This document shows positions 1 to 64,000 of a stretch of DNA of 64,000 bases, one piece after another. Where the stretch lies: assembly GCA_035714365.1 (NCBI GenBank), contig DASTMB010000008.1:1-64000 (forward strand), read 5' to 3'. The DNA is from Mycobacteriales bacterium. Its GTDB lineage: Bacteria > Actinomycetota > Actinomycetes > BP-191. Positions within the stretch are counted from its first letter, which is position 1. Each line of letters starts with the position of its first letter. The position numbers and the translations under genes are program-made. Below the pieces are notes generated by a model. That model worked only from the letters and a program-made list of their open reading frames with translations, ran no database searches and had not been told where the DNA came from.

Positions 1-951
1 GCGGTGCTCGCCGACGCCGGCACCGACACGGTGCTCTGGGCGCGGCGCCCGGAGCTGGCCGAGACCGTCACGGCCACGCACCAGAACCCCGACTACCTGC
101 CCGGCGTGCCGCTGCCGCCGTCGCTGACGGCGACGCACGACGCGGCGGCGGCGCTCGACGGCGCCGACTTCGTGGTGCTGGCCATCCCGTCTCAGACGCT
201 GCGCGAGAACCTCGCCGAGTGGGCGCCGCTGGTGCCGCGCGACGCGGTGCTGGTGTCGTTGATGAAGGGCATCGAACTCGGCACCACCAAGCGCATGAGC
301 GAGGTCATCGGCGAGGTCGCGGACGTGCCGTTCGACCGGATCGCGGTCGTGAGCGGGCCGAACCTCGCGAAGGAGATCGCCTCCAAGCAGCCGGCCGCGA
401 CCGTCGTCGCCTGCGCCGACGGCGCCGCCGCCGAACGCCTCCAGGCGGCGTCGCTGACGCGGTACTTCCGGCCGTACACGAACACCGACGTCGTCGGCTG
501 CGAGCTCGGCGGCGCCGTGAAGAACGTCATCGCGCTGGCCTGCGGCATGGCCGAGGGGATGGGGTTCGGCGACAACACCAAGGCGTCGATCATCACCCGC
601 GGCCTCGCCGAGATGGCGCGGCTGGGGGCGGCGCTGGGGGCCGACCCGCTGACGTTCGCCGGGCTGGCCGGGCTCGGCGACCTGGTCGCGACCTGCACGT
701 CGCCGCTGTCGCGCAACCGGACCGTCGGCGAGCAGCTCGGCCGCGGCCGGACGCTGGAGGAGATCCAGCAGGGCATGCGGATGGTCGCGGAGGGCGTGAA
801 GTCGAGCCGGTCCATCCTCGACCTGGCCACCAAGCACGACGTGGAGATGCCGATCGCGCAGCACGTCGCGCACGTCGTCCACGACGGGATGACGCCGCAG
901 GACATGCTGCGGTCGCTGATGTCCCGCGAGGCGAAGGCGGAGACCGAGTGA
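1..951 (+). CDS. gpsA: Glycerol-3-phosphate dehydrogenase [NAD(P)+], 5' end missing
   Basis: Reduces dihydroxyacetone phosphate to sn-glycerol-3-phosphate, the backbone for phospholipid synthesis, in the cytoplasm. The window opens inside the gene: the reading frame is open from base 1, and the N-terminal Rossmann GxGxxG loop and start codon lie upstream. Visible family features are the [11 protein letters not shown] stretch (about residues 118-127 of the visible part) and GGAVKNVIA with the catalytic lysine near residue 174, followed by [16 protein letters not shown]. The 3' end overlaps the next gene by four bases (GTGA), so the two are probably translationally coupled. With plsX, plsY and cdsA in this window it supplies phosphatidic-acid synthesis. 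Confidence 0.96.
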
Positions 952-2144
952 ACGGCTCCTCCTCCGACGACGTCTACACCCGCGCGGTCCACCTGCCGGA
1001 GCCGCCGGTGCCTGCCGAGCGCCCGGTCGGGCTGCCGACGTACCGGACGAGCGCGTTCGTCTTCTCCTCCGCGGAGGAGTACGCCGACGTGCTCGGCAAC
1101 CGCGCCCCCGGCTACGTCTACAGCCGGATCGACAACCCCACCTCCGACGCGTTCGCGCACGCCGTGGCGGCGCTGGAGGGCGGCGAGGCGGCGCAGCCGT
1201 TCGCGAGCGGCATGGCGGCCATCTCGACCACGCTGCTGACGTTCCTGTCGGCGGGCGACCACGTGGTGGCGCAGGCGTCGCTCTACGGCGGGACATACTC
1301 GGTGCTCGCGCACCTGCTGCCGCGGTTCGGGATGTCGGTGACGTTCGCCGGGTCGGTCGAGGAGGCCGTGGCCGCGGTGCGGCCGGAGACCCGCATCGTC
1401 TACGCCGAGACGATCGCCAACCCCACGCTCACCGTCGCCGACCTGCCCGCGCTCGCGTCGGTCGCGCACGAGGCGGGCGCGCTGCTCCTCGTGGACTCGA
1501 CGTTCGCGACGCCGGTCGTCTGCCGGCCGCTGGAGTGGGGCGCCGACGTGGTGCTGCACTCGGCGACGAAGTTCCTCGGCGGCCACACCGACGCCACCGG
1601 CGGCGTCGCCGTCGGCTCGGCCGAGCTGATGCGGCGGGTGCGGGCGCTGCGTGCGGACCTCGGCGGCGCGCTCGCGCCGGACGAGGCGTTCCTGCTGCAC
1701 CGGGGGATCGCGACGTTGCCGCTGCGGGTGGACCGGCAGTGCGAGACGGCGCTGGCGTTCGCGACGGCGCTCGCCGCGCACCCGGCCGTCGAGGCGGTGC
1801 ACTACCCGGGGCTGCCGGAGGACCCGGGGCACGGGCTGGCGGGCAAGCTGTTCGACGCCCGGCGCGGGTCGACGCGGTACGGCGCGGTCGTCACGGTCGC
1901 GCCGCGCGGCGGCCGCGAGGCGGGGCAGGCGATGTGCGACGGGCTGCGGCTCGCCTACAACGCCACCTCGCTCGGCGGCACCGTGACGAAGGTGAGCCAC
2001 GTCGCGTCCACGACGCACCGCCAGCTCGACGACGCGGCGTTGCGGGCGGCGGGCATCGCGCCGTCGGCGGTGCGCGTGTCGATCGGGCTCGAGGACCCGG
2101 ACGACCTGGTCGCGGACTTCACCCAGGCGCTCAACGGGCGATGA
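948..2144 (+). CDS. Cys/Met-metabolism PLP-dependent enzyme (cystathionine gamma-synthase/lyase type)
   Basis: A 398-residue fold-type I PLP enzyme of the cystathionine gamma-synthase / gamma-lyase / methionine gamma-lyase family, cytoplasmic. The [10 protein letters not shown] motif (about 57-65), the SGMAAI segment (87-92), LVDSTFATP (181-189) and the PLP lysine in SATKFLGGH (K208) are all present, and length is normal. The GTG start at 948 overlaps the gpsA stop (GTGA). Which thiol reaction it catalyses cannot be told from motifs; the neighbours give no clue. Its 3' end overlaps the convergent cupredoxin gene by 14 bases, leaving no room for a terminator between them. Confidence 0.92.
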
Positions 2145-2685
2145 GCCGCGCCCGCATCTGCGGGTGCACCTGGCAGTAGAGCGTGTACTCGCCGGCCGGC
2201 AGCCGGCCGAGGTCGACGGTGTCGGTGCGATCGCCGCCCCGCCCCAGCACCCTCGTGACGGCGACCGTGCGCCCCGGAACGACATCCACCGCGACGTTGT
2301 GCGGCAGCGCCGAGTTGTTCGCGAAGCTCAGGTGCGCCGGCACGCCGGCGACCGTCGCGTAGCAGTCGTCGTCGAACTCCGTCACGTCCCGGGACGTCTT
2401 CACCACGATCGTGACCGAGCCGTTCGCCGGGCAGCCGGCGTCGGGGACCACCGTCACCGGCACCGGGGGGCGGGCCGGCTCCGCCACCGGGCGGGAGCGG
2501 ACGGCGAGCGCCACGCCGGCCACCCCCGCGACGGCGACGGCGCAGCCGGCGACCGCGAGCGTCGCGCGGGTGGCGCGGCGGCGGCGGACGGTACGGACGA
2601 GGGCGTCGGTCACGGCGGGCACGGCGGGGGCCTCCTCGGCGCGGTCGCGCAGCAGCGCGCGCAGGTCGTCGGTCAGGTCAGGCAT
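2131..2685 (-). CDS. Membrane-anchored cupredoxin-domain protein, probable partner of the ECF sigma factor
   Basis: 184 residues. An N-terminal cytoplasmic part of about 40 residues (acidic, then an RRRR cluster) is followed by one transmembrane segment (about 42-63), a Pro/Val linker and an extracytoplasmic beta domain (about 85-184). That domain carries a complete type-1 copper ligand set: H129 in LPHN, then C171, H174 and M177 spaced C-x2-H-x2-M, as in plastocyanin, amicyanin and pseudoazurin. C85 and C108 could form a disulfide. The ATG lies inside the end of the sigma gene (8-base overlap), the usual arrangement for sigma/anti-sigma pairs. No zinc-type anti-sigma motif is visible. Inference: a copper- or redox-responsive regulator of the sigma factor; a plain electron carrier is the alternative. 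Confidence 0.85.
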   Translation of the reverse strand: MPDLTDDLRALLRDRAEEAPAVPAVTDALVRTVRRRRATRATLAVAGCAVAVAGVAGVALAVRSRPVAEPARPPVPVTVVPDAGCPANGSVTIVVKTSRDVTEFDDDCYATVAGVPAHLSFANNSALPHNVAVDVVPGRTVAVTRVLGRGGDRTDTVDLGRLPAGEYTLYCQVHPQMRARLIAR

Positions 2686-3172
2686 CGAGCACCTCGTCGG
2701 TCGACAGGTCCGCGCGCAGGATCGCCAGGGCACGGGAGACGGTGGACTTCACCGTGCCGGTGCGGCAGCCGAGGCGTTCGGCGGTCTCCGCCTCGGAGAG
2801 GTCGAGGTAGAACCGCAGCACCAGCGCGGCGCGCTGCCGCGTGGTGAGCCGGCGCAACGCCGCCCACAGCCGGTCGCGCGTCGCCACGTCCGGCAGCTCG
2901 TACGGCGCGGGGCCCGCGGTGTCGGCGTGGGCGCGTTCGAGGCGGAGCCGGCGGGCACGGTTGCGGACCCGGTTGACGACGGCGCGGTGCAGGTACGCGC
3001 CGAACGCGTCCGGGTCGCGCAGCGCGCCGAGCCGCGACGCGGCGGTGAGGAACGCCTCCTGCGCGACGTCCTCGGCGGCGGCGCGGTCGCCGGTGAGCAG
3101 GTACGCGAGCCGGGTCGCGCCCGGCAGGTGCGCGCGGTACAGCTCGGCGACGCGGTCGGCCGTCGCGGGCAC
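2678..3172 (-). CDS. ECF-type RNA polymerase sigma factor (SigE-like family)
   Basis: 164-residue sigma-70 family factor with only regions 2 and 4. Region 2 (about 8-75) includes LYRAHLPGATRLAYLLTGD and the AEDVAQEAFL segment; region 4 (about 105-160) has the helix-turn-helix RLGCRTGTVKSTVSRAL. The start chosen is GTG at 3172, preceded by an excellent ribosome-binding site (GGAGGGAGGGAGC, about 2 bases clear of the start). An open frame extends far upstream but has no family similarity. It overlaps the cupredoxin membrane gene by 8 bases, implying coupled expression. Divergent from ddl across about 90 bases. Confidence 0.93.
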   Translation of the reverse strand: MPATADRVAELYRAHLPGATRLAYLLTGDRAAAEDVAQEAFLTAASRLGALRDPDAFGAYLHRAVVNRVRNRARRLRLERAHADTAGPAPYELPDVATRDRLWAALRRLTTRQRAALVLRFYLDLSEAETAERLGCRTGTVKSTVSRALAILRADLSTDEVLDA

Positions 3173-3248
3173 GCGCTCCCTCCCTCCGGCGTCGATCGTG
3201 GCAGCGTCCACGAGAGGGAGACACGCGGGGCGCCCGGGCGGTTCCACG

Positions 3249-3254
3249 TAGGCT
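3249..3254 (+). promoter_or_regulatory. Probable -10 element of a leaderless ddl promoter
   Basis: TAGGCT ends six bases before the GTG of ddl, so transcription would begin at the start codon itself. No ribosome-binding site precedes ddl, in agreement. No clear -35 hexamer is visible. The same TANNNT-N6-start spacing recurs at thiL, the FakA-like gene, acyP, ffh and rnhB. Confidence 0.6.
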
Positions 3255-3260
3255 CCCCGG

Positions 3261-4340
3261 GTGTCCCGCATCAGACTCGCCGTGATCTTCGGCGGCCGCA
3301 GCACCGAGCACTCCATCTCCTGCGTCTCCGCCGGCAGCGTGCTGCGCGCGGTGGACCGGGAGAAGTACGACGTGGTGCCGATCGGCATCGCGCCGGACGG
3401 GCGGTGGGTGCTCGCGGCCGACGACCCGGCGGCGTTGGAGGCGCACGGGCGGGAGCTGCCGAGCGTCGACGCGGCGACCGGCGCGGCGGTGGCGCTCGCG
3501 GGTGACCCGAGCGTCAAGGGCCTGCTCGTGCTGGAGCCGGGCGACGTGCCGCGCGCGCTGACCAGCGTGGACGTGGTGTTCCCGCTGCTGCACGGCCCGT
3601 ACGGCGAGGACGGCACGGTGCAGGGGCTGCTCGAGCTGGCCGGGGTGCCGTACGTCGGCAGCGGCGTGCTGGCGAGCGCGGTCTGCATGGACAAGGAGTT
3701 CATGAAGGTGCTGCTGGCGGCGCGCGGGCTGCCGGTGGGGCCGTACGCGGTGCTGCGCCGCGGCGACGACGCGGCGGCGGCGACCGCGCACCTGGTGTAC
3801 CCGCTGTTCGTGAAGCCGGCCCGCGGCGGGTCCAGCCTCGGCATCTCGAAGGTGACGTCACCGGACGGGCTGGCGGCGGCGCTGGAGACGGCGTGGGCGA
3901 ACGACCCGAAGGCGGTCGTGGAGCAGATGGTCCCGGGCCGCGAGCTGGAGTGCGCGGTGCTCCAGGGGCGCGGCGGCGCGGCGCCGGAGACCAGCCTGCC
4001 GGCCGAGGTGCTGGTGGCCGGCGACTGGTACGACTTCGACGCGAAGTACCTGGACGAGGCGACGGAGTTCGCGGTGCCGGCCGACCTGCCGGACGACGTG
4101 ACGGCGCGGGTGCGGGACCTCGCGGCGCGGGCGTTCACCGCGACCGGGTGCGCGGGGCTGGCACGTGTCGACTTCTTCCTCACCGGCGACGAGCTGGTCG
4201 TCAACGAGGTCAACACGATGCCCGGCTTCACGCCGCAGTCGATGTACCCGCGGATGTGGGCGGCGACCGGCGTCGGGTACCCGGAGCTGGTGGACCGGCT
4301 GGTGACGCTGGCGCTGGAGAGCGGGACCGGGCTGCGTTAG
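3261..4340 (+). CDS. ddl: D-alanine--D-alanine ligase
   Basis: Joins two D-alanines using ATP for peptidoglycan precursor synthesis; cytoplasmic. 359 residues, normal for the family. Domain order is the N-terminal FGGRSTEHSIS motif (about 10-20), the HGPYGEDGTVQGLLE loop (about 112-126), ATP-grasp, the KPARGGSSLGISKV loop and the C-terminal metal-binding EVNTMPGFTPQSMYP. GTG start at 3261 fits a leaderless transcript from the TAGGCT element. DUF3515, the RAM-domain protein and thiL follow, as in mycobacteria and many actinomycetes. Confidence 0.97.
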   Translation: MSRIRLAVIFGGRSTEHSISCVSAGSVLRAVDREKYDVVPIGIAPDGRWVLAADDPAALEAHGRELPSVDAATGAAVALAGDPSVKGLLVLEPGDVPRALTSVDVVFPLLHGPYGEDGTVQGLLELAGVPYVGSGVLASAVCMDKEFMKVLLAARGLPVGPYAVLRRGDDAAAATAHLVYPLFVKPARGGSSLGISKVTSPDGLAAALETAWANDPKAVVEQMVPGRELECAVLQGRGGAAPETSLPAEVLVAGDWYDFDAKYLDEATEFAVPADLPDDVTARVRDLAARAFTATGCAGLARVDFFLTGDELVVNEVNTMPGFTPQSMYPRMWAATGVGYPELVDRLVTLALESGTGLR

Positions 4341-4347
4341 GGCGCCG

Positions 4348-4782
4348 TCAGGACATGGCCCGGACGGCGTCGGTGAGCGGTGCGAGCCGGTCGCCGGACC
4401 AGTGGCGGGGGATCGTCACCGAGACGTTGACGAACGCCCTCGGCAACGACCACACGACCGCGTCGGCGCGTTCCTCCGGGAACCAGCCGATGCCGTTGAC
4501 GGTGAAGAGCTGGTCGCCGGGCTGGTAGACGGTGGACGCGGGGGCGCCGCAGCGGACGACGATCGGCGGGTCGCCGTACGCGGCGACGTGCGGGTCGGCG
4601 GGGCGGGTGGGGCGGCGGGACAGGCCGTCGCCGAGCGAGCGGGGCAGCTTCGCCGCGAACCGCGCGCAACGCTCCGCCGCGGCCGTGGGCACCGCGTCGA
4701 CGGCGACCGGCTTGGCCGGGTGCGAGCAGGCCGGGAACGCGACGGCGGCGGCGCCGCAGAGCAGCACCGCCGCCACGCGCAT
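4348..4782 (-). CDS. DUF3515-family secreted lipoprotein
   Basis: 144 residues. The N-terminus MRVAAVLLCGAAAVAFPAC is a signal peptide ending in a lipobox-like cysteine (residue 19), so the protein should be lipid-anchored outside the membrane. The remainder matches DUF3515 proteins, which sit beside ddl in mycobacteria (Rv2980 next to ddlA). Function is unknown. The ATG at 4782 is 11 bases downstream of the RAM-domain gene stop, so the two form an operon; the next possible upstream codon is GTA and is not a start. Confidence 0.85.
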   Translation of the reverse strand: MRVAAVLLCGAAAVAFPACSHPAKPVAVDAVPTAAAERCARFAAKLPRSLGDGLSRRPTRPADPHVAAYGDPPIVVRCGAPASTVYQPGDQLFTVNGIGWFPEERADAVVWSLPRAFVNVSVTIPRHWSGDRLAPLTDAVRAMS

Positions 4783-4793
4783 CGATCGCGGAC

Positions 4794-5027
4794 TTACAGG
4801 TGGACGACCGGGCAGGTCAGCGTGCGGGTGATGCCGTCGACCGACTGCACCCGCGCGACGACGAGCTTGCCCAGCTCGTCGACGTTGCGCGCCTCGGCGC
4901 GCACGATCACGTCGTACGGGCCGGTGACGTCCTCGGCGTTCGTGACGCCCTTGATCTCCTGGATCGCCTTGGCGACCGAGGCCGCCTTCCCGACCTCGGT
5001 CTGGATCAGGATGTAGGCCTGGACCAT
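4794..5027 (-). CDS. Stand-alone Lrp/AsnC ligand-binding (RAM) domain protein
   Basis: 77 residues containing only the RAM ligand-binding half of Lrp/AsnC regulators; there is no DNA-binding helix-turn-helix. Features are MVQAYILIQTEVGKA at the start and GPYDVIVRAEARNVDEL in the middle. Such proteins form dimers and decamers and may bind amino acids, but the role is not established. I chose ATG 5027 because AAGGAAG lies six bases upstream; the in-frame GTG at 5033 abuts that site. It leads a two-gene operon with the DUF3515 lipoprotein. Confidence 0.88.
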   Translation of the reverse strand: MVQAYILIQTEVGKAASVAKAIQEIKGVTNAEDVTGPYDVIVRAEARNVDELGKLVVARVQSVDGITRTLTCPVVHL

Positions 5028-5082
5028 GGGCACCTTCCTTCGGCAACGTTGTCGGAGCGGCCGACGCTACACGAAGGCCCGG

Positions 5083-5526
5083 CTACGGCGTGTACGACCA
5101 GGAGACGTTGACCGTCGGCTCGCCGGTGAGGTTGCACGGCACGATCGTGTACTTGCCGGCCTTGGTGATCCGCGTGGAGATCATCTCGACGGTGTTCGGG
5201 TCCTCGCCGTCGGCGGAGGAGACGACGGTGCCCTTCGAGCTGAGCAGGTCGACCGCCCAGTCGGCCTTGTTGTCGAGCAGCACCTTGAACCGGCCCGGCC
5301 ACTTGATGTCGACCGTGATGCCCTTCTCCCGCGGGTACTGCGCGGGCAGCGCCGAGTCGCAGCCCTCGCGGCTGCGCGGGACGCTCGCGCTCGGGTCCGG
5401 CGTGTTGTCGGTGAACTTCTGGCTGCCCTTGAACGGCTTGGGCTTCGGCTTGGAGGCGGCGGACGCGGGGCCGGCGAGGCCGGCGGCGACGACGAGCGCG
5501 GTCGCGAGGACGAGGGGTCGGTTCAT
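5083..5526 (-). CDS. Secreted protein of unknown function
   Basis: 147 residues. Signal peptide MNRPLVLATALVVAAGLAGPASA with an AxA cleavage site, then a lysine/proline stretch (KPKPKPFKG) and a beta-rich C-terminal half (TVDIKWPGRFKVLLDNKADWAVDL...) that reads like a small beta-sandwich of the kind found in pre-peptidase C-terminal domains. Two cysteines (in REGCDSAL and VPCNLTG) could form a disulfide. ATG 5526 has CAGGAGCG about seven bases upstream. I do not recognise the family; the fold remark is inference. It is monocistronic and divergent from thiL. Confidence 0.75.
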   Translation of the reverse strand: MNRPLVLATALVVAAGLAGPASAASKPKPKPFKGSQKFTDNTPDPSASVPRSREGCDSALPAQYPREKGITVDIKWPGRFKVLLDNKADWAVDLLSSKGTVVSSADGEDPNTVEMISTRITKAGKYTIVPCNLTGEPTVNVSWSYTP

Positions 5527-5607
5527 AGGGAACGCTCCTGGGTGACGGGCGAGGGGGGTCCAGTCACGGCGTCCCTTCTGCGGCGGGCGGCGCCCCTCCT
5601 GCATCCG

Positions 5608-5613
5608 TAGGGT
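5608..5613 (+). promoter_or_regulatory. Probable -10 element of a leaderless thiL promoter
   Basis: TAGGGT ends six bases before the thiL ATG. Transcription would start at the A of ATG, and no ribosome-binding site is present. This is the same spacing as at ddl, ffh and others. Confidence 0.6.
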
Positions 5614-5619
5614 GACGGT

Positions 5620-6558
5620 ATGGAACGCCTCGGTGAGGTCGGCGAGTTCGGCCTGATCGCGCGGCTGCGCGCCGGGCTGGCGACCGGCCCCGCGGCCCTG
5701 GTCGGCCCCGGCGACGACGCCGCGGTCGTGGCGGCGCCGGACGGGCGGGTCGTGGCGACGACCGACCTGCTCGTGGAGGGCAGGCACTTCCGGCTGGACT
5801 GGTCCACGCCGTACGACGTGGGCCGCAAGGCGGCCGCGCAGAACCTCGCCGACGTCGCGGCGATGGGCGCGGTGCCGACGGCGTTGCTGGTGGGGTTCGG
5901 GGCACCGGCGTCGCTGCCGGTGGCGGACGCGGAGGCGTTCGCGCGCGGGCTGTCGGACGAGGCGGCGCGGGCCGGGGCGGTCGTGGTCGGCGGCGACGTC
6001 GTGGCCTGCGAGCAGGTCGTCTTGGCGGTGACGGCGCTCGGCGACCTGGGCGGGCGCGCGCCGGTGCCGCGGTCCGGGGCGCGGCCGGGCGACCTGCTCG
6101 TCGTCGCGGGCACGCTGGGCGGCTCGGCGGCCGGGCTGGCGGCGTTGCGGGCGGGCGTGGACGGGCTGGCCGTGGTCGACGCGCACCGGGTCCCCGCGCC
6201 GCCGTACGCCGCCGGGCCGCTGCTCGCGGACGCGGGCGCGACGGCGATGATCGACGTGTCCGACGGGCTGACCGGCGACCTCGCGCACGTCGCCGACGCG
6301 TCCCGCGTGGGGTTCGAGGTGGACGTGGCGGCGCTGCCCCGGCACCCCGGCCTGGCCAACGCCGCCAACGCGCTCGGCGCGGACCTCGTGCCGTGGCTGC
6401 TCGCGGGCGGGGAGGACCACGCGCTGGTGGCGACGTTGCCGGCGCCGGCCGACGGGCCGTGGGTCGTGGTGGGGCGCGCGGTCGCGGAGCCGGGCATCCG
6501 GTGGGTGGGTGCCGAGGTCGTGCCGGAGTCGTTCGACCACTTCGGCGGCGGGTCGTGA
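5620..6558 (+). CDS. thiL: Thiamine-monophosphate kinase
   Basis: Phosphorylates thiamine monophosphate to the active cofactor thiamine diphosphate; cytoplasmic. 312 residues, typical. The GPGDDAAVV motif (about 28-36), [11 protein letters not shown] (47-57) and the Mg/ATP-binding [13 protein letters not shown] (about 210-222) are diagnostic of the PurM/ThiL fold. Starts at ATG 5620 with a probable leaderless promoter. Ends in a GTGA overlap with thiD, so the two thiamine enzymes are co-translated. Confidence 0.97.
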
Positions 6559-7334
6559 CGCCGCCGCGGGTGCTGTCGGTCGCCGGGTCCGACTCCGGCG
6601 GGGGGGCGGGGATCCAGGCGGACCTGAAGACGTTGCTGGCGCTCGGCTGCCACGGCATGACCGCGATCACGGCGGTCACGGCGCAGAACTCCGTCGGCGT
6701 GCAGGGCTGGTGGCCGCTGCCGGTCGAGGCGGTGCGGGCACAGCTGCGTTCGGTCGTGGACGACATCGGCGTCGACGCGGTGAAGGTCGGGATGCTCGGC
6801 ACCGCCGAGGTCGCGGCGGCGGTCGCCGACGAGCTGGCCGGGGTGGGTGTGCCGGTCGTCGTGGACCCGGTCTGCGTGTCGAAGCACGGCGACGCGCTGC
6901 TCTCGCCGGAGGCGCTCGACGTGCTGCGTACGCGGGTGATCCCGCTCGCCACCGTGGTGACGCCGAACCTCGACGAGGTGGCGGCGTTGACCGGGGTGGT
7001 CGTGTCGGGGGAGGCGGGGCTGCGGGAGGCGGCGGAGGCGGTGCACGCGCTGGGCGCGGCGTGGACGCTGGTGAAGGGCGGTCACCTGGCCGGCGAGGCG
7101 GTGGACCTGCTCTGGCCGGGCGGGGAGCGTTACGCGGCGCCGCGGCTGGACAACCGGCACACGCACGGGACCGGCTGCACGCTGGCGTCGGCGATCGCGG
7201 CGCGGCTGGCGCACGGCGACGCGGTGCCGGAGGCGGTGCGCGCGGCGAAGGCGTACGTGACGGGGGCTATCGGCGCGGGGTTCGCGCTGGGCTCAGGGAT
7301 CGGCCCGGTCGACCACGGGTGGCGGCTTCGTTAG
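6555..7334 (+). CDS. thiD: Hydroxymethylpyrimidine/phosphomethylpyrimidine kinase
   Basis: Phosphorylates HMP and HMP-phosphate to the pyrophosphate used by thiamine-phosphate synthase. 259 residues with the ribokinase-fold motifs [16 protein letters not shown] at the N-terminus, [14 protein letters not shown] in the middle and the C-terminal anion hole [19 protein letters not shown] start at 6555 overlaps the thiL stop. Its TAG stop shares the tetranucleotide TTAG (7331-7334) with the convergent rpmB stop. Confidence 0.96.
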
Positions 7335-7522
7335 GAAGCCCGCGCCACCTTGCCGGACTTGATGCACGAGGTGCAGACGTTCAGCCGCTTCGGCGTCTTG
7401 CCGACGAGCGCGCGGACGCGCTGGATGTTCGGGTTCCAGCGGCGGCGGGTGCGCCGGTGGGAGTGGGAGACCGACATGCCGAAGCCCGGCCCCTTGCCAC
7501 AGACGTCGCAGACGCTCGCCAC
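7331..7522 (-). CDS. rpmB: 50S ribosomal protein L28
   Basis: 63 residues; structural protein of the large ribosomal subunit. [28 protein letters not shown] and the C-terminal [13 protein letters not shown] are typical. Two CxxC pairs (C5, C8, C51, C54) are retained, so this is the zinc-binding form. GTG 7522 has AGGAAGG seven bases upstream. Confidence 0.97.
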
Positions 7523-7554
7523 TGCACTACCTTCCTCGGCGCACCATGAAAGAC

Positions 7555-7607
7555 GCCCCGTACGGGGCAACCCGCACAGGGTACGCAGGCCCCCCGGGAC
7601 GAGGCAA
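7555..7607 (-). promoter_or_regulatory. rpmB promoter and leader hairpin
   Basis: On the minus strand TTGCCT (7607-7602), an 18-base spacer and TACCCT (7583-7578) make a plausible vegetative promoter. Downstream of the expected start, the leader contains a perfect GCCCCG/CGGGGC palindrome (7555-7568) followed by GTCTTTC, which could act as a weak attenuator. Confidence 0.5.
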
Positions 7608-7618
7608 GCGGCGGCGGG

Positions 7619-7914
7619 TCAGAGCGGCCGGGACAGCGTGGCGAAGCTGTCGCAGCGCACCGTCCGCGCGGCCTCCAGGATCCAGTAGGCGCACTGCACC
7701 ACGGTCTCGCCGTCGTCGGTGCCGGGCACCGGGCCGTACCAGAGGTTCGGGAAGCCCGGCTCGCGGCGCACGCGCCGTCGTACGGGTCGTCGCAGCGGGA
7801 GAAGATCCACGCCGTCACGGTCAGCCGCTGGTACTCGTCCGGCTGCTCCTGCGCGACCCACGCGTCCAGCCGGTCCAGGAACCCCTCGAGCGCCCAGGGC
7901 GGCCTACGGCGCAC
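7619..7914 (-). pseudogene. Frameshifted small protein downstream of the Panacea gene
   Basis: Two frames join into one roughly 97-residue protein. The first runs from GTG 7914 (VRRRPPWALEGFLDRLDAWV... to DDPYDG); the second continues VRREPGFPNLWYGPVPGTD... and stops at 7619. The switch lies at 7771-7777, within GGCGCGTG, and fits a two-base GC insertion (removing g7773 and c7772 restores DG-VRRE) or an equivalent one-base loss. The start overlaps the Panacea gene stop by 11 bases (GTGCGCCGTAG), so the pair is translationally coupled. Family unknown to me. It may be a decayed gene or a base-call error in GC-rich sequence. Confidence 0.7.
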
Positions 7915-8452
7915 CCAGCCTCGCCCGGAGCTCGTCCAGGTCGTCGGGGCGTACCGGCTCGGCCAGCCGCTCACCCGCGCCGGCGAGCCAGGCGGCAACG
8001 GCCTCCGCGTCCGCGGCCGGCTCCTCGTCGTCGTCGTCGTCGCGGGCGGACGCGAAATACTCCCGGAGCCACTCCGGCTGGATCTTCGCGCTCGTGCGCG
8101 GGCGGCGGTCGCGGTCGGCCCGCTGCCACGGCGGCTCGGTGTGGGTGAGGCGTTCGAGGTCGTTGCCGCTGAGCCGGCCGTACCGGCTGACGACGTAGCC
8201 GACGGTGTTCAACGCCGCCTCGTCGAGCGGCGGCGCGTCGCCGGGGACGAGCCGCTCCTTCTCCTCGAACCAGAGCTGGCCGACGACCGGACCCATGTCC
8301 CACGCCGAGATCGACTCGCGGAACAGCGGCTCGCCGAAGGTCGCGAGGTGGTGCCCCTGGCAGTAGTACAGGAGCTTGTGCAGCTTCTTCGTCGGCAGGC
8401 CCGGGACGCGCTCGCGCAGGGCGGCGGCGACGGCGTGCGCGGACGTGGTCAT
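7904..8452 (-). CDS. Panacea/SocA-like (DUF4065) domain protein, possible antitoxin
   Basis: 182 residues. The DUF4065 (Panacea) core spans about 20-120: TKKLHKLLYYCQGHHLA, the FGEPLF..SISAWDMGPVV segment and LERLTHTEPPWQRA. A highly acidic DDDDDEE tract follows near 140. Panacea domains occur in antitoxins that neutralise unrelated toxins and, in Caulobacter SocA, act as a proteolytic adaptor. The coupled, frameshifted downstream gene would be the candidate partner. ATG 8452 has AGGAG immediately upstream, and a TATCCT -10 candidate at 8465-8460. A LexA box lies 59 bases upstream. Confidence 0.82.
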   Translation of the reverse strand: MTTSAHAVAAALRERVPGLPTKKLHKLLYYCQGHHLATFGEPLFRESISAWDMGPVVGQLWFEEKERLVPGDAPPLDEAALNTVGYVVSRYGRLSGNDLERLTHTEPPWQRADRDRRPRTSAKIQPEWLREYFASARDDDDDEEPAADAEAVAAWLAGAGERLAEPVRPDDLDELRARLGAP

Positions 8453-8510
8453 GCTCCTGAGGATAGGAGGTCGGGGGCGGCGTGCCGGGGCGCGACGCAC
8501 CGGGGGTGGA

Positions 8511-8526
8511 TCGAACGTGTGTTCGA
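8511..8526. promoter_or_regulatory. LexA-binding SOS box
   Basis: TCGAACGTGTGTTCGA is a perfect TCGAAC-N4-GTTCGA palindrome, the LexA box consensus of mycobacteria and other actinomycetes. It lies in the divergent region between the Panacea gene and the FakA-like/recG operon. For the rightward operon it would sit at about -38 to -53 from the predicted start, overlapping or abutting the -35 region. Confidence 0.85.
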
Positions 8527-8551
8527 GTGTAGCACGGTGGGCGGGGCGCCG

Positions 8552-8557
8552 TAGAGT
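8552..8557 (+). promoter_or_regulatory. Probable -10 element of the leaderless fakA-like/recG operon
   Basis: TAGAGT ends six bases before ATG 8564. The transcript would start at the start codon. The SOS box is just upstream, so LexA could block polymerase here. Confidence 0.6.
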
Positions 8558-8563
8558 CCGCGC

Positions 8564-10153
8564 ATGGCGCTGGACCGGCTGGACGCGGCGGCGGTACGCC
8601 GCTGGCTCGGCGCCGCGCGCCGCGACCTGGAGGCGCACCGGGCGGAGATCGACGAGCTCAACGTGTACCCGGTCCCGGACGGCGACACCGGCACCAACCT
8701 GGCGCTGACGATGGAGTCGGTGGCCGCCGCGCTGGCCGAGGCGGGCGACGACCTGGCGGCGGTCTGCGCGGCCGCCGCGCGGGGCGCGCTGCTCGGCGCG
8801 CGCGGCAACTCCGGCGTGATCCTCAGCCAGCTCCTGCGCGGCGCGGGCGAGGTGCTCGGCGCGACGGCGGGGGCGGACGGCGCGGACCTGCGCAAGGCGC
8901 TGCGGCGGGCGGCGGAGACGGCGTACGGCGCGGTCGCGACGCCGGTCGAGGGGACGATCCTCTCCGTCGCGAGGGCGGCGGCGGACGCGGCCGAGGCGGA
9001 GCCGTCGGGGACGCTGGCGGACGTCGTGACGGCGGCCGCGCGCGGTGCGGGGGAGGCGTTGCGGCGGACGCCGTCGCAGCTCGCGGCGCTGGCGCGGGCG
9101 GGCGTGGTGGACGCGGGCGGGCGCGGGCTCTGCGTGGTGCTCGACGCGCTGGTGCGGGTGGTCGGCGGGGCGGTCGCGGAGGAGGCGCCGGAGCCGCTGG
9201 TGCCGCGTTCGCGCAGCGCGCTCGCGGTGGCGCGGGAGGCGGGCAGCGACGAGTACGCGTACGAGGTGCAGTACCTGCTCGACGCGGCCGACGTGACGGC
9301 GTTGCGGGAACGCCTCGGCGCGCTCGGGGACTCCCTCGTCGTGGTGGGCGGCGACGGGCTGTGGAACGTCCACGTCCACGTCAACGACGTGGGCGCCGCG
9401 ATCGAGGCGGGGGTCGAGGCGGGGCGGCCGCACCGGATCACGGTGACGCGGTTCGCGGACCAGACCGGGCAGGCAACGCCGTCCGCCGCGGGCGGGCGCG
9501 CGGTCGTCGCGGTGGTGCAGGGCGACGGGCTGGCCGAGCTGTACGAGGCGGCCGGCGCGGTCGTGGTGACGGGCGGGCCGAGCGCCTGCCCGTCGACGGG
9601 GATGCTGCTCGACGCGGTGCTCGCGACGGGCGCGGCCGAGGTCGTGCTGCTGCCCAACGACGGCAACGTCGCCGCCGCCGCGCTGCACGCCGCCGCGGAG
9701 GCGCGTGCGCAGGGGCGGGACGTGCACGTGGTGCCGACGCGGTCGCCGGTGCAGGGGCTCGCGGCGCTGGCGGTGGCGGACGCCGCGAAGGGGTTCGCGG
9801 ACGACGCGATCGCGATGTCGGCGGCGGCGAGCGGCACCCGCTGGGCGGAGGTGACGACGGCGGTGCGCGACGCGCAGACGTCGGCCGGCGCCTGCCGCGC
9901 GGGCGACGTGCTGGGGCTGGTCGACGGCGACGTCGCGGTCATCGGCGCGGACCTGGCGGAGGTGGCGTACGACGTCCTCTCCCGGCTGCTCGGCGCGGGC
10001 GGCGAGCTGGTGACGATCGTCACCGGGGAGGGCTGCCCCGCCGGCCTCGGCGACGCGCTGGCGGAGCGCGTGGCGGCGGCGCACCCGCTGGTCGAGGCGG
10101 AGGTGCACACCGGAGGGCAGCCGCACTACCCCCTGCTCCTGGGCGTCGAGTGA
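8564..10153 (+). CDS. DAK2-domain protein, FakA/YloV-like fatty-acid kinase subunit
   Basis: 529 residues. The N-terminal DhaL-type kinase domain carries the ATP/Mg loop ELNVYPVPDGDTGTNLAL (about 30-47) and the GARGNSGVILSQ helix. The C-terminal part matches the YloV/FakA region that interacts with DegV-type (FakB) acid-binding proteins. FakA with FakB phosphorylates exogenous fatty acids to acyl phosphates used by PlsY and PlsX. A degV gene and plsY lie at 59.6-61 kb of this window. It overlaps recG by GTGA. Whether the actinomycete protein is a fatty-acid kinase is inferred from the family. Confidence 0.9.
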   Translation: MALDRLDAAAVRRWLGAARRDLEAHRAEIDELNVYPVPDGDTGTNLALTMESVAAALAEAGDDLAAVCAAAARGALLGARGNSGVILSQLLRGAGEVLGATAGADGADLRKALRRAAETAYGAVATPVEGTILSVARAAADAAEAEPSGTLADVVTAAARGAGEALRRTPSQLAALARAGVVDAGGRGLCVVLDALVRVVGGAVAEEAPEPLVPRSRSALAVAREAGSDEYAYEVQYLLDAADVTALRERLGALGDSLVVVGGDGLWNVHVHVNDVGAAIEAGVEAGRPHRITVTRFADQTGQATPSAAGGRAVVAVVQGDGLAELYEAAGAVVVTGGPSACPSTGMLLDAVLATGAAEVVLLPNDGNVAAAALHAAAEARAQGRDVHVVPTRSPVQGLAALAVADAAKGFADDAIAMSAAASGTRWAEVTTAVRDAQTSAGACRAGDVLGLVDGDVAVIGADLAEVAYDVLSRLLGAGGELVTIVTGEGCPAGLGDALAERVAAAHPLVEAEVHTGGQPHYPLLLGVE

Positions 10154-12303
10154 GCGGCCTCGGCACCCGGCTCACCGACCTGGTCGGCGACCGGACGGCG
10201 AAGGTGCTGGCGTCGGCGCTCGACCTGCACACGACCGGCGACCTGCTGCGCCACTACCCCCGCCGCTACGCCGAACGCGGCCGGCTCACCGACCTGGGCG
10301 CGTTGCGCGTCGGCGACCACGTCACCGTCATGGCCGAGGTGCAGCGGTCCAACGCCCGCCCGATGCGGCAGCGGCGCGGCCAGCTCCTCGAGGTCGTGGT
10401 GGGGGACGGGCGGCGGTCGCTGACGCTGACGTTCTTCAACCAGCCGTGGCGGGAGCGGGAGCTGCGGCCGGGGCGGCAGGCGCTGTTCGCGGGGAAGGTG
10501 GGGGAGTTCCGCGGCAAGCGGCAGCTCGCCAACCCGGAGTACCAGCTCCTCGACGGCGACGAGACGGTCGACGTGGAGGAGTTCGCCGGGCGGCTGATCC
10601 CGGTCTACCCGGCCAGCGAGAAGATCGCCTCCTGGCAGATCGCGAAGTGCGTGCGGATCGTGCTGGACACGCTCGGCGAGGTCGAGGACCCGCTGCCCGA
10701 GGCGCTGCTGGACGCGCGGGACCTGATGCCGTTCGGGGACGCGCTGCGCGGCATCCACCGGCCCTCGTCGCAGGAGGAGCTGGCGGCCGCGCGCGAACGG
10801 CTGAAGTGGGACGAGGCGTTCGTGCTCCAGGTCGCTCTGGCGCAACGCCGCCGGCTCGCGCGGATGCAGCCGACGCCGCCGCGGGTGCGGGTGCCGGGCG
10901 GGCTGGTGGACGCGTTCGAGGCGGGGCTGCCGTTCGCGCTGACGGCCGGGCAGCACGAGGTGTCGGCGACGCTGGACCGCGACCTGGCCGAGCCGCACCC
11001 GATGCACCGGCTGCTCCAGGGCGAGGTCGGCTCCGGCAAGACGGTGGTCGCGCTGCGCGCGATGCTGACGGTGGTGGACGCGGGCGGGCAGGCGGCGTTG
11101 ATGGCGCCGACGGAGGTGCTCGCGACGCAGCACGCGCGGGCGATCCGCGACCTGCTGGGGCCGCTGGGCATGGCGGGCGAGCTCGGCGGTGCGGACGTCG
11201 CGACGAAGGTGGTGCTGCTGACCGGCTCGACCGGCGCGGCGGCCCGGCGGGCGGCGCTCGCGGACGTGGCGTCCGGCGACGCGGGGATCGTGGTCGGAAC
11301 GCACGCGCTGCTGGAGCCGGACGTGGCGTTCCGCGACCTGGGGCTGGTGGTGGTGGACGAGCAGCACCGGTTCGGCGTGGAGCAGCGGGACGTGCTGCGC
11401 GCCAAGGGTTCCCAGCCACCGCACGTGCTCGTCATGACGGCGACGCCGATCCCGCGCACGGTCGCGATGACCGTCTACGGCGACCTGGAGACGTCGACGC
11501 TGACCGAGCTGCCGGTGGGGCGTTCGCCGATCGCGACGCACGTGGTGCCGCCGGAGCGGCCGGCGTTCCTCGACCGGGCGTGGGCGAAGGTCCGCGAGGA
11601 GGTGACGGCGGGGCGGCAGGCGTTCGTCGTCTGCCCGCGCATCGGCGGCGACGAGGGCGACGACGGGCTGGAGCCGGTCGCCGCCGACGCCGAGGAACGC
11701 CGCCCGCCGCTGGCGGTGCTCGACGTGTTCCCGATGCTGCGCGAGGGCGAGCTGCGCGGCCTGCGCGTCGAGCTGCTGCACGGCCGGCTGCCGTCGGAGG
11801 CGAAGGACACGGTGATGCGGCGGTTCGCGGCCGGCGAGGTCGACGTGCTCGTCGCGACGACCGTCATCGAGGTGGGAGTCGACGTCCCCAACGCCACCGT
11901 GATGGTGGTGATGGACGCCGACAGGTTCGGCATCTCGCAGCTCCACCAGCTCCGCGGCCGCGTCGGCCGCGGCGCGCACGCCGCGACCTGCCTGCTCGTC
12001 ACCGAGATGCCCGAGGGCACCGGCGCCCGCGAACGTCTCGACGCCGTCGCCGCGACCAACGACGGCTTCGTGCTCGCCAACCTCGACCTGGAGCAACGCC
12101 GCGAGGGCGACGTGCTCGGCACCACGCAGGCCGGGCGGCGGTCGCGGCTGCGGCTGCTGGAGCTGCTGCGGGACGGCGAGCTGATCCTCGCCGCGCGCGC
12201 CGAGGCGACCGCGCTGGTCGAGGACGACCCGGAGCTGGCGGCGTACCCGGTGCTGCGGGACGCGCTCGCCGAGATCGAGGCCGAGTACCTGGAGAAGGCG
12301 TAG
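10150..12303 (+). CDS. recG: ATP-dependent DNA helicase RecG
   Basis: Remodels stalled replication forks and Holliday junctions. 717 residues: N-terminal wedge/OB domain (about 1-260), then helicase domains with Walker A GEVGSGKT (about 291-298), the DEXH-type DEQHRFGVEQR (about 402-412), motif III TATPIPRT and motif VI QLRGRVGRG. The C-terminal GDVLGTTQAGRRSRLRLLELL segment matches the RecG C-domain. GTG start 10150 overlaps the preceding stop; rsmD begins at the base after its stop. The operon has a LexA box upstream. Confidence 0.97.
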   Translation: MSGLGTRLTDLVGDRTAKVLASALDLHTTGDLLRHYPRRYAERGRLTDLGALRVGDHVTVMAEVQRSNARPMRQRRGQLLEVVVGDGRRSLTLTFFNQPWRERELRPGRQALFAGKVGEFRGKRQLANPEYQLLDGDETVDVEEFAGRLIPVYPASEKIASWQIAKCVRIVLDTLGEVEDPLPEALLDARDLMPFGDALRGIHRPSSQEELAAARERLKWDEAFVLQVALAQRRRLARMQPTPPRVRVPGGLVDAFEAGLPFALTAGQHEVSATLDRDLAEPHPMHRLLQGEVGSGKTVVALRAMLTVVDAGGQAALMAPTEVLATQHARAIRDLLGPLGMAGELGGADVATKVVLLTGSTGAAARRAALADVASGDAGIVVGTHALLEPDVAFRDLGLVVVDEQHRFGVEQRDVLRAKGSQPPHVLVMTATPIPRTVAMTVYGDLETSTLTELPVGRSPIATHVVPPERPAFLDRAWAKVREEVTAGRQAFVVCPRIGGDEGDDGLEPVAADAEERRPPLAVLDVFPMLREGELRGLRVELLHGRLPSEAKDTVMRRFAAGEVDVLVATTVIEVGVDVPNATVMVVMDADRFGISQLHQLRGRVGRGAHAATCLLVTEMPEGTGARERLDAVAATNDGFVLANLDLEQRREGDVLGTTQAGRRSRLRLLELLRDGELILAARAEATALVEDDPELAAYPVLRDALAEIEAEYLEKA

Positions 12304-12860
<557 letters not shown>

Positions 12861-12864
<4 letters not shown>

Positions 12865-13340
12865 GACGCGCCGTGTGCCCGGGGTCGTTCGACCCCGTCA
12901 CCAACGGCCACCTCGACATCGTCGGCCGCGCCGCCGCGATCTACGACGAGGTCGTCGTCGCCGTGCTCGTCAACGAGAACAAGCGCGGGCTGTTCGACAT
13001 CCCCGAACGCATCGAGCTGCTCCGCGAGGTCGTCGCCGAGTGGCCCAACGTCGTGGTCGACTCGTTCCACGGGCTGCTCGTCGACTTCTGCCGCGACCGC
13101 GACATCCCCGTCATCGTCAAGGGGCTGCGCGCCGTCTCCGACTTCGACTACGAGCTCCAGATGGCGCAGATGAACCACCGGCTCGCCGGCGTCGAGACGC
13201 TGTTCATGACGACCAACCCGCTGTACTCGTTCCTCTCGTCCAGCCTCGTCAAGGAGGTCGCGAAGTACGGTGGTGACGTGTCCGCGCTCGTCCCGGACGC
13301 CGTCGTACGCCGGCTGGCCGAGCGCCTGCCGTCCCGCTAG
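12861..13340 (+). CDS. coaD: Phosphopantetheine adenylyltransferase
   Basis: Fourth step of coenzyme A synthesis: adds AMP to 4'-phosphopantetheine. 159 residues, normal. [15 protein letters not shown] holds the nucleotidyltransferase T/HxGH motif; [20 protein letters not shown] and the C-terminal [15 protein letters not shown] correspond to the substrate loop and ISST-type motif. GTG 12861 overlaps the rsmD stop. Confidence 0.97.
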
Positions 13341-13354
13341 TACGGAGCCCCGCC

Positions 13355-13855
13355 ATGGAAGCCCAGGCCAAGCTCGACCAGATCGTCGAGATGGTGGAGT
13401 CGGCGAAGTCGATGCCGCTGTCCGCGTCGGTCCTCGTCAACAAGACCGAGATGCTCACCCTGCTCGACGAGCTGCGCGCGACGCTGCCCGACGAGCTGCG
13501 CGAGGCGCAGTGGGTCATCAAGGACCGCGACGAGGTCATCGAGTCGGGCCGCAAGGAGGCCGACCGGATCATCGCCGACGCGAAGGCCGAGGCGCAGCGG
13601 CTGGTGTCGCGCACCGAGGTGATGCAGACCGCGACGCGCGAGGCGGAGGGGATCGTCGCGGACGCGAAGGAGAACGCCCGCCAGATGCGCCTCGAGGTCG
13701 AGGACTACGTCGACGCGAAGCTCGCCAACTTCGAGGTCGTGCTGCACAAGACGTTGGGTGCCGTCGAACGCGGCCGCGACAAGCTGCGCGGCCGCCACGA
13801 GATGGAGGAGCTTCGCGAGGGCGCTCTTCTTCCGGACGACCCGCTGCCGGGCTGA
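13355..13855 (+). CDS. sepIVA: SepIVA-like DivIVA-domain coiled-coil protein
   Basis: 166 residues, almost all charged helix. A short N-terminal region (EAQAKLDQIVEMVESAKSMP) is followed by coiled coil (about 45-155) rich in Glu/Arg/Ala heptads. Position and sequence match the DivIVA-related septation factor SepIVA (Rv2927c), which in mycobacteria also lies next to the DUF177 and rnc genes; mycobacterial SepIVA is longer (about 245 residues). It is expected to be cytoplasmic and septum- or pole-associated. ATP synthase b-like annotation reflects only the coiled coil. Confidence 0.82.
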   Translation: MEAQAKLDQIVEMVESAKSMPLSASVLVNKTEMLTLLDELRATLPDELREAQWVIKDRDEVIESGRKEADRIIADAKAEAQRLVSRTEVMQTATREAEGIVADAKENARQMRLEVEDYVDAKLANFEVVLHKTLGAVERGRDKLRGRHEMEELREGALLPDDPLPG

Positions 13856-13865
13856 CGTCCCGCTT

Positions 13866-13949
13866 GCGCCGGGCCGGGGCATCGGTGGCGCTAGTTCCGC
13901 CCGCTGCGCGGGCTCCCTCAGTCGCGCCACCGACGCCCCGGCCCGGCGC
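13866..13949. repeat. Long imperfect inverted repeat in intergenic DNA
   Basis: Arms of 26 bases (13866-13891 and 13924-13949) are complementary except for one A/C mismatch (13881 with 13934), around a 32-base centre that itself contains CCCGC/GCGGG. Transcript folding would give a very stable hairpin beginning ten bases after the sepIVA stop. There is no U-tract. It may end sepIVA transcription or be a mobile palindromic repeat. Confidence 0.85.
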
Positions 13950-13990
13950 CTCCATCCCCCAGCCGCCTCCGGCCCCCACCTCCCCACCAC

Positions 13991-14045
13991 GTGATCAATG
14001 CTGCGGTCCGTACGGGCTCCGGTAGCACGGTGCAGCGTTGATCAC
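13991..14045. repeat. TGATCA-bearing inverted repeat
   Basis: GTGATCAATGCTGC (13991-14004) and GCAGCGTTGATCAC (14032-14045) are inverted copies with one mismatch, separated by 27 bases. Both arms hold the palindrome TGATCA. It ends 11 bases upstream of the DUF177 promoter -35 element, so it could be an operator or an intergenic repeat family member. Confidence 0.75.
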
Positions 14046-14055
14046 GGAGGGCGCG

Positions 14056-14085
14056 TTGGTCACCCGAGCGCGGGTCCGGTAGACT
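14056..14085 (+). promoter_or_regulatory. Promoter of the DUF177-rpmF-plsX operon
   Basis: TTGGTC (14056-14061), an 18-base spacer and TAGACT (14080-14085) form the best matched -35/-10 pair in this region. Expected start is near 14092, where a TTG codon in frame with DUF177 lies. Confidence 0.7.
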
Positions 14086-14118
14086 CACGCGTTGGTCTGT
14101 GCCACCTCCGAGACCGCC

Positions 14119-14685
14119 GTGCCCGAGAACAGGAAGCATCACTCCCGCCTAGACCCGCGCCTCCCCCTCGTGATCGACACTCGCGAGCTAGGACGGCGGC
14201 CAGGGTCGCAGCGGAAGGTGACGCTCGAGGTCCCGGCGCCCAGCGAGCTCGGAGTGGGCATGATCGGGATCCCTCCGGGTGCCCGGCTCGACCTCCGGCT
14301 GCGGCTCGAAGCCGTCATGGAGGGCGTCCTGGTGTCCGGAACGGTGTCCGGGCCGCTCGTGGGCGAGTGCGCGAGATGCCTGGACCCGATCGCCTCGTCG
14401 ATCGAGGTCGACCTGCAAGAGCTGTACGCCTACCCCGAGTCGGACGCGACGGAGGACGAAGCGGAGCGCCTGGAGGGCGACCTGCTCGACCTCGAGCCCG
14501 CGCTCCGCGACGCCGTGGTCCTGGCGCTGCCGCTCACGCCGCTCTGCCGCGAGGACTGCGGGGGGCTGTGCGTGGTCTGCGGCGCCCGGCGCGACGACGT
14601 CGACTGCGGCCACGACGAGGCCCCGGTCGACGCGAGGTGGGCGGCGTTGAACGACCTGACCGTGTCCGACGAGGAGCAGGAGTAA
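14119..14685 (+). CDS. DUF177 (YceD-like) protein
   Basis: 188 residues from GTG 14119. Contains RLDPRLPLVIDTRELGRRPG near the start, EGVLVSGTVSGPLVGECARCLDPI in the middle and a Cys cluster LCREDCGGLCVVCGARRDDVDCG near 145-165 that probably binds metal. DUF177 genes accompany rpmF throughout bacteria and are linked to 23S rRNA/L32 expression; the exact role is unsettled. TTG 14092 is an alternative start, exactly six bases after the -10, which would add nine residues. The family usually has about ten residues before LDPR, which favours 14119. Confidence 0.88.
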   Translation: MPENRKHHSRLDPRLPLVIDTRELGRRPGSQRKVTLEVPAPSELGVGMIGIPPGARLDLRLRLEAVMEGVLVSGTVSGPLVGECARCLDPIASSIEVDLQELYAYPESDATEDEAERLEGDLLDLEPALRDAVVLALPLTPLCREDCGGLCVVCGARRDDVDCGHDEAPVDARWAALNDLTVSDEEQE

Positions 14686-14688
14686 GCC

Positions 14689-14865
14689 GTGGCGGTCCCC
14701 AAGCGCCGGATGTCGCGCAGCAACACCCGGTCGCGCCGTTCGCAGTGGAAGGCGTCGGTGCCGGCGTTCTCGACGTGCGGGCGGTGCAAGCAGGCGAAGC
14801 TGCCGCACGTGGCCTGCCCGACCTGCGGCTACTACAACGACCGCCAGGTCGTCGACGTCGGCTGA
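14689..14865 (+). CDS. rpmF: 50S ribosomal protein L32
   Basis: 58 residues: [20 protein letters not shown] followed by a zinc-ribbon with C30, C33, C43 and C46 (C-x2-C-x9-C-x2-C), so the zinc-dependent form. GTG 14689 is three bases after the DUF177 TAA. plsX follows after ten bases, the classical rpmF-plsX arrangement. Confidence 0.96.
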
Positions 14866-14875
14866 CGGCGCGCGG

Positions 14876-15850
14876 GTGAGCGAAAGCCCCCGCGTGCGGA
14901 TCGCCCTCGACCTGCTCGGGGGCGATGCCGCGCCGGACGCCGTCGTCGACGGCGCCCTGCTCGTAGCCGACGAACGGACCGGGATAGAGGTCCTGCTCGT
15001 CGGCCCCGAAGAGGTCGCCGCCGAAGCACTCGAGGCCCGCGGTGCCGCGGGCCGGTTCCGTACCGTCCACGCCGCGCAGGTCGTCGCGATGGACGAGGAC
15101 CCCGCCCGCGCCGTGCGGGCGAAGCGCGACGCCACCGTGCGCGTCGCCGCGCGCCTGGTCCGCGACGGCGCGGCCGACGCGACCGTCTCCGCCGGCTCGA
15201 CGGGGGCGGCGCTGGCGGCGGCGCTGTTCACGCTGGGCCGGCTGCCGGGGGTGACCCGCCCGGCGATCGCGGTCGTTGTCCCGGCCCTCCACGGCCCGGT
15301 GGTGCTGGTGGACGCCGGCGCCAACCCGGACGCGGGGCCGGACCTGCTGGCGCAGTTCGCGCTGGCGGGGGCGGCGTTCGCGCAGACCAGCCTCGGCATC
15401 GCGAGCCCCAGCGTCGGGCTGCTCAGCAACGGCACCGAGCCCGGCAAGGGCGACGAGACGCGCAAGGCGGCGTACGTGCTGCTGGCCGAGCTGCCGGTGG
15501 ACTTCGCCGGCAACGTCGAGGGGCACGACGTGGCGCTCGGCGGCCGGGCGGACGTCGTGGTGACCGACGGGTTCACCGGCAACGTCCTGCTCAAGGGCAT
15601 CGAGGGCGCGCTGGCGATGACCGGCGCGCCGTTGCCGGAACGGCTGGACCCGGAACGTCTCGGCGGCGCGGTGCTGCTCGGCGTCGACGGTGTGGCCGTG
15701 GTCGGGCACGGCTCGTCGTCCGCGCGGGCGGTCGCGTCGTGCGTGGGGGTGGCCGCGGACGCGGTGGAGCGCGGGCTGGTGCCGCGGCTGCGCGAGTCGC
15801 TCGGCGACCTCGTCGCGCGGCGGCGGGAGCGGGCGGGGCTGGCCCGGTGA
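14876..15850 (+). CDS. plsX: Phosphate acyltransferase PlsX
   Basis: Converts acyl-ACP to acyl phosphate, the acyl donor for PlsY. 324 residues, peripheral membrane enzyme. [49 protein letters not shown] and [15 protein letters not shown] are family landmarks. GTG 14876 chosen; ends in a GTGA overlap with acpP, its substrate carrier. Confidence 0.96.
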
Positions 15851-16098
15851 CGACGACGACGGGGGACGAGGTGCTCGCGATCGTGCGCGAGGCGGTCGTG
15901 ACGGTGATGGAGGTCGACCCGGCGTCGGTGACGCGGGAGAGCCGGCTGGTCGAGGACCTGCGCTGCGACTCGCTCGCGCTGGTCGAGATCGCCGAGATCG
16001 TGGAGGAACGCCTCCCCGGCCTGACGATCGAGGACGCCGCGCTGGACGACATCCGCACCGTCGGCGAGGCCGTCGACTACGTGGCGAGCCGCACGTGA
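15847..16098 (+). CDS. acpP: Acyl carrier protein
   Basis: 83 residues. The phosphopantetheine serine is S42 in [12 protein letters not shown] (DSL motif), followed by the acidic helix and a C-terminal helix with [11 protein letters not shown]. Carries acyl groups for fatty-acid and phospholipid synthesis. A cysteine two residues before the serine is unusual. GTG start overlaps plsX; the 3' end overlaps rnc, all by four bases. Confidence 0.94.
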
Positions 16099-16862
16099 GC
16101 ACCCCCGACCTGACGCCGCGGCGCACCGAGCTGGAGAAGTCGCTCGGGGTGACGATCCGCGACCGCGACCTGCTGCGCCGGGCGCTGACGCACCGGTCGT
16201 ACGCCTACGAGCACGGCGGCCTCCCGACGAACGAGCGGCTGGAGTTCCTCGGCGACGCGGTGCTCTCGATCGTCGTCACGGACCACCTGTACACGTCGTA
16301 CCCGGAGATGCCGGAGGGCCAGCTCGCGAAGCTGCGCGCCTCCGTCGTGAACATGAACGCCCTGGCCGACGTCGCGCGCGGCATCGGCGTGGGCGAGTGG
16401 CTGCTGCTCGGCCGCGGCGAGGAGTTCAGCGGCGGGCGGGACAAGGCGTCGATCCTGGCGGACACGTTCGAGGCGCTGCTCGGCACCGTCTACCTCGACC
16501 GCGGGCTGGCGACGGCCGGCAAGGTGATCCACAAGTTCTTCGACCCACTGATGGCGGACGCGGCGACGCGCGGCGCCAGCCTGGACTGGAAGACCAGCCT
16601 CCAGGAGCTGACGGCCGCGCGCGGGCTCGGCGTGCCGGAGTACGTCGTGACCGAGAGCGGGCCGGACCACGCGAAGCGGTTCGTGGCGCGGTCGGTCGTC
16701 GCCGGGATGGAGTGGGGGACCGGCGAGGGCCGCAGCAAGAAGGAGGCCGAGCAGAAGGCGGCCGAGGCGGCGTGGACGGCGCTGTCCGCGGACCCGGTCG
16801 CGGCCGACGCCGGCGACGAGGCGGTCGCCGGCGCGATCGAGTCGCTCGGCAACGAGCCGTAG
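16095..16862 (+). CDS. rnc: Ribonuclease III
   Basis: Cleaves double-stranded RNA in rRNA maturation. 255 residues. The catalytic signature [11 protein letters not shown] (about 49-59) and downstream [13 protein letters not shown] supply the metal-binding acids; the double-stranded RNA-binding domain covers about 160-235 ([14 protein letters not shown] ... [16 protein letters not shown]). A short Ala/Asp-rich tail follows. Stop TAG shares one base with the mutM GTG. Confidence 0.97.
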
Positions 16863-17764
16863 TGCCGGAGCTGCCGGAGGTCGAGGTCGTCCGCCGCGGG
16901 CTGGAACGCGGCGTGGTCGGCCGCCGCATCGCGACCGTCGACGTGCACCACCCGCGGGCGGTGCGCCGGCACGAGGCGGGCGCGGCGGACTTCGCGGCGC
17001 TGCTCGAAGGCCGCCGGGTCGAGGACGCGCGGCGGCGCGGCAAGTACCTGTGGCTGCCGCTCGACTCCGGCGACGCGCTCACCGGCCACCTGGGCATGAG
17101 CGGGCAGCTCCTCGTGGTGCCGCCGGAGAAGCCGGTGGAGCCGCACCTGCGGGTGCGGTTCACGTTCGCCGACGGCGGGCGGGAGCTGCGGTTCGTGGAC
17201 CAGCGGACGTTCGGCGGGCTGTTCGTCGTGGCTGGCGGCGCCGAGCTGCCGGGCCACATCGCGCACATCGCGCGCGACCCGCTGGACGCGGCGTTCGACG
17301 ACGCGGCGTTCGCGGATGCGCTGCGGCGCAGGAGCACCGGCATCAAGCGGGCGCTGCTCGACCAGTCGTTGGTCTCCGGCGTCGGCAACATCTACGCCGA
17401 CGAGTCGCTGTGGCGGGCGCGGCTGCACTACGACCGGCCGACGTCGTCGCTGCGGCGCCCCGACGTCGCCCGGCTGCTCGACGCGATCCGGACCGTGCTG
17501 AACGAGTCGCTGCGCGCGGGCGGCACCAGCTTCGACGCGCTGTACGTGTCGACGGAGGGCGTGAGCGGACTGTTCCAGCGGCGGCTGGAGGTCTACGGGC
17601 GGGAGGGCGAGCCGTGCTCCCGCTGCGGCGCGGCGATCCGCCGCGACCACTTCATGAACCGGTCGTCGTACTGGTGCCCGCGCTGCCAGCGCGCGCCACG
17701 ACCGCGTCCGCCAGCGCCTCCGCGCCCGCCGTCGAGAAGCGCAGGAACAGCTGCGGCTCGGTGA
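16862..17764 (+). CDS. mutM: Formamidopyrimidine-DNA glycosylase
   Basis: Removes 8-oxoguanine and nicks the abasic site. 300 residues. After removal of the initiator residue the catalytic proline and glutamate (PELPEVE) are at the N-terminus; the H2TH domain includes [17 protein letters not shown], and the zinc finger is CSRC...WCPRC with NRSSYWC. The protein should end about at CQR but reads on for a further 23 residues rich in Pro/Arg, within the 3' end of the convergent ATP-grasp gene (113-base overlap). This suggests the ancestral stop was lost. Confidence 0.95.
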
Positions 17765-18491
17765 CCTCGAGCTCGATGAGCACCGGGTCGCCGGACGCGT
17801 CGCGGACGAGGTCGACGCGGGCGTAGAGCAGCGGCTCGCCGACGTGGGCGAGCACCCGCTCGGCCAGCGCGACCTCCTCGGGCGCGGCGTCGACCAGCCG
17901 CGCGTCGAAGCGTTCCTCCCCCTCGAACGACAGCGCCGGGTTGCGCCGGACCGCGTGCGTGAGCCGGCCCTCCACGAACAGCAGCGAACGCTCGCCGTAC
18001 CCCTCCACCGAGTCGAGGTACGGCTGCACCATCACGGTGCCGTCGATGCGTTCGAGCAGCTCCTGGCCGGCCGGGTCGTCGCGGCGGCAGTGCAGCGTGT
18101 TCCGGGCGCCGGCCGAGATCGCCGGCTTCACGACCACGTCGTCCCACGGGACCTCCGCGAGCGACGCCGGCGACCACGCGGTCGGCACGACCGGGATGCC
18201 GGCCTCGGTGAGCTCGCGCAGGTACGTCTTGTCGGTGTTCCACTCCACGACGCCGGCCGGGTTGTGCAGCCGCGGCACCGTGTGCGCCCAGGCCACGAAC
18301 GCGTCGCGGCGTTCGTGGTAGTCCCAGCACGACCGGATCACGACCAGGTCGAACGCCGCCCAGTCGACGGCCGGGTCGTCCCACACGGCGGGCACGGGGA
18401 CGGCGTCGCGGGCGAGCAGCGCCGCCCGGAGCGGGTCGTCGTCGGTGTAGAGGTCGGGGAACTCCGCCGAGGTGGCCAGGCCGATGCGCAC
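17652..18491 (-). CDS. ATP-grasp domain protein (RimK/DcsG-like)
   Basis: 279 residues, cytoplasmic carboxylate-amine/thiol ligase fold. N-terminal [39 protein letters not shown] and [18 protein letters not shown] match the family annotated as DcsG-like; the ATP-grasp core has [16 protein letters not shown], the central [19 protein letters not shown] and the metal-binding [15 protein letters not shown]. Substrate unknown. Start chosen at GTG 18491, eight bases after a TAGGGT -10 candidate; GTG 18500 is in frame too. It is divergent from acyP with overlapping promoter elements. Confidence 0.85.
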
Positions 18492-18498
18492 GGGACGC

Positions 18499-18508
18499 AC
18501 CCTACGAT
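18499..18508. promoter_or_regulatory. Overlapping divergent -10 elements for acyP and the ATP-grasp gene
   Basis: TACGAT (18503-18508, plus strand) ends six bases before the acyP GTG. TAGGGT on the minus strand (18504-18499) ends seven bases before the ATP-grasp GTG. The two hexamers overlap by two bases, so both leaderless promoters could not be occupied at the same time. Confidence 0.55.
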
Positions 18509-18514
18509 CCGCCG

Positions 18515-18787
18515 GTGGACGTGCGGCTGACGGCGTGGGTGCGGGGGCGGGTGCAGGGCGTGGGGTTCCGCTGGTGGACCCGCGCGCGGGCGCTGGAGCT
18601 GGGCCTGGCCGGCTGGGCGGCGAACCTCGCCGACGGCCGCGTGGAGGTGGTCGCGGAGGGTCCGCGGGCGGCGTGCGAGCGGCTGCTGGCGGCGTTGCGC
18701 GGCGGTACGACACCGGGTCACGTGACCGGGGTGACGGAGCGGTGGAGCGACGCGAAGGGCGGCCTGTCCGGCTTCGCGGAAAGATGA
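18515..18787 (+). CDS. acyP: Acylphosphatase
   Basis: 90 residues. Hydrolyses acyl phosphates such as carbamoyl- or acetyl-phosphate. The catalytic arginine is R19 in [10 protein letters not shown] and the catalytic asparagine N37 in [13 protein letters not shown]. Length is normal. Located upstream of smc as in mycobacteria (Rv2922A). Leaderless GTG start. Confidence 0.94.
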
Positions 18788-18830
18788 GCGGAGTCGGCTC
18801 AACTGCCGTGACCTGCGCGTAACCTGGGGG

Positions 18831-18887
18831 TTGACCCCCGCCGGGGCGCGTGTCACCCTCATTGACAGACGGCGCGTCCGGTGTCAC
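18831..18887 (+). promoter_or_regulatory. Direct-repeat regulatory region upstream of the 62-residue coiled-coil gene
   Basis: TTGAC-N15-TGTCAC occurs twice, at 18831-18856 and 18862-18887, with a period of 31 bases; GGCGCGT lies inside each copy at slightly different positions. Either TTGAC could be a -35 element, but no good -10 follows. A regulator binding two sites three helical turns apart is the alternative. Confidence 0.45.
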
Positions 18888-18935
18888 AAGCCCGGACCCG
18901 CGCCACACCCCCCGACAGGTGGAGGACGACACATC

Positions 18936-19124
18936 ATGGCGAAGGCGCTCCTCGGTCACGTAGGCATCGGTCCCGACCTTCGCCTCGCGCAGGAGCTCCG
19001 CCGGCTCCAGCTCCGCGTGAAGGAGCTCGAGGCCGAGCTCGCCGAGGCTCGGGCGGCCCAGGAGCTCGAGGCGGCCATGCCGGACCTCACCAGCCTGGAG
19101 CAGCGCGAGCCGGCCTACAGTTAG
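18936..19124 (+). CDS. Small coiled-coil protein of unknown function
   Basis: 62 residues. MAKALLGHVGIGPDLRLAQELRRL begins a helix that runs as a Leu/Glu/Arg heptad coiled coil (about 17-45), ending in a short polar tail. I recall similar small proteins with the MAKALLG(H/Y)VG start in other actinomycetes, but no characterised member. ATG 18936 has GGTGGAGG upstream. It is its own transcription unit: a promoter region of about 145 bases before, a strong terminator after, then smc. Confidence 0.8.
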   Translation: MAKALLGHVGIGPDLRLAQELRRLQLRVKELEAELAEARAAQELEAAMPDLTSLEQREPAYS

Positions 19125-19139
19125 CCCGTACCGCAGCCG

Positions 19140-19166
19140 AAGGGACGTCGCGTCGCGACGTCCCTT
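19140..19166 (+). terminator. Rho-independent-like terminator
   Basis: AAGGGACGTCG-CGTCG-CGACGTCCCTT is a perfect 11-base-pair stem with a five-base loop, followed by TCGC. It ends the small coiled-coil transcript and isolates smc. The U-tract is minimal, as usual in GC-rich actinomycetes. Confidence 0.75.
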
Positions 19167-19230
19167 TCGCATGTCCGGGCGGTAGTGTCGGAGCCGGACT
19201 TCCCCACGTCCGCCCGCAAGGGACCCGTCC

Positions 19231-22200
19231 GTGCATCTGAAGAGCCTCACGCTCCGCGGCTTCAAGTCGTTCGCGACCGCGACGACGCTGAAGTTCGAGC
19301 CCGGCATCACCGCCGTCGTCGGCCCGAACGGCTCCGGCAAGAGCAACGTCGTCGACGCCATCGCCTGGGTCCTCGGCGAGCAGGGCGCCAAGGCGTTGCG
19401 CGGCGGCAAGATGGAGGACGTCATCTTCGCCGGCACGCCCGGGCGCCCGGCGCTCGGCCGCGCCGAGGTCGTGCTCACCATCGACAACAGCGACGGCGCC
19501 CTGCCGATCGACTACACCGAGGTGACGATCTCGCGGCTGATGTTCCGCAGCGGCGAGAGCGAGTACGCCATCAACGGCACGCCGTGCCGGCTGCTCGACG
19601 TGCAGGAGCTGCTCTCCGACAGCGGCATCGGCCGCGAGCTGCACGTCATCGTCGGCCAGGGCCAGCTCGACGCGGTGCTCGCGGCGCGGCCGGAGGAGCG
19701 CCGCGGCTTCATCGAGGAGGCCGCGGGCGTCCTCAAGCACCGCAAGCGCAAGGAGAAGGCGCTCCGCAAGCTCGACGCGATGCAGGCCAACCTCACCCGC
19801 CTCACCGACCTCACCGCCGAGCTGCGCCGCCAGCTCAAGCCGCTCGGCAAGCAGGCGGAGATCGCGCGGCGCGCGGCCGTGATCCAGGCCGAGCTGCGCG
19901 ACATGCGGCTGCGGCTGCTCGCGGACGACCTGCTGGGGCTGCGTTCGGTGATGGCGGCCGAGCTGCGCGACGAGGAGGAGCTGCGGGCGCGGCGCACCGC
20001 CGTCGAGACCTCGCTCAACGCCGTCACCGCGCGCGAGGCGGAGCTGGAGGCGGCGCTCGCCGCCGACGCGCCGGCGCTGGCGCGGGCGCAGGAGACGTTC
20101 TACCGGCTGTCGTCGCTGCGCGAGCGCTTCCGCGGCACGGCCGAGCTGGCAGGCGAGCGGCACCGGCACCTGTCGACCGACCTGGAGGCCGAGGCGCGGC
20201 CCGGGCGTTCGGCGGAGGACCTGGAGGCCGAGGCCCGCACGGTGCGCGAGGAGGAGGCGCAGGTCCGCGAGGCGCTGGCCGCCGACCGCGACCGGCTCGC
20301 CGCCGCCGAGGAGGCGCGCGCCGCGCTGGAGCAGCGGCTGCGCGCCGAGGAGCAGGCGCTCGTCGCGACCGCCCGCGCGCAGGCCGACCGCCGCGAGGGG
20401 CTGGCCCGGCTGACCGGCCAGGTCAACGCGCTGCGCACCCGCGCGGCCGCCGCCGACGAGGAGATCGGCCGGCTCGCCGCCGCGCGCGAGGAGGCGCAGG
20501 CGCGGGCCGAGCGCGCGCGGGCGGAGTTCCTCGTCGTGCAGGAGCAGGTGATGCTCCTGGAGGGCGGCGAGAGCGGCCTGGACGCGACGTACGAGGCGGC
20601 CAACGCCGCGCTGACCGAGGCCACCATCCGCGTCGAGCAGCTCGTCGCGGAGGAGCGCGAGGCCGAGCGCGAGAAGTCGTTCTGGTCGGCGCGGCGCGAG
20701 GCGCTGGAGATGTCGTTGCTGCGCCGCGACGGCGCCGGCGCGCTGGTCGACGCCGCGCCCGCCGGCCTGCTCGGCACGGTCGCGGCGGTGCTGTCGGTGC
20801 GCCCGGGCTACGAGGTCGCGGTCGCGGCGGCGCTCGGCGCGCTCGCGGACGCCGTTGCCGTGGAGTCGCCGGAGGCGGCGGTCCGGGCGCTCGACCTGCT
20901 CAAGGCCGAGGACGCCGGCCGCGCCGCCCTGCTCGTCGGCGGTGCCGGGCGCTTCCCGGAAGCGGAGGCGACGGTTCCTTCGCACGACCCGCTTCCCGGA
21001 AGCGCGGAGTGGGTCCTCGACCTGGTGACGGCGCCGCCGCCGCTCGTGCCGGCCGTACGGCGGCTGCTCGGCGGGGTCGCGGTCGTCGCCGACCTGCCGG
21101 CGGCGCGCGCGCTGGTGGAGCAACGCCCCGACGTGACGGCGGTGACCGCGGACGGCGACCTGCTGTCGTCGTGGCGCGCGGTCGGCGGCGGTGCGTCCGC
21201 GCCGTCCCTGCTCGAGGTGCAGGCCGCCGCCGACGAGGCCGCCGAGAAGGTCGCCGAGGCGAGCATGGCCGCCGACCGGCTGCGGTTCGCGCTGTCGGCC
21301 GCGCGCGCCGACCTGGACCGGCTCCAGGTCGACCTCGACCGGGCGCTGGAGTCGTTGCACGAGAGCGACGCTCGGATGGCCGCCGTCGCCGAGCAGCTCG
21401 GCCTGCTCGGCTCGCAGCAGCGCGCCGCCACCGACGAGGCCGAACGCCTCGAACGCGCCCAGCGCGACGCCGAGACCGCCCGCGACCGCGACCTCGAGGG
21501 GCTCGCCGCGCTGGAGGCCCGGCTGGCCGAGGCGCAGGTCGCACCGCTCGACGTCGAGCCCGACACGACCGCGCGCGACGCCGCCGCGGCCGAGCTCCAG
21601 CAGGCACGCGCCGTCGAGGTCGAGGTCCGCCTCGGCGTCGTCGCGGGGGAGGAGCGCGCGCGGGCGCTGCGTTCGCGCGCCGAGGGTCTGGAACGCGGCG
21701 CCGCCGCCGAGCGCGCGTCCCGCGAACGCCTCGCCGCCCTGCGCGCCCGCCGCGCCCGCGGTGCCGTCGTCGCCGCCGAGGTCGCCGCCGCCGCGCGGGA
21801 GGCGCTGGCGCGGATCGAGGTGTCCATCGCCACCGCGAGCGCCGAGCGGGAGGCCGTCGAGGCGTCGCGGCGTGCGCGCGAGTCCGAGCTCGGCGAGGTC
21901 CGCACCCGCCGCCGCGAGCTGGCCGCCGAGCTGGAGGGGCTGACCGACGTCGCCCACCGGGACGAGGTCGCGCGGGCCGAGCAACGGCTGCGCATCGAGG
22001 CGCTGGAGGCCAAGGCCGCCGAGGAGTACGGCATCGACGCCGACTCGCTCGTCGCCGACTACGGCCCCGACAACGAGGTCCCGCCACCGGGCGACGCGGA
22101 GGACCCGACGCCGGCGCCGTACGACCGCGCCACCGTCGAACGCCGCGCCGCCGCCGCCGACCGCCAGCTCGCGCTGCTCGGCAAGGTCAACCCGCTCGCG

Positions 22201-22791
22201 CTGGAGGAGTTCTCCGCGCTGGAGGAGCGGCACGCGTACCTGTCCAACCAGCTCGAGGACCTCAAGGACACCCGCCGCGACCTGCTGACGGTCGTCAAGG
22301 AGGTCGACGACCGGATCCACGAGGTGTTCCGCAGCGCGTTCGAGGACACGGCGCGGGAGTTCGAGCACGTGTTCTCGGTCTTGTTCCCCGGTGGTGAAGG
22401 CAAGCTGATCCTGACGGACCCGGACGACCTGCTCACCACCGGCATCGAGGTCGAGGCGCGCCCGCCGGGCAAGAAGGTCAAGCGGCTGTCGCTGCTCTCC
22501 GGCGGAGAGCGCTCGCTCACCGCGCTCGCGCTGCTGTTCGCGATCTTCCGCGCGCGGCCTTCGCCGTTCTACCTGCTGGACGAGGTCGAGGCGGCGCTGG
22601 ACGACCGCAACCTCGGCCGGCTGCTCGACATGGTCGAGGAGTTCCGGGGTACCTCGCAGATCGTCATCGTCACCCACCAGAAGCGGACGATGGAGATCGC
22701 CGACTCGCTGTACGGCGTGAGCATGCGCGGCGACGGCATCAGCAACGTCATCTCCCAGCGCCTCCGCGAACCGGAAGAAGCCCGTGCTTGA
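19231..22791 (+). CDS. smc: Chromosome partition protein SMC
   Basis: Condensin ATPase that organises the chromosome. 1186 residues. Head: Walker A GPNGSGKSN (about 31-39) and the Q-loop region VLGEQGAKALRGG; coiled coil about 170-500; hinge about 510-640 (LGTVAAVLSVRPGYEVAVAAALGA...); second coil; C-terminal head with signature LSGGERSLTALAL (about 1090) and Walker B YLLDEVEAALDD (about 1113). GTG 19231 precedes HLKSLTLRGFKSFA. Its stop overlaps ftsY by eight bases. Confidence 0.98.
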   Translation: MHLKSLTLRGFKSFATATTLKFEPGITAVVGPNGSGKSNVVDAIAWVLGEQGAKALRGGKMEDVIFAGTPGRPALGRAEVVLTIDNSDGALPIDYTEVTISRLMFRSGESEYAINGTPCRLLDVQELLSDSGIGRELHVIVGQGQLDAVLAARPEERRGFIEEAAGVLKHRKRKEKALRKLDAMQANLTRLTDLTAELRRQLKPLGKQAEIARRAAVIQAELRDMRLRLLADDLLGLRSVMAAELRDEEELRARRTAVETSLNAVTAREAELEAALAADAPALARAQETFYRLSSLRERFRGTAELAGERHRHLSTDLEAEARPGRSAEDLEAEARTVREEEAQVREALAADRDRLAAAEEARAALEQRLRAEEQALVATARAQADRREGLARLTGQVNALRTRAAAADEEIGRLAAAREEAQARAERARAEFLVVQEQVMLLEGGESGLDATYEAANAALTEATIRVEQLVAEEREAEREKSFWSARREALEMSLLRRDGAGALVDAAPAGLLGTVAAVLSVRPGYEVAVAAALGALADAVAVESPEAAVRALDLLKAEDAGRAALLVGGAGRFPEAEATVPSHDPLPGSAEWVLDLVTAPPPLVPAVRRLLGGVAVVADLPAARALVEQRPDVTAVTADGDLLSSWRAVGGGASAPSLLEVQAAADEAAEKVAEASMAADRLRFALSAARADLDRLQVDLDRALESLHESDARMAAVAEQLGLLGSQQRAATDEAERLERAQRDAETARDRDLEGLAALEARLAEAQVAPLDVEPDTTARDAAAAELQQARAVEVEVRLGVVAGEERARALRSRAEGLERGAAAERASRERLAALRARRARGAVVAAEVAAAAREALARIEVSIATASAEREAVEASRRARESELGEVRTRRRELAAELEGLTDVAHRDEVARAEQRLRIEALEAKAAEEYGIDADSLVADYGPDNEVPPPGDAEDPTPAPYDRATVERRAAAADRQLALLGKVNPLALEEFSALEERHAYLSNQLEDLKDTRRDLLTVVKEVDDRIHEVFRSAFEDTAREFEHVFSVLFPGGEGKLILTDPDDLLTTGIEVEARPPGKKVKRLSLLSGGERSLTALALLFAIFRARPSPFYLLDEVEAALDDRNLGRLLDMVEEFRGTSQIVIVTHQKRTMEIADSLYGVSMRGDGISNVISQRLREPEEARA

Positions 22792-23968
22792 GCTGATCAT
22801 CGCGATCGCCGCGCTGGCGGTCGTTGCCGTCGTCGGTCTCGTCGCCACCCGCTCGCGCTCGCGGCGCGCCCTGCCGCCCGCGCCGGCGCGCCCCGAGATC
22901 CTGCCGGGCGTCGGCGACGACGCGTCCGAGCCGACGCCGGAGCCACGCCGTTCGGTCGACGTGCTGGAGCTGCCGGAGACCACGGTCCCGCCGCCGCAGG
23001 TCGAGACCGCGCCGGTCGTCCCCGAGCCGGCGGAGCTCGAGGTCCCCGAGCCGACGGCCGGGCGGCTGGTCCGGCTCCGGTCGCGGCTGTCGCGGTCGCA
23101 GAACGTCCTCGGCCGCGGCCTGCTCGCCCTCCTCGCGTCGGACAAGCTGGACGACGACACGTGGGACGAGGTCGAGACGACGCTGCTGTCGGCGGACGTC
23201 GGCGTCGCGGCGTCGCTGGAGATCGTGGAGGCGCTGCGGACGCGCACCAAGGTGCTCGGCACGCGGTCGCCGGACGAGCTGCGCACGCTGCTGCGCGAGG
23301 AGCTGCTGACCGCGATCGGCGACGTCGACCGGTCGCTGCGCACCCTGCCGCACGACGACCGCCCCGCGGTCGTGCTCGTCGTCGGCGTCAACGGCACCGG
23401 CAAGACCACCACCTGCGGCAAGCTCGCCCGCGTCCTCGTCGCGGACGGGCGTTCGGTGGTGCTGGGGGCGGCCGACACGTTCCGCGCGGCCGCCGCCGAC
23501 CAGCTCGCCACCTGGGCCGGGCGGGTCGGCGCGGAGGTCGTGCGCGGCCCGGAGGGCGGCGACCCGGCGGCGGTGGCGTTCGACGCCGTCAAGACCGGTG
23601 CCGAACGCCGCTCCGACTGCGTGCTCATCGACACCGCCGGCCGGCTGCACACCAAGACCGGCCTGATGGACGAGCTGTCGAAGATCAAGCGCGTCGCCGA
23701 GAAGCTCGGCTCGATCGACGAGGTGCTGCTCGTCCTCGACGCGACCACCGGCCAGAACGGCGTCGTCCAGGCCAAGCAGTTCGCCGCCGCCGTCGACGTG
23801 ACCGGCGTGGTGCTGACCAAGCTCGACGGCACCGCGAAGGGCGGCATCGTCGTCGCCGTGCAGCGCGAGCTCGGCATCCCCGTGAAGCTGATCGGGCTGG
23901 GGGAGGGGCCGGACGACCTGGCGCCGTTCGACCCGGGTCAGTTCGTCGACGCGCTGCTTGACGGCTGA
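22784..23968 (+). CDS. ftsY: Signal recognition particle receptor FtsY
   Basis: SRP receptor GTPase for co-translational membrane targeting. 394 residues. An N-terminal hydrophobic segment (about 1-23) anchors it in the membrane, followed by a Pro/Glu linker (25-85), the four-helix N domain and the G domain with GVNGTGKTTTCGKLA (about 200-214), DTFRAAAADQL, DTAGRLHTK and TKLDGTAKGG. GTG 22784 lies within the smc end. It is paired functionally with ffh at 25.8 kb. Confidence 0.97.
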   Translation: MLELIIAIAALAVVAVVGLVATRSRSRRALPPAPARPEILPGVGDDASEPTPEPRRSVDVLELPETTVPPPQVETAPVVPEPAELEVPEPTAGRLVRLRSRLSRSQNVLGRGLLALLASDKLDDDTWDEVETTLLSADVGVAASLEIVEALRTRTKVLGTRSPDELRTLLREELLTAIGDVDRSLRTLPHDDRPAVVLVVGVNGTGKTTTCGKLARVLVADGRSVVLGAADTFRAAAADQLATWAGRVGAEVVRGPEGGDPAAVAFDAVKTGAERRSDCVLIDTAGRLHTKTGLMDELSKIKRVAEKLGSIDEVLLVLDATTGQNGVVQAKQFAAAVDVTGVVLTKLDGTAKGGIVVAVQRELGIPVKLIGLGEGPDDLAPFDPGQFVDALLDG

Positions 23969-23971
23969 CGG

Positions 23972-24508
23972 TCAGGCGTAGCTGGTCGACAGCGTGCAGG
24001 TCGCGAACGGCGTGTCGTTCCAGCGCACGAACTTCTCCATCGCGGTGCCCCGGTCCGGGTCGACCCACGATGCGTCCCAGAGCCAGTCCGCGCTCGGGAC
24101 GCCGTTGACGTCGGTGACGCTCGCGCAGAGGTAGAGGTCCGGGTCGCCGGCCACCGAGAACGAGACATGGGTGGGTGGGACGGCCATACCGAGCGACGAC
24201 TGCGCGCCGGCGAGGCGGGTGGCGTAGCGGTACGCGGGCGAGGGCTCGTTCCCGGCCGGTGCGCCGGTGAAGTCGTAGCTGCCGGTGAGCTGGACCCAGC
24301 AGCGCAGGGTGCCGGTGCCGCCGACGGTGCTCGGCGAGACCGCGCCGCTGAGGAACCCCGAGAACGTCGTCACGCCACCCGTGCTCGACGTCGCGCTGAC
24401 GTCGTACGAGCAGCCTCCGGGCGACGCGGTGATCCGGCTGGTGGCGTGGGCCGGCAGTGCGGTGGTGAGCAGCAGCAGCGGGACGAGGAGCCGGGTCGCA
24501 GGGCGCAT
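23972..24508 (-). CDS. Secreted protein of unknown function
   Basis: 178 residues. Signal peptide MRPATRLLVPLLLLTTALPAHA, then a beta-rich chain with four cysteines (PGGCSYDV, TLRCWVQL, YLCASVTD, ATCTLST) probably in two disulfides. No family recognised. ATG 24508 has AGGAGG about six bases upstream. Stop is three bases from the convergent ftsY stop. The gene order break here, between ftsY and ffh, suggests insertion of accessory genes. Confidence 0.75.
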   Translation of the reverse strand: MRPATRLLVPLLLLTTALPAHATSRITASPGGCSYDVSATSSTGGVTTFSGFLSGAVSPSTVGGTGTLRCWVQLTGSYDFTGAPAGNEPSPAYRYATRLAGAQSSLGMAVPPTHVSFSVAGDPDLYLCASVTDVNGVPSADWLWDASWVDPDRGTAMEKFVRWNDTPFATCTLSTSYA

Positions 24509-24584
24509 CGCAGCCTCCTGGGTGTAGGGGGCGCCACCGTAAGGGCGGCGGCGCCCCGCGTCCACGGGCCTCCGGCGTCCGGGG

Positions 24585-25055
24585 TCAGGCGGGCAGGCCG
24601 GCGAGGAGGAGCTCCAGCCGGTCGTGGTTGATCGTCAGGCCCTGCGTCATGCCGACACCGAGCGCCCGCTCGCGCGCCTCCGCCGACGCGAAGCGGATCG
24701 TCTGCGTCAACGCCGTCCGCCCACCCACGGCCTCGAACGTCACCGTCACCTCCATCGCCGCCCAGTCGCCGCCCCACGACTCCGTGCTGACCAGGCGCGC
24801 GGGCGGCTCGACCTCGCGGTAGTCCTGGGTGACCTCCATCGTGTCGCCGTTGTCGTGCCGCCAGGCGACGCGGGCCCGGCCGCCGGGGCGCAGGTCGATC
24901 TCGCAGGCGGTCATCGTCCAGCCCTCCGGGCCGAGCAGCCAGTGCGGCAGGTGCTCCGGGCTGGTCCAGACCTCGAACAGCAGCTCGCGCGGCGCGTCGA
25001 AGGTGCGGCTCAGGACGACGTCGGTGTCGTTCGGCATCGTGATCTCGGTGCTCAT
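24585..25055 (-). CDS. SRPBCC / AHSA1-like domain protein
   Basis: 156 residues with the START-like fold of Activator of Hsp90 ATPase homologues: VVLSRTFDAPRELLFEVWTSPEHLPHWLLGP at the N-terminus, LVSTESWGGDW in the middle and a C-terminal helix GMTQGLTINHDRLELLL. Ligand unknown. ATG overlaps the ArsR stop (ATGA). ArsR-AHSA1 operons are common in actinomycetes; the ArsR protein usually controls the pair. Confidence 0.9.
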   Translation of the reverse strand: MSTEITMPNDTDVVLSRTFDAPRELLFEVWTSPEHLPHWLLGPEGWTMTACEIDLRPGGRARVAWRHDNGDTMEVTQDYREVEPPARLVSTESWGGDWAAMEVTVTFEAVGGRTALTQTIRFASAEARERALGVGMTQGLTINHDRLELLLAGLPA

Positions 25056-25381
25056 CGTTCTCCCTGGAGGTCGTGGAGGTAGGCGTCCAGCCGCGTGAAG
25101 CTGTCGTCCCAGAAGCGGCGGAACCCCTCCGCCCACTCGGTCACCTCGCGCAACGGCGTCGCGTCGAGGCGGCGGGGCCGCCACTGCGCGTCGCGGCCCT
25201 GGCTGACGAGGCCGGCGCGTTCGAGCACGCGGAGGTGCTTGGACACGGCCGGACCGGACATCGCGAACGGCGCCGCGAGCTCCTTCACCGTCGCCGGCCC
25301 GTCGGCGAGCCGCGCGAGGATCGCGCGCCGCGTGGGGTCGGCGAGGGCGGCGAAGGTGAGGCTCAGGGGGTCGTCGGCCAC
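25052..25381 (-). CDS. ArsR-family transcriptional regulator
   Basis: 109 residues, winged helix. FAALADPTRRAILARLADGPATVKELAAPFAMSGPAVSKHLRVLERAGLV is the typical ArsR DNA-binding region (about 8-57). No metal-binding cysteine motif is seen, so it is of the non-metal class associated with AHSA1 genes. GTG 25381 is preceded by an operator of nested palindromes rather than a ribosome-binding site. Confidence 0.92.
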   Translation of the reverse strand: MADDPLSLTFAALADPTRRAILARLADGPATVKELAAPFAMSGPAVSKHLRVLERAGLVSQGRDAQWRPRRLDATPLREVTEWAEGFRRFWDDSFTRLDAYLHDLQGER

Positions 25382-25388
25382 GTCGTAT

Positions 25389-25416
25389 CCAACCGTTCGG
25401 TTATCTAACCGATTGG
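25389..25416. promoter_or_regulatory. Probable ArsR operator, nested palindromes
   Basis: The plus strand reads CCAACCGTTCGGTT then ATCTAACCGATTGG. It holds AACCG-TT-CGGTT (25391-25402) and CGGTTA-TC-TAACCG (25398-25411), two perfect overlapping palindromes, plus flanking CCAA/TTGG. It starts eight bases upstream of the arsR start codon, so binding would block the promoter. The AT-rich character stands out locally. Confidence 0.7.
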
Positions 25417-25443
25417 TTTTCTACGCCTCTGGTGCGGCCGGTG

Positions 25444-25752
25444 TCAACCGTCGTCGCGGCGGGCCCTGCGGTCGAGGTGGCGGGCCAGCTCGGAACGCCG
25501 CGGTCGCACGGTCGCGGGCACGTCGTCGTCGTCGCGGCCGCGCGGCACCTGCGACACGGCGAGCGCGAGCGCGGCCAGCAGCGGGAACCGCGTCGAGTGC
25601 CACACCGGCGCGAACGGCTGCGCGTCGTGGACGACGCGGATCGCCGCCTCCCCGCCCGCGCCGACGAACGCCGCCACCGCGGCGGCCACGGGCAGCCCGA
25701 CGCGCCGGCGCTCCGGGCGCGGCTCGTCGTCGGGTCCCCAGGTGGTGGCCAC
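25444..25752 (-). CDS. Small hydrophobic protein, hypothetical
   Basis: 102 residues from GTG 25752. Two hydrophobic stretches (about 19-35 and 54-67) suggest a small membrane protein with an Arg/Asp-rich C-terminal tail. No family recognised and only a weak ribosome-binding site, so this is a tentative gene. Divergent from ffh. Confidence 0.5.
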   Translation of the reverse strand: MATTWGPDDEPRPERRRVGLPVAAAVAAFVGAGGEAAIRVVHDAQPFAPVWHSTRFPLLAALALAVSQVPRGRDDDDVPATVRPRRSELARHLDRRARRDDG

Positions 25753-25795
25753 GCCCGACCAACGACCGGCGGCGCGGCCGGTGACGGGCCTTCGT

Positions 25796-25801
25796 TAGGC
25801 T
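25796..25801 (+). promoter_or_regulatory. Probable -10 element of leaderless ffh promoter
   Basis: TAGGCT ends six bases before the ffh GTG at 25808. No ribosome-binding site is visible. Confidence 0.55.
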
Positions 25802-25807
25802 GACCTC

Positions 25808-27301
25808 GTGTTCGACACCCTGTCCGACCGGCTGGACGCCGTCTTCACGAAGCTGCGCGGCAAGGGCCGCCTCTCCGAGGAGGACGTCGCCGCGACGCTG
25901 CGCGAGATCCGCATCGCGCTGCTCGAGGCCGACGTCGCCGTGCCGGTGGTCAAGGCGTTCACGGCGGCGGTGAAGGAACGCGCCACCGGCGCCGAGGTGT
26001 CGCAGAGCCTCAACCCCGCGCAGCAGGTCATCAAGATCGTCAACGAGGAGCTGGTCGCGATCCTCGGCGGCGAGACGCGGCTGCTTCGGTTCGCCAAGCA
26101 GCCGCCGACCGTCATCCTGCTCGCCGGCCTCCAGGGCGCGGGCAAGACGACCGCGGCGGGGAAGTTCGGCAAGTGGCTGAAGTCGAAGGGCCACGCGCCG
26201 CTGCTCGTCGCCTGCGACCTCCAGCGCCCCAACGCCGTCGACCAGCTCGAGGTCGTCGGCAAGCAGGCCGACGTGTCGGTCTTCGCGCCCGAACGCGGCG
26301 CCTCCGGCGTGCACGGCGACGGCAAGCCCGTCGGCGACCCGGTGAAGGTCGCGCGCGACGGCGTCGAGCACGCCACCCGGCTCGGCTACGACGTCGTCGT
26401 GGTCGACACCGCCGGCCGGCTCGGCGTCGACGCCGAGATGATGCAGCAGGCCATCGACATCCGCGACGCCGTCCAGCCGGACGAGGTGCTGTTCGTCGTC
26501 GACGCCATGATCGGCCAGGACGCCGTCACCACGGCGCGGGCGTTCGAGGACGGGGTCGGCTTCTCCGGCGTCGTCCTCACCAAGCTCGACGGCGACGCCC
26601 GCGGCGGCGCCGCGCTGTCCATCGCGCAGGTGTGCGGGCGGCCGATCATGTTCGCGTCGACCGGCGAGAAGCTCGCCGACTTCGACGTGTTCCACCCCGA
26701 GCGGATGGCCTCGCGCATCCTCGGCATGGGCGACGTGCTGACGTTGATCGAGCAGGCCGAGCAGCACTTCGACCAGCAGCAGGCCCAGGCCATGGCCGAG
26801 AAGGTGCTGGGCGGCGACGACTTCACACTCGAGGACTTCCTCGACCAGATGCTCCAGATCAAGAAGATGGGCCCGATCGGCAACCTCCTCGGCATGCTGC
26901 CCGGGATGGGCCAGATCAAGGAGCAGATCAACTCCATCGACGACCGCGACCTGGACCGGGTGGCCGCGATCATCCGTTCGATGACCCCCGCCGAACGCCG
27001 CGACCCCAAGATCATCAACGGCTCCCGCCGCCTGCGCATCGCCAAGGGCTCCGGCGTGAAGGTCAACGAGGTCAACCAGCTCGTGGACCGCTTCTTCGAG
27101 GCCCGCAAGATGATGAAGTCGCTCGGCGGCTCGATGGGCCTCGGCGGCGCCCGGCGCGGCAAGAAGGGGAAGAAGGGCAAGCGCGGCGGGCTGCCCCGGC
27201 TGCCCGCCGGCATGGACCTCGGCGCGTTGCGGGACGGCGGCGCCCTCCCGCCCGGCCTCGACCTCCCGCCCGGCTTCGGCCAGCCGCCCGCCGGGAAGTA
27301 G
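25808..27301 (+). CDS. ffh: Signal recognition particle protein Ffh
   Basis: GTPase that binds 4.5S RNA and signal sequences. 497 residues: N domain (1-90), G domain with GLQGAGKTT (about 108-116), DLQRPNAVDQL, DTAGRLGVD and TKLDGDARGG, then a Met-rich M domain (about 320-430: KMGPIGNLLGMLPGM, SMTPAERRDPKIINGSRRLRIAKGSG). The C-terminal tail is a basic/Gly/Pro extension (KKGKKGKRGGLPRLPAG). GTG 25808 fits a leaderless transcript. Confidence 0.97.
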   Translation: MFDTLSDRLDAVFTKLRGKGRLSEEDVAATLREIRIALLEADVAVPVVKAFTAAVKERATGAEVSQSLNPAQQVIKIVNEELVAILGGETRLLRFAKQPPTVILLAGLQGAGKTTAAGKFGKWLKSKGHAPLLVACDLQRPNAVDQLEVVGKQADVSVFAPERGASGVHGDGKPVGDPVKVARDGVEHATRLGYDVVVVDTAGRLGVDAEMMQQAIDIRDAVQPDEVLFVVDAMIGQDAVTTARAFEDGVGFSGVVLTKLDGDARGGAALSIAQVCGRPIMFASTGEKLADFDVFHPERMASRILGMGDVLTLIEQAEQHFDQQQAQAMAEKVLGGDDFTLEDFLDQMLQIKKMGPIGNLLGMLPGMGQIKEQINSIDDRDLDRVAAIIRSMTPAERRDPKIINGSRRLRIAKGSGVKVNEVNQLVDRFFEARKMMKSLGGSMGLGGARRGKKGKKGKRGGLPRLPAGMDLGALRDGGALPPGLDLPPGFGQPPAGK

Positions 27302-27316
27302 GCGACCGCTACCGCT

Positions 27317-28342
27317 CTACTCGGGCATGACGACAACGGCGTCCTCGTCCGCTCCGCAGTTCGTGGCGACGTACTCCTCGACGGCGTCGTCCGATCCGGT
27401 GAACGTGCCGTCGATGGTGCAGCCCGGGAGCGCATCGCGGTAGTTCTGCGATACGTGGTCCACCCGGTCCACGACGGACACAGTCGCTCCGCCCCGCATC
27501 GTCGTGGCGAGCAGGAAACGCGCCACCAGATCACCCGGAGGCAGCGAGTAGCCCATGCAGATCACGCGGTCCGCCGCACCGAGCGCCTGTGCCGCGAGGC
27601 GCCACTGTCCACGAACGGTCTCGTGTCGGAAGAAGCTGCTCTTGGCGGCGGTCGGCGGCACGATCAGCGGCACCTTGTCCATCGCCGCCGCCATGCTGAC
27701 GTCGCCGTAGTCGAACCACGAGCGGCCGATGCCGAGGTCGTACAGGGTCTCGCCGGCGAAGTCGGAACGTCCGGAGTAGAGCCAGTTCAGCGACCCGTGC
27801 AGCTTGAGCAGCCGAAGCGTGTCGACGGGGCCGCTGCCCAACGCCGCACCGTAGCGGGCGTTGATCGGCGTGAACGGGATCGGGTAGAGCTGGCTCTGGT
27901 CGACGTAGTTGTCACTGCCGCCGTACGCCGAACGCACGACGACAGATGCCAGGTACGCCGCTTCGACGAGAACGTCGTAGTTGAAGGTGATGACCGTCGC
28001 TCGCTCGCGGTGCCAGTACCGGACCAGTGACAGGAGCCAGTCGCACGGGGGCGTCTCTCGCGCGCGCCGCGTCCGCTCGTCCAGCACGTCACGCAACGTC
28101 GTCGCGACGTGGAGGAAGTCCGCTCGGTTGCGCGCGTTCTGGTACTCGGGCAGCCACGGCTGTTCGTCGGCGAGGTAGGAGAGCCAACGCTCGAAGTCCT
28201 CGACCGGCAGGTTCTCGAACGACGCGGGGCGGCGGTCTCCCAGCCGGTCGAGCACGTCACCACCGAGTTCGCGCAGTACCGGCATCGCGTCGTGGACCGC
28301 CTTCGAGAACCCGGCACCCAGCACGTAGACGTCGTTGGCCAT
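27317..28342 (-). CDS. SIR2-like domain protein (SIR2_2 type)
   Basis: 341 residues. Signature order of stand-alone SIR2-like proteins: VLGAGFSKAV near the N-terminus (7-16), TFNYDVLVEAA (N121), KLHGSLNW (H182), VPLIVPPTAAKS, and C-terminal ICMGYSLPPGDL. Asn and His in these contexts correspond to the NAD-hydrolysing pair in defence SIR2 enzymes such as ThsA. No second effector or sensor domain and no dedicated partner gene are visible. Start ATG 28342 with GGGAGGAT upstream. Sampled 60-base lines (27721, 27901) contain about 40 and 39 G+C, lower than most neighbours, which supports acquisition. An anti-phage role is inference. Confidence 0.85.
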   Translation of the reverse strand: MANDVYVLGAGFSKAVHDAMPVLRELGGDVLDRLGDRRPASFENLPVEDFERWLSYLADEQPWLPEYQNARNRADFLHVATTLRDVLDERTRRARETPPCDWLLSLVRYWHRERATVITFNYDVLVEAAYLASVVVRSAYGGSDNYVDQSQLYPIPFTPINARYGAALGSGPVDTLRLLKLHGSLNWLYSGRSDFAGETLYDLGIGRSWFDYGDVSMAAAMDKVPLIVPPTAAKSSFFRHETVRGQWRLAAQALGAADRVICMGYSLPPGDLVARFLLATTMRGGATVSVVDRVDHVSQNYRDALPGCTIDGTFTGSDDAVEEYVATNCGADEDAVVVMPE

Positions 28343-28380
28343 GCGCTCGATCCTCCCGCCCGCTCGGGTCGAGCGCGCTG

Positions 28381-28400
28381 TGTGGCAGACTAGGGGGCTG
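28381..28400 (+). promoter_or_regulatory. rpsP promoter core, shared with rplS
   Basis: TGTGGCAGACT-AGGGGGCTG is identical at 19 of 20 bases to 30599-30618 upstream of rplS. CAGACT is a good -10 candidate. The mRNA leader would be about 120 bases and GC-rich, and rpsP has AAGGAG (28501-28506) upstream of its start. Confidence 0.7.
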
Positions 28401-28518
28401 AACGACCGCCGGGCGGCGGCCCCTCTACCCGCTCCCGGCGTTCCCGCACGACCCGATCCGGCGGACCCCACCCGCTCGGCGACGGCGACCCAACGCGATC
28501 CAAGGAGCACAGCAGCTC

Positions 28519-29073
28519 GTGGCAACGAAGATCCGCCTCATGCGCCTCGGCAAGATGCGCGCACCGCACTACCGCGTCGTCGTCACCGACAGCCGCACCA
28601 AGCGTGACGGCCGTTCGATCGAGACCATCGGGAAGTACCACCCGAAGGAGGAGCCGTCGTTCATCGAGATCGACGGCGAGCGCGCGCTGCACTGGCTGCG
28701 CGTCGGCGCCCAGCCGACGGAGGCCGTCGAGGCGCTGCTCAAGGTCACCGGCACCTGGCAGGAGTTCAAGGGCCTGCCCGCGCCGCCGCCGATGCGGGTC
28801 AAGGAGCCGAAGGCCGACAAGAAGGCCGTCTTCGACGCCGCCGCGAAGGCGGGCATGAGCGACGAGCCGGCTGAGAAGCCCGCGAAGAAGGCGCCGAAGA
28901 AGGTGGACGAGGCGGCGCAGGCCGGCACCGAGCCGACCGCCGACCAGCAGGCGGCGGCCGCCGCCGAGGCCGGCGAGACGCAGGCCGAGGCCCGCGAGTC
29001 GCAGCCGGAGACCACCGAGGGCGCCGCGGCCGAGACGGCCGCGGAGACGCAGGCGACCGAGGCAGGGGAGTAG
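28519..29073 (+). CDS. rpsP: 30S ribosomal protein S16
   Basis: 184 residues. The first about 85 are canonical S16 ([23 protein letters not shown]). About 100 residues of Ala/Glu/Lys-rich, probably disordered tail follow, longer than the usual actinomycete extension. First gene of rpsP-khpA-rimM-trmD. GTG 28519. Confidence 0.96.
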
Positions 29074-29325
29074 GTGGCCGCGGCGCACGTCGACGCGGCC
29101 CTCCAGCACCTGGTCATGGGCATCGTCGAGAACCCCGACGACGTCCAGGTCAGCACGCGGACCGGCCGGCGCGGCACGACGCTGGAGATCCGCGTCCACC
29201 CGGAGGACCTCGGCAAGGTCATCGGCCGCAACGGCCGCACGGCCAAGGCGCTGCGGGCCGTCGTGGCGGGGATCGCCGGCAAGGGCATCCGCGTGGACGT
29301 CGTCGACACCGACGAGGTCCGCTAG
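29074..29325 (+). CDS. khpA: KH-domain RNA-binding protein KhpA
   Basis: 83 residues with one KH domain; the GxxG loop is [13 protein letters not shown]. Binds RNA and in Gram-positive bacteria pairs with KhpB/EloR. GTG directly follows the rpsP TAG. Conserved position between rpsP and rimM. Confidence 0.95.
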
Positions 29326-29328
29326 CCG

Positions 29329-29844
29329 GTGGACCTCGTCGTGGGGCGGATCGGCCATGCCCACGGCATCAAGGGCGAGGTCAGCGTCGAGGTCCGCACC
29401 GACGACCCCGACCGCCGCTACGCCGCGGGCTCGGTCCTCGCGACCGACCCGCCCGAACGCGGCCCGCTCACCGTCGTGGGCACCCGCGCGCACCACGGGC
29501 GGCTGCTCGTGCGGTTCGACGGGATCAACGACCGCAACGCCGCCGAGGCGCTGCGCGGCACGCTGCTCGTCGTCGACTCGGCCTCGGTGGGCGAGACCGA
29601 GCCGGACGAGTGGTGGGACCACGACCTCGTCGGCCTGCGCGCGGTGACGAAGGGTGGCGTCGACCTGGGCGCGGTGGCCGACGTGGTGCACGTGCCGGGG
29701 CCGCCGTTGCTGTCGATCGTGGACGGCGACGGGCGCGAGGTGCTGGTGCCGTTCGTGGCGGCGATCGTGCCGGAGGTCGACGTGCCGGGCGGGCGGCTGG
29801 TGGTGGACCCGCCGCCGGGGCTGCTCGACCTGGCCGAGGAGTAG
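29329..29844 (+). CDS. rimM: Ribosome maturation factor RimM
   Basis: Assists 30S head assembly and binds S19. 171 residues: N-terminal [22 protein letters not shown] barrel and C-terminal PRC-type domain with [11 protein letters not shown] and [29 protein letters not shown]. Starts three bases after khpA, two bases before trmD. Confidence 0.96.
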
Positions 29845-29846
29845 CC

Positions 29847-30611
<765 letters not shown>

Positions 30612-30696
30612 GCGGCTGCACGCGCTCGTTGCGTGCCGTTGCCCCATGCACGCACGCCGCGCGGCCCCGCCGCGCGCCTGGTGAAAGCGACCGACG

Positions 30697-31053
30697 ATGA
30701 ACACCCTGGACAGCCTGGACGCCGCGAGCCTGCGGTCCGACATCCCCGACTTCCGCCCGGGTGACACCGTCAAGGTCGGCGTCCGCGTCGTCGAGGGCAA
30801 CCGGGAGCGCACCCAGGTCTTCCAGGGCGTCGTGATCCGGCGGCAGGGCGGCGGCATCCGCGAGACGTTCACCGTGCGGAAGGTGAGCTTCGGCGTCGGC
30901 GTCGAGCGCACGTTCCCGGTGCACAGCCCGATCCTCGGCAGCATCGACATCGTCACCCGCGGCGACGTGCGGCGCGCCAAGCTCTACTACCTCCGCGACC
31001 TGCGCGGCAAGGCCGCCAAGATCAAGGAGAAGCGCGAGACCGTCCAGAAGTGA
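30697..31053 (+). CDS. rplS: 50S ribosomal protein L19
   Basis: 118 residues; bridges the ribosomal subunits. [40 protein letters not shown] is diagnostic, and the C-terminal [25 protein letters not shown] is typical. ATG start; overlaps lepB by GTGA. Confidence 0.97.
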
Positions 31054-31910
31054 GCGACGAGGCGGCGGCCGCCCCCGCCGGCGACGACGCCCCGGCCGAG
31101 GACGCGCCGAAGAAGAAGAAGCACGAGGGATCGTTCCTGCGGGAGCTGCCGTTCCTGCTGCTCATCGCGTTCGTGCTCGCGCTGATCATCAAGGCGTTCC
31201 TCGTCCAGGCGTTCTTCATCCCGTCCGGCTCGATGGAGCAGACGCTGCACGGCTGCACCGGCTGCCGCGGCGACCGGGTGCTCGTCAACAAGCTCGTCTA
31301 CCGCTTCCGCGAGCCGCACCGCGGCGAGATCGTCGTCTTCAACGGCCTCGACTCGTTCCAGCCCGAGGTCGTCGTGCCGCCGCCGCGCAACGCGTTCGAC
31401 TCGTTCCGGCGCAAGTTCTCCAGCCTGGTCGGCCTCGGCGCGCCCGGCGAGAAGGACTTCATCAAGCGGGTCATCGGCCTGCCCGGCGACACCGTCGCCT
31501 GCTGCACCAACGGCAACGTCACCGTCAACGGTCGCGAGCTGCACGAGCCGTACCTGTTCGAGGACGACCACCAGGCGTTCGGGCCGGTGCTCGTGCCCGA
31601 CGGGAAGCTGTTCGTCATGGGCGACCACCGCGGCCGCTCCTCCGACTCCCGGATCAACGGCGCCGTCCCCGTCGACAAGGTCGTCGGGCGGGCGTTCGTC
31701 GTGATCTGGCCGCCGAGCCGCGCGAAGGGGCTGCGCGTGCCCGGCGAGATCGAGCACTCCGGCGTGCCGAAGGCCGCGCTCGGGCTGCCCGCGCCGCCGT
31801 GGTCGGTGGCCGCGCTGCCGCCCGTCGGCGGGCTGGCGCTGGCGCTGCCGGTGACGGCCGGGCGCCGCCGGGTGCGCCGCCGCCGCGCCGCGCGCCGCCC
31901 CGCCGCCTGA
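31050..31910 (+). CDS. lepB: Signal peptidase I
   Basis: Cleaves signal peptides of exported proteins. 286 residues. A Lys-rich cytoplasmic start (KKKKHEG), one N-terminal transmembrane helix (about 34-52), the nucleophile S61 in PSGSMEQT, and the catalytic lysine K139 in [12 protein letters not shown]; box [12 protein letters not shown] follows. A second hydrophobic stretch (about 247-270) and an Arg-rich tail end the protein. Substrates in this window include several predicted secreted proteins. Confidence 0.96.
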
Positions 31911-31915
31911 GCGCG

Positions 31916-32359
31916 GTGCCGCGCGCACCGCTGGTCCGGGTGCTGCTCGTCGACCACGCGTACCGCGTCCTGCTGCTGCACCTCGCTGACGGCCCCCGCA
32001 CCTGGTGGGCGCCGCCCGGCGTCGTCGCCGGCCGCCGCGAGCCGGCCGCCGGCGCGGCGCTGCGGGCGTTGCGCGAGGAGTGCGGGATCGACCGCGGCGT
32101 CCGGGTGGGCCCGTGCGTCTGGGTCCGCCCCGCGCGGCCGCTGCGCCGCGCCGAACGCACCCACGTGGCCTGGCTGGACGACCCGGCCGCGCCGAGCGCC
32201 GAGGCGCCGCACGCGACCGCGGCACGGCTCGGCGAGCGCTGGTGGACGCTGGACGAGCTGGCCCGCGCGGAGGAGACGTTCGCGCCGCGCGCGCTCCCGG
32301 CGCTCGCGCCGGTCGTCGTCCGCGGCGAGTACGGCCCCGCGCCGGTCGAGGTGCGCTAG
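31916..32359 (+). CDS. Nudix hydrolase
   Basis: 147 residues. Nudix region PGVVAGRREPAAGAALRALREECGI resembles Gx5Ex7REUxEExGU, but the first glutamate of REUxEE is alanine (RALREE); the metal-binding EE pair is kept. Substrate unknown. GTG 31916 chosen, five bases after lepB. Its TAG and the convergent propeller TAG share one CTAG (32356-32359). Confidence 0.88.
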   Translation: MPRAPLVRVLLVDHAYRVLLLHLADGPRTWWAPPGVVAGRREPAAGAALRALREECGIDRGVRVGPCVWVRPARPLRRAERTHVAWLDDPAAPSAEAPHATAARLGERWWTLDELARAEETFAPRALPALAPVVVRGEYGPAPVEVR

Positions 32360-33987
32360 CCGGTACGGCGGCGCCGCCGGACCGCCACCGCCGCCAGCGC
32401 GAGCAGCCCCGCCGCCGCCGGGAACGCCAGGTCCGCGCCGGTCGCCGCCAGCCCCGACCCGTTGCCGTTGCCGCTGCCGGAGCCGCCGCGCGAGCCGGTG
32501 GTGGAGCCGGTGCCGCCGGTCGAGCCGCCGGAGCCGCCCTTCGCCGGCCCGGTGCCGAGCACGAGCGGGGCGCCACCGGTCTGCCGCACGAACGCCGGCA
32601 GCGACACCGCGCCGGGGCGGCGGGTGTCCGAGTAGCCGGCGTAGAGCATCCCGGTGTTGTCGACGTCGACGCTGAAGTAGTCGCCGAGCCGGCGGTCGGT
32701 CAGCGTCGCCTGGCAGGTGGTGCCGCCCTGGCAGATCGTGCCGGTGTGGATCGGGTCCGGCGTCATCACGGCGGTGGTGAACGACGGCGTCCTGCCGCCC
32801 GCGCAGCCGAGGCCGGTGACGGTCTCCGCGCCGACGATCCGCCAGCCGTGGGAGCCGGGCGTCTCGGCGTCCTGGCTCGGCAGCGCGACGTCCGCCTCGA
32901 GCCAGGCGATGCCGACCCGCCCGTCGTCGCCGACGCCGATCCACGGCCAGATGTCGGTCTTGTCGTCGGTGTCGACGCGGATCGGCTTCGCCCAGTGGCG
33001 GCCGGCGTCGGTCGAGTACGAGTAGTAGACGCCGGCGTCGCGGTCGCCCTCGCCGCTCTCGTCCCACGTGATGTAGAGGTTGCCGTGCGGGTCGAGGTCG
33101 AACGCCGGCCAGTGCGCGAGCATCCGCACGCCGCTCGCGACGACGTGGGTGTCCGGCTTCACCTGCGTGCGGAAGTCCTGCGTGCGGGCGTCGCGGAACG
33201 CCGCGATCGACAGCTCGCCGCCGCCGTAGTGGGCCTCGTAGACGGTGCCGTTGCGCTTGTCGACGCGGATGTCGCCGAGGCCGCCCGGGTCCTTGAAGCC
33301 CGGCGTCCACGTCTTCCCGCCGTCGGTGGACTTGTACATCGTGTGGCCGCTGTTGACCTTGTACTCGTCGATGGTCGACGACGACACGGCGCCGCCGGGG
33401 CCGGTCGGGTTGCTGACCATGTAGACGACGTCCTTCGTGTCGCCCTCGGTCCACTGGCGGTCGGTGAAGATGTTCGAGGTCGGGTTCTGCAGGGTGTAGC
33501 TGCGGCCCTTGTCGGTCGACTTCGAGACGGCGACGTTGACCAGGTTGATCTCGGAGACGTAGACGCTGCCGGCCGTGTCGAAGGCGAACTCCGGGTCGGA
33601 GAAGCCGGTCGCCGGCGCGTTGTCCGGGGGCAGGGTGCGGTCGACGTAGGTCCACTCGCCGCCGTTGCTGGTGGAGTACCAGTAGTAGGTCTGGCCGTTG
33701 TAGTTCTCGCCGAACGCCGCCGTCCCCAGCGCCGCCGCCTCCGGCGTGTAGAAGTGCGTGGACCCGGCGTGCGCGCCGTAGAGCAGCGTCCCGTCCGGGT
33801 AGGTGAACACGATCGGCTCGCCGCCCGCCCGCGTCTCGTCCACGTACTTCGGCGGCGCGAACGTCATCGGCGGCGGCTTCGGGCACGTCGACGTCGCGGC
33901 GGCGGGGCCGGCGACGGCGGCGCCGGTGGCGGCCGTGACGACGGCCAGGCCGGCGAGGGCGTAGGGGAGGGGGCGGCGCGCGGTCAT
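32356..33987 (-). CDS. Secreted sialidase-like beta-propeller with sortase signal
   Basis: 543 residues. Signal peptide 1-32, then BNR/Asp-box-like repeats (SKSTDKGRSYT, YKSTDGGKTWTPG, SYSTDAGRHWAKP) of a beta-propeller, a Gly/Ser/Thr linker (about 485-510) and a C-terminal sorting signal: LAATG, hydrophobic helix and RRRRR tail. LAxTG fits class E sortases of high-GC actinomycetes, so the protein should be cell-wall linked. Glycan specificity cannot be predicted. ATG 33987 has AGAGGAG upstream. Confidence 0.87.
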   Translation of the reverse strand: MTARRPLPYALAGLAVVTAATGAAVAGPAAATSTCPKPPPMTFAPPKYVDETRAGGEPIVFTYPDGTLLYGAHAGSTHFYTPEAAALGTAAFGENYNGQTYYWYSTSNGGEWTYVDRTLPPDNAPATGFSDPEFAFDTAGSVYVSEINLVNVAVSKSTDKGRSYTLQNPTSNIFTDRQWTEGDTKDVVYMVSNPTGPGGAVSSSTIDEYKVNSGHTMYKSTDGGKTWTPGFKDPGGLGDIRVDKRNGTVYEAHYGGGELSIAAFRDARTQDFRTQVKPDTHVVASGVRMLAHWPAFDLDPHGNLYITWDESGEGDRDAGVYYSYSTDAGRHWAKPIRVDTDDKTDIWPWIGVGDDGRVGIAWLEADVALPSQDAETPGSHGWRIVGAETVTGLGCAGGRTPSFTTAVMTPDPIHTGTICQGGTTCQATLTDRRLGDYFSVDVDNTGMLYAGYSDTRRPGAVSLPAFVRQTGGAPLVLGTGPAKGGSGGSTGGTGSTTGSRGGSGSGNGNGSGLAATGADLAFPAAAGLLALAAVAVRRRRRTG

Positions 33988-34071
33988 GGCGGCTCCTCTG
34001 AGGGGCGCTTCGTAACGCACTGCCCGCTTCGCCGCCGCGCCAACCGTCCCCTGCCGGGGCCGCGCAGTCGT

Positions 34072-34077
34072 TATCGT
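34072..34077 (+). promoter_or_regulatory. Probable -10 element of leaderless rnhB promoter
   Basis: TATCGT ends six bases before GTG 34084, which decides that start over the in-frame ATG at 34093. Confidence 0.5.
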
Positions 34078-34083
34078 GGCGAC

Positions 34084-34773
34084 GTGCCGCCGATGTCCGT
34101 CACCGACCTGCGCCGGGAGGCCGGGCTCTGGGCGTTCGAGCGGGCGCTGCGCCGCCGCGGCTTCCTGCGCGTGGCGGGCGCGGACGAGGCCGGGCGGGGC
34201 GCGTTCGCCGGCCCGCTGGCCGCCGCCGCCGTGATCCTCCCGGAGGGCAAGCGCGGCCGGGTGCCCGGCCTCGCCGACTCGAAGCTGCTCACCCACGCCG
34301 CCCGCGAGGCCTGCTACGCCGAGATCGTCGACCGTGCCGTCGCCTGGTCGGTCGTCGTCGCCTCCTGCGACGAGATCGACGCCGTCGGCCTGCACCGCTG
34401 CAACGTGCTCGCCCTGCGCCGGGCACTGTGGGCGTTGCAACCGAGGCCCGACTACGTGCTCACCGACGGGTTCCCGGTCGGCGGGCTCGGCGTGCCGGGG
34501 CTGGCGATGTGGAAGGGCGACTCGGTCGCCGCCTGCATCGCCGCCGCGTCCGTGATCGCGAAGGTGACGCGGGACCGGCTGATGATCGAGATGCACGACG
34601 AGTTCCCGCACTACGGGTTCGCCCAGCACAAGGGGTACGCGACGCCGGAGCACCGCGCGGCCCTGCGCGCGCACGGGCCGTGCCCGCAGCACCGGCTGTC
34701 GTTCAACGGGGTCGGCCTCGACGCCGTAGGGGATGATGGGCTCGTGGACGCCGCCGTGGGAGAGCTGCTGTGA
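34084..34773 (+). CDS. rnhB: Ribonuclease HII
   Basis: Removes ribonucleotides and RNA from RNA-DNA hybrids. 229 residues. The DEDD active site begins with GADEAGRGAFAGP; DSKLLT, ASVIAKVTRDRLM and HYGFAQHKGYATPEH are conserved. Start GTG 34084 is favoured by the TATCGT promoter spacing; ATG 34093 is possible. Overlaps DUF2469 by GTGA. Confidence 0.96.
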   Translation: MPPMSVTDLRREAGLWAFERALRRRGFLRVAGADEAGRGAFAGPLAAAAVILPEGKRGRVPGLADSKLLTHAAREACYAEIVDRAVAWSVVVASCDEIDAVGLHRCNVLALRRALWALQPRPDYVLTDGFPVGGLGVPGLAMWKGDSVAACIAAASVIAKVTRDRLMIEMHDEFPHYGFAQHKGYATPEHRAALRAHGPCPQHRLSFNGVGLDAVGDDGLVDAAVGELL

Positions 34774-35066
34774 GTGCCGAGGATCTCGAGAAGTACGAGA
34801 CCGAGATGGAGCTCCAGCTCTATCGCGAGTACCGGGACATCGTGCGGCAGTTCACCTACGTCGTGGAGACCGAGCGCCGCTTCTACCTCGCCAACGCCGT
34901 CGACCTCCAGGTGCGCAACGCCGACGGCGAAGTCTTCTTCGAGATCACCATGCAGGACGCGTGGGTGTGGGACATGTACCGGCCGGCGCGGTTCGTGAAG
35001 AACGTGCGCGTGGTGACGTTCAAGGACGTCAACGTCGAGGAGCTCGAGAAGGTCGATGGGCTTTAA
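34770..35066 (+). CDS. DUF2469 family protein
   Basis: 98 residues, actinomycete-specific family (Rv2901c in M. tuberculosis). MSAEDLEKYETEMELQLYREYRDIVRQFTYVVETERRFYLAN is almost invariant, and DAWVWDMYRPARFVKNVRVVTFKDVNVEEL follows. Function unknown; strict rnhB linkage suggests a role near RNase HII or ribosome biology. Confidence 0.94.
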   Translation: MSAEDLEKYETEMELQLYREYRDIVRQFTYVVETERRFYLANAVDLQVRNADGEVFFEITMQDAWVWDMYRPARFVKNVRVVTFKDVNVEELEKVDGL

Positions 35067-35169
35067 CGCGACCCGCCGCTACCGCGGCCCGGCGACGGTC
35101 GACATCGCGATCCTCGTGGCGGGCGTGGTGGTGCTCGGCGGGCTGCTGCTGTGGGGGTTCCTGGGCTGA
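35056..35169 (+). CDS. Small single-pass membrane peptide
   Basis: 37 residues from ATG 35056. MGFNATRRYRGPATVD is a basic N-terminus and IAILVAGVVVLGGLLLWGFLG one transmembrane helix. It overlaps the DUF2469 end by 11 bases in another frame and ends just before the next gene's ribosome-binding site. The hydrophobic run and tight coupling support it as real, but no family is known to me. Confidence 0.6.
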   Translation: MGFNATRRYRGPATVDIAILVAGVVVLGGLLLWGFLG

Positions 35170-35205
35170 CGTGGGTGGGTACGTGCCTCGCAGGAGGTAG
35201 CCACC

Positions 35206-35394
35206 ATGAGCGTGAGCCCGGAGACCGACCCGGACGGCGTCGACCGTCCCACCGACAGCGACGTGCACGAGAACGTCCGCGACTCCGCCGAGGGCGTCGA
35301 GGAGGCCCCGGTGTCCGGCGCGGGCGCCGAGCCGTCCCCCGGCATCATCGGCAACGGCGGGATGACGGACCCCCGCTACATCGCGCAGCGATGA
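35206..35394 (+). CDS. Small acidic protein, hypothetical
   Basis: 62 residues, Asp/Glu/Pro-rich and likely disordered, ending GIIGNGGMTDPRYIAQR. ATG 35206 has an excellent AGGAGG six bases upstream. It overlaps the next gene by ATGA. Function unknown. Confidence 0.7.
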   Translation: MSVSPETDPDGVDRPTDSDVHENVRDSAEGVEEAPVSGAGAEPSPGIIGNGGMTDPRYIAQR

Positions 35395-36011
35395 GCACCG
35401 ACCCAGACGTGGTCGAGCCGGGGCGGATGCAGGGCGAGGCCGCCCCCGCCGCCGCGAACCAGCGCACGACCGAGCCGGTGCCGCCCGCGGCGCAGCAGGA
35501 CGTCCCCGGCGAGGGGTCGCGCGCCGACTACGGCTACGGCACGTCCACCGGCCCCGGGCCGCGCGAGGGCGCGCTCGGCGGTCGCGGTGGTGCGGGCGGC
35601 GGCGTCGCGGCGCCGGCGTTCTCGCACGCGCCGGAAGGCCGTTCACCGGAGGCGTCGCGGCCGGAGCCGTCGGGCGCGGGCGACCACGCGCAGGGGCCGC
35701 ACGATCCCGGCCGGATCGAGGCCGACCTGCCCGGGGAGGCGTCCCGGGTGCCGGGCGTGCAGGGCGTCTCGCCCGACCCGTTCGCGGTGGACACCGCGTC
35801 GGGCGCGGCCCGCGTGCAGTCCGCGGCGGCATCCGGCGGGGCCGACTCGGGCGGCGATGCGAAGGGCGTTCCCGTCCCGTCGGAGACGCCCGCGGAGGGC
35901 ACCTCCGAGGCCGCGGAGCCGGTCGACGGCGTCCGCATCACGGCCGTCGCGCGCGAGGGGCTGGCCGACGGCGAGCCCGACAACCGCGCTCCGTCCACAG
36001 GCGTTTTCTAG
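35391..36011 (+). CDS. Low-complexity disordered protein, hypothetical
   Basis: 206 residues dominated by Ala, Gly, Pro, Glu and Asp with no hydrophobic core, signal peptide or domain. ATG 35391 is coupled to the 62-residue gene. The last codons contain box 1 of the competence-type promoter (35994-36002). Possibly a stress- or desiccation-type hydrophilin, but this is speculation. Confidence 0.6.
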   Translation: MSTDPDVVEPGRMQGEAAPAAANQRTTEPVPPAAQQDVPGEGSRADYGYGTSTGPGPREGALGGRGGAGGGVAAPAFSHAPEGRSPEASRPEPSGAGDHAQGPHDPGRIEADLPGEASRVPGVQGVSPDPFAVDTASGAARVQSAAASGGADSGGDAKGVPVPSETPAEGTSEAAEPVDGVRITAVAREGLADGEPDNRAPSTGVF

Positions 36012-36064
36012 CGTCCACAGATTGGCCCCCGCCCCTCTTGCGCGGGGCCGCGCGTCCCTAGCGT
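35994..36064 (+). promoter_or_regulatory. Competence-type promoter upstream of yraN-comM-dprA
   Basis: TCCACAGGC (35994-36002), 11 bases, TCCACAGAT (36014-36022), 34 bases, CCTAGCGTCG with -10 TAGCGT (36059-36064). There is no -35 hexamer. Spacing is identical at comEA and comEC and near-identical at the M23 gene. Expected transcription start about 36071, 27 bases before the GTG, with GGGGAGG as ribosome-binding site. Confidence 0.8.
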
Positions 36065-36097
36065 CGTCCCGGTCGGAATCGGACCGGGGAGGCGCGG

Positions 36098-36454
36098 GTG
36101 CGGGCGAAGGACGCGGTAGGGCTGTTCGGCGAGCGGGTCGCCGTACGACATCTCGAGGACGCCGGCTACGCCGTCCTCTCCCGCAACTGGCGCTGCCCCG
36201 CCGGTGAGATCGACGTCGTCGCGATCCGCGGCGGCGTGGTGGTCTTCGCCGAGGTCAAGACGCGGCGTTCGGAGGCGTACGGGCCGCCGGCGCTCGCCGT
36301 GACCCGGAAGAAGGCGGCGCGGGTGCGCGCGGCCGCCGTCGACTGGCTGTCGCAGCACCTGCTGCACGACACGCCCGTGCGCTTCGACGTCGTCGCCGTG
36401 CGCATCCCGCGCACCGGCGCGGCCGAGGTCGAGCACATCGAGGGCGCGTTCTGA
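36098..36454 (+). CDS. YraN family endonuclease-like protein
   Basis: 118 residues, UPF0102. Restriction-endonuclease-like fold with GEIDVVAIRGGVVVFAEVKTRR supplying D, E and K of the PD-(D/E)xK type site. GTG 36098 with GGGGAGG upstream. Single-base stop/start overlap with comM. Almost always beside comM/dprA; probably acts on DNA but not proven. Confidence 0.93.
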   Translation: MRAKDAVGLFGERVAVRHLEDAGYAVLSRNWRCPAGEIDVVAIRGGVVVFAEVKTRRSEAYGPPALAVTRKKAARVRAAAVDWLSQHLLHDTPVRFDVVAVRIPRTGAAEVEHIEGAF

Positions 36455-37983
36455 TGGGGCTCGGGCGGGCGCTGTCGATCGGCCTGGTCGGGCTCGACGG
36501 CCACGTGGTCGAGGTCGAGGCGGACCTGGCGGCGGGGCTGCCGGCGTTCGTGCTGATCGGGCTGCCCGACGCGACGATGCAGGAGGCGCGCGACCGGGTC
36601 CGCGCCGCCGTCGTCAACTCCGGCTGCGCCTGGCCGCAGCGGCGGATCACGCTCGCGCTGTCGCCGGCCGCGCTGCCGAAGCGGGGGAGCGCGTTCGACC
36701 TCGCGATGGCCGTCGCCGTGCTCGCCGCCAGCGAGTCGGTGCCTCCCGCCGCCGTCGAGGGGCTGGTGCTGCTCGGTGAGCTGTCGCTCGACGGCCGGGT
36801 GCGCCCGGTGCCCGGCGTGCTGCCGGCGGCGTTCGCCGCGTGGCGGGCGGGGGTGCGGCGGCTCGTCGTGCCCGCCGCCAACGTCGCCGAGGCGGCGCTG
36901 GTGCCGGACGTCGAGGTGCTCGGGTTCGCCGACCTGGCCGGGCTGCTCGCGTACCTGCGCGGCGAGGCCGCGGCTCTGGTGCGGCCGGGGGAGGCGCCCG
37001 CGGTCGCCGGGCCGGACGACGCGGTCGCCGGGCCGGACCTCGCCGACGTGCTCGGGCAGGACCACGCCCGCCGCTGCCTGGAGGTCGCCGCGGCCGGCGG
37101 GCACCACGTGTTCCTCCTCGGCCCGCCCGGCGCAGGCAAGACGATGCTCGCGGAACGCCTCCCCACGATCCTGCCCCGCCTCGGCGACGACGCGGCGTTG
37201 GAGGTCTCCGCGATCCACTCCGTCGCCGGCACGCTGCCGCCGGACGCGCCGCTCGTGACCGTGCCGCCGTTCCGGGCGCCGCACCACAGCGCGTCGCTGC
37301 CCGCGCTGATCGGCGGCGGCAGCGGCGTCGCCCGGCCTGGCGAGGTGTCGCTGGCGCACCGGGGGGTGCTGTTCCTCGACGAGGCGCCGGAGTTCGCGAC
37401 CGGTCACCTCGACGCGTTGCGGCAGCCGCTGGAGTCCGGCCACGTCACGCTCGCCCGCGCCGGCGGCGTCGCGCGGTACCCGGCGCGGTTCACGCTCGTG
37501 CTCGCCGCCAACCCCTGCCCCTGCTCGACCGCCGGCCAGAAGGACCGCGACTGCACCTGCCCGGCGGGCGTGCGGCGGCGGTACCTGGGGCGGCTGTCCG
37601 GGCCGTTGCTCGACCGCGTCGACATCCGCGTCGAGGTCGCCTCGGCCACCCGCGTCGAGCTCACCGCCGGGCCGGGGGAGCCGAGCGCCGCCGTGCGCGA
37701 CCGCGTGCTCGCCGCGCGCGAGCGCATGGCGCACCGCTACCGCGGCCTGCCGTGGACCGCCAACGCCGACGTCCCCGGCCGCGAGCTGCGCCGCCGCTGG
37801 CCGCTCGCCGCCGACGCCCTCGCGCCCGCGCACGCCGCCGTCGACACCGGGCGGCTCAGCGCGCGCGGCCTCGACCGCGTCGTCCGCGTCGCCTGGACCC
37901 TCGCCGACCTGGAAGGCCGGGCCGCGCCCGGCGCCTCGCACGTCCGCCGTGCCGTCTCGCTCCGGAAGGGAACCACCCCATGA
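36454..37983 (+). CDS. comM: ComM/YifB AAA+ ATPase (Mg-chelatase-like)
   Basis: Branch-migration helicase for integrating transformed DNA (Vibrio ComM). 509 residues. N-terminal Lon-like domain LVGLDGHVVEVEADLAAGLPAFVLIGLPDA, AAA+ Walker A GPPGAGKTM (about 225), Walker B LFLDEAPEF, and a Cys-rich insertion ANPCPCSTAGQKDRDCTC. C-terminal helical domain with GLDRVVRVAWTLADLEG. ATGA overlap with dprA. Under the competence-type promoter. Confidence 0.96.
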   Translation: MGLGRALSIGLVGLDGHVVEVEADLAAGLPAFVLIGLPDATMQEARDRVRAAVVNSGCAWPQRRITLALSPAALPKRGSAFDLAMAVAVLAASESVPPAAVEGLVLLGELSLDGRVRPVPGVLPAAFAAWRAGVRRLVVPAANVAEAALVPDVEVLGFADLAGLLAYLRGEAAALVRPGEAPAVAGPDDAVAGPDLADVLGQDHARRCLEVAAAGGHHVFLLGPPGAGKTMLAERLPTILPRLGDDAALEVSAIHSVAGTLPPDAPLVTVPPFRAPHHSASLPALIGGGSGVARPGEVSLAHRGVLFLDEAPEFATGHLDALRQPLESGHVTLARAGGVARYPARFTLVLAANPCPCSTAGQKDRDCTCPAGVRRRYLGRLSGPLLDRVDIRVEVASATRVELTAGPGEPSAAVRDRVLAARERMAHRYRGLPWTANADVPGRELRRRWPLAADALAPAHAAVDTGRLSARGLDRVVRVAWTLADLEGRAAPGASHVRRAVSLRKGTTP

Positions 37984-39149
37984 CCGCTGACCTCGCCCTC
38001 GCGCCCGGCGCCGCCGCCGCCGGCGCCTCCCCGGAACGCCGCCTCGCCTGCGCCGCGCTCTCCCGCGCCGTCGCGCCGGACGACCGGCACTTCCGCGCGC
38101 TCTACCCGCGGTACACGCCGGAGGAGGCGTGGGCGCGGCTCGTCGCGGGCGACGCGCCGCCCGAGCTGGTGGCCGCCACCCGCCGCGCCGTCGCCGCCGC
38201 CGACCCGCAGCGCGACCTCGATGCCGTCGCGGCCCTCGGCGGCCGCCTCGTCTGCCCGGGCGACGCCGACTGGCCTGAAGCGCTGGACGACCTCCGCGAC
38301 CGGGTGCCGGTCGCGCTGTGGGTGCGCGGCGGGGCGCCGCTCGCCGCGGCCACGGAGCGTTCGGTGGCGATCGTCGGGAGCCGGGCGGCGACGCCGTATG
38401 GCAACCTCGTCGCCGCCGAGCTCGCCGTCGAGCTCGGCGAGCGCGGGTGGGCGGTCGTGTCCGGCGGCGCGTACGGCATCGACGCCGCCGCCCATCGCGG
38501 TGCCCTCGCGGCCGGCGCGCCGACCGTCGCCGTCCTCGCGTGCGGCGTGGACGTGTCGTACCCCTCGGGCAACCGCCGCCTCTTCGACGACGTCGCGGCC
38601 GCCGGGCTGCTCGTCAGCGAGTGGCCGCCGGGGGCGTCGCCGACGCGGCTGCGGTTCCTCTGGCGGAACCGCGTCATCGCCGCCCTCGCCCGCGGCACCG
38701 TCGTCGTGGAGATGGGCCACCGCAGTGGCGCCCGCCGTACCTGCTCCGAGGCCTCCTCGCTCGGCCGGCACGTCATGGCCGTGCCCGGGCCGGTGACCTC
38801 CGCCGTCTCGGTGGGCTGCCACACGCTGCTGCGGCAGGGCGTGCCGTGCGTCACCAGCGCCGCCGAGGTGCTCGAGCTGGTCGGGCGGCTGGGCGAGGAC
38901 GTCGCGCCCGTGCCGCCGGACGCGGCGACCCGGCGCGACCGGATCAGCCGGGACGCGCAGCGGGTGCTCGACGCGCTGGACCCGCTGGAGTTCCTCACCG
39001 CCGAGCAGGTCGCCGCCGAGGCGCAGCAGGACCAGTCGGCGACCGAGGTGCTGCTCGACGCGCTCTGCGACCACGACCTCGTCGTGTGCAGCGCCGGACG
39101 GTACCGGCTCGGCCCGGCGGCGTTGGAGGGGGTGCGCCGCTCGGCGTGA
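37980..39149 (+). CDS. dprA: DNA-processing protein DprA
   Basis: Loads RecA on incoming single-stranded DNA during transformation. 389 residues: N-terminal helical region with [21 protein letters not shown], central Rossmann domain [22 protein letters not shown] (about 123-144), [31 protein letters not shown] and RNRVIAALA, and a C-terminal winged-helix. ATG 37980 overlaps comM. Confidence 0.96.
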
Positions 39150-39211
39150 GCGGACCGGCCGCGGCGGGGGTGCCGCGGACCCTGAACGGCGGCCGGGGGC
39201 GTGGCGCCTTG

Positions 39212-39236
39212 CATTCGGGCGGTGGGCGACCGAATG
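39212..39236. promoter_or_regulatory. Inverted repeat upstream of the XerC-type gene
   Basis: CATTCGG-N11-CCGAATG, ending seven bases before ATG 39244. Possible operator; no promoter hexamers are evident. Confidence 0.35.
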
Positions 39237-39243
39237 TCGGGCC

Positions 39244-40365
39244 ATGCCCGCCCCCGGCCGTCCCGCCGCGCCCGCGCGCGGCGGCGCCGCGCCCGCGAGC
39301 GCGGCCGCCGGCGACGAGGGCGGCGCGAGTGCCGCCGGGGCCGGGGCACGCGGCCCGGCCGCCGCACGCGCCGCGGGTGCCGCGACCGGGGCCACCGCGC
39401 GCGGCGCGGGTCGCCCCGCGGGGGGCGCCGCCGGGACAGCCGCGGCGGGGGCAGCCGACGCCGGCGAGGTGCTGCCGGAGCGGCTGGCGGACGCGCTGGC
39501 GGCGTTCCGCCGCCACCTCGCGACCGAACGCGGCCTGTCCCCCCACACGGTCGCCGCCTACTCCGTCGACATCGCCGGCCTGCTCCGGCACGTCGCCCGG
39601 CTCGGCGCGGAGTCGCTGGACGACGTCGACGCGACGGCGTTGCGGAGCTGGCTGGCCCGCCAGCGGGCGGGCGGGTACGCGCGGACGACGCTGGCGCGGC
39701 GTTCGTCGGCGACGCGGGTGTTCTTCGCGTTCGCGGTGCGGCGCGGGCTCGCCGGCCGCGACCCCGCCGCGGGCCTCGCCACCCCCAAGACCGACCGGCG
39801 CCTCCCGCGCGTGCTCACCAAGGCCGAGGCCGGTGCGCTGCTCGACCTGCCGCCCGAGGACGGGCCGGAGGGGGTGCGCGACCGGGCGGTGCTGGAGCTG
39901 CTCTACGCCACCGGCATCCGCGTCGGCGAGCTCTGCGGGCTCGACGTCGACGACCTGGACACCGGCCGCCGCGTGGTGCGCGTGCTCGGCAAGGGCGCGA
40001 AGGAGCGGACCGTCCCGTACGGCGTCCCCGCGGCGCGCGCGCTGGACGCCTGGCTGCGGACGGCGCGGCCGATGCTGGCGGTCGCCGGGTCCGGCGCGGC
40101 GCTGTTCCTGGGGGTGCGCGGGCGGCGGATCGACCCGCGAACGGTACGCCGGCTCGTCCATGGGTACCTGAGCGAGGTCGGGCCGGACCTCGGCCCGCAC
40201 GGCCTGCGCCACTCGGCCGCGACCCACCTGCTGGAAGGAGGAGCTGACCTGAGAAGCGTCCAGGAGCTCCTCGGGCACGCTACGCTCGGTACAACACAGA
40301 TATACACGCACGTCTCCGCCGACCGACTGAAGGCTTCCTATGAGCAGGCCCACCCCCGAGCCTGA
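39244..40365 (+). CDS. xerC: Tyrosine recombinase XerC
   Basis: Resolves chromosome dimers at dif with XerD. 373 residues from ATG 39244. The first about 75 are an Ala/Gly/Arg low-complexity extension; the SAM-like core-binding domain starts near [22 protein letters not shown]. Catalytic residues: R in TGIRVGEL, K in GKGAKER, HGLRHSA, GHA and Y in TQIYTHV. GTG 39469 may be the true start, giving 298 residues, the family norm. The gene overlaps whiG by 26 bases. Confidence 0.9.
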
Positions 40366-41218
40366 CGACGCGAGCGCGTCGGGTACGACCGTGACGTCGT
40401 CGCGCCGCCGGGGCGGAGCCGCGGGGGGAGCCGTCGACCTCGACCGCCAGGAGGTCGAGAACGCGATCGCCGAGCTGTGGCGCGAGTTCAAGGACAGCGG
40501 TGACCCGGCGCTGCGCGAGCGGCTGATCCTGCACTACTCGCCGCTCGTGAAGTACGTCGCCGGCCGCGTCGGCGTCGGCCTCCCGCCGAACATCGAGCAG
40601 GCCGACCTGGTGTCGTACGGCATCTTCGGCCTCATCGACGCGATCGAGAAGTTCGACCTGAGCCGCGCGATCAAGTTCGAGACGTACGCGATCAGCCGGA
40701 TCAAGGGCGCCATCATCGACGAGCTGCGCGCGATCGACTGGATCCCGCGTTCCGTCCGGTACAAGGCGCGCGAGGTCGAGAAGGCGTACGCGGCGCTGGA
40801 GACGAAGCTGTTCCGCACGCCGACCGAGGCCGAGGTCGCCGCCGAGCTGAACATCTCCCTCGAGGACCTGCACACGATCTTCAGCCAGGTGTCGTTCGTC
40901 AACGTCGTCGCCCTGGACGAGCTGCTCAACGTCGGCGGGGAGCGCGGCGACAAGCTCTCGCTGGTCGACACGCTCGAGGACACCAAGGCCGAGGACCCGG
41001 TCATGGCGTTCGAGACCGAGGAGACGAAGTACCTCCTCGCGAAGGCCATCAACACGCTGCCCGAGCGCGAGAAGATCGTCGTGACGCTCTACTACTACGA
41101 GGGCCTGACGCTCGCGGAGATCGGCCAGGTGCTCGGCGTCACCGAGAGCCGCATCTGCCAGATGCACACCAAGGCCGTGCTCCAGCTCCGCGGCAAGCTC
41201 GCCGACCAGCGCGACTGA
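40340..41218 (+). CDS. whiG: WhiG/FliA-family RNA polymerase sigma factor
   Basis: 292 residues, sigma regions 2-4: [83 protein letters not shown] (2.4) and the region 4 helix-turn-helix [29 protein letters not shown]. Same location (xerC-whiG-rpsB) as in Streptomyces, where WhiG commits aerial hyphae to sporulation; in motile actinomycetes the family controls flagella. Which applies here is not decidable from this window. Confidence 0.93.
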
Positions 41219-41225
41219 CCGCTCC

Positions 41226-42083
41226 TCACCACCCGGTCCACGGCGCCAGCTCGCGGCCGTCCGCGTCGTACGCCGTCAGCGAACGCCCGTTGTGGTGCGC
41301 CGGCACGAACCCGGCGAACACCGGCCACCGCGACCCCGGCAGGTCGTAGCGGGTCAGCTCCACCACCGGACCGTCGGCCGTCGGCTGGTGCGTCACCCGC
41401 ACGGCCTTCTCGGGCGCGAACACGTACACGTACGGCGTCCCGGCGACCTCGCCGACGCCGAGCATGGCCGGCTCGTTCGGGGCGGGTGTGGCCAGCGAGC
41501 TGCCACCGGCCGGGCGTCCCGCGGCGTCGACCACGGCGAGCGCGATCGACTCGACCGGTCCGGCGCCGGCGTAGAGGCGGTACCGCCAGCCGTCGCGCGT
41601 CCCCTCGGCGACGGTCACCGTCCCGGGCACCGGGTGGAGCACGTCGAACGGCTCGTACGTCAGCGTGCCGCCCGGCCCGTGCAGCGACAGCAGGCGGCCG
41701 TCGGTGGCCCAGTCGACGACGCCGCGGGTCACCGCGCCGAACGCCGCCTGCACCTCGGCGGCTTCGCCGTGGCAGGCCATGTCGGTGGAGACGCGGCTGC
41801 CGGTGCCGAAGTCGACGTGCGTCCCGTCGACGCGTGCCTGCCCGCCCGTGCCGTTGCAGGCGGTGGCGGTGAACTCGGTCCCGTCGCGCAGGTACAGCGT
41901 TGACGAGACCCGCACCGGCACCGGCGCGTGCCCGGGCAGCGTGTACTCGACCAGCCGCCACTCGCTGTTGACGAGCGTGACCGGCTCGGGCGCCGCCGTG
42001 TGCCCCGCCTGCACGGCATTCCCGGTGCCGCACGCGGCGGCGGAGAGGGCGAGCAGGACGGGGAGCCACGGGCGCGCGGTCAT
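41226..42083 (-). CDS. META-domain lipoprotein, copy 1
   Basis: 285 residues. Signal peptide ending SAAAC (lipobox cysteine 18). META/HslJ-like domain about 40-130: NSEWRLVEYTLPG, TACNGTGGQARVDG and TDMACHGEAAEVQAAF. The C-terminal half (about 150-285) has no known family; its end TAYDADGRELAPWTGW is shared with copy 2. The stop lies eight bases from the convergent whiG stop. Confidence 0.85.
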   Translation of the reverse strand: MTARPWLPVLLALSAAACGTGNAVQAGHTAAPEPVTLVNSEWRLVEYTLPGHAPVPVRVSSTLYLRDGTEFTATACNGTGGQARVDGTHVDFGTGSRVSTDMACHGEAAEVQAAFGAVTRGVVDWATDGRLLSLHGPGGTLTYEPFDVLHPVPGTVTVAEGTRDGWRYRLYAGAGPVESIALAVVDAAGRPAGGSSLATPAPNEPAMLGVGEVAGTPYVYVFAPEKAVRVTHQPTADGPVVELTRYDLPGSRWPVFAGFVPAHHNGRSLTAYDADGRELAPWTGW

Positions 42084-42148
42084 GCCTGTTGGGACGCTCC
42101 GGCGCGGGCGCGGGTTCCGCCGCGCGGCGCGGCGAGCGCCCCGCGTCC

Positions 42149-43030
42149 TCACCAGCCGGTCCATGGCTCCAGCTCGTGCCCGGCCGCGTCGTACGCGGTC
42201 AGCGACTTGCCGCTGTGGTGCGCCGAGACGAACCCGCCGAAGATCGACAGCGGCGACCCGGGAACGGGGTACCGCGTCAGCTCCACCCGCGGCCCCTGCG
42301 CGGTCGCGTCGTGCGTCATGCGCACCGCCCCCTCCGGCCCGAACACGAACACGTACTCCGCGCCGGCGATCGTCGCGGTGGCGAGCATCCCGGACTCGTC
42401 CGGCGCGGGCGCGCCCAGCCCGCCCCCGCCGTCCGGCCGGCCCTCCGGGTCGACCGCCGCCAGGTTGACGTAGCGGACGGGACTGCCCACCGCGTAGAGG
42501 CGGTAGTGCCAGCCGTCACGGTCGCCTTCGACGACGGTGACCGTGCCCGGCTCCGGGTGCAGCACGTCGTACGGCTCGAACGTCAGCGTCCCCCACGGAG
42601 CCGTCAGCACCAGCCGGGCGCCGTCGAGGTGCCAGGCGACGGCGCCGCGGGCGAGCGACGTGAACGCCTCCTGCGTCGCGAGCTCCTCGCCGTTGCACGC
42701 GACGTCGCTCTCGTCCTGCCCGCCGTCGCCGAAGTCGATCGTGCCGTCGCCGACGCGCGCCGGGCCCCGGAAGTCGTTGCACGCGTTCAACGAGTACGTC
42801 TCGCCGTCCCGCAGGTACAGCAGCACGTCCGGGGCGGCCGGCACGGCGGCCCCGGACGCGGGCGCACGGGAGACCAGCCGCCACTCGGAGTGGACGAGCG
42901 CGTCGCGGCCGGCCGGGGTGGCCGAGGCGGACGGCGGCGCGCCACCGGACGCGACCGGCTCGCCGCAGGCGGCGCAGCCGAGCGCGAGGACGGCGGCCGC
43001 GGCGAACCCGGCGGCTGGGCGTGGACGCAT
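42149..43030 (-). CDS. META-domain lipoprotein, copy 2
   Basis: 293 residues, same organisation and clear paralogue of the adjacent gene: lipobox GCAAC, HSEWRLVS, NACNDFRGPARVGDGTIDFGDGGQDESDVACNGEELATQEAF, C-terminal TAYDAAGHELEPWTGW. Tandem duplication with substantial divergence. ATG 43030 has GGAGGGG upstream. Likely outer-surface; ligand unknown. Confidence 0.85.
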   Translation of the reverse strand: MRPRPAAGFAAAAVLALGCAACGEPVASGGAPPSASATPAGRDALVHSEWRLVSRAPASGAAVPAAPDVLLYLRDGETYSLNACNDFRGPARVGDGTIDFGDGGQDESDVACNGEELATQEAFTSLARGAVAWHLDGARLVLTAPWGTLTFEPYDVLHPEPGTVTVVEGDRDGWHYRLYAVGSPVRYVNLAAVDPEGRPDGGGGLGAPAPDESGMLATATIAGAEYVFVFGPEGAVRMTHDATAQGPRVELTRYPVPGSPLSIFGGFVSAHHSGKSLTAYDAAGHELEPWTGW

Positions 43031-43075
43031 GGCCCCTCCGACGGTACGCGCGAGGGGGTGTCGCGGGGAGGGGGG

Positions 43076-43825
43076 TCACGGCGGGTCGCGGGACTGGCCG
43101 CCGCGCGAGCGCGGGGTGACCGCGCCGGCCGCCAGCGCGCCGGCCGCCAGCGCCCCGGCCGCGAGCGGCACCCCCGGACCACGCGACGCGCGGCCGGAGC
43201 GGCCGCGGCCGGCGACGACCGGCACCGGCCCGGCCGCCCCGACGCCGGGTGGGACGGGCGCCGGCGCGGGTGGCGCGGCGCCCGCCGGAACGGCCGGCGC
43301 GCCGGCGGCGAGCGGCGCGGGCCACGGGGCGGCGGGCGCGGGCGAGACCGGCAGCAGCCGGCTCGGACCGCGCCGCAGCAACGACAGCGGGTCGAGGTAC
43401 GTGTCGCCGCGCAGCAGCCCCCAGTGCAGCAACGCCTCCCCGGGACCGGCCGGACCCGCGTGGCCGCCGCGCAGGACGCCGACCGGCTCGCCCGCGCGCA
43501 CCCGCTCGCCGGCGCCGACGGTCGCGACGACCGGCTCGTACGTCGTCCGCATCCCGCCGTGCGTGACCGCGACGACGCCGCGACCCGCGATTACGCCGGC
43601 GAACGTCACCTCGCCCGCGCCGGCGGCGATCACGACCGCCCCCGCCGGCGCGGCCAGGTCGACGCCGCGGTGGCCCGGCCCCCAGCGCGTCCGCGGCGGC
43701 TCGAACGCCCTGCGGACCGCGAGCGGCCCGGCCAGCGGCGGCACCCAGCCGCCGGCAGCGGCGCGAGCGGGGCAGCCGAGCAGGACCGCCACGACGAGAC
43801 CGAGCAGCGCGGCGAACGACGGCAT
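43076..43825 (-). CDS. M23 (LytM) family peptidoglycan-hydrolase-like protein
   Basis: 249 residues: signal peptide (1-24), LytM domain (about 28-150) and a long Pro/Ala tail ending in three LAAGA repeats. The metal-binding H52 and D56 (GHRGVD) and H134 (LLHWG) are present, but the first His of the HxH motif is Leu132, so catalytic activity is doubtful. M23 genes occur beside rpsB in Streptomyces. ATG 43825 has AGGAGG eight bases upstream. Its promoter carries the same double TCCACAG boxes as the competence genes. Confidence 0.88.
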   Translation of the reverse strand: MPSFAALLGLVVAVLLGCPARAAAGGWVPPLAGPLAVRRAFEPPRTRWGPGHRGVDLAAPAGAVVIAAGAGEVTFAGVIAGRGVVAVTHGGMRTTYEPVVATVGAGERVRAGEPVGVLRGGHAGPAGPGEALLHWGLLRGDTYLDPLSLLRRGPSRLLPVSPAPAAPWPAPLAAGAPAVPAGAAPPAPAPVPPGVGAAGPVPVVAGRGRSGRASRGPGVPLAAGALAAGALAAGAVTPRSRGGQSRDPP

Positions 43826-43846
43826 GGGCAGCACCTCCTGCCCACG

Positions 43847-43918
43847 ACCCTGCCGTCAGCAGCCGGGGGAGGCCACGGGCGCGACCGGATCTGTGGACGG
43901 CGCCCGGGAGCCTGTGGA
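43847..43918 (-). promoter_or_regulatory. Competence-type promoter upstream of the M23 gene
   Basis: Minus strand: TCCACAGGC (43918-43910), 12 bases, TCCACAGAT (43897-43889), 34 bases, then GGCAGGGTCGT aligned with CCTAGCGTCGT; -10 candidate CAGGGT (43852-43847). Boxes are perfect, the -10 is weaker and the inter-box gap is one base longer than at the com genes. Confidence 0.65.
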
Positions 43919-43938
43919 CGCAGGTGCCGCAGCCGTAG

Positions 43939-43977
43939 CCCACAGCCGCAACCCGCAGCCGCAACCCGCAGCCGCAA
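43939..43977. repeat. 13-base tandem repeat, three copies
   Basis: CCCACAGCCGCAA, CCCGCAGCCGCAA, CCCGCAGCCGCAA in direct tandem, just upstream of the M23 promoter and 25 bases from the end of the downstream lipoprotein gene. Confidence 0.85.
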
Positions 43978-44002
43978 CCGCGGCCGGCGCTCGACGCGAC
44001 GC

Positions 44003-44860
44003 TCAGCCGCTCGGCGGCGACGAGACGTTCGGGAACGTCCGCAGCCGGAACACCCCGCCGGACCAGTAGACGTTGTCGTGCTTCCACGACTTCGGGCAGC
44101 AGTTGGGGGAGCCGTCGGAGTAGTCGGCCTCGTACGTCGAGATGTACCCCTTGGTGCGCACGTAGATCTGCGCGTGGCTGCCCTCGGGGTGGTGCGCGGC
44201 GAGCTTCGGGCCGGCCGTGCCGGAGCGCCAGGTGACGACGTCGTAGCCGGCGAGCGTGCCGGAGCCGCGGAACGTCACGACGACGACGAGCGAGTCGCGG
44301 ACCTGCCCGGTGAGCGAGCCGGTGCGGACGGAAACCTCGGCCCAGGTGCCGGGGTCGCCGAAGCCGGCGTAGACGAGCGAGTCGGAGCCGTTCGCGAGGC
44401 GCCGGTAGAGGCGGACGGTGAGCCGCGGCTCGTCGGCGCCGGGGAGCTTGTGCTGCTCGCGCCCCGTGATCCAGGTGGCGACGCCGCCGGCCATGGACAC
44501 GACGCCGCACTCGACGTCGTCGAGGTCGGGGTCGTGGACGGCGCAGCCGTTCTCGGGGTCGGGCTGGGTGAGGTTCTCGTCCTCGGACGCCTCGAGGTAC
44601 GCGCCCTTCGCGGTGAGGACGACACCGGGAGCGACGGTCGGCTTCGGCGAGGGCGTGGGAGACGGCGTCGGCGTGGCCGGCTTCGAGGCCGAGGGGGACG
44701 GCGTGGGCTTCGGCGGCACCGTCGGCTTCGGCTTCGCGGTCGGCGTCACCGACGCGGTGACCGGCGCCGACGACGGCGCGGCGGCCGGCTCGCCGTCCCC
44801 CTTGCAGCCGGTGACCAGCAGCCCGAGCGCGACGACGGCCGCCCCGATCCGCAACGACAT
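44003..44860 (-). CDS. Secreted lipoprotein with Pro/Thr linker, hypothetical
   Basis: 285 residues. Lipobox LLVTGC (C19) after a short signal peptide, a Thr/Pro/Ser/Lys linker (about 25-78) that probably spans the cell wall, then a soluble domain of unknown family rich in Trp/Tyr with a CC pair (SPNCCPKSW). ATG 44860 has GGGAGGGT eight bases upstream. Confidence 0.78.
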
Positions 44861-44973
44861 CTGCGTACCCTCCCGACGATCCGGCGGACGACCCCCCGTG
44901 CGCCGCCCCGCACCGTACCGTCGGCGGTGCCCGCACGGGAGTGACCGCGCCGCCGCCCGCTCACGGCGTCCGG

Positions 44974-45173
44974 TACACTTCCTCCCGGCGGCTCCGGCAA
45001 CGGGGCCGACCTCGCATGTCCGCGCCCCGCCCCTGGCGGGGAGGCGCCTCGGTCCGGACCCGTCCGGCACGCGCCCACGGCGGGCATCAGGGCGGCGCGC
45101 AACCCGCGCGTCGCGACGAACCGAGCGGAGCCCTGCGCCCACGGCGCCAGGGCGCGGAAGGGCGTGTGCGGCC
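44974..45173 (+). promoter_or_regulatory. rpsB promoter and leader
   Basis: The 313 bases between the lipoprotein start and rpsB hold no gene. TACACT (44974-44979) is the best -10. The leader of about 190 bases contains two CGCCCACGGCG copies (45071, 45137) and a GCCCTGCGCC/GGCGCCAGGGC hairpin near 45131-45153, consistent with an S2-type autoregulatory leader, though I cannot assign a known motif. Confidence 0.45.
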
Positions 45174-46151
45174 ATGGCCGTCGTCACGATGAAGCAGCTC
45201 CTGGAGAGCGGCGTCCACTTCGGGCACCAGACCAAGCGGTGGAACCCGAAGATGAAGCGCTACATCTTCACCGAGCGCAACGGCATCTACATCATCGACC
45301 TCCAGCAGACGCTGTCGTACATCGACCGCGCCTACGAGTTCGTGCGCGAGACGGTCGCCCACGGCGGCACGATCCTGTTCATCGGGACCAAGAAGCAGGC
45401 GCAGGAGGCCATCGAGAAGGAGGCCACCCGCGTCGGCATGCCGTACGTCAAGGAGCGCTGGCTCGGCGGCATGCTCACGAACTTCCAGACCGTCTACAAG
45501 CGGCTCCAGCGCCTCAAGGAGCTCGAGATGATCGAGCAGACCGGCGGCGCGAACGTCATGACCAAGAAGGAGAACCTGGTCCTGACCCGCGAGAAGGCGA
45601 AGCTGGAGCGCACCCTCGGCGGCATCCGCGACATGCAGCGGACCCCGAGCGCGGTGTGGGTCATCGACACGAAGAAGGAGCACATCGCCGTCGGCGAGGC
45701 GCGCAAGCTCGGCATCCCGGTCGTCGCGATCCTCGACACCAACTGCGACCCGGACGAGGTCGACTTCCCGATCCCGGGCAACGACGACGCGATTCGCTCG
45801 GCGACGCTGCTCACCCGCGTCGTGGCCGACGCGGTGGCGGAGGGCCTGATGGCCCGCGCCTCCGCCAACAGCAACGCCGGCCGCGGCGACGACAAGCCGA
45901 ACCGCGACGGCCAGCTCGCCACCGACGAGCCGCTCGCCGACTGGGAGCTCGAGCTGCTCAAGACCGGGCAGCAGGCCGACGCGGCCCCGCCGGCGACCGC
46001 CGACACGCCCGCCGCCCCGGCCGCCGAGGCCGCCCCCGCCGAGGCGCCCGCCGCCGAGGCCGCCCCCGCGGAGGCCGCGCCGGCCGCCGAGGCCACGCCG
46101 CAGGCGCCGGACGCCGACGCGGCCGCGCAGGGCGACGGCACCCCCTCCTAG
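45174..46151 (+). CDS. rpsB: 30S ribosomal protein S2
   Basis: 325 residues. [53 protein letters not shown] and [22 protein letters not shown] are classic. The last about 60 residues are an Ala/Pro/Glu repeat tail ([19 protein letters not shown]), longer than usual. ATG 45174. Operon with tsf. Confidence 0.97.
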
Positions 46152-46175
46152 ACCTTCCGTTCCGACCACCGATAG

Positions 46176-47783
<1,608 letters not shown>

Positions 47784-47805
47784 ACGCCGCAGCGAAAGGG
47801 CCGCC

Positions 47806-48363
47806 GTGATCGACGACACCCTCCTCGAGTCCGAGGAGAAGATGGACAAGGCCGTCACGGTCTGCCGCGAGGAGCTCGGCACGATCCGGACCGGGCGCGC
47901 GACGCCGGCCATGTTCTCCAAGATCACCGCCGAGTTCTACGGCACGCCGACGCCGCTGTCGCAGATGGCGTCGATCACCGTGCCGGAGCCGCGGATGGCC
48001 GTCGTGAAGCCGTACGACAAGTCCTCGCTCGGCGCGATCGAGAAGGCGATCCGCGACAGCGACCTCGGCGTCAACCCGACCAACGACGGCACGCTGATCC
48101 GCATCGTGCTCCCGCAGCTCACCGAGGAGCGGCGCAAGGACCTGATCAAGGTCGCGCGGCACAAGGCGGAGGAGGGCCGGGTGGCGATCCGTTCGGTACG
48201 CCGCCACGGCAAGGACGCGCTGGACCGGCTGGCCCGCGACGGCGAGGCCGGCGAGGACGACGTGCGCCGTGCCGAGAAGGAGCTCGACGAGCTGACGCAC
48301 CGCTACATCGCGCACGTCGACGACGCGCTGAAGAACAAGGAGGCGGAGCTGCTCGAGGTCTGA
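47806..48363 (+). CDS. frr: Ribosome recycling factor
   Basis: Splits post-termination ribosomes with EF-G. 185 residues: three-helix bundle with [34 protein letters not shown] and the C-terminal [18 protein letters not shown] 47806 preceded by GAAAGGG. Confidence 0.97.
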
Positions 48364-48385
48364 CGGCCTCCCGCGCTCCGCTGCC

Positions 48386-49252
48386 ATGTCCGTCGCCGAG
48401 GTCCCGAGCCCGGCCGAGGTCCCCGACGTCGGCGAGCCGCCGCAGCCGCGCCGGGCCGGCCGCAACCTGCCCGCCGCGATCGCGGTCGGCCTGTTCCTCG
48501 GCGCGCTGATCCTCGTCACGCTGTTCACCAGGCGGCCGGCGTTCGTGGCGCTGGCGACGGTGGCGATCGCGTACGGCACCTGGGAGCTCTGCCGCGCGCT
48601 GGAGCAGTCCGGCGCGCACGCCGCCCGCACGCCGCTGGTGCTCGGCGGCGCCGTGACGATGGTGGCGGCGTACGCGCGGGGCACTACGGCGTTGCTGTTC
48701 GGGCTGGTCGTGACCTGCCTCGCCTGCCTCGCCTGGCGGCTGCCGGAGGGCGTGCCCGGGTACCTGCGGGACTGGACGACGAGCGTGTTCGTGGCGGCGT
48801 ACGTGCCGTTCCTCGCGGGGTTCGCGATGCTGATGACCGCGCCGGCGAACGGCCCCGCGCGGATCGTGTCGTTCATCGCGACGACGGTGTGCAGCGACGT
48901 CGGCGGCTACACCGCGGGCGTGCTGCGCGGACGCCACCCGATGGCGCCGTCGGTGAGCCCGAAGAAGACGTGGGAGGGGCTCGCGGGCAGCGCGCTCGCC
49001 TGCACCGCCGGCGGCGTCGCGCTCGTCTCCACGATCATGGAGATCGCCTGGTGGCAGGGCGCGCTGTTCGGCCTCGCGGTCGCCGCCGCGGCCACGCTCG
49101 GCGACCTCGGCGAGTCGCTCGTCAAGCGCGACGTCGGCATCAAGGACATGGGCCACCTGCTGCCCGGCCACGGCGGGCTGATGGACCGGCTCGACTCGCT
49201 GCTCATCGTCGCGCCGGTCGCGTGGCTGCTGCTGACCGCGTGGTCGGGATGA
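48386..49252 (+). CDS. cdsA: Phosphatidate cytidylyltransferase
   Basis: Makes CDP-diacylglycerol from phosphatidic acid. 288 residues, about eight transmembrane helices after a Pro-rich cytoplasmic start. The signature [12 protein letters not shown] and [33 protein letters not shown] is complete. ATGA overlap with rlmN. Confidence 0.96.
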
Positions 49253-50343
49253 CCTCGCTCCCGCTCGTCTTCGACGCGCCGCGGCGCGGGAAGCCGCCGC
49301 GCCACCTCGCCGACCTGCCGCCCGCGGAACGCCGCGCGGCCGTGGCGGCGCTGGGGGAGAAGCCGTTCCGCGCCGACCAGCTCGCCCGCTGGTACTTCAA
49401 GGGCGCCTCGACCGACCCGGAGTCGATGACCGACCTGCCGGCGGCGACGCGCGACGCGCTCGTGGGGGCGTTGCTGCCGCCGCTGCTCACGCCGGTGCGC
49501 CACGTCGAGGCGGACCGCGGCGCGACGCGGAAGACGTTGTGGCGGCTGCACGACGGGGCGCTGGTCGAGTCGGTGCTGATGCGCTACCCGGACCGCAACA
49601 CCGTCTGCGTCTCCTCGCAGGCCGGCTGCGGCATGGCCTGCCCGTTCTGCGCGACCGGCCAGGGCGGGCTCACCCGCAACCTGTCCGCCGCCGAGGTCGT
49701 CGACCAGGTCGTGTCGGCGCAACGCGCCCTCGCCGCCGGCGAGCTTCCCGGCGGCCCCGGCCGCGTCTCCAACGTCGTGTTCATGGGCATGGGCGAGCCG
49801 CTCGCCAACTACAACGCCGTCGTCGGCGCCGTGCGCTCGCTGGCCGACGACGTCGGCCTGTCGCAGCGATCCATCACCGTCTCCACCGTCGGCCTGGTGC
49901 CCGCGATCGAACGCCTCTCCGCCGAGGGGCTGCACGTCACGCTCGCGCTGTCGCTGCACGCGCCCGACGACGAGCTGCGCGACACCCTGGTGCCGGTCAA
50001 CACCCGGTGGAAGGTGCGCGAGGCGCTGGACGCGGCGTGGGCGTACGCGGCGCGGACCAAGCGCCGCGTCAGCATCGAGTACGCGCTGATCCGCGACGTC
50101 AACGACCAGCCGTGGCGGGCGTCGTTGCTGGGCGAGCTGCTGCGCGGGCACCTCGTGCACGTCAACCTCATCCCGCTCAACGAGACGCCCGGCAGCGCGT
50201 GGACGGCGAGCACGCCCGCCGCGCAGCGGGAGTTCGTGCGGCGGATCGAGTCGTACGGCGTCCCGGTGACGGTGCGCGACACCCGCGGCAGCGACGTGGC
50301 GGCCGCCTGCGGCCAGCTCCGCGCCGACGCGGCCGACCGCTAG
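49249..50343 (+). CDS. rlmN: 23S rRNA/tRNA (adenine-C2)-methyltransferase RlmN
   Basis: Radical SAM enzyme methylating A2503 of 23S rRNA and A37 of tRNA. 364 residues. The [4Fe-4S] [11 protein letters not shown] motif (CxxxCxxC) and [12 protein letters not shown] are present, plus the C-terminal region with [17 protein letters not shown] that carries the methyl-accepting cysteine. Stop shares CTAG (50340-50343) with the convergent gene. Confidence 0.97.
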
Positions 50344-50633
50344 CGCGCGCCCGCGGCGTTCGACCGCGCCGGCTCCACGCAGACGGTCGGCTCCGCGGCG
50401 CCCGAGATCTGGAGCCGCAGCAGCACGCCGTCGCCCGGGGTGATCCGATGGAGCGGCGGCGGCAGCATGAGCTGCTTCGGCCTCCCGTCCGGTCCGAGGT
50501 ACCGGACCGGGCGGGTGCCGGGCGCGCCGACGGGCCGCGACACGACGTGCAACGGCGCGCACCGCGGCGCCGCCGCGCTCCCGAGCGGCAACGCCGCGAG
50601 CGCCACCGCGGCCAGCACCACCGTCTGCCTCAT
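50340..50633 (-). CDS. Small secreted protein, hypothetical
   Basis: 97 residues. Signal peptide [22 protein letters not shown], then a short domain with cysteines at APRCAPLH and PTVCVEP, a likely disulfide. ATG 50633. No family recognised. Confidence 0.65.
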
Positions 50634-50692
50634 GCCGCGCAGCGTGGCCGCGGCGGCCGGACGCGTCAACGCCCCGCGTAGAGTCGCAACGC

Positions 50693-51439
50693 GTGGGACA
50701 CCTGTTCGTGATCGGCGACTCGCTGGCGTTCCACGGGCCGGAGCAGCCGGAGCTGCTGACCCACCCGGGGCTGTTCCCCAACGTCCTCGGCGAGCTGCTC
50801 GGCCTCGACGTCGACGTGGTCGCGCGGCTCGGCTGGACCGCCCGCGACGCCTGGTGGGCGCTGACCCGCGACCCGCACGTCTACTCGGTGCTGCTGCCGC
50901 GCGCGGACGTCGTCGTGCTCGCGGTCGGCGGCATGGACCAGCTCCCCGCGTGGCTGCCGACGTACCTGCGCAACGGCCTCGACCACGTCCGCCCGGGGCC
51001 GGTGCGGCGGGCGGTGAAGCTCGCGTACCACCACGCCACGCCGTACGCCGTCCGCCTCACCCGGGGCAGCCTGCGCGCGCTGCCGCAGCGGGCCACGCTG
51101 GCCTACCTCACCCGCTGCGTCGAGGCGATCCGCACGCTGAAGCCGGGGACGCCGGTGGTGGGCATCGTGCCGCCGCCGTTCGACGCGCCGTACTTCGGCC
51201 ATGTCACCCGCACCCACCGCCCGGCGGTGCTGGCGCACCGGGCGTGGGGGCAGGCGCAGGGGGTGCCGCTGGCCGACCTGGACCGGGTGGTCGCCCCGCA
51301 CCTCGCCGCCGGCACGCTGAACAGCGACGGCATGCACTGGTCCTGGGCGGCCCACCGGGACGTCGCCGAGGCGCTCGCGGCGGCCGTCGCGGCCGGTCCG
51401 GGGAATGCCGCCATTCGGCGCAACGTTCGGTCACCTTGA
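50693..51439 (+). CDS. SGNH/GDSL hydrolase-fold protein (OctT-like)
   Basis: 248 residues. Block I GDSLAFHG near the N-terminus and block V SDGMHWSW (catalytic Asp/His) at about 212-219; LAVGGMDQLPAWLPTYLRNGLDHVRP and GIVPPPFDAPYFG fit the branch containing mycobacterial diglucosylglycerate octanoyltransferase. No signal peptide, so cytoplasmic. Specific substrate is inference. GTG 50693. Confidence 0.82.
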   Translation: MGHLFVIGDSLAFHGPEQPELLTHPGLFPNVLGELLGLDVDVVARLGWTARDAWWALTRDPHVYSVLLPRADVVVLAVGGMDQLPAWLPTYLRNGLDHVRPGPVRRAVKLAYHHATPYAVRLTRGSLRALPQRATLAYLTRCVEAIRTLKPGTPVVGIVPPPFDAPYFGHVTRTHRPAVLAHRAWGQAQGVPLADLDRVVAPHLAAGTLNSDGMHWSWAAHRDVAEALAAAVAAGPGNAAIRRNVRSP

Positions 51440-51585
51440 TAGCCCGTTCGGCTGGATTTCGCTGCCCCCACTGGCTAGTCCGGTCGCAGCGAGTTACGTT
51501 CCTCTCAACGGCGGCGTCCCCAGCGGGGCCGTCTCCCACCCGTCCCACAGCGTCGCGCGGCGTGAGCCGCGTGGAAGGGCGTTAC

Positions 51586-54165
51586 ATGAACCTGTCCAGG
51601 CTTCGCCTCAGCGTCGTCGCCGTCGGCTCCGCGGTCGTCGCGGTGACGATCGGTGCGGCGACCAGCGGCGTGCCGACGACCGTCGGCAAGACCGCGCCGC
51701 GCAACTTCCAGTTCGCCGAGCGCGCGATGAACGCGCAGGGCTCGCCCGGCAAGGAGGGCGACGAGGCGCGCACGGCGGCCGAGCAGTACGCGCAGGCCCG
51801 CCAGGCCCCCGGCGTCACCGCCCCCGGCGCGTACGACGCCGCGTGGGCGCAGATGGCGACGCTGCCGACGTACGCCGGCTCGTGGTCGGAGACCACGAAC
51901 AAGAAGTACAACGCCGACGACCCCAACTACCGCGACCCGCTGTACTCGAACAGCAGCGGCGGCGCGGGCCTCGTGACCGGCCGCATCACCGGCATCGCCG
52001 TGGCGGCCAACGGCACGATCTTCGCGGGCGGCGCCGACGGCGGCGTCTTCCGCAGCACCGACCAGGGCACCACCTGGACGCCGATCGCCGACGGCCTCCC
52101 GACGCTGTCGGTCGGCGACGTGCGCATCGCACCCGACGGTGCGCTGTGGCTCGCGACGGGTGAGGGCAACACCGGCTCGACGGCCTACGTCGGCTCCGGC
52201 GTCTACCGCCTCGCCAACCCGCAGACCGGCACGTTCAGCGCGTCGGACCGCGTCGGCGACGCCGCCGACGGCACCAACCCGCTCGCCGGCCGGTTCATCA
52301 ACAAGGTCCGCTTCGACGACAACGGCAACGCCTACGCGGCCACCTCGCGCGGCCTGTGGCGCCACTCGTCGACGAGCAAGAGCGGTGCCTGGACGCTGCT
52401 GCTCAACCCGGGCACCGGCACCTACGCGGGCATCGTCAACGACCTCGCGATCCGTCCCGGCACGCAGGGCAAGGAGCTCGTCGTCAACGCCGCCTGGCGC
52501 GGCTACGCGGCGTACAACGGCTTCTACCTGAGCAAGGACGCCGGCGCGCACTTCACGAAGGTCGACCCGCAGGGCGCGATCGTCGGGAAGAACGTCGGCA
52601 ACGCCGAGCTCGCCTACTCGGCCGACGGCAAGAAGCTCTACACCGTCGTCGAGGACACCCAGCTCTACCTGACCGGCGTGCAGAACGCGAACAGCGTCCT
52701 CATGGGCGTCTTCGTCTCCAACACCGGCTCCCCGGCCGGCCCGTGGACCTCCATCGCCGACTACCGCAAGCTCTCCAACAGCGGCTCGGCGCTGAAGACC
52801 AACTCGGTCAACCGCGGCTACGGCCCCGGTGTCCAGGCCTGGTACAACAACTTCATCGCGGTCGACCCGAACAACGCCAACCACGTGTTCGTCGGCCTCG
52901 AGGAGGTCTTCGAGACGCGTGACGGCGGCAACCAGTGGAACGCCATCGCGCCGTACTGGAACTTCGGCCTCTCCTGCTGGGACATCAGCGACGCGAAGAA
53001 CACCTGCCCCAGCACGACGCACTCCGACCAGCACTCGATCGCGTTCGGCAACGGCCGGGTCTACGTCGGCAACGACGGTGGCCTCTACAGCCGCCCGAAG
53101 AACAGCACCGCGGTCAACAAGAACGGCAACGCCACCGACTGGGCGAGCCACAACGCGAACCTGCGGACGCTCCAGTACTACTCGGTCGGCACCGGCTACG
53201 TGGACACCGACGGCGACAACGACATCGACGCGGCCGACAAGGCCAAGGGCGTCGCGGTCGCGGGCGGTCTCCAGGACAACGGCGGCTCGTTGCTGCTGCC
53301 GGGCGCGACCAGCATGGTCAGCCCGTTCGGCGGTGACGGCGGCGACATCATCGTCGACCCGGACAACGGCTGCCGGATCCTGGACGAGTACGTCTACCTC
53401 ACCCTGTGGCTGACCACGAACTGCGGTGAGACCGACGGCTCGCACAGCGCGGTCAAGGACGTCAGCATCAACGACCCGTTCCCGCGCTTCACGGCGCCGT
53501 TCCGGGCCGACCAGTCGAACAAGAACCACTGGGTCGCCGGTGGCGAGTACGTCTGGACCTACGACAAGGGCTTCGCGATCACCAGCGGCGCCGACTGGGT
53601 CCCGCAGTTCGACACGGGCGCGGGCCACAGCATCACCGGCCTGTCCAGCAACCACGACGTCGTGTGGGCCGGCTGGTGCGGCCCGTGCAACCCGGACGGG
53701 TTCAAGCGCGGCGTGGTGACCAACTACGGCGGCACGTACCACCAGGTCACGCTGCCCTCGACGGTCGCCAACCGGTACATCTCCAACGTCGTCATCGACC
53801 CGAACGACGCGGACGGCTCGTCGGCGTACCTCGTGCTCAACGGCTTCTCCCGCCGCTGGACCGAGGGCCCGGGTTCCGGCCAGGGTCACCTGTACAAGAC
53901 GACCGACGGCGGCGCGACGTGGGCCGACGTCTCCGGCAACCTGCCGGACGTCCCGGCCGACGACCTGGTCGTCACGCCGGCCGGCACGCTGGTGCTGGGC
54001 ACCGACCTCGGCGTGCTGATCTCGACCGACGGTGGCGCGCACTGGATGCGGTTCGGCGCGAACCACCCGCTGACGACGGTCATGGACCTGCACGTGGGTC
54101 CGGACGGCCGCCTGTACAGCGCGACGCACGGCCGCGGCATCTGGAGCACGCCGCTCCCCGCGTAA
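51586..54165 (+). CDS. Large secreted beta-propeller protein, copy A
   Basis: 859 residues. Signal peptide about 1-28, then repeated blade motifs with Asp-box/BNR-type turns (FRSTDQGTTWTPIADGLP, FETRDGGNQWN, YKTTDGGATWADVSGNLP, ISTDGGAHWM), as in sortilin/xyloglucanase-like propellers. CGPCNPDGF could be a disulfide loop. No anchor is visible, so it is probably released. ATG 51586 with GGAAGGG upstream. Paralogue of the next gene. Confidence 0.88.
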   Translation: MNLSRLRLSVVAVGSAVVAVTIGAATSGVPTTVGKTAPRNFQFAERAMNAQGSPGKEGDEARTAAEQYAQARQAPGVTAPGAYDAAWAQMATLPTYAGSWSETTNKKYNADDPNYRDPLYSNSSGGAGLVTGRITGIAVAANGTIFAGGADGGVFRSTDQGTTWTPIADGLPTLSVGDVRIAPDGALWLATGEGNTGSTAYVGSGVYRLANPQTGTFSASDRVGDAADGTNPLAGRFINKVRFDDNGNAYAATSRGLWRHSSTSKSGAWTLLLNPGTGTYAGIVNDLAIRPGTQGKELVVNAAWRGYAAYNGFYLSKDAGAHFTKVDPQGAIVGKNVGNAELAYSADGKKLYTVVEDTQLYLTGVQNANSVLMGVFVSNTGSPAGPWTSIADYRKLSNSGSALKTNSVNRGYGPGVQAWYNNFIAVDPNNANHVFVGLEEVFETRDGGNQWNAIAPYWNFGLSCWDISDAKNTCPSTTHSDQHSIAFGNGRVYVGNDGGLYSRPKNSTAVNKNGNATDWASHNANLRTLQYYSVGTGYVDTDGDNDIDAADKAKGVAVAGGLQDNGGSLLLPGATSMVSPFGGDGGDIIVDPDNGCRILDEYVYLTLWLTTNCGETDGSHSAVKDVSINDPFPRFTAPFRADQSNKNHWVAGGEYVWTYDKGFAITSGADWVPQFDTGAGHSITGLSSNHDVVWAGWCGPCNPDGFKRGVVTNYGGTYHQVTLPSTVANRYISNVVIDPNDADGSSAYLVLNGFSRRWTEGPGSGQGHLYKTTDGGATWADVSGNLPDVPADDLVVTPAGTLVLGTDLGVLISTDGGAHWMRFGANHPLTTVMDLHVGPDGRLYSATHGRGIWSTPLPA

Positions 54166-54180
54166 CGCGGAGTCACTGAC

Positions 54181-54215
54181 CGACAGCCCCCGGTGCCCGG
54201 CACCGGGGGCTGTCG
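54181..54215 (+). terminator. Terminator after propeller A
   Basis: CGACAGCCCCCGGTGCC, one base, then its perfect inverse: a 17-base stem (about 15 with a realistic loop). No U-tract. A second hairpin ATGGCCC-CTTC-GGGCCAT with CTTTC lies at 54259-54281, in the leader of copy B. Confidence 0.75.
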
Positions 54216-54367
54216 GCCGTTCGGAGCGCCCCCTTCGGCAGCGAAGGTCCCGGACTGCATGGCCCCTTCGGGCCATCTTTCGCGCCGTGCCTCGTCACCG
54301 CCCGTGACGGCACGTACGGTCCCGAACGACGCGCGGCGAGGAGCCCGCGCGCGCGAAAGGACCCCCG

Positions 54368-56935
54368 ATGCCCCACTCGATCCGCCGCCGCGTCGTCGTG
54401 GCGGCGACCGCGGCCACCGCCGCGACCGCCGGAGCCCTCGCCTCCGGCACCGGAGGCGTGGCCACGAGCCTGCCCCGCACCCCCGCGAAGATCGGCGTCC
54501 GCCAGCAGGTCGGCAACCCCGGCGACGAGTCGGCGGAGCTGAAGAAGGCGTTCGAGCAGTTCTACGGCGCGCGCTCCGCGCCCGGGAACGTCGCGCCCGG
54601 CGCGTACACCGCCGCCTACGACCACGTGCAGGGCATGCCGGTCGCGCCGACCTCGTGGACCGAGGTCACGAACAAGCCGTACAACGCCGACTCCCCGGCG
54701 TACCGCGACCTCGTCGCCGGCAACTCCAGCGGCGGCGTCGGCTACGTCACCGGCCGCATCACCGGGCTGGCCGTCGACGGCCAGTGGGTCTACGCGGGCG
54801 GCGCCCAGGGCGGCGTGTTCCGCAGCAACGACCAGGGCCAGTCGTGGACGCCGATCTCCGACGGGCTGCCCGCGCTCGCGACCGGCGACCTGCGCGTCAA
54901 CCCGGCCGACCACTCGCTGTGGCTGGCCACCGGCGAGGCGAACTTCGGCGACGCGCTCGGCTCCGGCGTGTACCGGCTCGCCAACCCGCAGTCGGGGACG
55001 TTCGACGCGTCGATGCGCGTCGGCGGCGTCGAGCTGGAGAGCCACTCCATCGGCAAGCTCGAGTTCGACCCGCAGGCCGGCTACGTCTTCGCGGCGACCT
55101 CGCGCGGCGTCTACCGCCACTCCCTGACGAACCTGTCGGGCGCGTGGCAGAACGTCCTCAAGCCGGTCACCACCAACCTGTTCGCGTTCTCGAACATCAC
55201 CAACGACGTCGTCGTGCAGCCCGGCACCAACGGCCAGCGGCTCCTCGCGAACGTCGCGTGGCGCGCCGGCCAGGCCGCCAACGGCTTCTACCTGTCGACC
55301 AACGCCGGCAACACCTGGGCGAAGATCAACCCGCAGGGCGCGATCCAGCCCGGCGACGTCGGCCCGGCGAACATGGCGTACTCCGCGGACGGCAAGAAGC
55401 TCTACGTCGTCATGGAGTCGCCGAAGCTGTTCAACAGCGCCAACGCGCCCAGCAGCCTCGGCGGCATCTTCCTCTCGGCGAAGGGCGACGCGGCCGGCCC
55501 GTACGCGCAGGTCGCGACGTCCAAGGCGCTGTCCACCGCGGGCTCCGCGCTGAAGCAGACCATCATCGGCAAGGGGTACGAGCCCGGCGTGCAGGCCTGG
55601 TACAACCGCTTCGTCGCGGTCGACCCGGCCAACGCCGCGCACGCCTACGTCGGCCTCGAGGAGGTCTACGAGACGTGGGACTCCGGCAACAGCTGGAACG
55701 CCGTCGGCCGGTACTGGAACTTCGGCCTGAAATGCTGGTCGTACGTCGACGCGAACAACACGTGTGACGGCAACGTCATCCACCCCGACCAGCACTCGGT
55801 CGCGATCGCGAACGGCCGGATGTACGCCGGCAACGACGGCGGCCTCTACAGCCGCAGCCTGGCGAAGGGCACGAAGTCCTGGACCAGCCTGGCGCGCACC
55901 GGCGGCCTGGGCACCCTCCAGTACTACTCGGTCGCGGTCGGCACGGTGCCGGGCGGCGTGGCGGTGTGGGGCGGTCTCCAGGACAACGGCGTGTCGTTGA
56001 TCAAGGGCTCGGACGCCGAGATGGTGTCGCCGTTCGGCGGCGACGGCGGCGACCAGATCACCGACCCGGCCAACGGCTGCAACACGGTCGGCGAGTACGT
56101 CTACCTGCACCTCCAGGTGACGAACAACTGCGGCGCGACGGACGGCTCGACCACCGCGATCCGCGACATCGACCCGCAGGACCCGAACCCGCAGTTCATC
56201 GCGCCGATCGCCATCGACTCCGCCGACCCGGGCTACTGGGTCGCCGGCGGCGAGTACATCTACGGCAACACCAAGACGTGGGCGTCCACCTCGGGCGCGG
56301 ACTGGGAGATCGTCGGCGACACCGGCAACTTCCTCGGCGGCGTGTACCACTCGGCCACCGCGGTCGCGTCCCAGAACCACGTCGTGTGGGCCGGCTGGTG
56401 CGGCTCCTGCTCGTCCAGCACCTGGAAGTCCGGCATCGTCACGAACTACGACCCGACCAAGCCCGGCAACGTCGGCGCGCTGCACCAGGTGCCGCTCACC
56501 GCGAACACCGCGACCGGCAAGCTCCCGAACCGCTACGTCGCCGGCGTCACCATCGACCCGGCCGACCCGTCCGGCAAGACCGTGTACGTGACGTACAACG
56601 GCTTCTCGGCGCACTGGGTCGAGGGTCCGGGCGCGGGCATCGGGCACGTGTTCAGGACGACCGACGGCGGCCAGTCGTGGACGGACGTCAGCGGCCCGGC
56701 CGCGGCGGCCGACTCGCTGCCGGACGTCCCGGCGTCGCACCTCGCGATCACGCCGTCGCACACGCTGGTCCTCACGACCGACGTGGGCGTGTTCGTCAGC
56801 ACCGCCGACGGGCACTGGATGCGCGCCGGAACGTCGCTGCCGTACACGATCGCGACGGACGCCGAGGTCGGGCCCGACGGCAACACGTACATCGCGACGT
56901 TCGGCCGCGGCATCTGGAAGATGCCCACGCCGTAA
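54368..56935 (+). CDS. Large secreted beta-propeller protein, copy B
   Basis: 855 residues, tandem paralogue of copy A, colinear throughout: signal peptide (1-27), N-terminal PGAYTAAYDHVQGMPVAPTSWTEVTNKPYNADSPAYRD, FRSNDQGQSWTPISDGLP, GPVQAWYN-type block (EPGVQAWYNRFVAVDP), HPDQHSVAIANGRMYAGNDGGLYSRS and C-terminal FVSTADGHWM. ATG 54368 with AAAGGA upstream. Separate terminator after each copy implies independent expression. Confidence 0.88.
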   Translation: MPHSIRRRVVVAATAATAATAGALASGTGGVATSLPRTPAKIGVRQQVGNPGDESAELKKAFEQFYGARSAPGNVAPGAYTAAYDHVQGMPVAPTSWTEVTNKPYNADSPAYRDLVAGNSSGGVGYVTGRITGLAVDGQWVYAGGAQGGVFRSNDQGQSWTPISDGLPALATGDLRVNPADHSLWLATGEANFGDALGSGVYRLANPQSGTFDASMRVGGVELESHSIGKLEFDPQAGYVFAATSRGVYRHSLTNLSGAWQNVLKPVTTNLFAFSNITNDVVVQPGTNGQRLLANVAWRAGQAANGFYLSTNAGNTWAKINPQGAIQPGDVGPANMAYSADGKKLYVVMESPKLFNSANAPSSLGGIFLSAKGDAAGPYAQVATSKALSTAGSALKQTIIGKGYEPGVQAWYNRFVAVDPANAAHAYVGLEEVYETWDSGNSWNAVGRYWNFGLKCWSYVDANNTCDGNVIHPDQHSVAIANGRMYAGNDGGLYSRSLAKGTKSWTSLARTGGLGTLQYYSVAVGTVPGGVAVWGGLQDNGVSLIKGSDAEMVSPFGGDGGDQITDPANGCNTVGEYVYLHLQVTNNCGATDGSTTAIRDIDPQDPNPQFIAPIAIDSADPGYWVAGGEYIYGNTKTWASTSGADWEIVGDTGNFLGGVYHSATAVASQNHVVWAGWCGSCSSSTWKSGIVTNYDPTKPGNVGALHQVPLTANTATGKLPNRYVAGVTIDPADPSGKTVYVTYNGFSAHWVEGPGAGIGHVFRTTDGGQSWTDVSGPAAAADSLPDVPASHLAITPSHTLVLTTDVGVFVSTADGHWMRAGTSLPYTIATDAEVGPDGNTYIATFGRGIWKMPTP

Positions 56936-56950
56936 CGACGCCCGTTCGCA

Positions 56951-56989
56951 CGCGGTGGCCCCCGGGAGGAAATCCCGGGGGCCACCGCG
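56951..56989 (+). terminator. Strong terminator after propeller B
   Basis: CGCGGTGGCCCCCGGGA, loop GGAAA, perfect 17-base complement. Isolates leuS from the propeller genes. Confidence 0.85.
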
Positions 56990-57014
56990 CGTGCGGCGCT
57001 GCTACCATCCGGCC

Positions 57015-57053
57015 ATGCGCACGACGCAGCTGCTCCTCATCGAGCCGCGCTGA
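57015..57053 (+). CDS. Leucine leader peptide of leuS
   Basis: Twelve-codon frame MRTTQLLLIEPR with three consecutive leucine codons (CTG CTC CTC). TACCAT (57003-57008) ends six bases before its ATG, so the transcript would begin at this ATG. A hairpin of GCCGCGCTG (57044-57052, including the stop) with CAGCGCGGC (57069-57077) follows, then the terminator. Layout is that of a transcription attenuator sensing leucyl-tRNA. Confidence 0.75.
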   Translation: MRTTQLLLIEPR

Positions 57054-57077
57054 CCGAACACCCACCGGCAGCGCGGC

Positions 57078-57108
57078 GACCCCTCCCTGTGTGAGGGGTC
57101 TTTTCTTT
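57078..57108 (+). terminator. leuS attenuator terminator
   Basis: GACCCCTC, seven-base loop, GAGGGGTC, then TTTTCTTT: a canonical Rho-independent terminator, the only one here with a true U-tract. It lies 17 bases upstream of leuS, with the ribosome-binding site AGGAGAG after it. Confidence 0.85.
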
Positions 57109-57125
57109 GTCCGGACAGGAGAGAG

Positions 57126-59564
57126 ATGAGCGACGAGTACGACGTCCATGCCGCCGAGGCGAAGTGGCAGGAGCGATGGGCCGCGGCCGGCCTGCACACC
57201 GCCGGCGGTCCCGACGACCCGCGGCCGCGGAAGTACGTGCTCGACATGTTCCCGTACCCCTCCGGCGACCTGCACATGGGTCACGCCGAGGCGTGGGCGG
57301 TCGGCGACGTCATCGCGCGGTACTGGGCGCTGCGCGGCTACAACGTCCTGCACCCGGTCGGCTGGGACTCGTTCGGGCTGCCCGCGGAGAACGCCGCGAT
57401 CAAGCGGGGCCTGGACCCCAAGGAGTGGACCTACGCGAACATCGAGGTGCAGGCGGAGTCGTTCCGCAAGTACGCGATCTCGTTCGACTGGTCGACCCGG
57501 CTGCACACGTCCGACCCGGAGTACTACCGCTGGACGCAGTGGCTGTTCCTGCGGCTGTGGGAGAAGGGGCTGGCGTACCGCAAGGCGTCGCCGGTCAACT
57601 GGTGCCCCAACGACCAGACCGTGCTGGCGAACGAGCAGGTCATCCAGGGCCGCTGCGAGCGCTGCGACGGGCTGGTCACCAAGCGGAAGCTGACGCAGTG
57701 GTTCTTCCGCATCACCGACTACGCCGACCGGCTGCTGGACGACATGGCGCAGCTCGAGGGGCACTGGCCGGACCGGGTGCTGCTGATGCAGCGCAACTGG
57801 ATCGGCCGCTCCACCGGCGCGGAGGTGGCGTTCCGGGTCGAGGGGCGCGACGAGCCGGTGACGGTGTTCACGACGCGGCCGGACACGCTGTACGGCGCGA
57901 CGTTCTTCGTGGTGGCCGCCGACTCCGAGCTGGCGGCCGAGCTGGCCGGCGAGGGGAACGCCGCGTTCGAGGCGTACGTCGAGCAGGTGCGGCAGGCGTC
58001 GGAGATCGAGCGGCTGGCGACCGACCGGCCGAAGACCGGCGTGTTCCTGGACCGCTACGCCGTCAACCCGGTCAACGGCGAGCGCATCCCGGTCTGGGCG
58101 GCCGACTACGTGCTGGCCGAGTACGGCACCGGCGCGATCATGGCGGTGCCCGCGCACGACCAGCGCGACCTGGACTTCGCGAAGGCGATGGGCCTGCCGG
58201 TCCGCGTCGTCGTGGACACCGGTGGTGAAGACCCGGCGGAGACGGGGATCGCCACGAGCGGCGACGGGCGGCTGGTGAACAGCGGCCCGTACGACGGCCT
58301 GACGAAGGACGAGGCCATCGAGCGCATCACGTCCGACCTGGCTGCGCGCAGCGAAGGCAGGTCGGCAGTCAACTACCGGCTGCGCGACTGGCTGGTGTCG
58401 CGGCAGCGGTACTGGGGCCCGCCGGTGCCGATCGTCCACTGCCCCTCCTGCGGCGAGGTCGGCGTGCCCGACGACGCGCTGCCGGTCGAGCTGCCGCCGT
58501 CGAGCGAGGTCGACTTCGCGCCGAAGGGCGAGTCGCCGCTGGCGTCCGCCACGTCCTGGCGTGACGTGCCGTGCCCGTCCTGCGGCGGCCCGGCGCAGCG
58601 CGACGCCGACACCATGGACACGTTCGTCGACTCGTCCTGGTACTTCCTGCGCTACTGCTCCCCGCGCTACGAGGACGGCCCGTGGGACCCGGCGGCGGTC
58701 GCGCGCTGGGCGCCGGTCGACAACTACGTCGGCGGCGTGACGCACGCGATCCTGCACCTGCTGTACGCGCGGTTCGTCACCAAGGCGCTGTACGACATGG
58801 GGCTGGTGACGTTCACCGAGCCGTTCAAGGCCCTGCTGAACCAGGGCATGGTCGTCATGAACGGCTCGGCCATGAGCAAGTCCCGCGGCAACCTGGTGTC
58901 GCTCCAGTCCGAGCTGGCCGCGCACGGCGTCGACGCCGTCCGCACCACGATGATCTTCGCCGGCCCGCCGGAGGACGACATCGACTGGGCCGACGTCTCG
59001 CCCGCCGGCGTGGGCAAGTGGCTGGCCCGCGTCTGGCGCCTGGCCGGCGAGGTCGGCTCGGCGCCGACCGCGTCGCCCGACGACGACGGGCTGCGGCGCG
59101 TGACGCACCAGACCGTCGGCGCGCTGACCCAGCTCGTCGAGGGCGGGCGCTTCAACGTCGGCGTCGCCCGGCTGATGGAGCTGACGAACGCGCTGCGGCG
59201 TTCCGTCGACGGGTCCGGCGTCACGCCCGCGGCCCGCGAGGCGGCGAAGGCGCTGGCGGTGATGCTGTCGCTGTTCGCGCCGTACACCGCCGAGGAGGCG
59301 TGGGAACGCCTGGGCGGCAAGGGCTCCGTGCAGACGCAGCCGTGGCCGGCGTTCGACGCGGCGCTGGCGGCCGAGGAGACGGTGACCTGCGTCGTGCAGG
59401 TCAACGGCAAGGTGCGCGAGCGGCTGACCGTGCCGCCGGACGTGGACGAGGAGGCGCTGCGGTCGATGGCGCTGGCGACCGACGCCGTCGTCAAGGCGCT
59501 GGCCGGCGGCTCGCCGCGGACCGTCGTCGTCCGGCCGCCGAAGCTCGTCAACGTCGTCGTCTAG
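57126..59564 (+). CDS. leuS: Leucyl-tRNA synthetase
   Basis: 812 residues, class I synthetase. HIGH motif as HMGH ([17 protein letters not shown]), KMSKS motif as AMSKSRGN; the CP1 editing domain has [13 protein letters not shown] and [15 protein letters not shown]. Cys pairs at CPNDQ..CERC and CPSCG look like zinc-ribbon remnants. ATG 57126, AGGAGAG upstream. Probably regulated by the leucine leader. Stop shares a base with degV. Confidence 0.98.
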
Positions 59565-60394
59565 TGGTCGCCGTCGTCACCGACTCCACGGCGTACCTGC
59601 CGGCGGGGCTGGCCGAGTCGCACGGGATCGCGGTCGTGCCGCTGACCGTGACGATGGGGGAGCGGACCGGGCGGGAGGGCGTCGACCTGACGCCCGCGGA
59701 GTTCGCGGCGTGGATCGCCCGGCCCGGGCGGCGGGCGACGACGTCGCAGCCGTCGCCGGCGGCGTTCCTCGACGCGTTCGCGGCGTGCGGCTCGGACGAG
59801 GTCGTCGCCGTGCACCTGTCCGGCGCGCTCTCCGGCACCGTCGGCGCGGCCGACGCGGCCGGGCGCGTCTCCGGCCTGTCGGTGCGGGTCGTGGACTCGC
59901 GGCAGACCGGCATGGGGCTCGGCTTCGCGGCGCTCGCCGCGGCGTCGGCGGCCGCGGCCGGCGGCTCTCTGGATGCCGTCGCGTCGGCCGCCGCCGAGGC
60001 CGCCGCGCGGACCCGGACGTTCTTCTACGTCGACACGCTCGAGCACCTGCGCCGCGGCGGGCGGATCGGCGCCGCCGCCGCGCTCGTCGGCACCGCGCTG
60101 TCGGTGAAGCCGTTGCTGCACATCGCCGACGGCGCCATCGCGCCGTTGGAGAAGGTGCGGACCGCGGCCAAGGCGATCGCCCGGCTCGAGGAGCTGGCCG
60201 TGGCCGAGGCCGGCTCCGGGCCGTGCTGCGTCGCCGTCCACCACCTCGCCTCCGCCGACCGCGCGACCGCGCTGCTCGACCGGCTGCGGTCGCGCCTGCC
60301 GACGCTGCGCGAGTCGTACCTCTCCGAGGTCGGCGCGGTCGTCGGCGCGCACACCGGCCCCGGGATGCTCGCGGTCGTGGTGCACCGGCCGTGA
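59564..60394 (+). CDS. DegV family fatty-acid-binding protein (FakB-like)
   Basis: 276 residues. [31 protein letters not shown] and GALSGT bind the fatty-acid carboxylate in the family. FakB presents fatty acids to FakA; a FakA-like gene is at 8.6 kb. GTG 59564. GTGA overlap with plsY, which uses acyl phosphate, supporting a lipid role. Confidence 0.93.
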   Translation: MVAVVTDSTAYLPAGLAESHGIAVVPLTVTMGERTGREGVDLTPAEFAAWIARPGRRATTSQPSPAAFLDAFAACGSDEVVAVHLSGALSGTVGAADAAGRVSGLSVRVVDSRQTGMGLGFAALAAASAAAAGGSLDAVASAAAEAAARTRTFFYVDTLEHLRRGGRIGAAAALVGTALSVKPLLHIADGAIAPLEKVRTAAKAIARLEELAVAEAGSGPCCVAVHHLASADRATALLDRLRSRLPTLRESYLSEVGAVVGAHTGPGMLAVVVHRP

Positions 60395-60975
60395 CGCTGC
60401 TGCTCGCCGTCGTCGCCGGGTACCTGCTCGGCGCCGTGTCGCCCGCGACGCTGCTCGCCCGCCGCGCCGGCGCCGACCTGCGCGCCTCCGGCTCCGGCAA
60501 CCCCGGCGCCACCAACGTCGGCCGCCTCCTCGGCCCGCGCGCCGGCGTCCTCGTCGCCGTCCTCGACGTCCTCAAGGGGCTGCTGCCCGCGGCGGCGTTC
60601 GGGCTGCTGGCGCACGAGGCCGGGCTGCTCGCCGGGCTGGCGGCGATGCTCGGGCACGTCACGTCGCCGTTCCTGCGCGGGCGCGGCGGCAAGGGCGTCG
60701 CCACCGCCGCCGGCGCCGTCCTCGGCTCGCACCCGGCGTGGGCGCCGTTGGTGCTGCTCGTCTGGCTCGTCGTCACCGGCCTCTCCCGCTGGGTCGCGCT
60801 CGGCTCCGTCGCGGCCGTGGCGGGCCTGGTCGTGTGCGCGGTGGCGTTCCGCGCGCCGGGCGCGGACGTTGCGTGGGCGGCCGCGATCGCGCTCGTCGTC
60901 CTCACCAGACACAGGCGGAACTTCTTCTCCACAGATCGCTCCCGCGCCCGCCGCGAGGCCGACCCGGCGCCCTAA
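60391..60975 (+). CDS. plsY: Glycerol-3-phosphate acyltransferase PlsY
   Basis: 194 residues, several transmembrane helices. Motifs GSGNPGATNVGR, KGLLPAAAFGLL and FLRGRGGKGVATAAG are the three conserved active-site loops. Transfers acyl from acyl phosphate to glycerol-3-phosphate. Its last codons and TAA carry the comEA promoter boxes and -10. Confidence 0.95.
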   Translation: MTLLLAVVAGYLLGAVSPATLLARRAGADLRASGSGNPGATNVGRLLGPRAGVLVAVLDVLKGLLPAAAFGLLAHEAGLLAGLAAMLGHVTSPFLRGRGGKGVATAAGAVLGSHPAWAPLVLLVWLVVTGLSRWVALGSVAAVAGLVVCAVAFRAPGADVAWAAAIALVVLTRHRRNFFSTDRSRARREADPAP

Positions 60976-60978
60976 CGT
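60908..60978 (+). promoter_or_regulatory. Competence-type promoter upstream of comEA
   Basis: GACACAGGC (60908-60916, 7 of 9 matches to box 1), 11 bases, TCCACAGAT (60928-60936), 34 bases, CCTAACGTCG with -10 TAACGT (60973-60978). Entirely inside plsY coding sequence except the -10, whose TAA is the plsY stop. The ATG of comEA starts nine bases after the -10, so the mRNA is essentially leaderless. Confidence 0.75.
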
Positions 60979-60986
60979 CGGGTGGC

Positions 60987-61661
60987 ATGTCGCTCCGTCC
61001 TCCCGACGCCGTCCGCGCGCGCCTGGCCGCGCTCGTCACGCCTGCGCCGCCGCCGGAGCCGGCCGAGCCGGTCGAGCCCGTTGGCTCGCTGCGTGGCGGG
61101 CGGTTCGACCCCGGGCCGCGCGGTGCCGCCGCGCTCGCGCTCGTCGCGGTGCTCGCGGTCGCGGTGACGGCGTTCGTCGTCTGGCGCGGCCGCCCGCGCG
61201 CGGTCTCCGCGCCGCCGCCGCCGGCCGTCGCGGTCTCGACGGTCGCGCCAGCCATGCTCGTCGTGGACGTGACCGGCGCCGTACGCCGCCCCGGCCTGGT
61301 CCGCGTCCCCGCCGGCTCGCGCGTCGCCGACGCGCTCGCCGCGGCCGGTGGCGTCCGCCCCGGCGCCGCCACCACCGGCCTCAACCTCGCCCGGAAGGTC
61401 GTCGACGGCGAGCAGCTCGTCGTGGGCGGACCCGCCTCGCCGGGCGCGCCGGCTGCCGCCGCGTCCGGCGGGCTGGTCAACCTCAACACCGCCACCGCCG
61501 ACGACCTCGACGCCCTCCCCGGCGTCGGCCCGGTGCTCGCGCAGCGCATCGTGGAGTGGCGGACGCAGCACGGGTCGTTCGCCAGCGTCGACCAGCTCCG
61601 CGAGGTGAGCGGTATCGGGGCGCGCAAGCTCGCGTCGTTGCGCGACCTCGTGGCCGTCTGA
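60987..61661 (+). CDS. comEA: Competence protein ComEA
   Basis: Membrane-anchored DNA receptor for transformation. 224 residues: cytoplasmic Arg/Pro N-terminus, one transmembrane helix (about 49-68), a SLBB domain (VVDVTGAVRRPGLVRVPAGSRVADALAAAGG) and a C-terminal double helix-hairpin-helix (VNLNTATADDLDALPGVGPVLAQRIVEWR). ATG 60987. Confidence 0.95.
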   Translation: MSLRPPDAVRARLAALVTPAPPPEPAEPVEPVGSLRGGRFDPGPRGAAALALVAVLAVAVTAFVVWRGRPRAVSAPPPPAVAVSTVAPAMLVVDVTGAVRRPGLVRVPAGSRVADALAAAGGVRPGAATTGLNLARKVVDGEQLVVGGPASPGAPAAAASGGLVNLNTATADDLDALPGVGPVLAQRIVEWRTQHGSFASVDQLREVSGIGARKLASLRDLVAV

Positions 61662-61732
61662 TCCACAGGCTTTTCTCGTCGTCCACAGATCCGCTGCGGC
61701 CCCTGCCCGCGGCCGTGGCGCGTCCCTAGCGT
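61662..61732 (+). promoter_or_regulatory. Competence-type promoter upstream of comEC
   Basis: TCCACAGGC (61662-61670), 11 bases, TCCACAGAT (61682-61690), 34 bases, CCTAGCGTCG with -10 TAGCGT (61727-61732). GCGCGTCCCTAGCGTCG is identical to the comM promoter. Start codon GTG 61740 is at the predicted transcription start. Confidence 0.82.
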
Positions 61733-61739
61733 CGGCTCC

Positions 61740-64000
61740 GTGCCGAACGACCCGTCCCCGCCGTCCCCGCCGTCTGGCGGCCCGCCGCGTCCCGCGCCGC
61801 CGCCTGTCGCCCCGCTGCGCGGGGCCGCGCCTCCGCCCGCCGCCTCGCCGCGCGGGGCCGCGTCCCCGCCTGCCGGACCGCCGCGTCCCGCGCCGCGCGC
61901 CGACCTGCGGCTGGCCGTCCCCGCGCTCGGCGCGTGGCTCGCCGCCGCGCTCGCCGCCGTCCACCCGCGCCTCACCGTCGCGACGCTCGCCCTCGTCACG
62001 CTGGCCTACGCCACCGTCCTGCTCCGCCGCGTTCCGCGCCGCCACGCCGCGCTCGGCGCCGCCGCGCTCGCCTGCGCCGCCGCCGCGACCCTCGCCACCA
62101 CCGCTCGCAACGCCACCCGCGACGGCCCGCTAGCTGCCCTCGCCCGCGACCGCGCCGTCGTCACCCTCGACCTCGCCGTCACCGCCGACCCGCGCCCGCT
62201 CACCGGCCGCGTCGTCGGCGCCCAGCGCGTCGCCGACACCACCCTCGTGCTCGCTCGCGCCGAACGCGTCCGGCGCGGCCCCGCCACGCTCGCGCTGCGC
62301 CGCCCGGTCACCGTGTTCGCCCCGCCCGCCGGGTGGGCCGCCCGCCTCCCCGGCGAACGCCTCCGCGTTACCGGCCGCCTCCGCCCCTCCCTCGACCGCG
62401 ACGCCGGCCCGGTGTTCGAGCCGTTCGGCCGGCCCGTCCGCCTGCGCGCGCCGTCGCTCGCCGCCCGCACCGCCGGGCGCCTGCGCGCCGGTCTCCGCGA
62501 CGCCGCCGCCGTGCTGCCCGCCGAGCCGCGCGGGCTGCTGCCCGGCCTCGTCGTCGGCGACACCACCCGGCTCGACCCCGCGCTGCGCGAGGACTTCCGC
62601 CGCACCGGCCTCACCCACGTCGTCGCCGTCTCCGGCCAGAACGTCGCCATCCTGCTGGCCGCCGTCCTCCTCGCCGCCCGCCGGATCGGCGTCGGTCCCC
62701 GCACCGCGGCGGTCGCCGGCGCGGCCGCGCTCGCGTTCTTCGTCGTGCTCGCCCGGCCGTCGCCGTCGGTGCTCCGCGCCGCCGCCATGGGCGGCCTCGG
62801 CCTCGCCGCCACCGTCACCGGCCGCGAACGCGCCGCCGTCCGCCTGCTCGCCGCCGCCGTGCTGTTCCTCGTGCTGCTCGACCCCGCGCTCGCGCGCTCG
62901 CTCGGGTTCGCGCTCTCCACCGCCGCCACCGCCGGGCTGCTGCTCCTCGGGCCCCCGTGGCGTGCCCGCCTCGCGCGCCGGCTGCCCGGCTGGCTGGCCG
63001 ACGCCGTCGCCACGCCGCTCGCCGCGCAGGTGGCGTGCGCGCCGGTGCTCGCGGCGGCGTTCGGGCGGGTCAGCCTCGTCGCCGTCCCCGTCAACGTCGC
63101 CGCCGCGCCCGCCGTCGCCCCCGCCACCGTCGCGGGCGTCGCGGCCGCCGCGCTCGCGCCGTTGAGCCCGGCGCTCGCCCGGCTCGCCGCCCGTGCCGGC
63201 GGCATCCCCGCCGCGTGGCTGGTCCGCGTCGCGCACACCGGCTCCCGGCTGCCCGCCGCGCAGCTCGGCGTCCCCACCGGCCTGACCGGCGCCGCCCTCA
63301 CCGTCGCCGCGCTCGCCGCCCTCGCCGCGCTGCTCCGCCGCCCGCGCACCCGCCGCCTCGTCGCCACCGTCGCGGCCGCCGTCACCGTCGCCGGCGGCGC
63401 CGCCTGGACCCTCTCGCCCGGCTGGCCGCCGGCCGGCTGGCGGTTCGTCGCCTGCGACGTCGGCCAGGGCGACGCGCTCGTCGTCCGCACCACGGCCGGC
63501 GCCGTGCTGGTCGACGCCGGCCCCGACCCGGTCGCCGTCGACCGCTGCCTCCGCGACCTCGGCGTCGCGCGGTTCGCTGCGGTCGTGCTCACCCACTTCC
63601 ACGCCGACCACGTCGAGGGGCTGCCCGGCGCGCTGCGCGGCCGCCGCACCCCGACCGTCGCGGTCGGCCCGCTCGCCGAGCCCGCCGACGAACGCGCCCG
63701 CGTCGCCACCTGGACCGCCGCCCGCCGCGTGCCGGTCCGCGTCGCCGCGCTGGGCGAACGCTGGCGCGCCGGCGATGCGGCGTTCGACGTGCTCGGCCCG
63801 GAGGCGCCGTTCCACGGCACCGCCTCCGACCCCAACAACAGTTCGCTCGTGCTGCGCGTCACGCTGACCGGCCTCGTGCTGCTGCTCACCGGCGACGTCG
63901 AGGAGCCGGCCCAGCTCGCGCTCCTCGCCCGCGGCCCGGTCGGCCACGCCGACGTCCTCAAGGTGCCGCACCACGGCTCCGCCCGGCAGACCGCCGAGTT
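61740..64000 (+). CDS. comEC: DNA uptake channel ComEC (3' end outside window)
   Basis: 753 visible residues. Pro/Arg/Gly-rich cytoplasmic N-terminus (about 1-53), transmembrane segments, an OB-type region (about 130-240), the Competence domain (GLLPGLVVGDTTRLD, TGLTHVVAVSGQNVAIL) with many helices, and the metallo-beta-lactamase domain with CDVGQGDALVV, THFHADHVEGL and VPHHGSARQT. It forms the pore for single-stranded DNA. GTG 61740 gives a continuous frame to the end of the window. Transcription from the competence-type promoter. Confidence 0.95.
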   Translation, partial: MPNDPSPPSPPSGGPPRPAPPPVAPLRGAAPPPAASPRGAASPPAGPPRPAPRADLRLAVPALGAWLAAALAAVHPRLTVATLALVTLAYATVLLRRVPRRHAALGAAALACAAAATLATTARNATRDGPLAALARDRAVVTLDLAVTADPRPLTGRVVGAQRVADTTLVLARAERVRRGPATLALRRPVTVFAPPAGWAARLPGERLRVTGRLRPSLDRDAGPVFEPFGRPVRLRAPSLAARTAGRLRAGLRDAAAVLPAEPRGLLPGLVVGDTTRLDPALREDFRRTGLTHVVAVSGQNVAILLAAVLLAARRIGVGPRTAAVAGAAALAFFVVLARPSPSVLRAAAMGGLGLAATVTGRERAAVRLLAAAVLFLVLLDPALARSLGFALSTAATAGLLLLGPPWRARLARRLPGWLADAVATPLAAQVACAPVLAAAFGRVSLVAVPVNVAAAPAVAPATVAGVAAAALAPLSPALARLAARAGGIPAAWLVRVAHTGSRLPAAQLGVPTGLTGAALTVAALAALAALLRRPRTRRLVATVAAAVTVAGGAAWTLSPGWPPAGWRFVACDVGQGDALVVRTTAGAVLVDAGPDPVAVDRCLRDLGVARFAAVVLTHFHADHVEGLPGALRGRRTPTVAVGPLAEPADERARVATWTAARRVPVRVAALGERWRAGDAAFDVLGPEAPFHGTASDPNNSSLVLRVTLTGLVLLLTGDVEEPAQLALLARGPVGHADVLKVPHHGSARQTAE

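Follow-up and report, generated by a model that had tools for sequence, protein, structure and literature searches.

The window, by which we mean the whole 64,000-nucleotide stretch of DNA analysed here, carries the genes yraN, comM, dprA, comEA and comEC on one strand and a gene for an M23 peptidase on the other. Paired boxes built on the core TCCACAG stand upstream of yraN, comEA, comEC and the peptidase gene. Gene calls and start positions come from a simple codon-bias script and not from annotation, while products were assigned by Pfam. The features are as follows, with positions counted from the first letter of the window.

35994-36022, plus strand: two-box site of yraN-comM-dprA, read directly; box 1 TCCACAGGC at 35994-36002, box 2 TCCACAGAT at 36014-36022
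36059-36064, plus strand: -10-like TAGCGT of yraN-comM-dprA, 38 bp past the TCCACAG of box 2 and at the same position in other lineages
36098-36454, plus strand: yraN (UPF0102; Pfam PF02021, E 2.4e-27)
36454-37983, plus strand: comM (Pfam PF01078/PF13335)
37980-39149, plus strand: dprA (Pfam PF02481, E 8.4e-64)
43076-43825, minus strand: M23 peptidase, a cell-wall hydrolase (Pfam PF01551, E 1.5e-11), 65 bp downstream of the fourth two-box site
43891-43918, minus strand: fourth two-box site, a perfect TCCACAG-N14-TCCACAG pair
60908-60936, plus strand: two-box site of comEA; degenerate box 1 at 60908-60916, box 2 TCCACAGAT at 60928-60936
60973-60978, plus strand: -10-like TAACGT of comEA, with the ATG start at 60987 and a leaderless transcript inferred
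60987-61661, plus strand: comEA (SLBB and HHH; Pfam PF10531, PF12836)
61662-61690, plus strand: two-box site of comEC; box 1 at 61662-61670, box 2 at 61682-61690
61727-61732, plus strand: -10-like TAGCGT of comEC, with the GTG start at 61740 and a leaderless transcript inferred
61740-64000, plus strand, continuing beyond the window: comEC (Pfam PF03772, E 2.1e-52)

Read directly, the site at 35994 has the layout TCCACAGGC-N11-TCCACAGAT-N34-CCTAGCGTCG and the site at 61662 is identical, while the site at 60908 reads GACACAGGC-N11-TCCACAGAT-N34-CCTAACGTCG. At all three promoters the boxes recur with a period of 20 bp, and CCTARCGTCG follows box 2 after 34 bp. An earlier note on this DNA had described this arrangement with equal spacings at yraN, comEA and comEC, a degenerate first box at comEA, and 17 bases common to the yraN and comEC copies around the -10 (GCGCGTCCCTAGCGTCG), and each of these descriptions agrees with the letters. 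Its claim of a fixed spacing holds for those three promoters but not overall, since the TCCACAG cores are separated by either N13 or N14; the fourth site, which the note did not list, is of the N14 kind. The start codons of comEA and comEC lie 51-52 bp past box 2, and both genes look leaderless.

In the source assembly, comEC and holA, the gene for DNA polymerase III delta, form a single frame of 1205 amino acids (window 61740-64000; locus L241:3741-7358). Here and below, G000 denotes the source genome, G001 and G002 two genomes of the same genus, C a contig and L an extracted locus. As holA is a separate gene in G001 and G002, the comEC-holA frame of the source genome may be a real fusion or a sequence error.

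Genome-wide occurrence and target genes

The source genome (3,798,465 bases in 98 contigs) was scanned for the pair, with the reversed pattern as control. TCCACAG-N13-TCCACAG has 12 exact matches and its reversal none, against roughly 0.012 expected from composition. The 20-base form GTCCACAGGC-N10-GTCCACAGAT, allowing up to 3 mismatches, gives 14 matches against 0 in the control. The earlier note had held that its proposal would fall if a genome scan found the motif equally often at random; the counts stand far above the control, and the box pair is confirmed as a real feature beyond chance. When the bare 14-mer is allowed 2 mismatches, noise is high (22 matches against 13 in the control), so weak matches say little on their own and only strong ones were used.

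Strong sites in the source genome lie upstream of yraN-comM-dprA, comEA, comEC, comF (a ComF-type phosphoribosyltransferase) and an SSB paralogue, all identified by Pfam. The tad/flp locus has three box-pair promoters, two of them with N14, in front of the genes for the Flp pilin DUF4244, tadZ and a TadE-like protein. The pilin was identified by Pfam, whereas tadZ and TadE, without a Pfam match above the cut-off, were named from the look of their sequences and from gene order. The remaining targets are rpfB (by Pfam), the M23 peptidase, two ImmA/IrrE-like peptidases, an ABC transporter and several unknown proteins. The boxes precede most of this genome's genes for the uptake and integration of foreign DNA, and the target set spans the pilus, the cell wall, the membrane channel, and single-strand DNA handling and recombination. 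In each genome, roughly every second pair lies ahead of a gene with no evident part in competence (an ABC transporter, ImmA/IrrE-like peptidases, unknown proteins).

The two ImmA/IrrE-type metallopeptidase genes with a pair are found at G000:C6:7950 and C10:125199 (L023, L025). ImmA/IrrE-type proteases often inactivate XRE repressors, and by that analogy these could feed into competence control.

Conservation and spacing among actinomycetes

Within the genus, the sister species G001 (a metagenome-assembled genome labelled 'Frankiaceae bacterium BP_191') has 12 exact pairs against 0 in the control. Their targets include rpsF-ssb as well as the orthologous yraN-comM-dprA, comF and rpfB, the tad operon and the gene for an RDD protein. 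In G001, comEA has box 2 only and comEC has a degenerate box 1. G002 has no box pairs, with 8 matches against 8 in the control at 2 mismatches, and its comEA retains box 2 alone (GTCGTCCACAGAT), 37 bp before TAGCCT. Its comEC is intact and, unlike that of G000 and G001, has lost its own promoter; the start overlaps the comEA stop and the two genes are translationally coupled (G002:C31, L239). The two-box form is therefore not indispensable. Box 2 is the more conserved part, because it alone is kept at comEA in both G001 and G002 and because it is box 1 that has degenerated at comEC in G001.

Among 297 genomes of the class, the exact stringent N13 pattern is confined to the source genus apart from two single matches. 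A genus-specific motif was nevertheless ruled out by two further comparisons. Most of some 30 other actinomycetes carry one or two TCCACA(G) boxes ahead of yraN-comM, and a scan of 12 genomes in which the gap was allowed to vary uncovered pairs of other spacing. No boxes were seen upstream of yraN in Pseudonocardia and Cellulomonas, and only one weak single box in Rothia. In three Frankia-labelled genomes (L072, L113, L128), the yraN-upstream boxes are inverted and not tandem, 18-19 bp apart.

The variable-gap scan shows that each lineage tends to its own spacing. In Geodermatophilus sabuli, 11 of the 12 pairs have N12, for which the chance, taken for one of 19 spacings, is about 2e-12, and in a Micromonosporaceae metagenome-assembled genome 7 of 9 pairs do. 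Micromonospora has N11 or N12, Microtetraspora N11 and Streptomyces CB01881 N10, with a weaker excess in Streptomyces (4e-3) and Microtetraspora (2e-3). The resulting period is 17 bp in Streptomyces, 18 in Microtetraspora, 19 in Geodermatophilus and 20-21 in the source genus. The note had argued from the 20-bp period that both boxes face the same side of the DNA; as the period ranges from 17 to 21 bp across lineages and promoters, the same-face placement had to be discarded.

In varying subsets, the targets in Geodermatophilus, Micromonospora, the Micromonosporaceae genome, Streptomyces and Microtetraspora are comEA(-comEC), yraN-comM-dprA, recA-recX, an SSB paralogue and tad. The RecA and SSB identities were confirmed by Pfam, and recA is a target in Geodermatophilus and Micromonospora; in Micromonospora an M23 gene is also under a box pair. 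The motif had been expected, if real, to be kept upstream of com orthologues in related species, and it is, both in G001 and, with altered spacing, in several actinomycete families.

Promoter geometry and a proposed competence regulon

Of 48 sites from four groups, 26 have a start codon 49-53 bp past box 2, against a background of 11% (p about 4e-13). Any visible TANNNT -10 is found 36-40 bp past box 2. By these distances, transcription would begin at the start codon or right beside it, and many of the transcripts are probably leaderless, an inference that depends on predicted starts. Relative to the inferred transcription start, the centre of box 2 falls at about -54 and that of box 1 at about -74. 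Box 2 and the core promoter form the fixed unit, since the distance between box 2 and the -10 is almost constant whereas the box period shifts from lineage to lineage. The note had stated that no -35 element is present. TTGACA is indeed absent, but a -35-like GTCCGTT is kept in G001 about 19 bp before the -10, where the source genome has merely a loose CCCCT.

This placement fits an activator site, although the sign of regulation is inferred. Conceivably, the pairs serve a repressor instead, or are a mobile repeat that plays no part in expression; the sign of regulation is unmeasured, and some pairs accompany genes that have nothing to do with DNA uptake. Yet a position 36-40 bp upstream of the -10 and a fixed distance to the start codon fit an activator. 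Moreover, boxes and promoter elements are common to the copies while the spacer sequence is not, and the copies recur at orthologous genes in distant families, so they are unlike a mobile repeat. We regard this alternative as very unlikely.

The candidate competence regulon put forward in the note is supported by the competence genes among the targets (comEA, comEC, comF, comM-dprA, ssb and tad/flp, with recA in other lineages). We therefore hold with considerable confidence that the boxes are the cis-element of a natural-transformation regulon with an activator. The site, its enrichment, the gene set, the conservation and the promoter geometry are observed, while activation, leaderless transcripts and competence itself are inferred without expression or binding data. 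In the mechanism we propose, a sequence-specific activator would bind the two TCCACAG boxes, centred at about -54 and -74, and would help RNA polymerase where the -10 is of the TAGCGT type and the -35 is poor. The tad/flp DNA-binding pilus would be switched on jointly with the cell-wall hydrolases M23 and RpfB and the uptake channel of ComEA, ComEC and ComF. SSB, DprA and ComM, with RecA in other lineages, would be co-activated for single-strand handling and recombination.

Competence regulons as a kind are already known, and those of ComK in Bacillus subtilis, of the ComX/SigX cin-box in streptococci and of CRP-S/Sxy in gamma-proteobacteria are examples. Like these, the box pair is one promoter element serving unlinked uptake, single-strand DNA-processing and pilus operons (an ssb paralogue, dprA, comEA, comEC, comF and sometimes recA). 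It differs from them in that TCCACAG pairs are unrelated in sequence, the pilus is Tad/Flp and not type IV, the regulator is unidentified and the phylum is another. A resemblance also exists to the sites of pneumococcal ComE (LytTR), where two direct repeats about two turns apart lie upstream of an activator-dependent promoter, but the repeat sequence is different and ComE controls early genes only. What is new is a conserved promoter element of a DNA-uptake regulon in Actinomycetota, a phylum for which the open-access papers searched describe none.

In this phylum, transformation of Micrococcus luteus requires the Flp/Tad pilus and ComEA/EC (PMC4322843, PMC8467076), and in Rhodoluna lacicola the com and tad genes are induced together (PMC8591293). 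According to M. luteus papers of 2021 (PMC8467076) and January 2026 (PMC12849477), the upstream competence regulators or cascade in Actinomycetota are unknown. A conserved, precisely placed cis-element offers a direct bait for such a regulator and allows the regulon to be listed in any actinomycete genome. It also predicts coordinated tad pilus, ComEA/EC, DprA, SSB and RecA in streptomycetes and Micromonospora, which would make natural transformation in antibiotic producers testable and may open genetic tools.

Candidate binding factors

One candidate is DnaA, in which case the boxes would be DnaA boxes and the replication initiator would control the DNA-uptake genes. The boxes in the dnaA-dnaN regions of Streptomyces and Micromonospora have TCCACAG as their core, and the com boxes of Streptomyces are perfect DnaA boxes (GTTATCCACAG). 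DnaA is universal, and in the source genome the only strong Bac_DnaA_C protein is DnaA itself; boxes are used in pairs, and both direct and inverted pairs (the latter in Frankia) exist, as for DnaA boxes. The DNA-binding region of DnaA, however, is identical between the source genome and Streptomyces at 57 of 59 positions, but the sequence just ahead of the core shows a systematic difference. TT stands there in all eight Streptomyces boxes but in only 2 of 44 in the source genus, where 17 of 22 first boxes have C at -2 (p 1.4e-4) and where the conserved boxes upstream of dnaA retain the TT. The boxes of the genus do not follow the complete 9-mer TTRTCCACA that its own DnaA domain IV would predict. 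The spacing of the pair varies by lineage while DnaA hardly does, and the com boxes, unlike DnaA boxes, keep a fixed distance to the -10. Their 9-mers are 8-12 bp apart, in contrast to the 2-3 bp favoured by E. coli DnaA (PMC11317965). Because a near-identical DNA-binding region goes with differing flanks and spacing, and because the gap between 9-mers is unlike that in E. coli, DnaA is disfavoured and not excluded, and we consider it unlikely to be the factor. As for a second DnaA-like DNA-binding protein, none was found in the source genome, where only DnaA scored above the cut-off. Upstream of gyrB, two TCCACAG boxes 32 bp apart are kept in G001 and G002 (L222 11627-11665, L223 11419-11457), and these are possibly true DnaA sites.

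The second candidate comes from M. luteus. The note knew of no described actinomycete competence regulator with such a site. Our searches of the open-access literature, which covered the site sequence, com genes with DnaA boxes and actinomycete competence motifs, likewise returned no description of the element or of a regulator with such a site, but one regulator, Mlut_14660, is genetically implicated (PMC8467076). There, nearly all mutants with raised comEA/EC expression map to Mlut_14660 or to its divergent rcpC/cpaB neighbour, and R64W in Mlut_14660 alone reproduces the phenotype; the parts consulted describe no binding site. The same com and tad genes are concerned in both systems. The proposal would be that the orthologue, a BldC-like winged-helix protein of the HTH_17 family, binds direct repeats head to tail and regulates its own gene. 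The source genome has such an orthologue (G000:C84, L261; PF12728, 53 bits), arranged divergently to RcpC/CpaB-CpaE like its M. luteus counterpart. A TCCACA box lies in the HTH_17-rcpC/cpaB intergenic region of G000, G001, G002 and Geodermatophilus. The related BldC also binds direct repeats head to tail (PMC5859096).

Against this, among the HTH_17 matches, of which not every weak one was examined, no orthologue was seen in Streptomyces CB01881 (G299) or Microtetraspora (G301), both of which bear pairs, whereas Rothia has the orthologue and no box pairs. BldC sites of Streptomyces are AT-rich AATTNNNNC repeats about one turn apart, and the box at the HTH_17 gene's own promoter is single or inverted and not tandem. 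The HTH_17 protein as universal binder was rejected, since the distribution of orthologues does not match that of the box pairs in the genomes examined. We find the HTH_17 protein a doubtful candidate, and no binding data exist for it; judged from sequence, its gene is likely to be a member of the regulon. The intergenic box in G000 is palindromic (GTCCACAGGTGTGGAC). The HTH_17-rcpC/cpaB boxes are inverted in three of the four genomes, with GTCCACA-N2-TGTGGAC in G000 and G002 (L261, L257, L265, L272).

This leaves an unidentified factor as the most likely binder. We give about an even chance to another dedicated, undescribed regulator that is present in most pair-bearing actinomycetes and whose binding geometry has drifted between lineages. 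A spacing that is near constant within lineages and ranges from 17 to 21 bp between them, together with lineage-specific flanks, suggests a site co-evolving with its protein, and no described regulator with a box-pair site was found in the literature searched. The support from that search is negative evidence only, limited to open-access sources, and no candidate gene has been identified. The broader reading, which we put forward tentatively and just short of an even bet, is that one ancient regulator, distinct from DnaA and from every described factor, governs DNA uptake throughout Actinomycetota. It would act on tandem TCCACAG boxes, and their spacing would have diverged from lineage to lineage but stayed nearly constant in each genome. 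If this is true, many supposedly non-transformable actinomycetes, including Streptomyces, retain a coordinated transformation programme.

The element also flags several proteins of unknown role as likely transformation factors. Genes for DUF4192 proteins, whose function is unknown, are under a pair in both Geodermatophilus and Streptomyces (L174, L198) and are likely regulon members. AbiEi/DUF559-like proteins with a nuclease-type C-terminal domain have a pair at the same distance in Geodermatophilus and the Micromonosporaceae genome (L173, L180, L189), and are candidates for new transformation factors. In the source genome, two proteins lacking any Pfam match are preceded by textbook forms of the promoter, with TAGCGT or TAACGT as the -10 (L031:5374-6180, L028:5955-6548).
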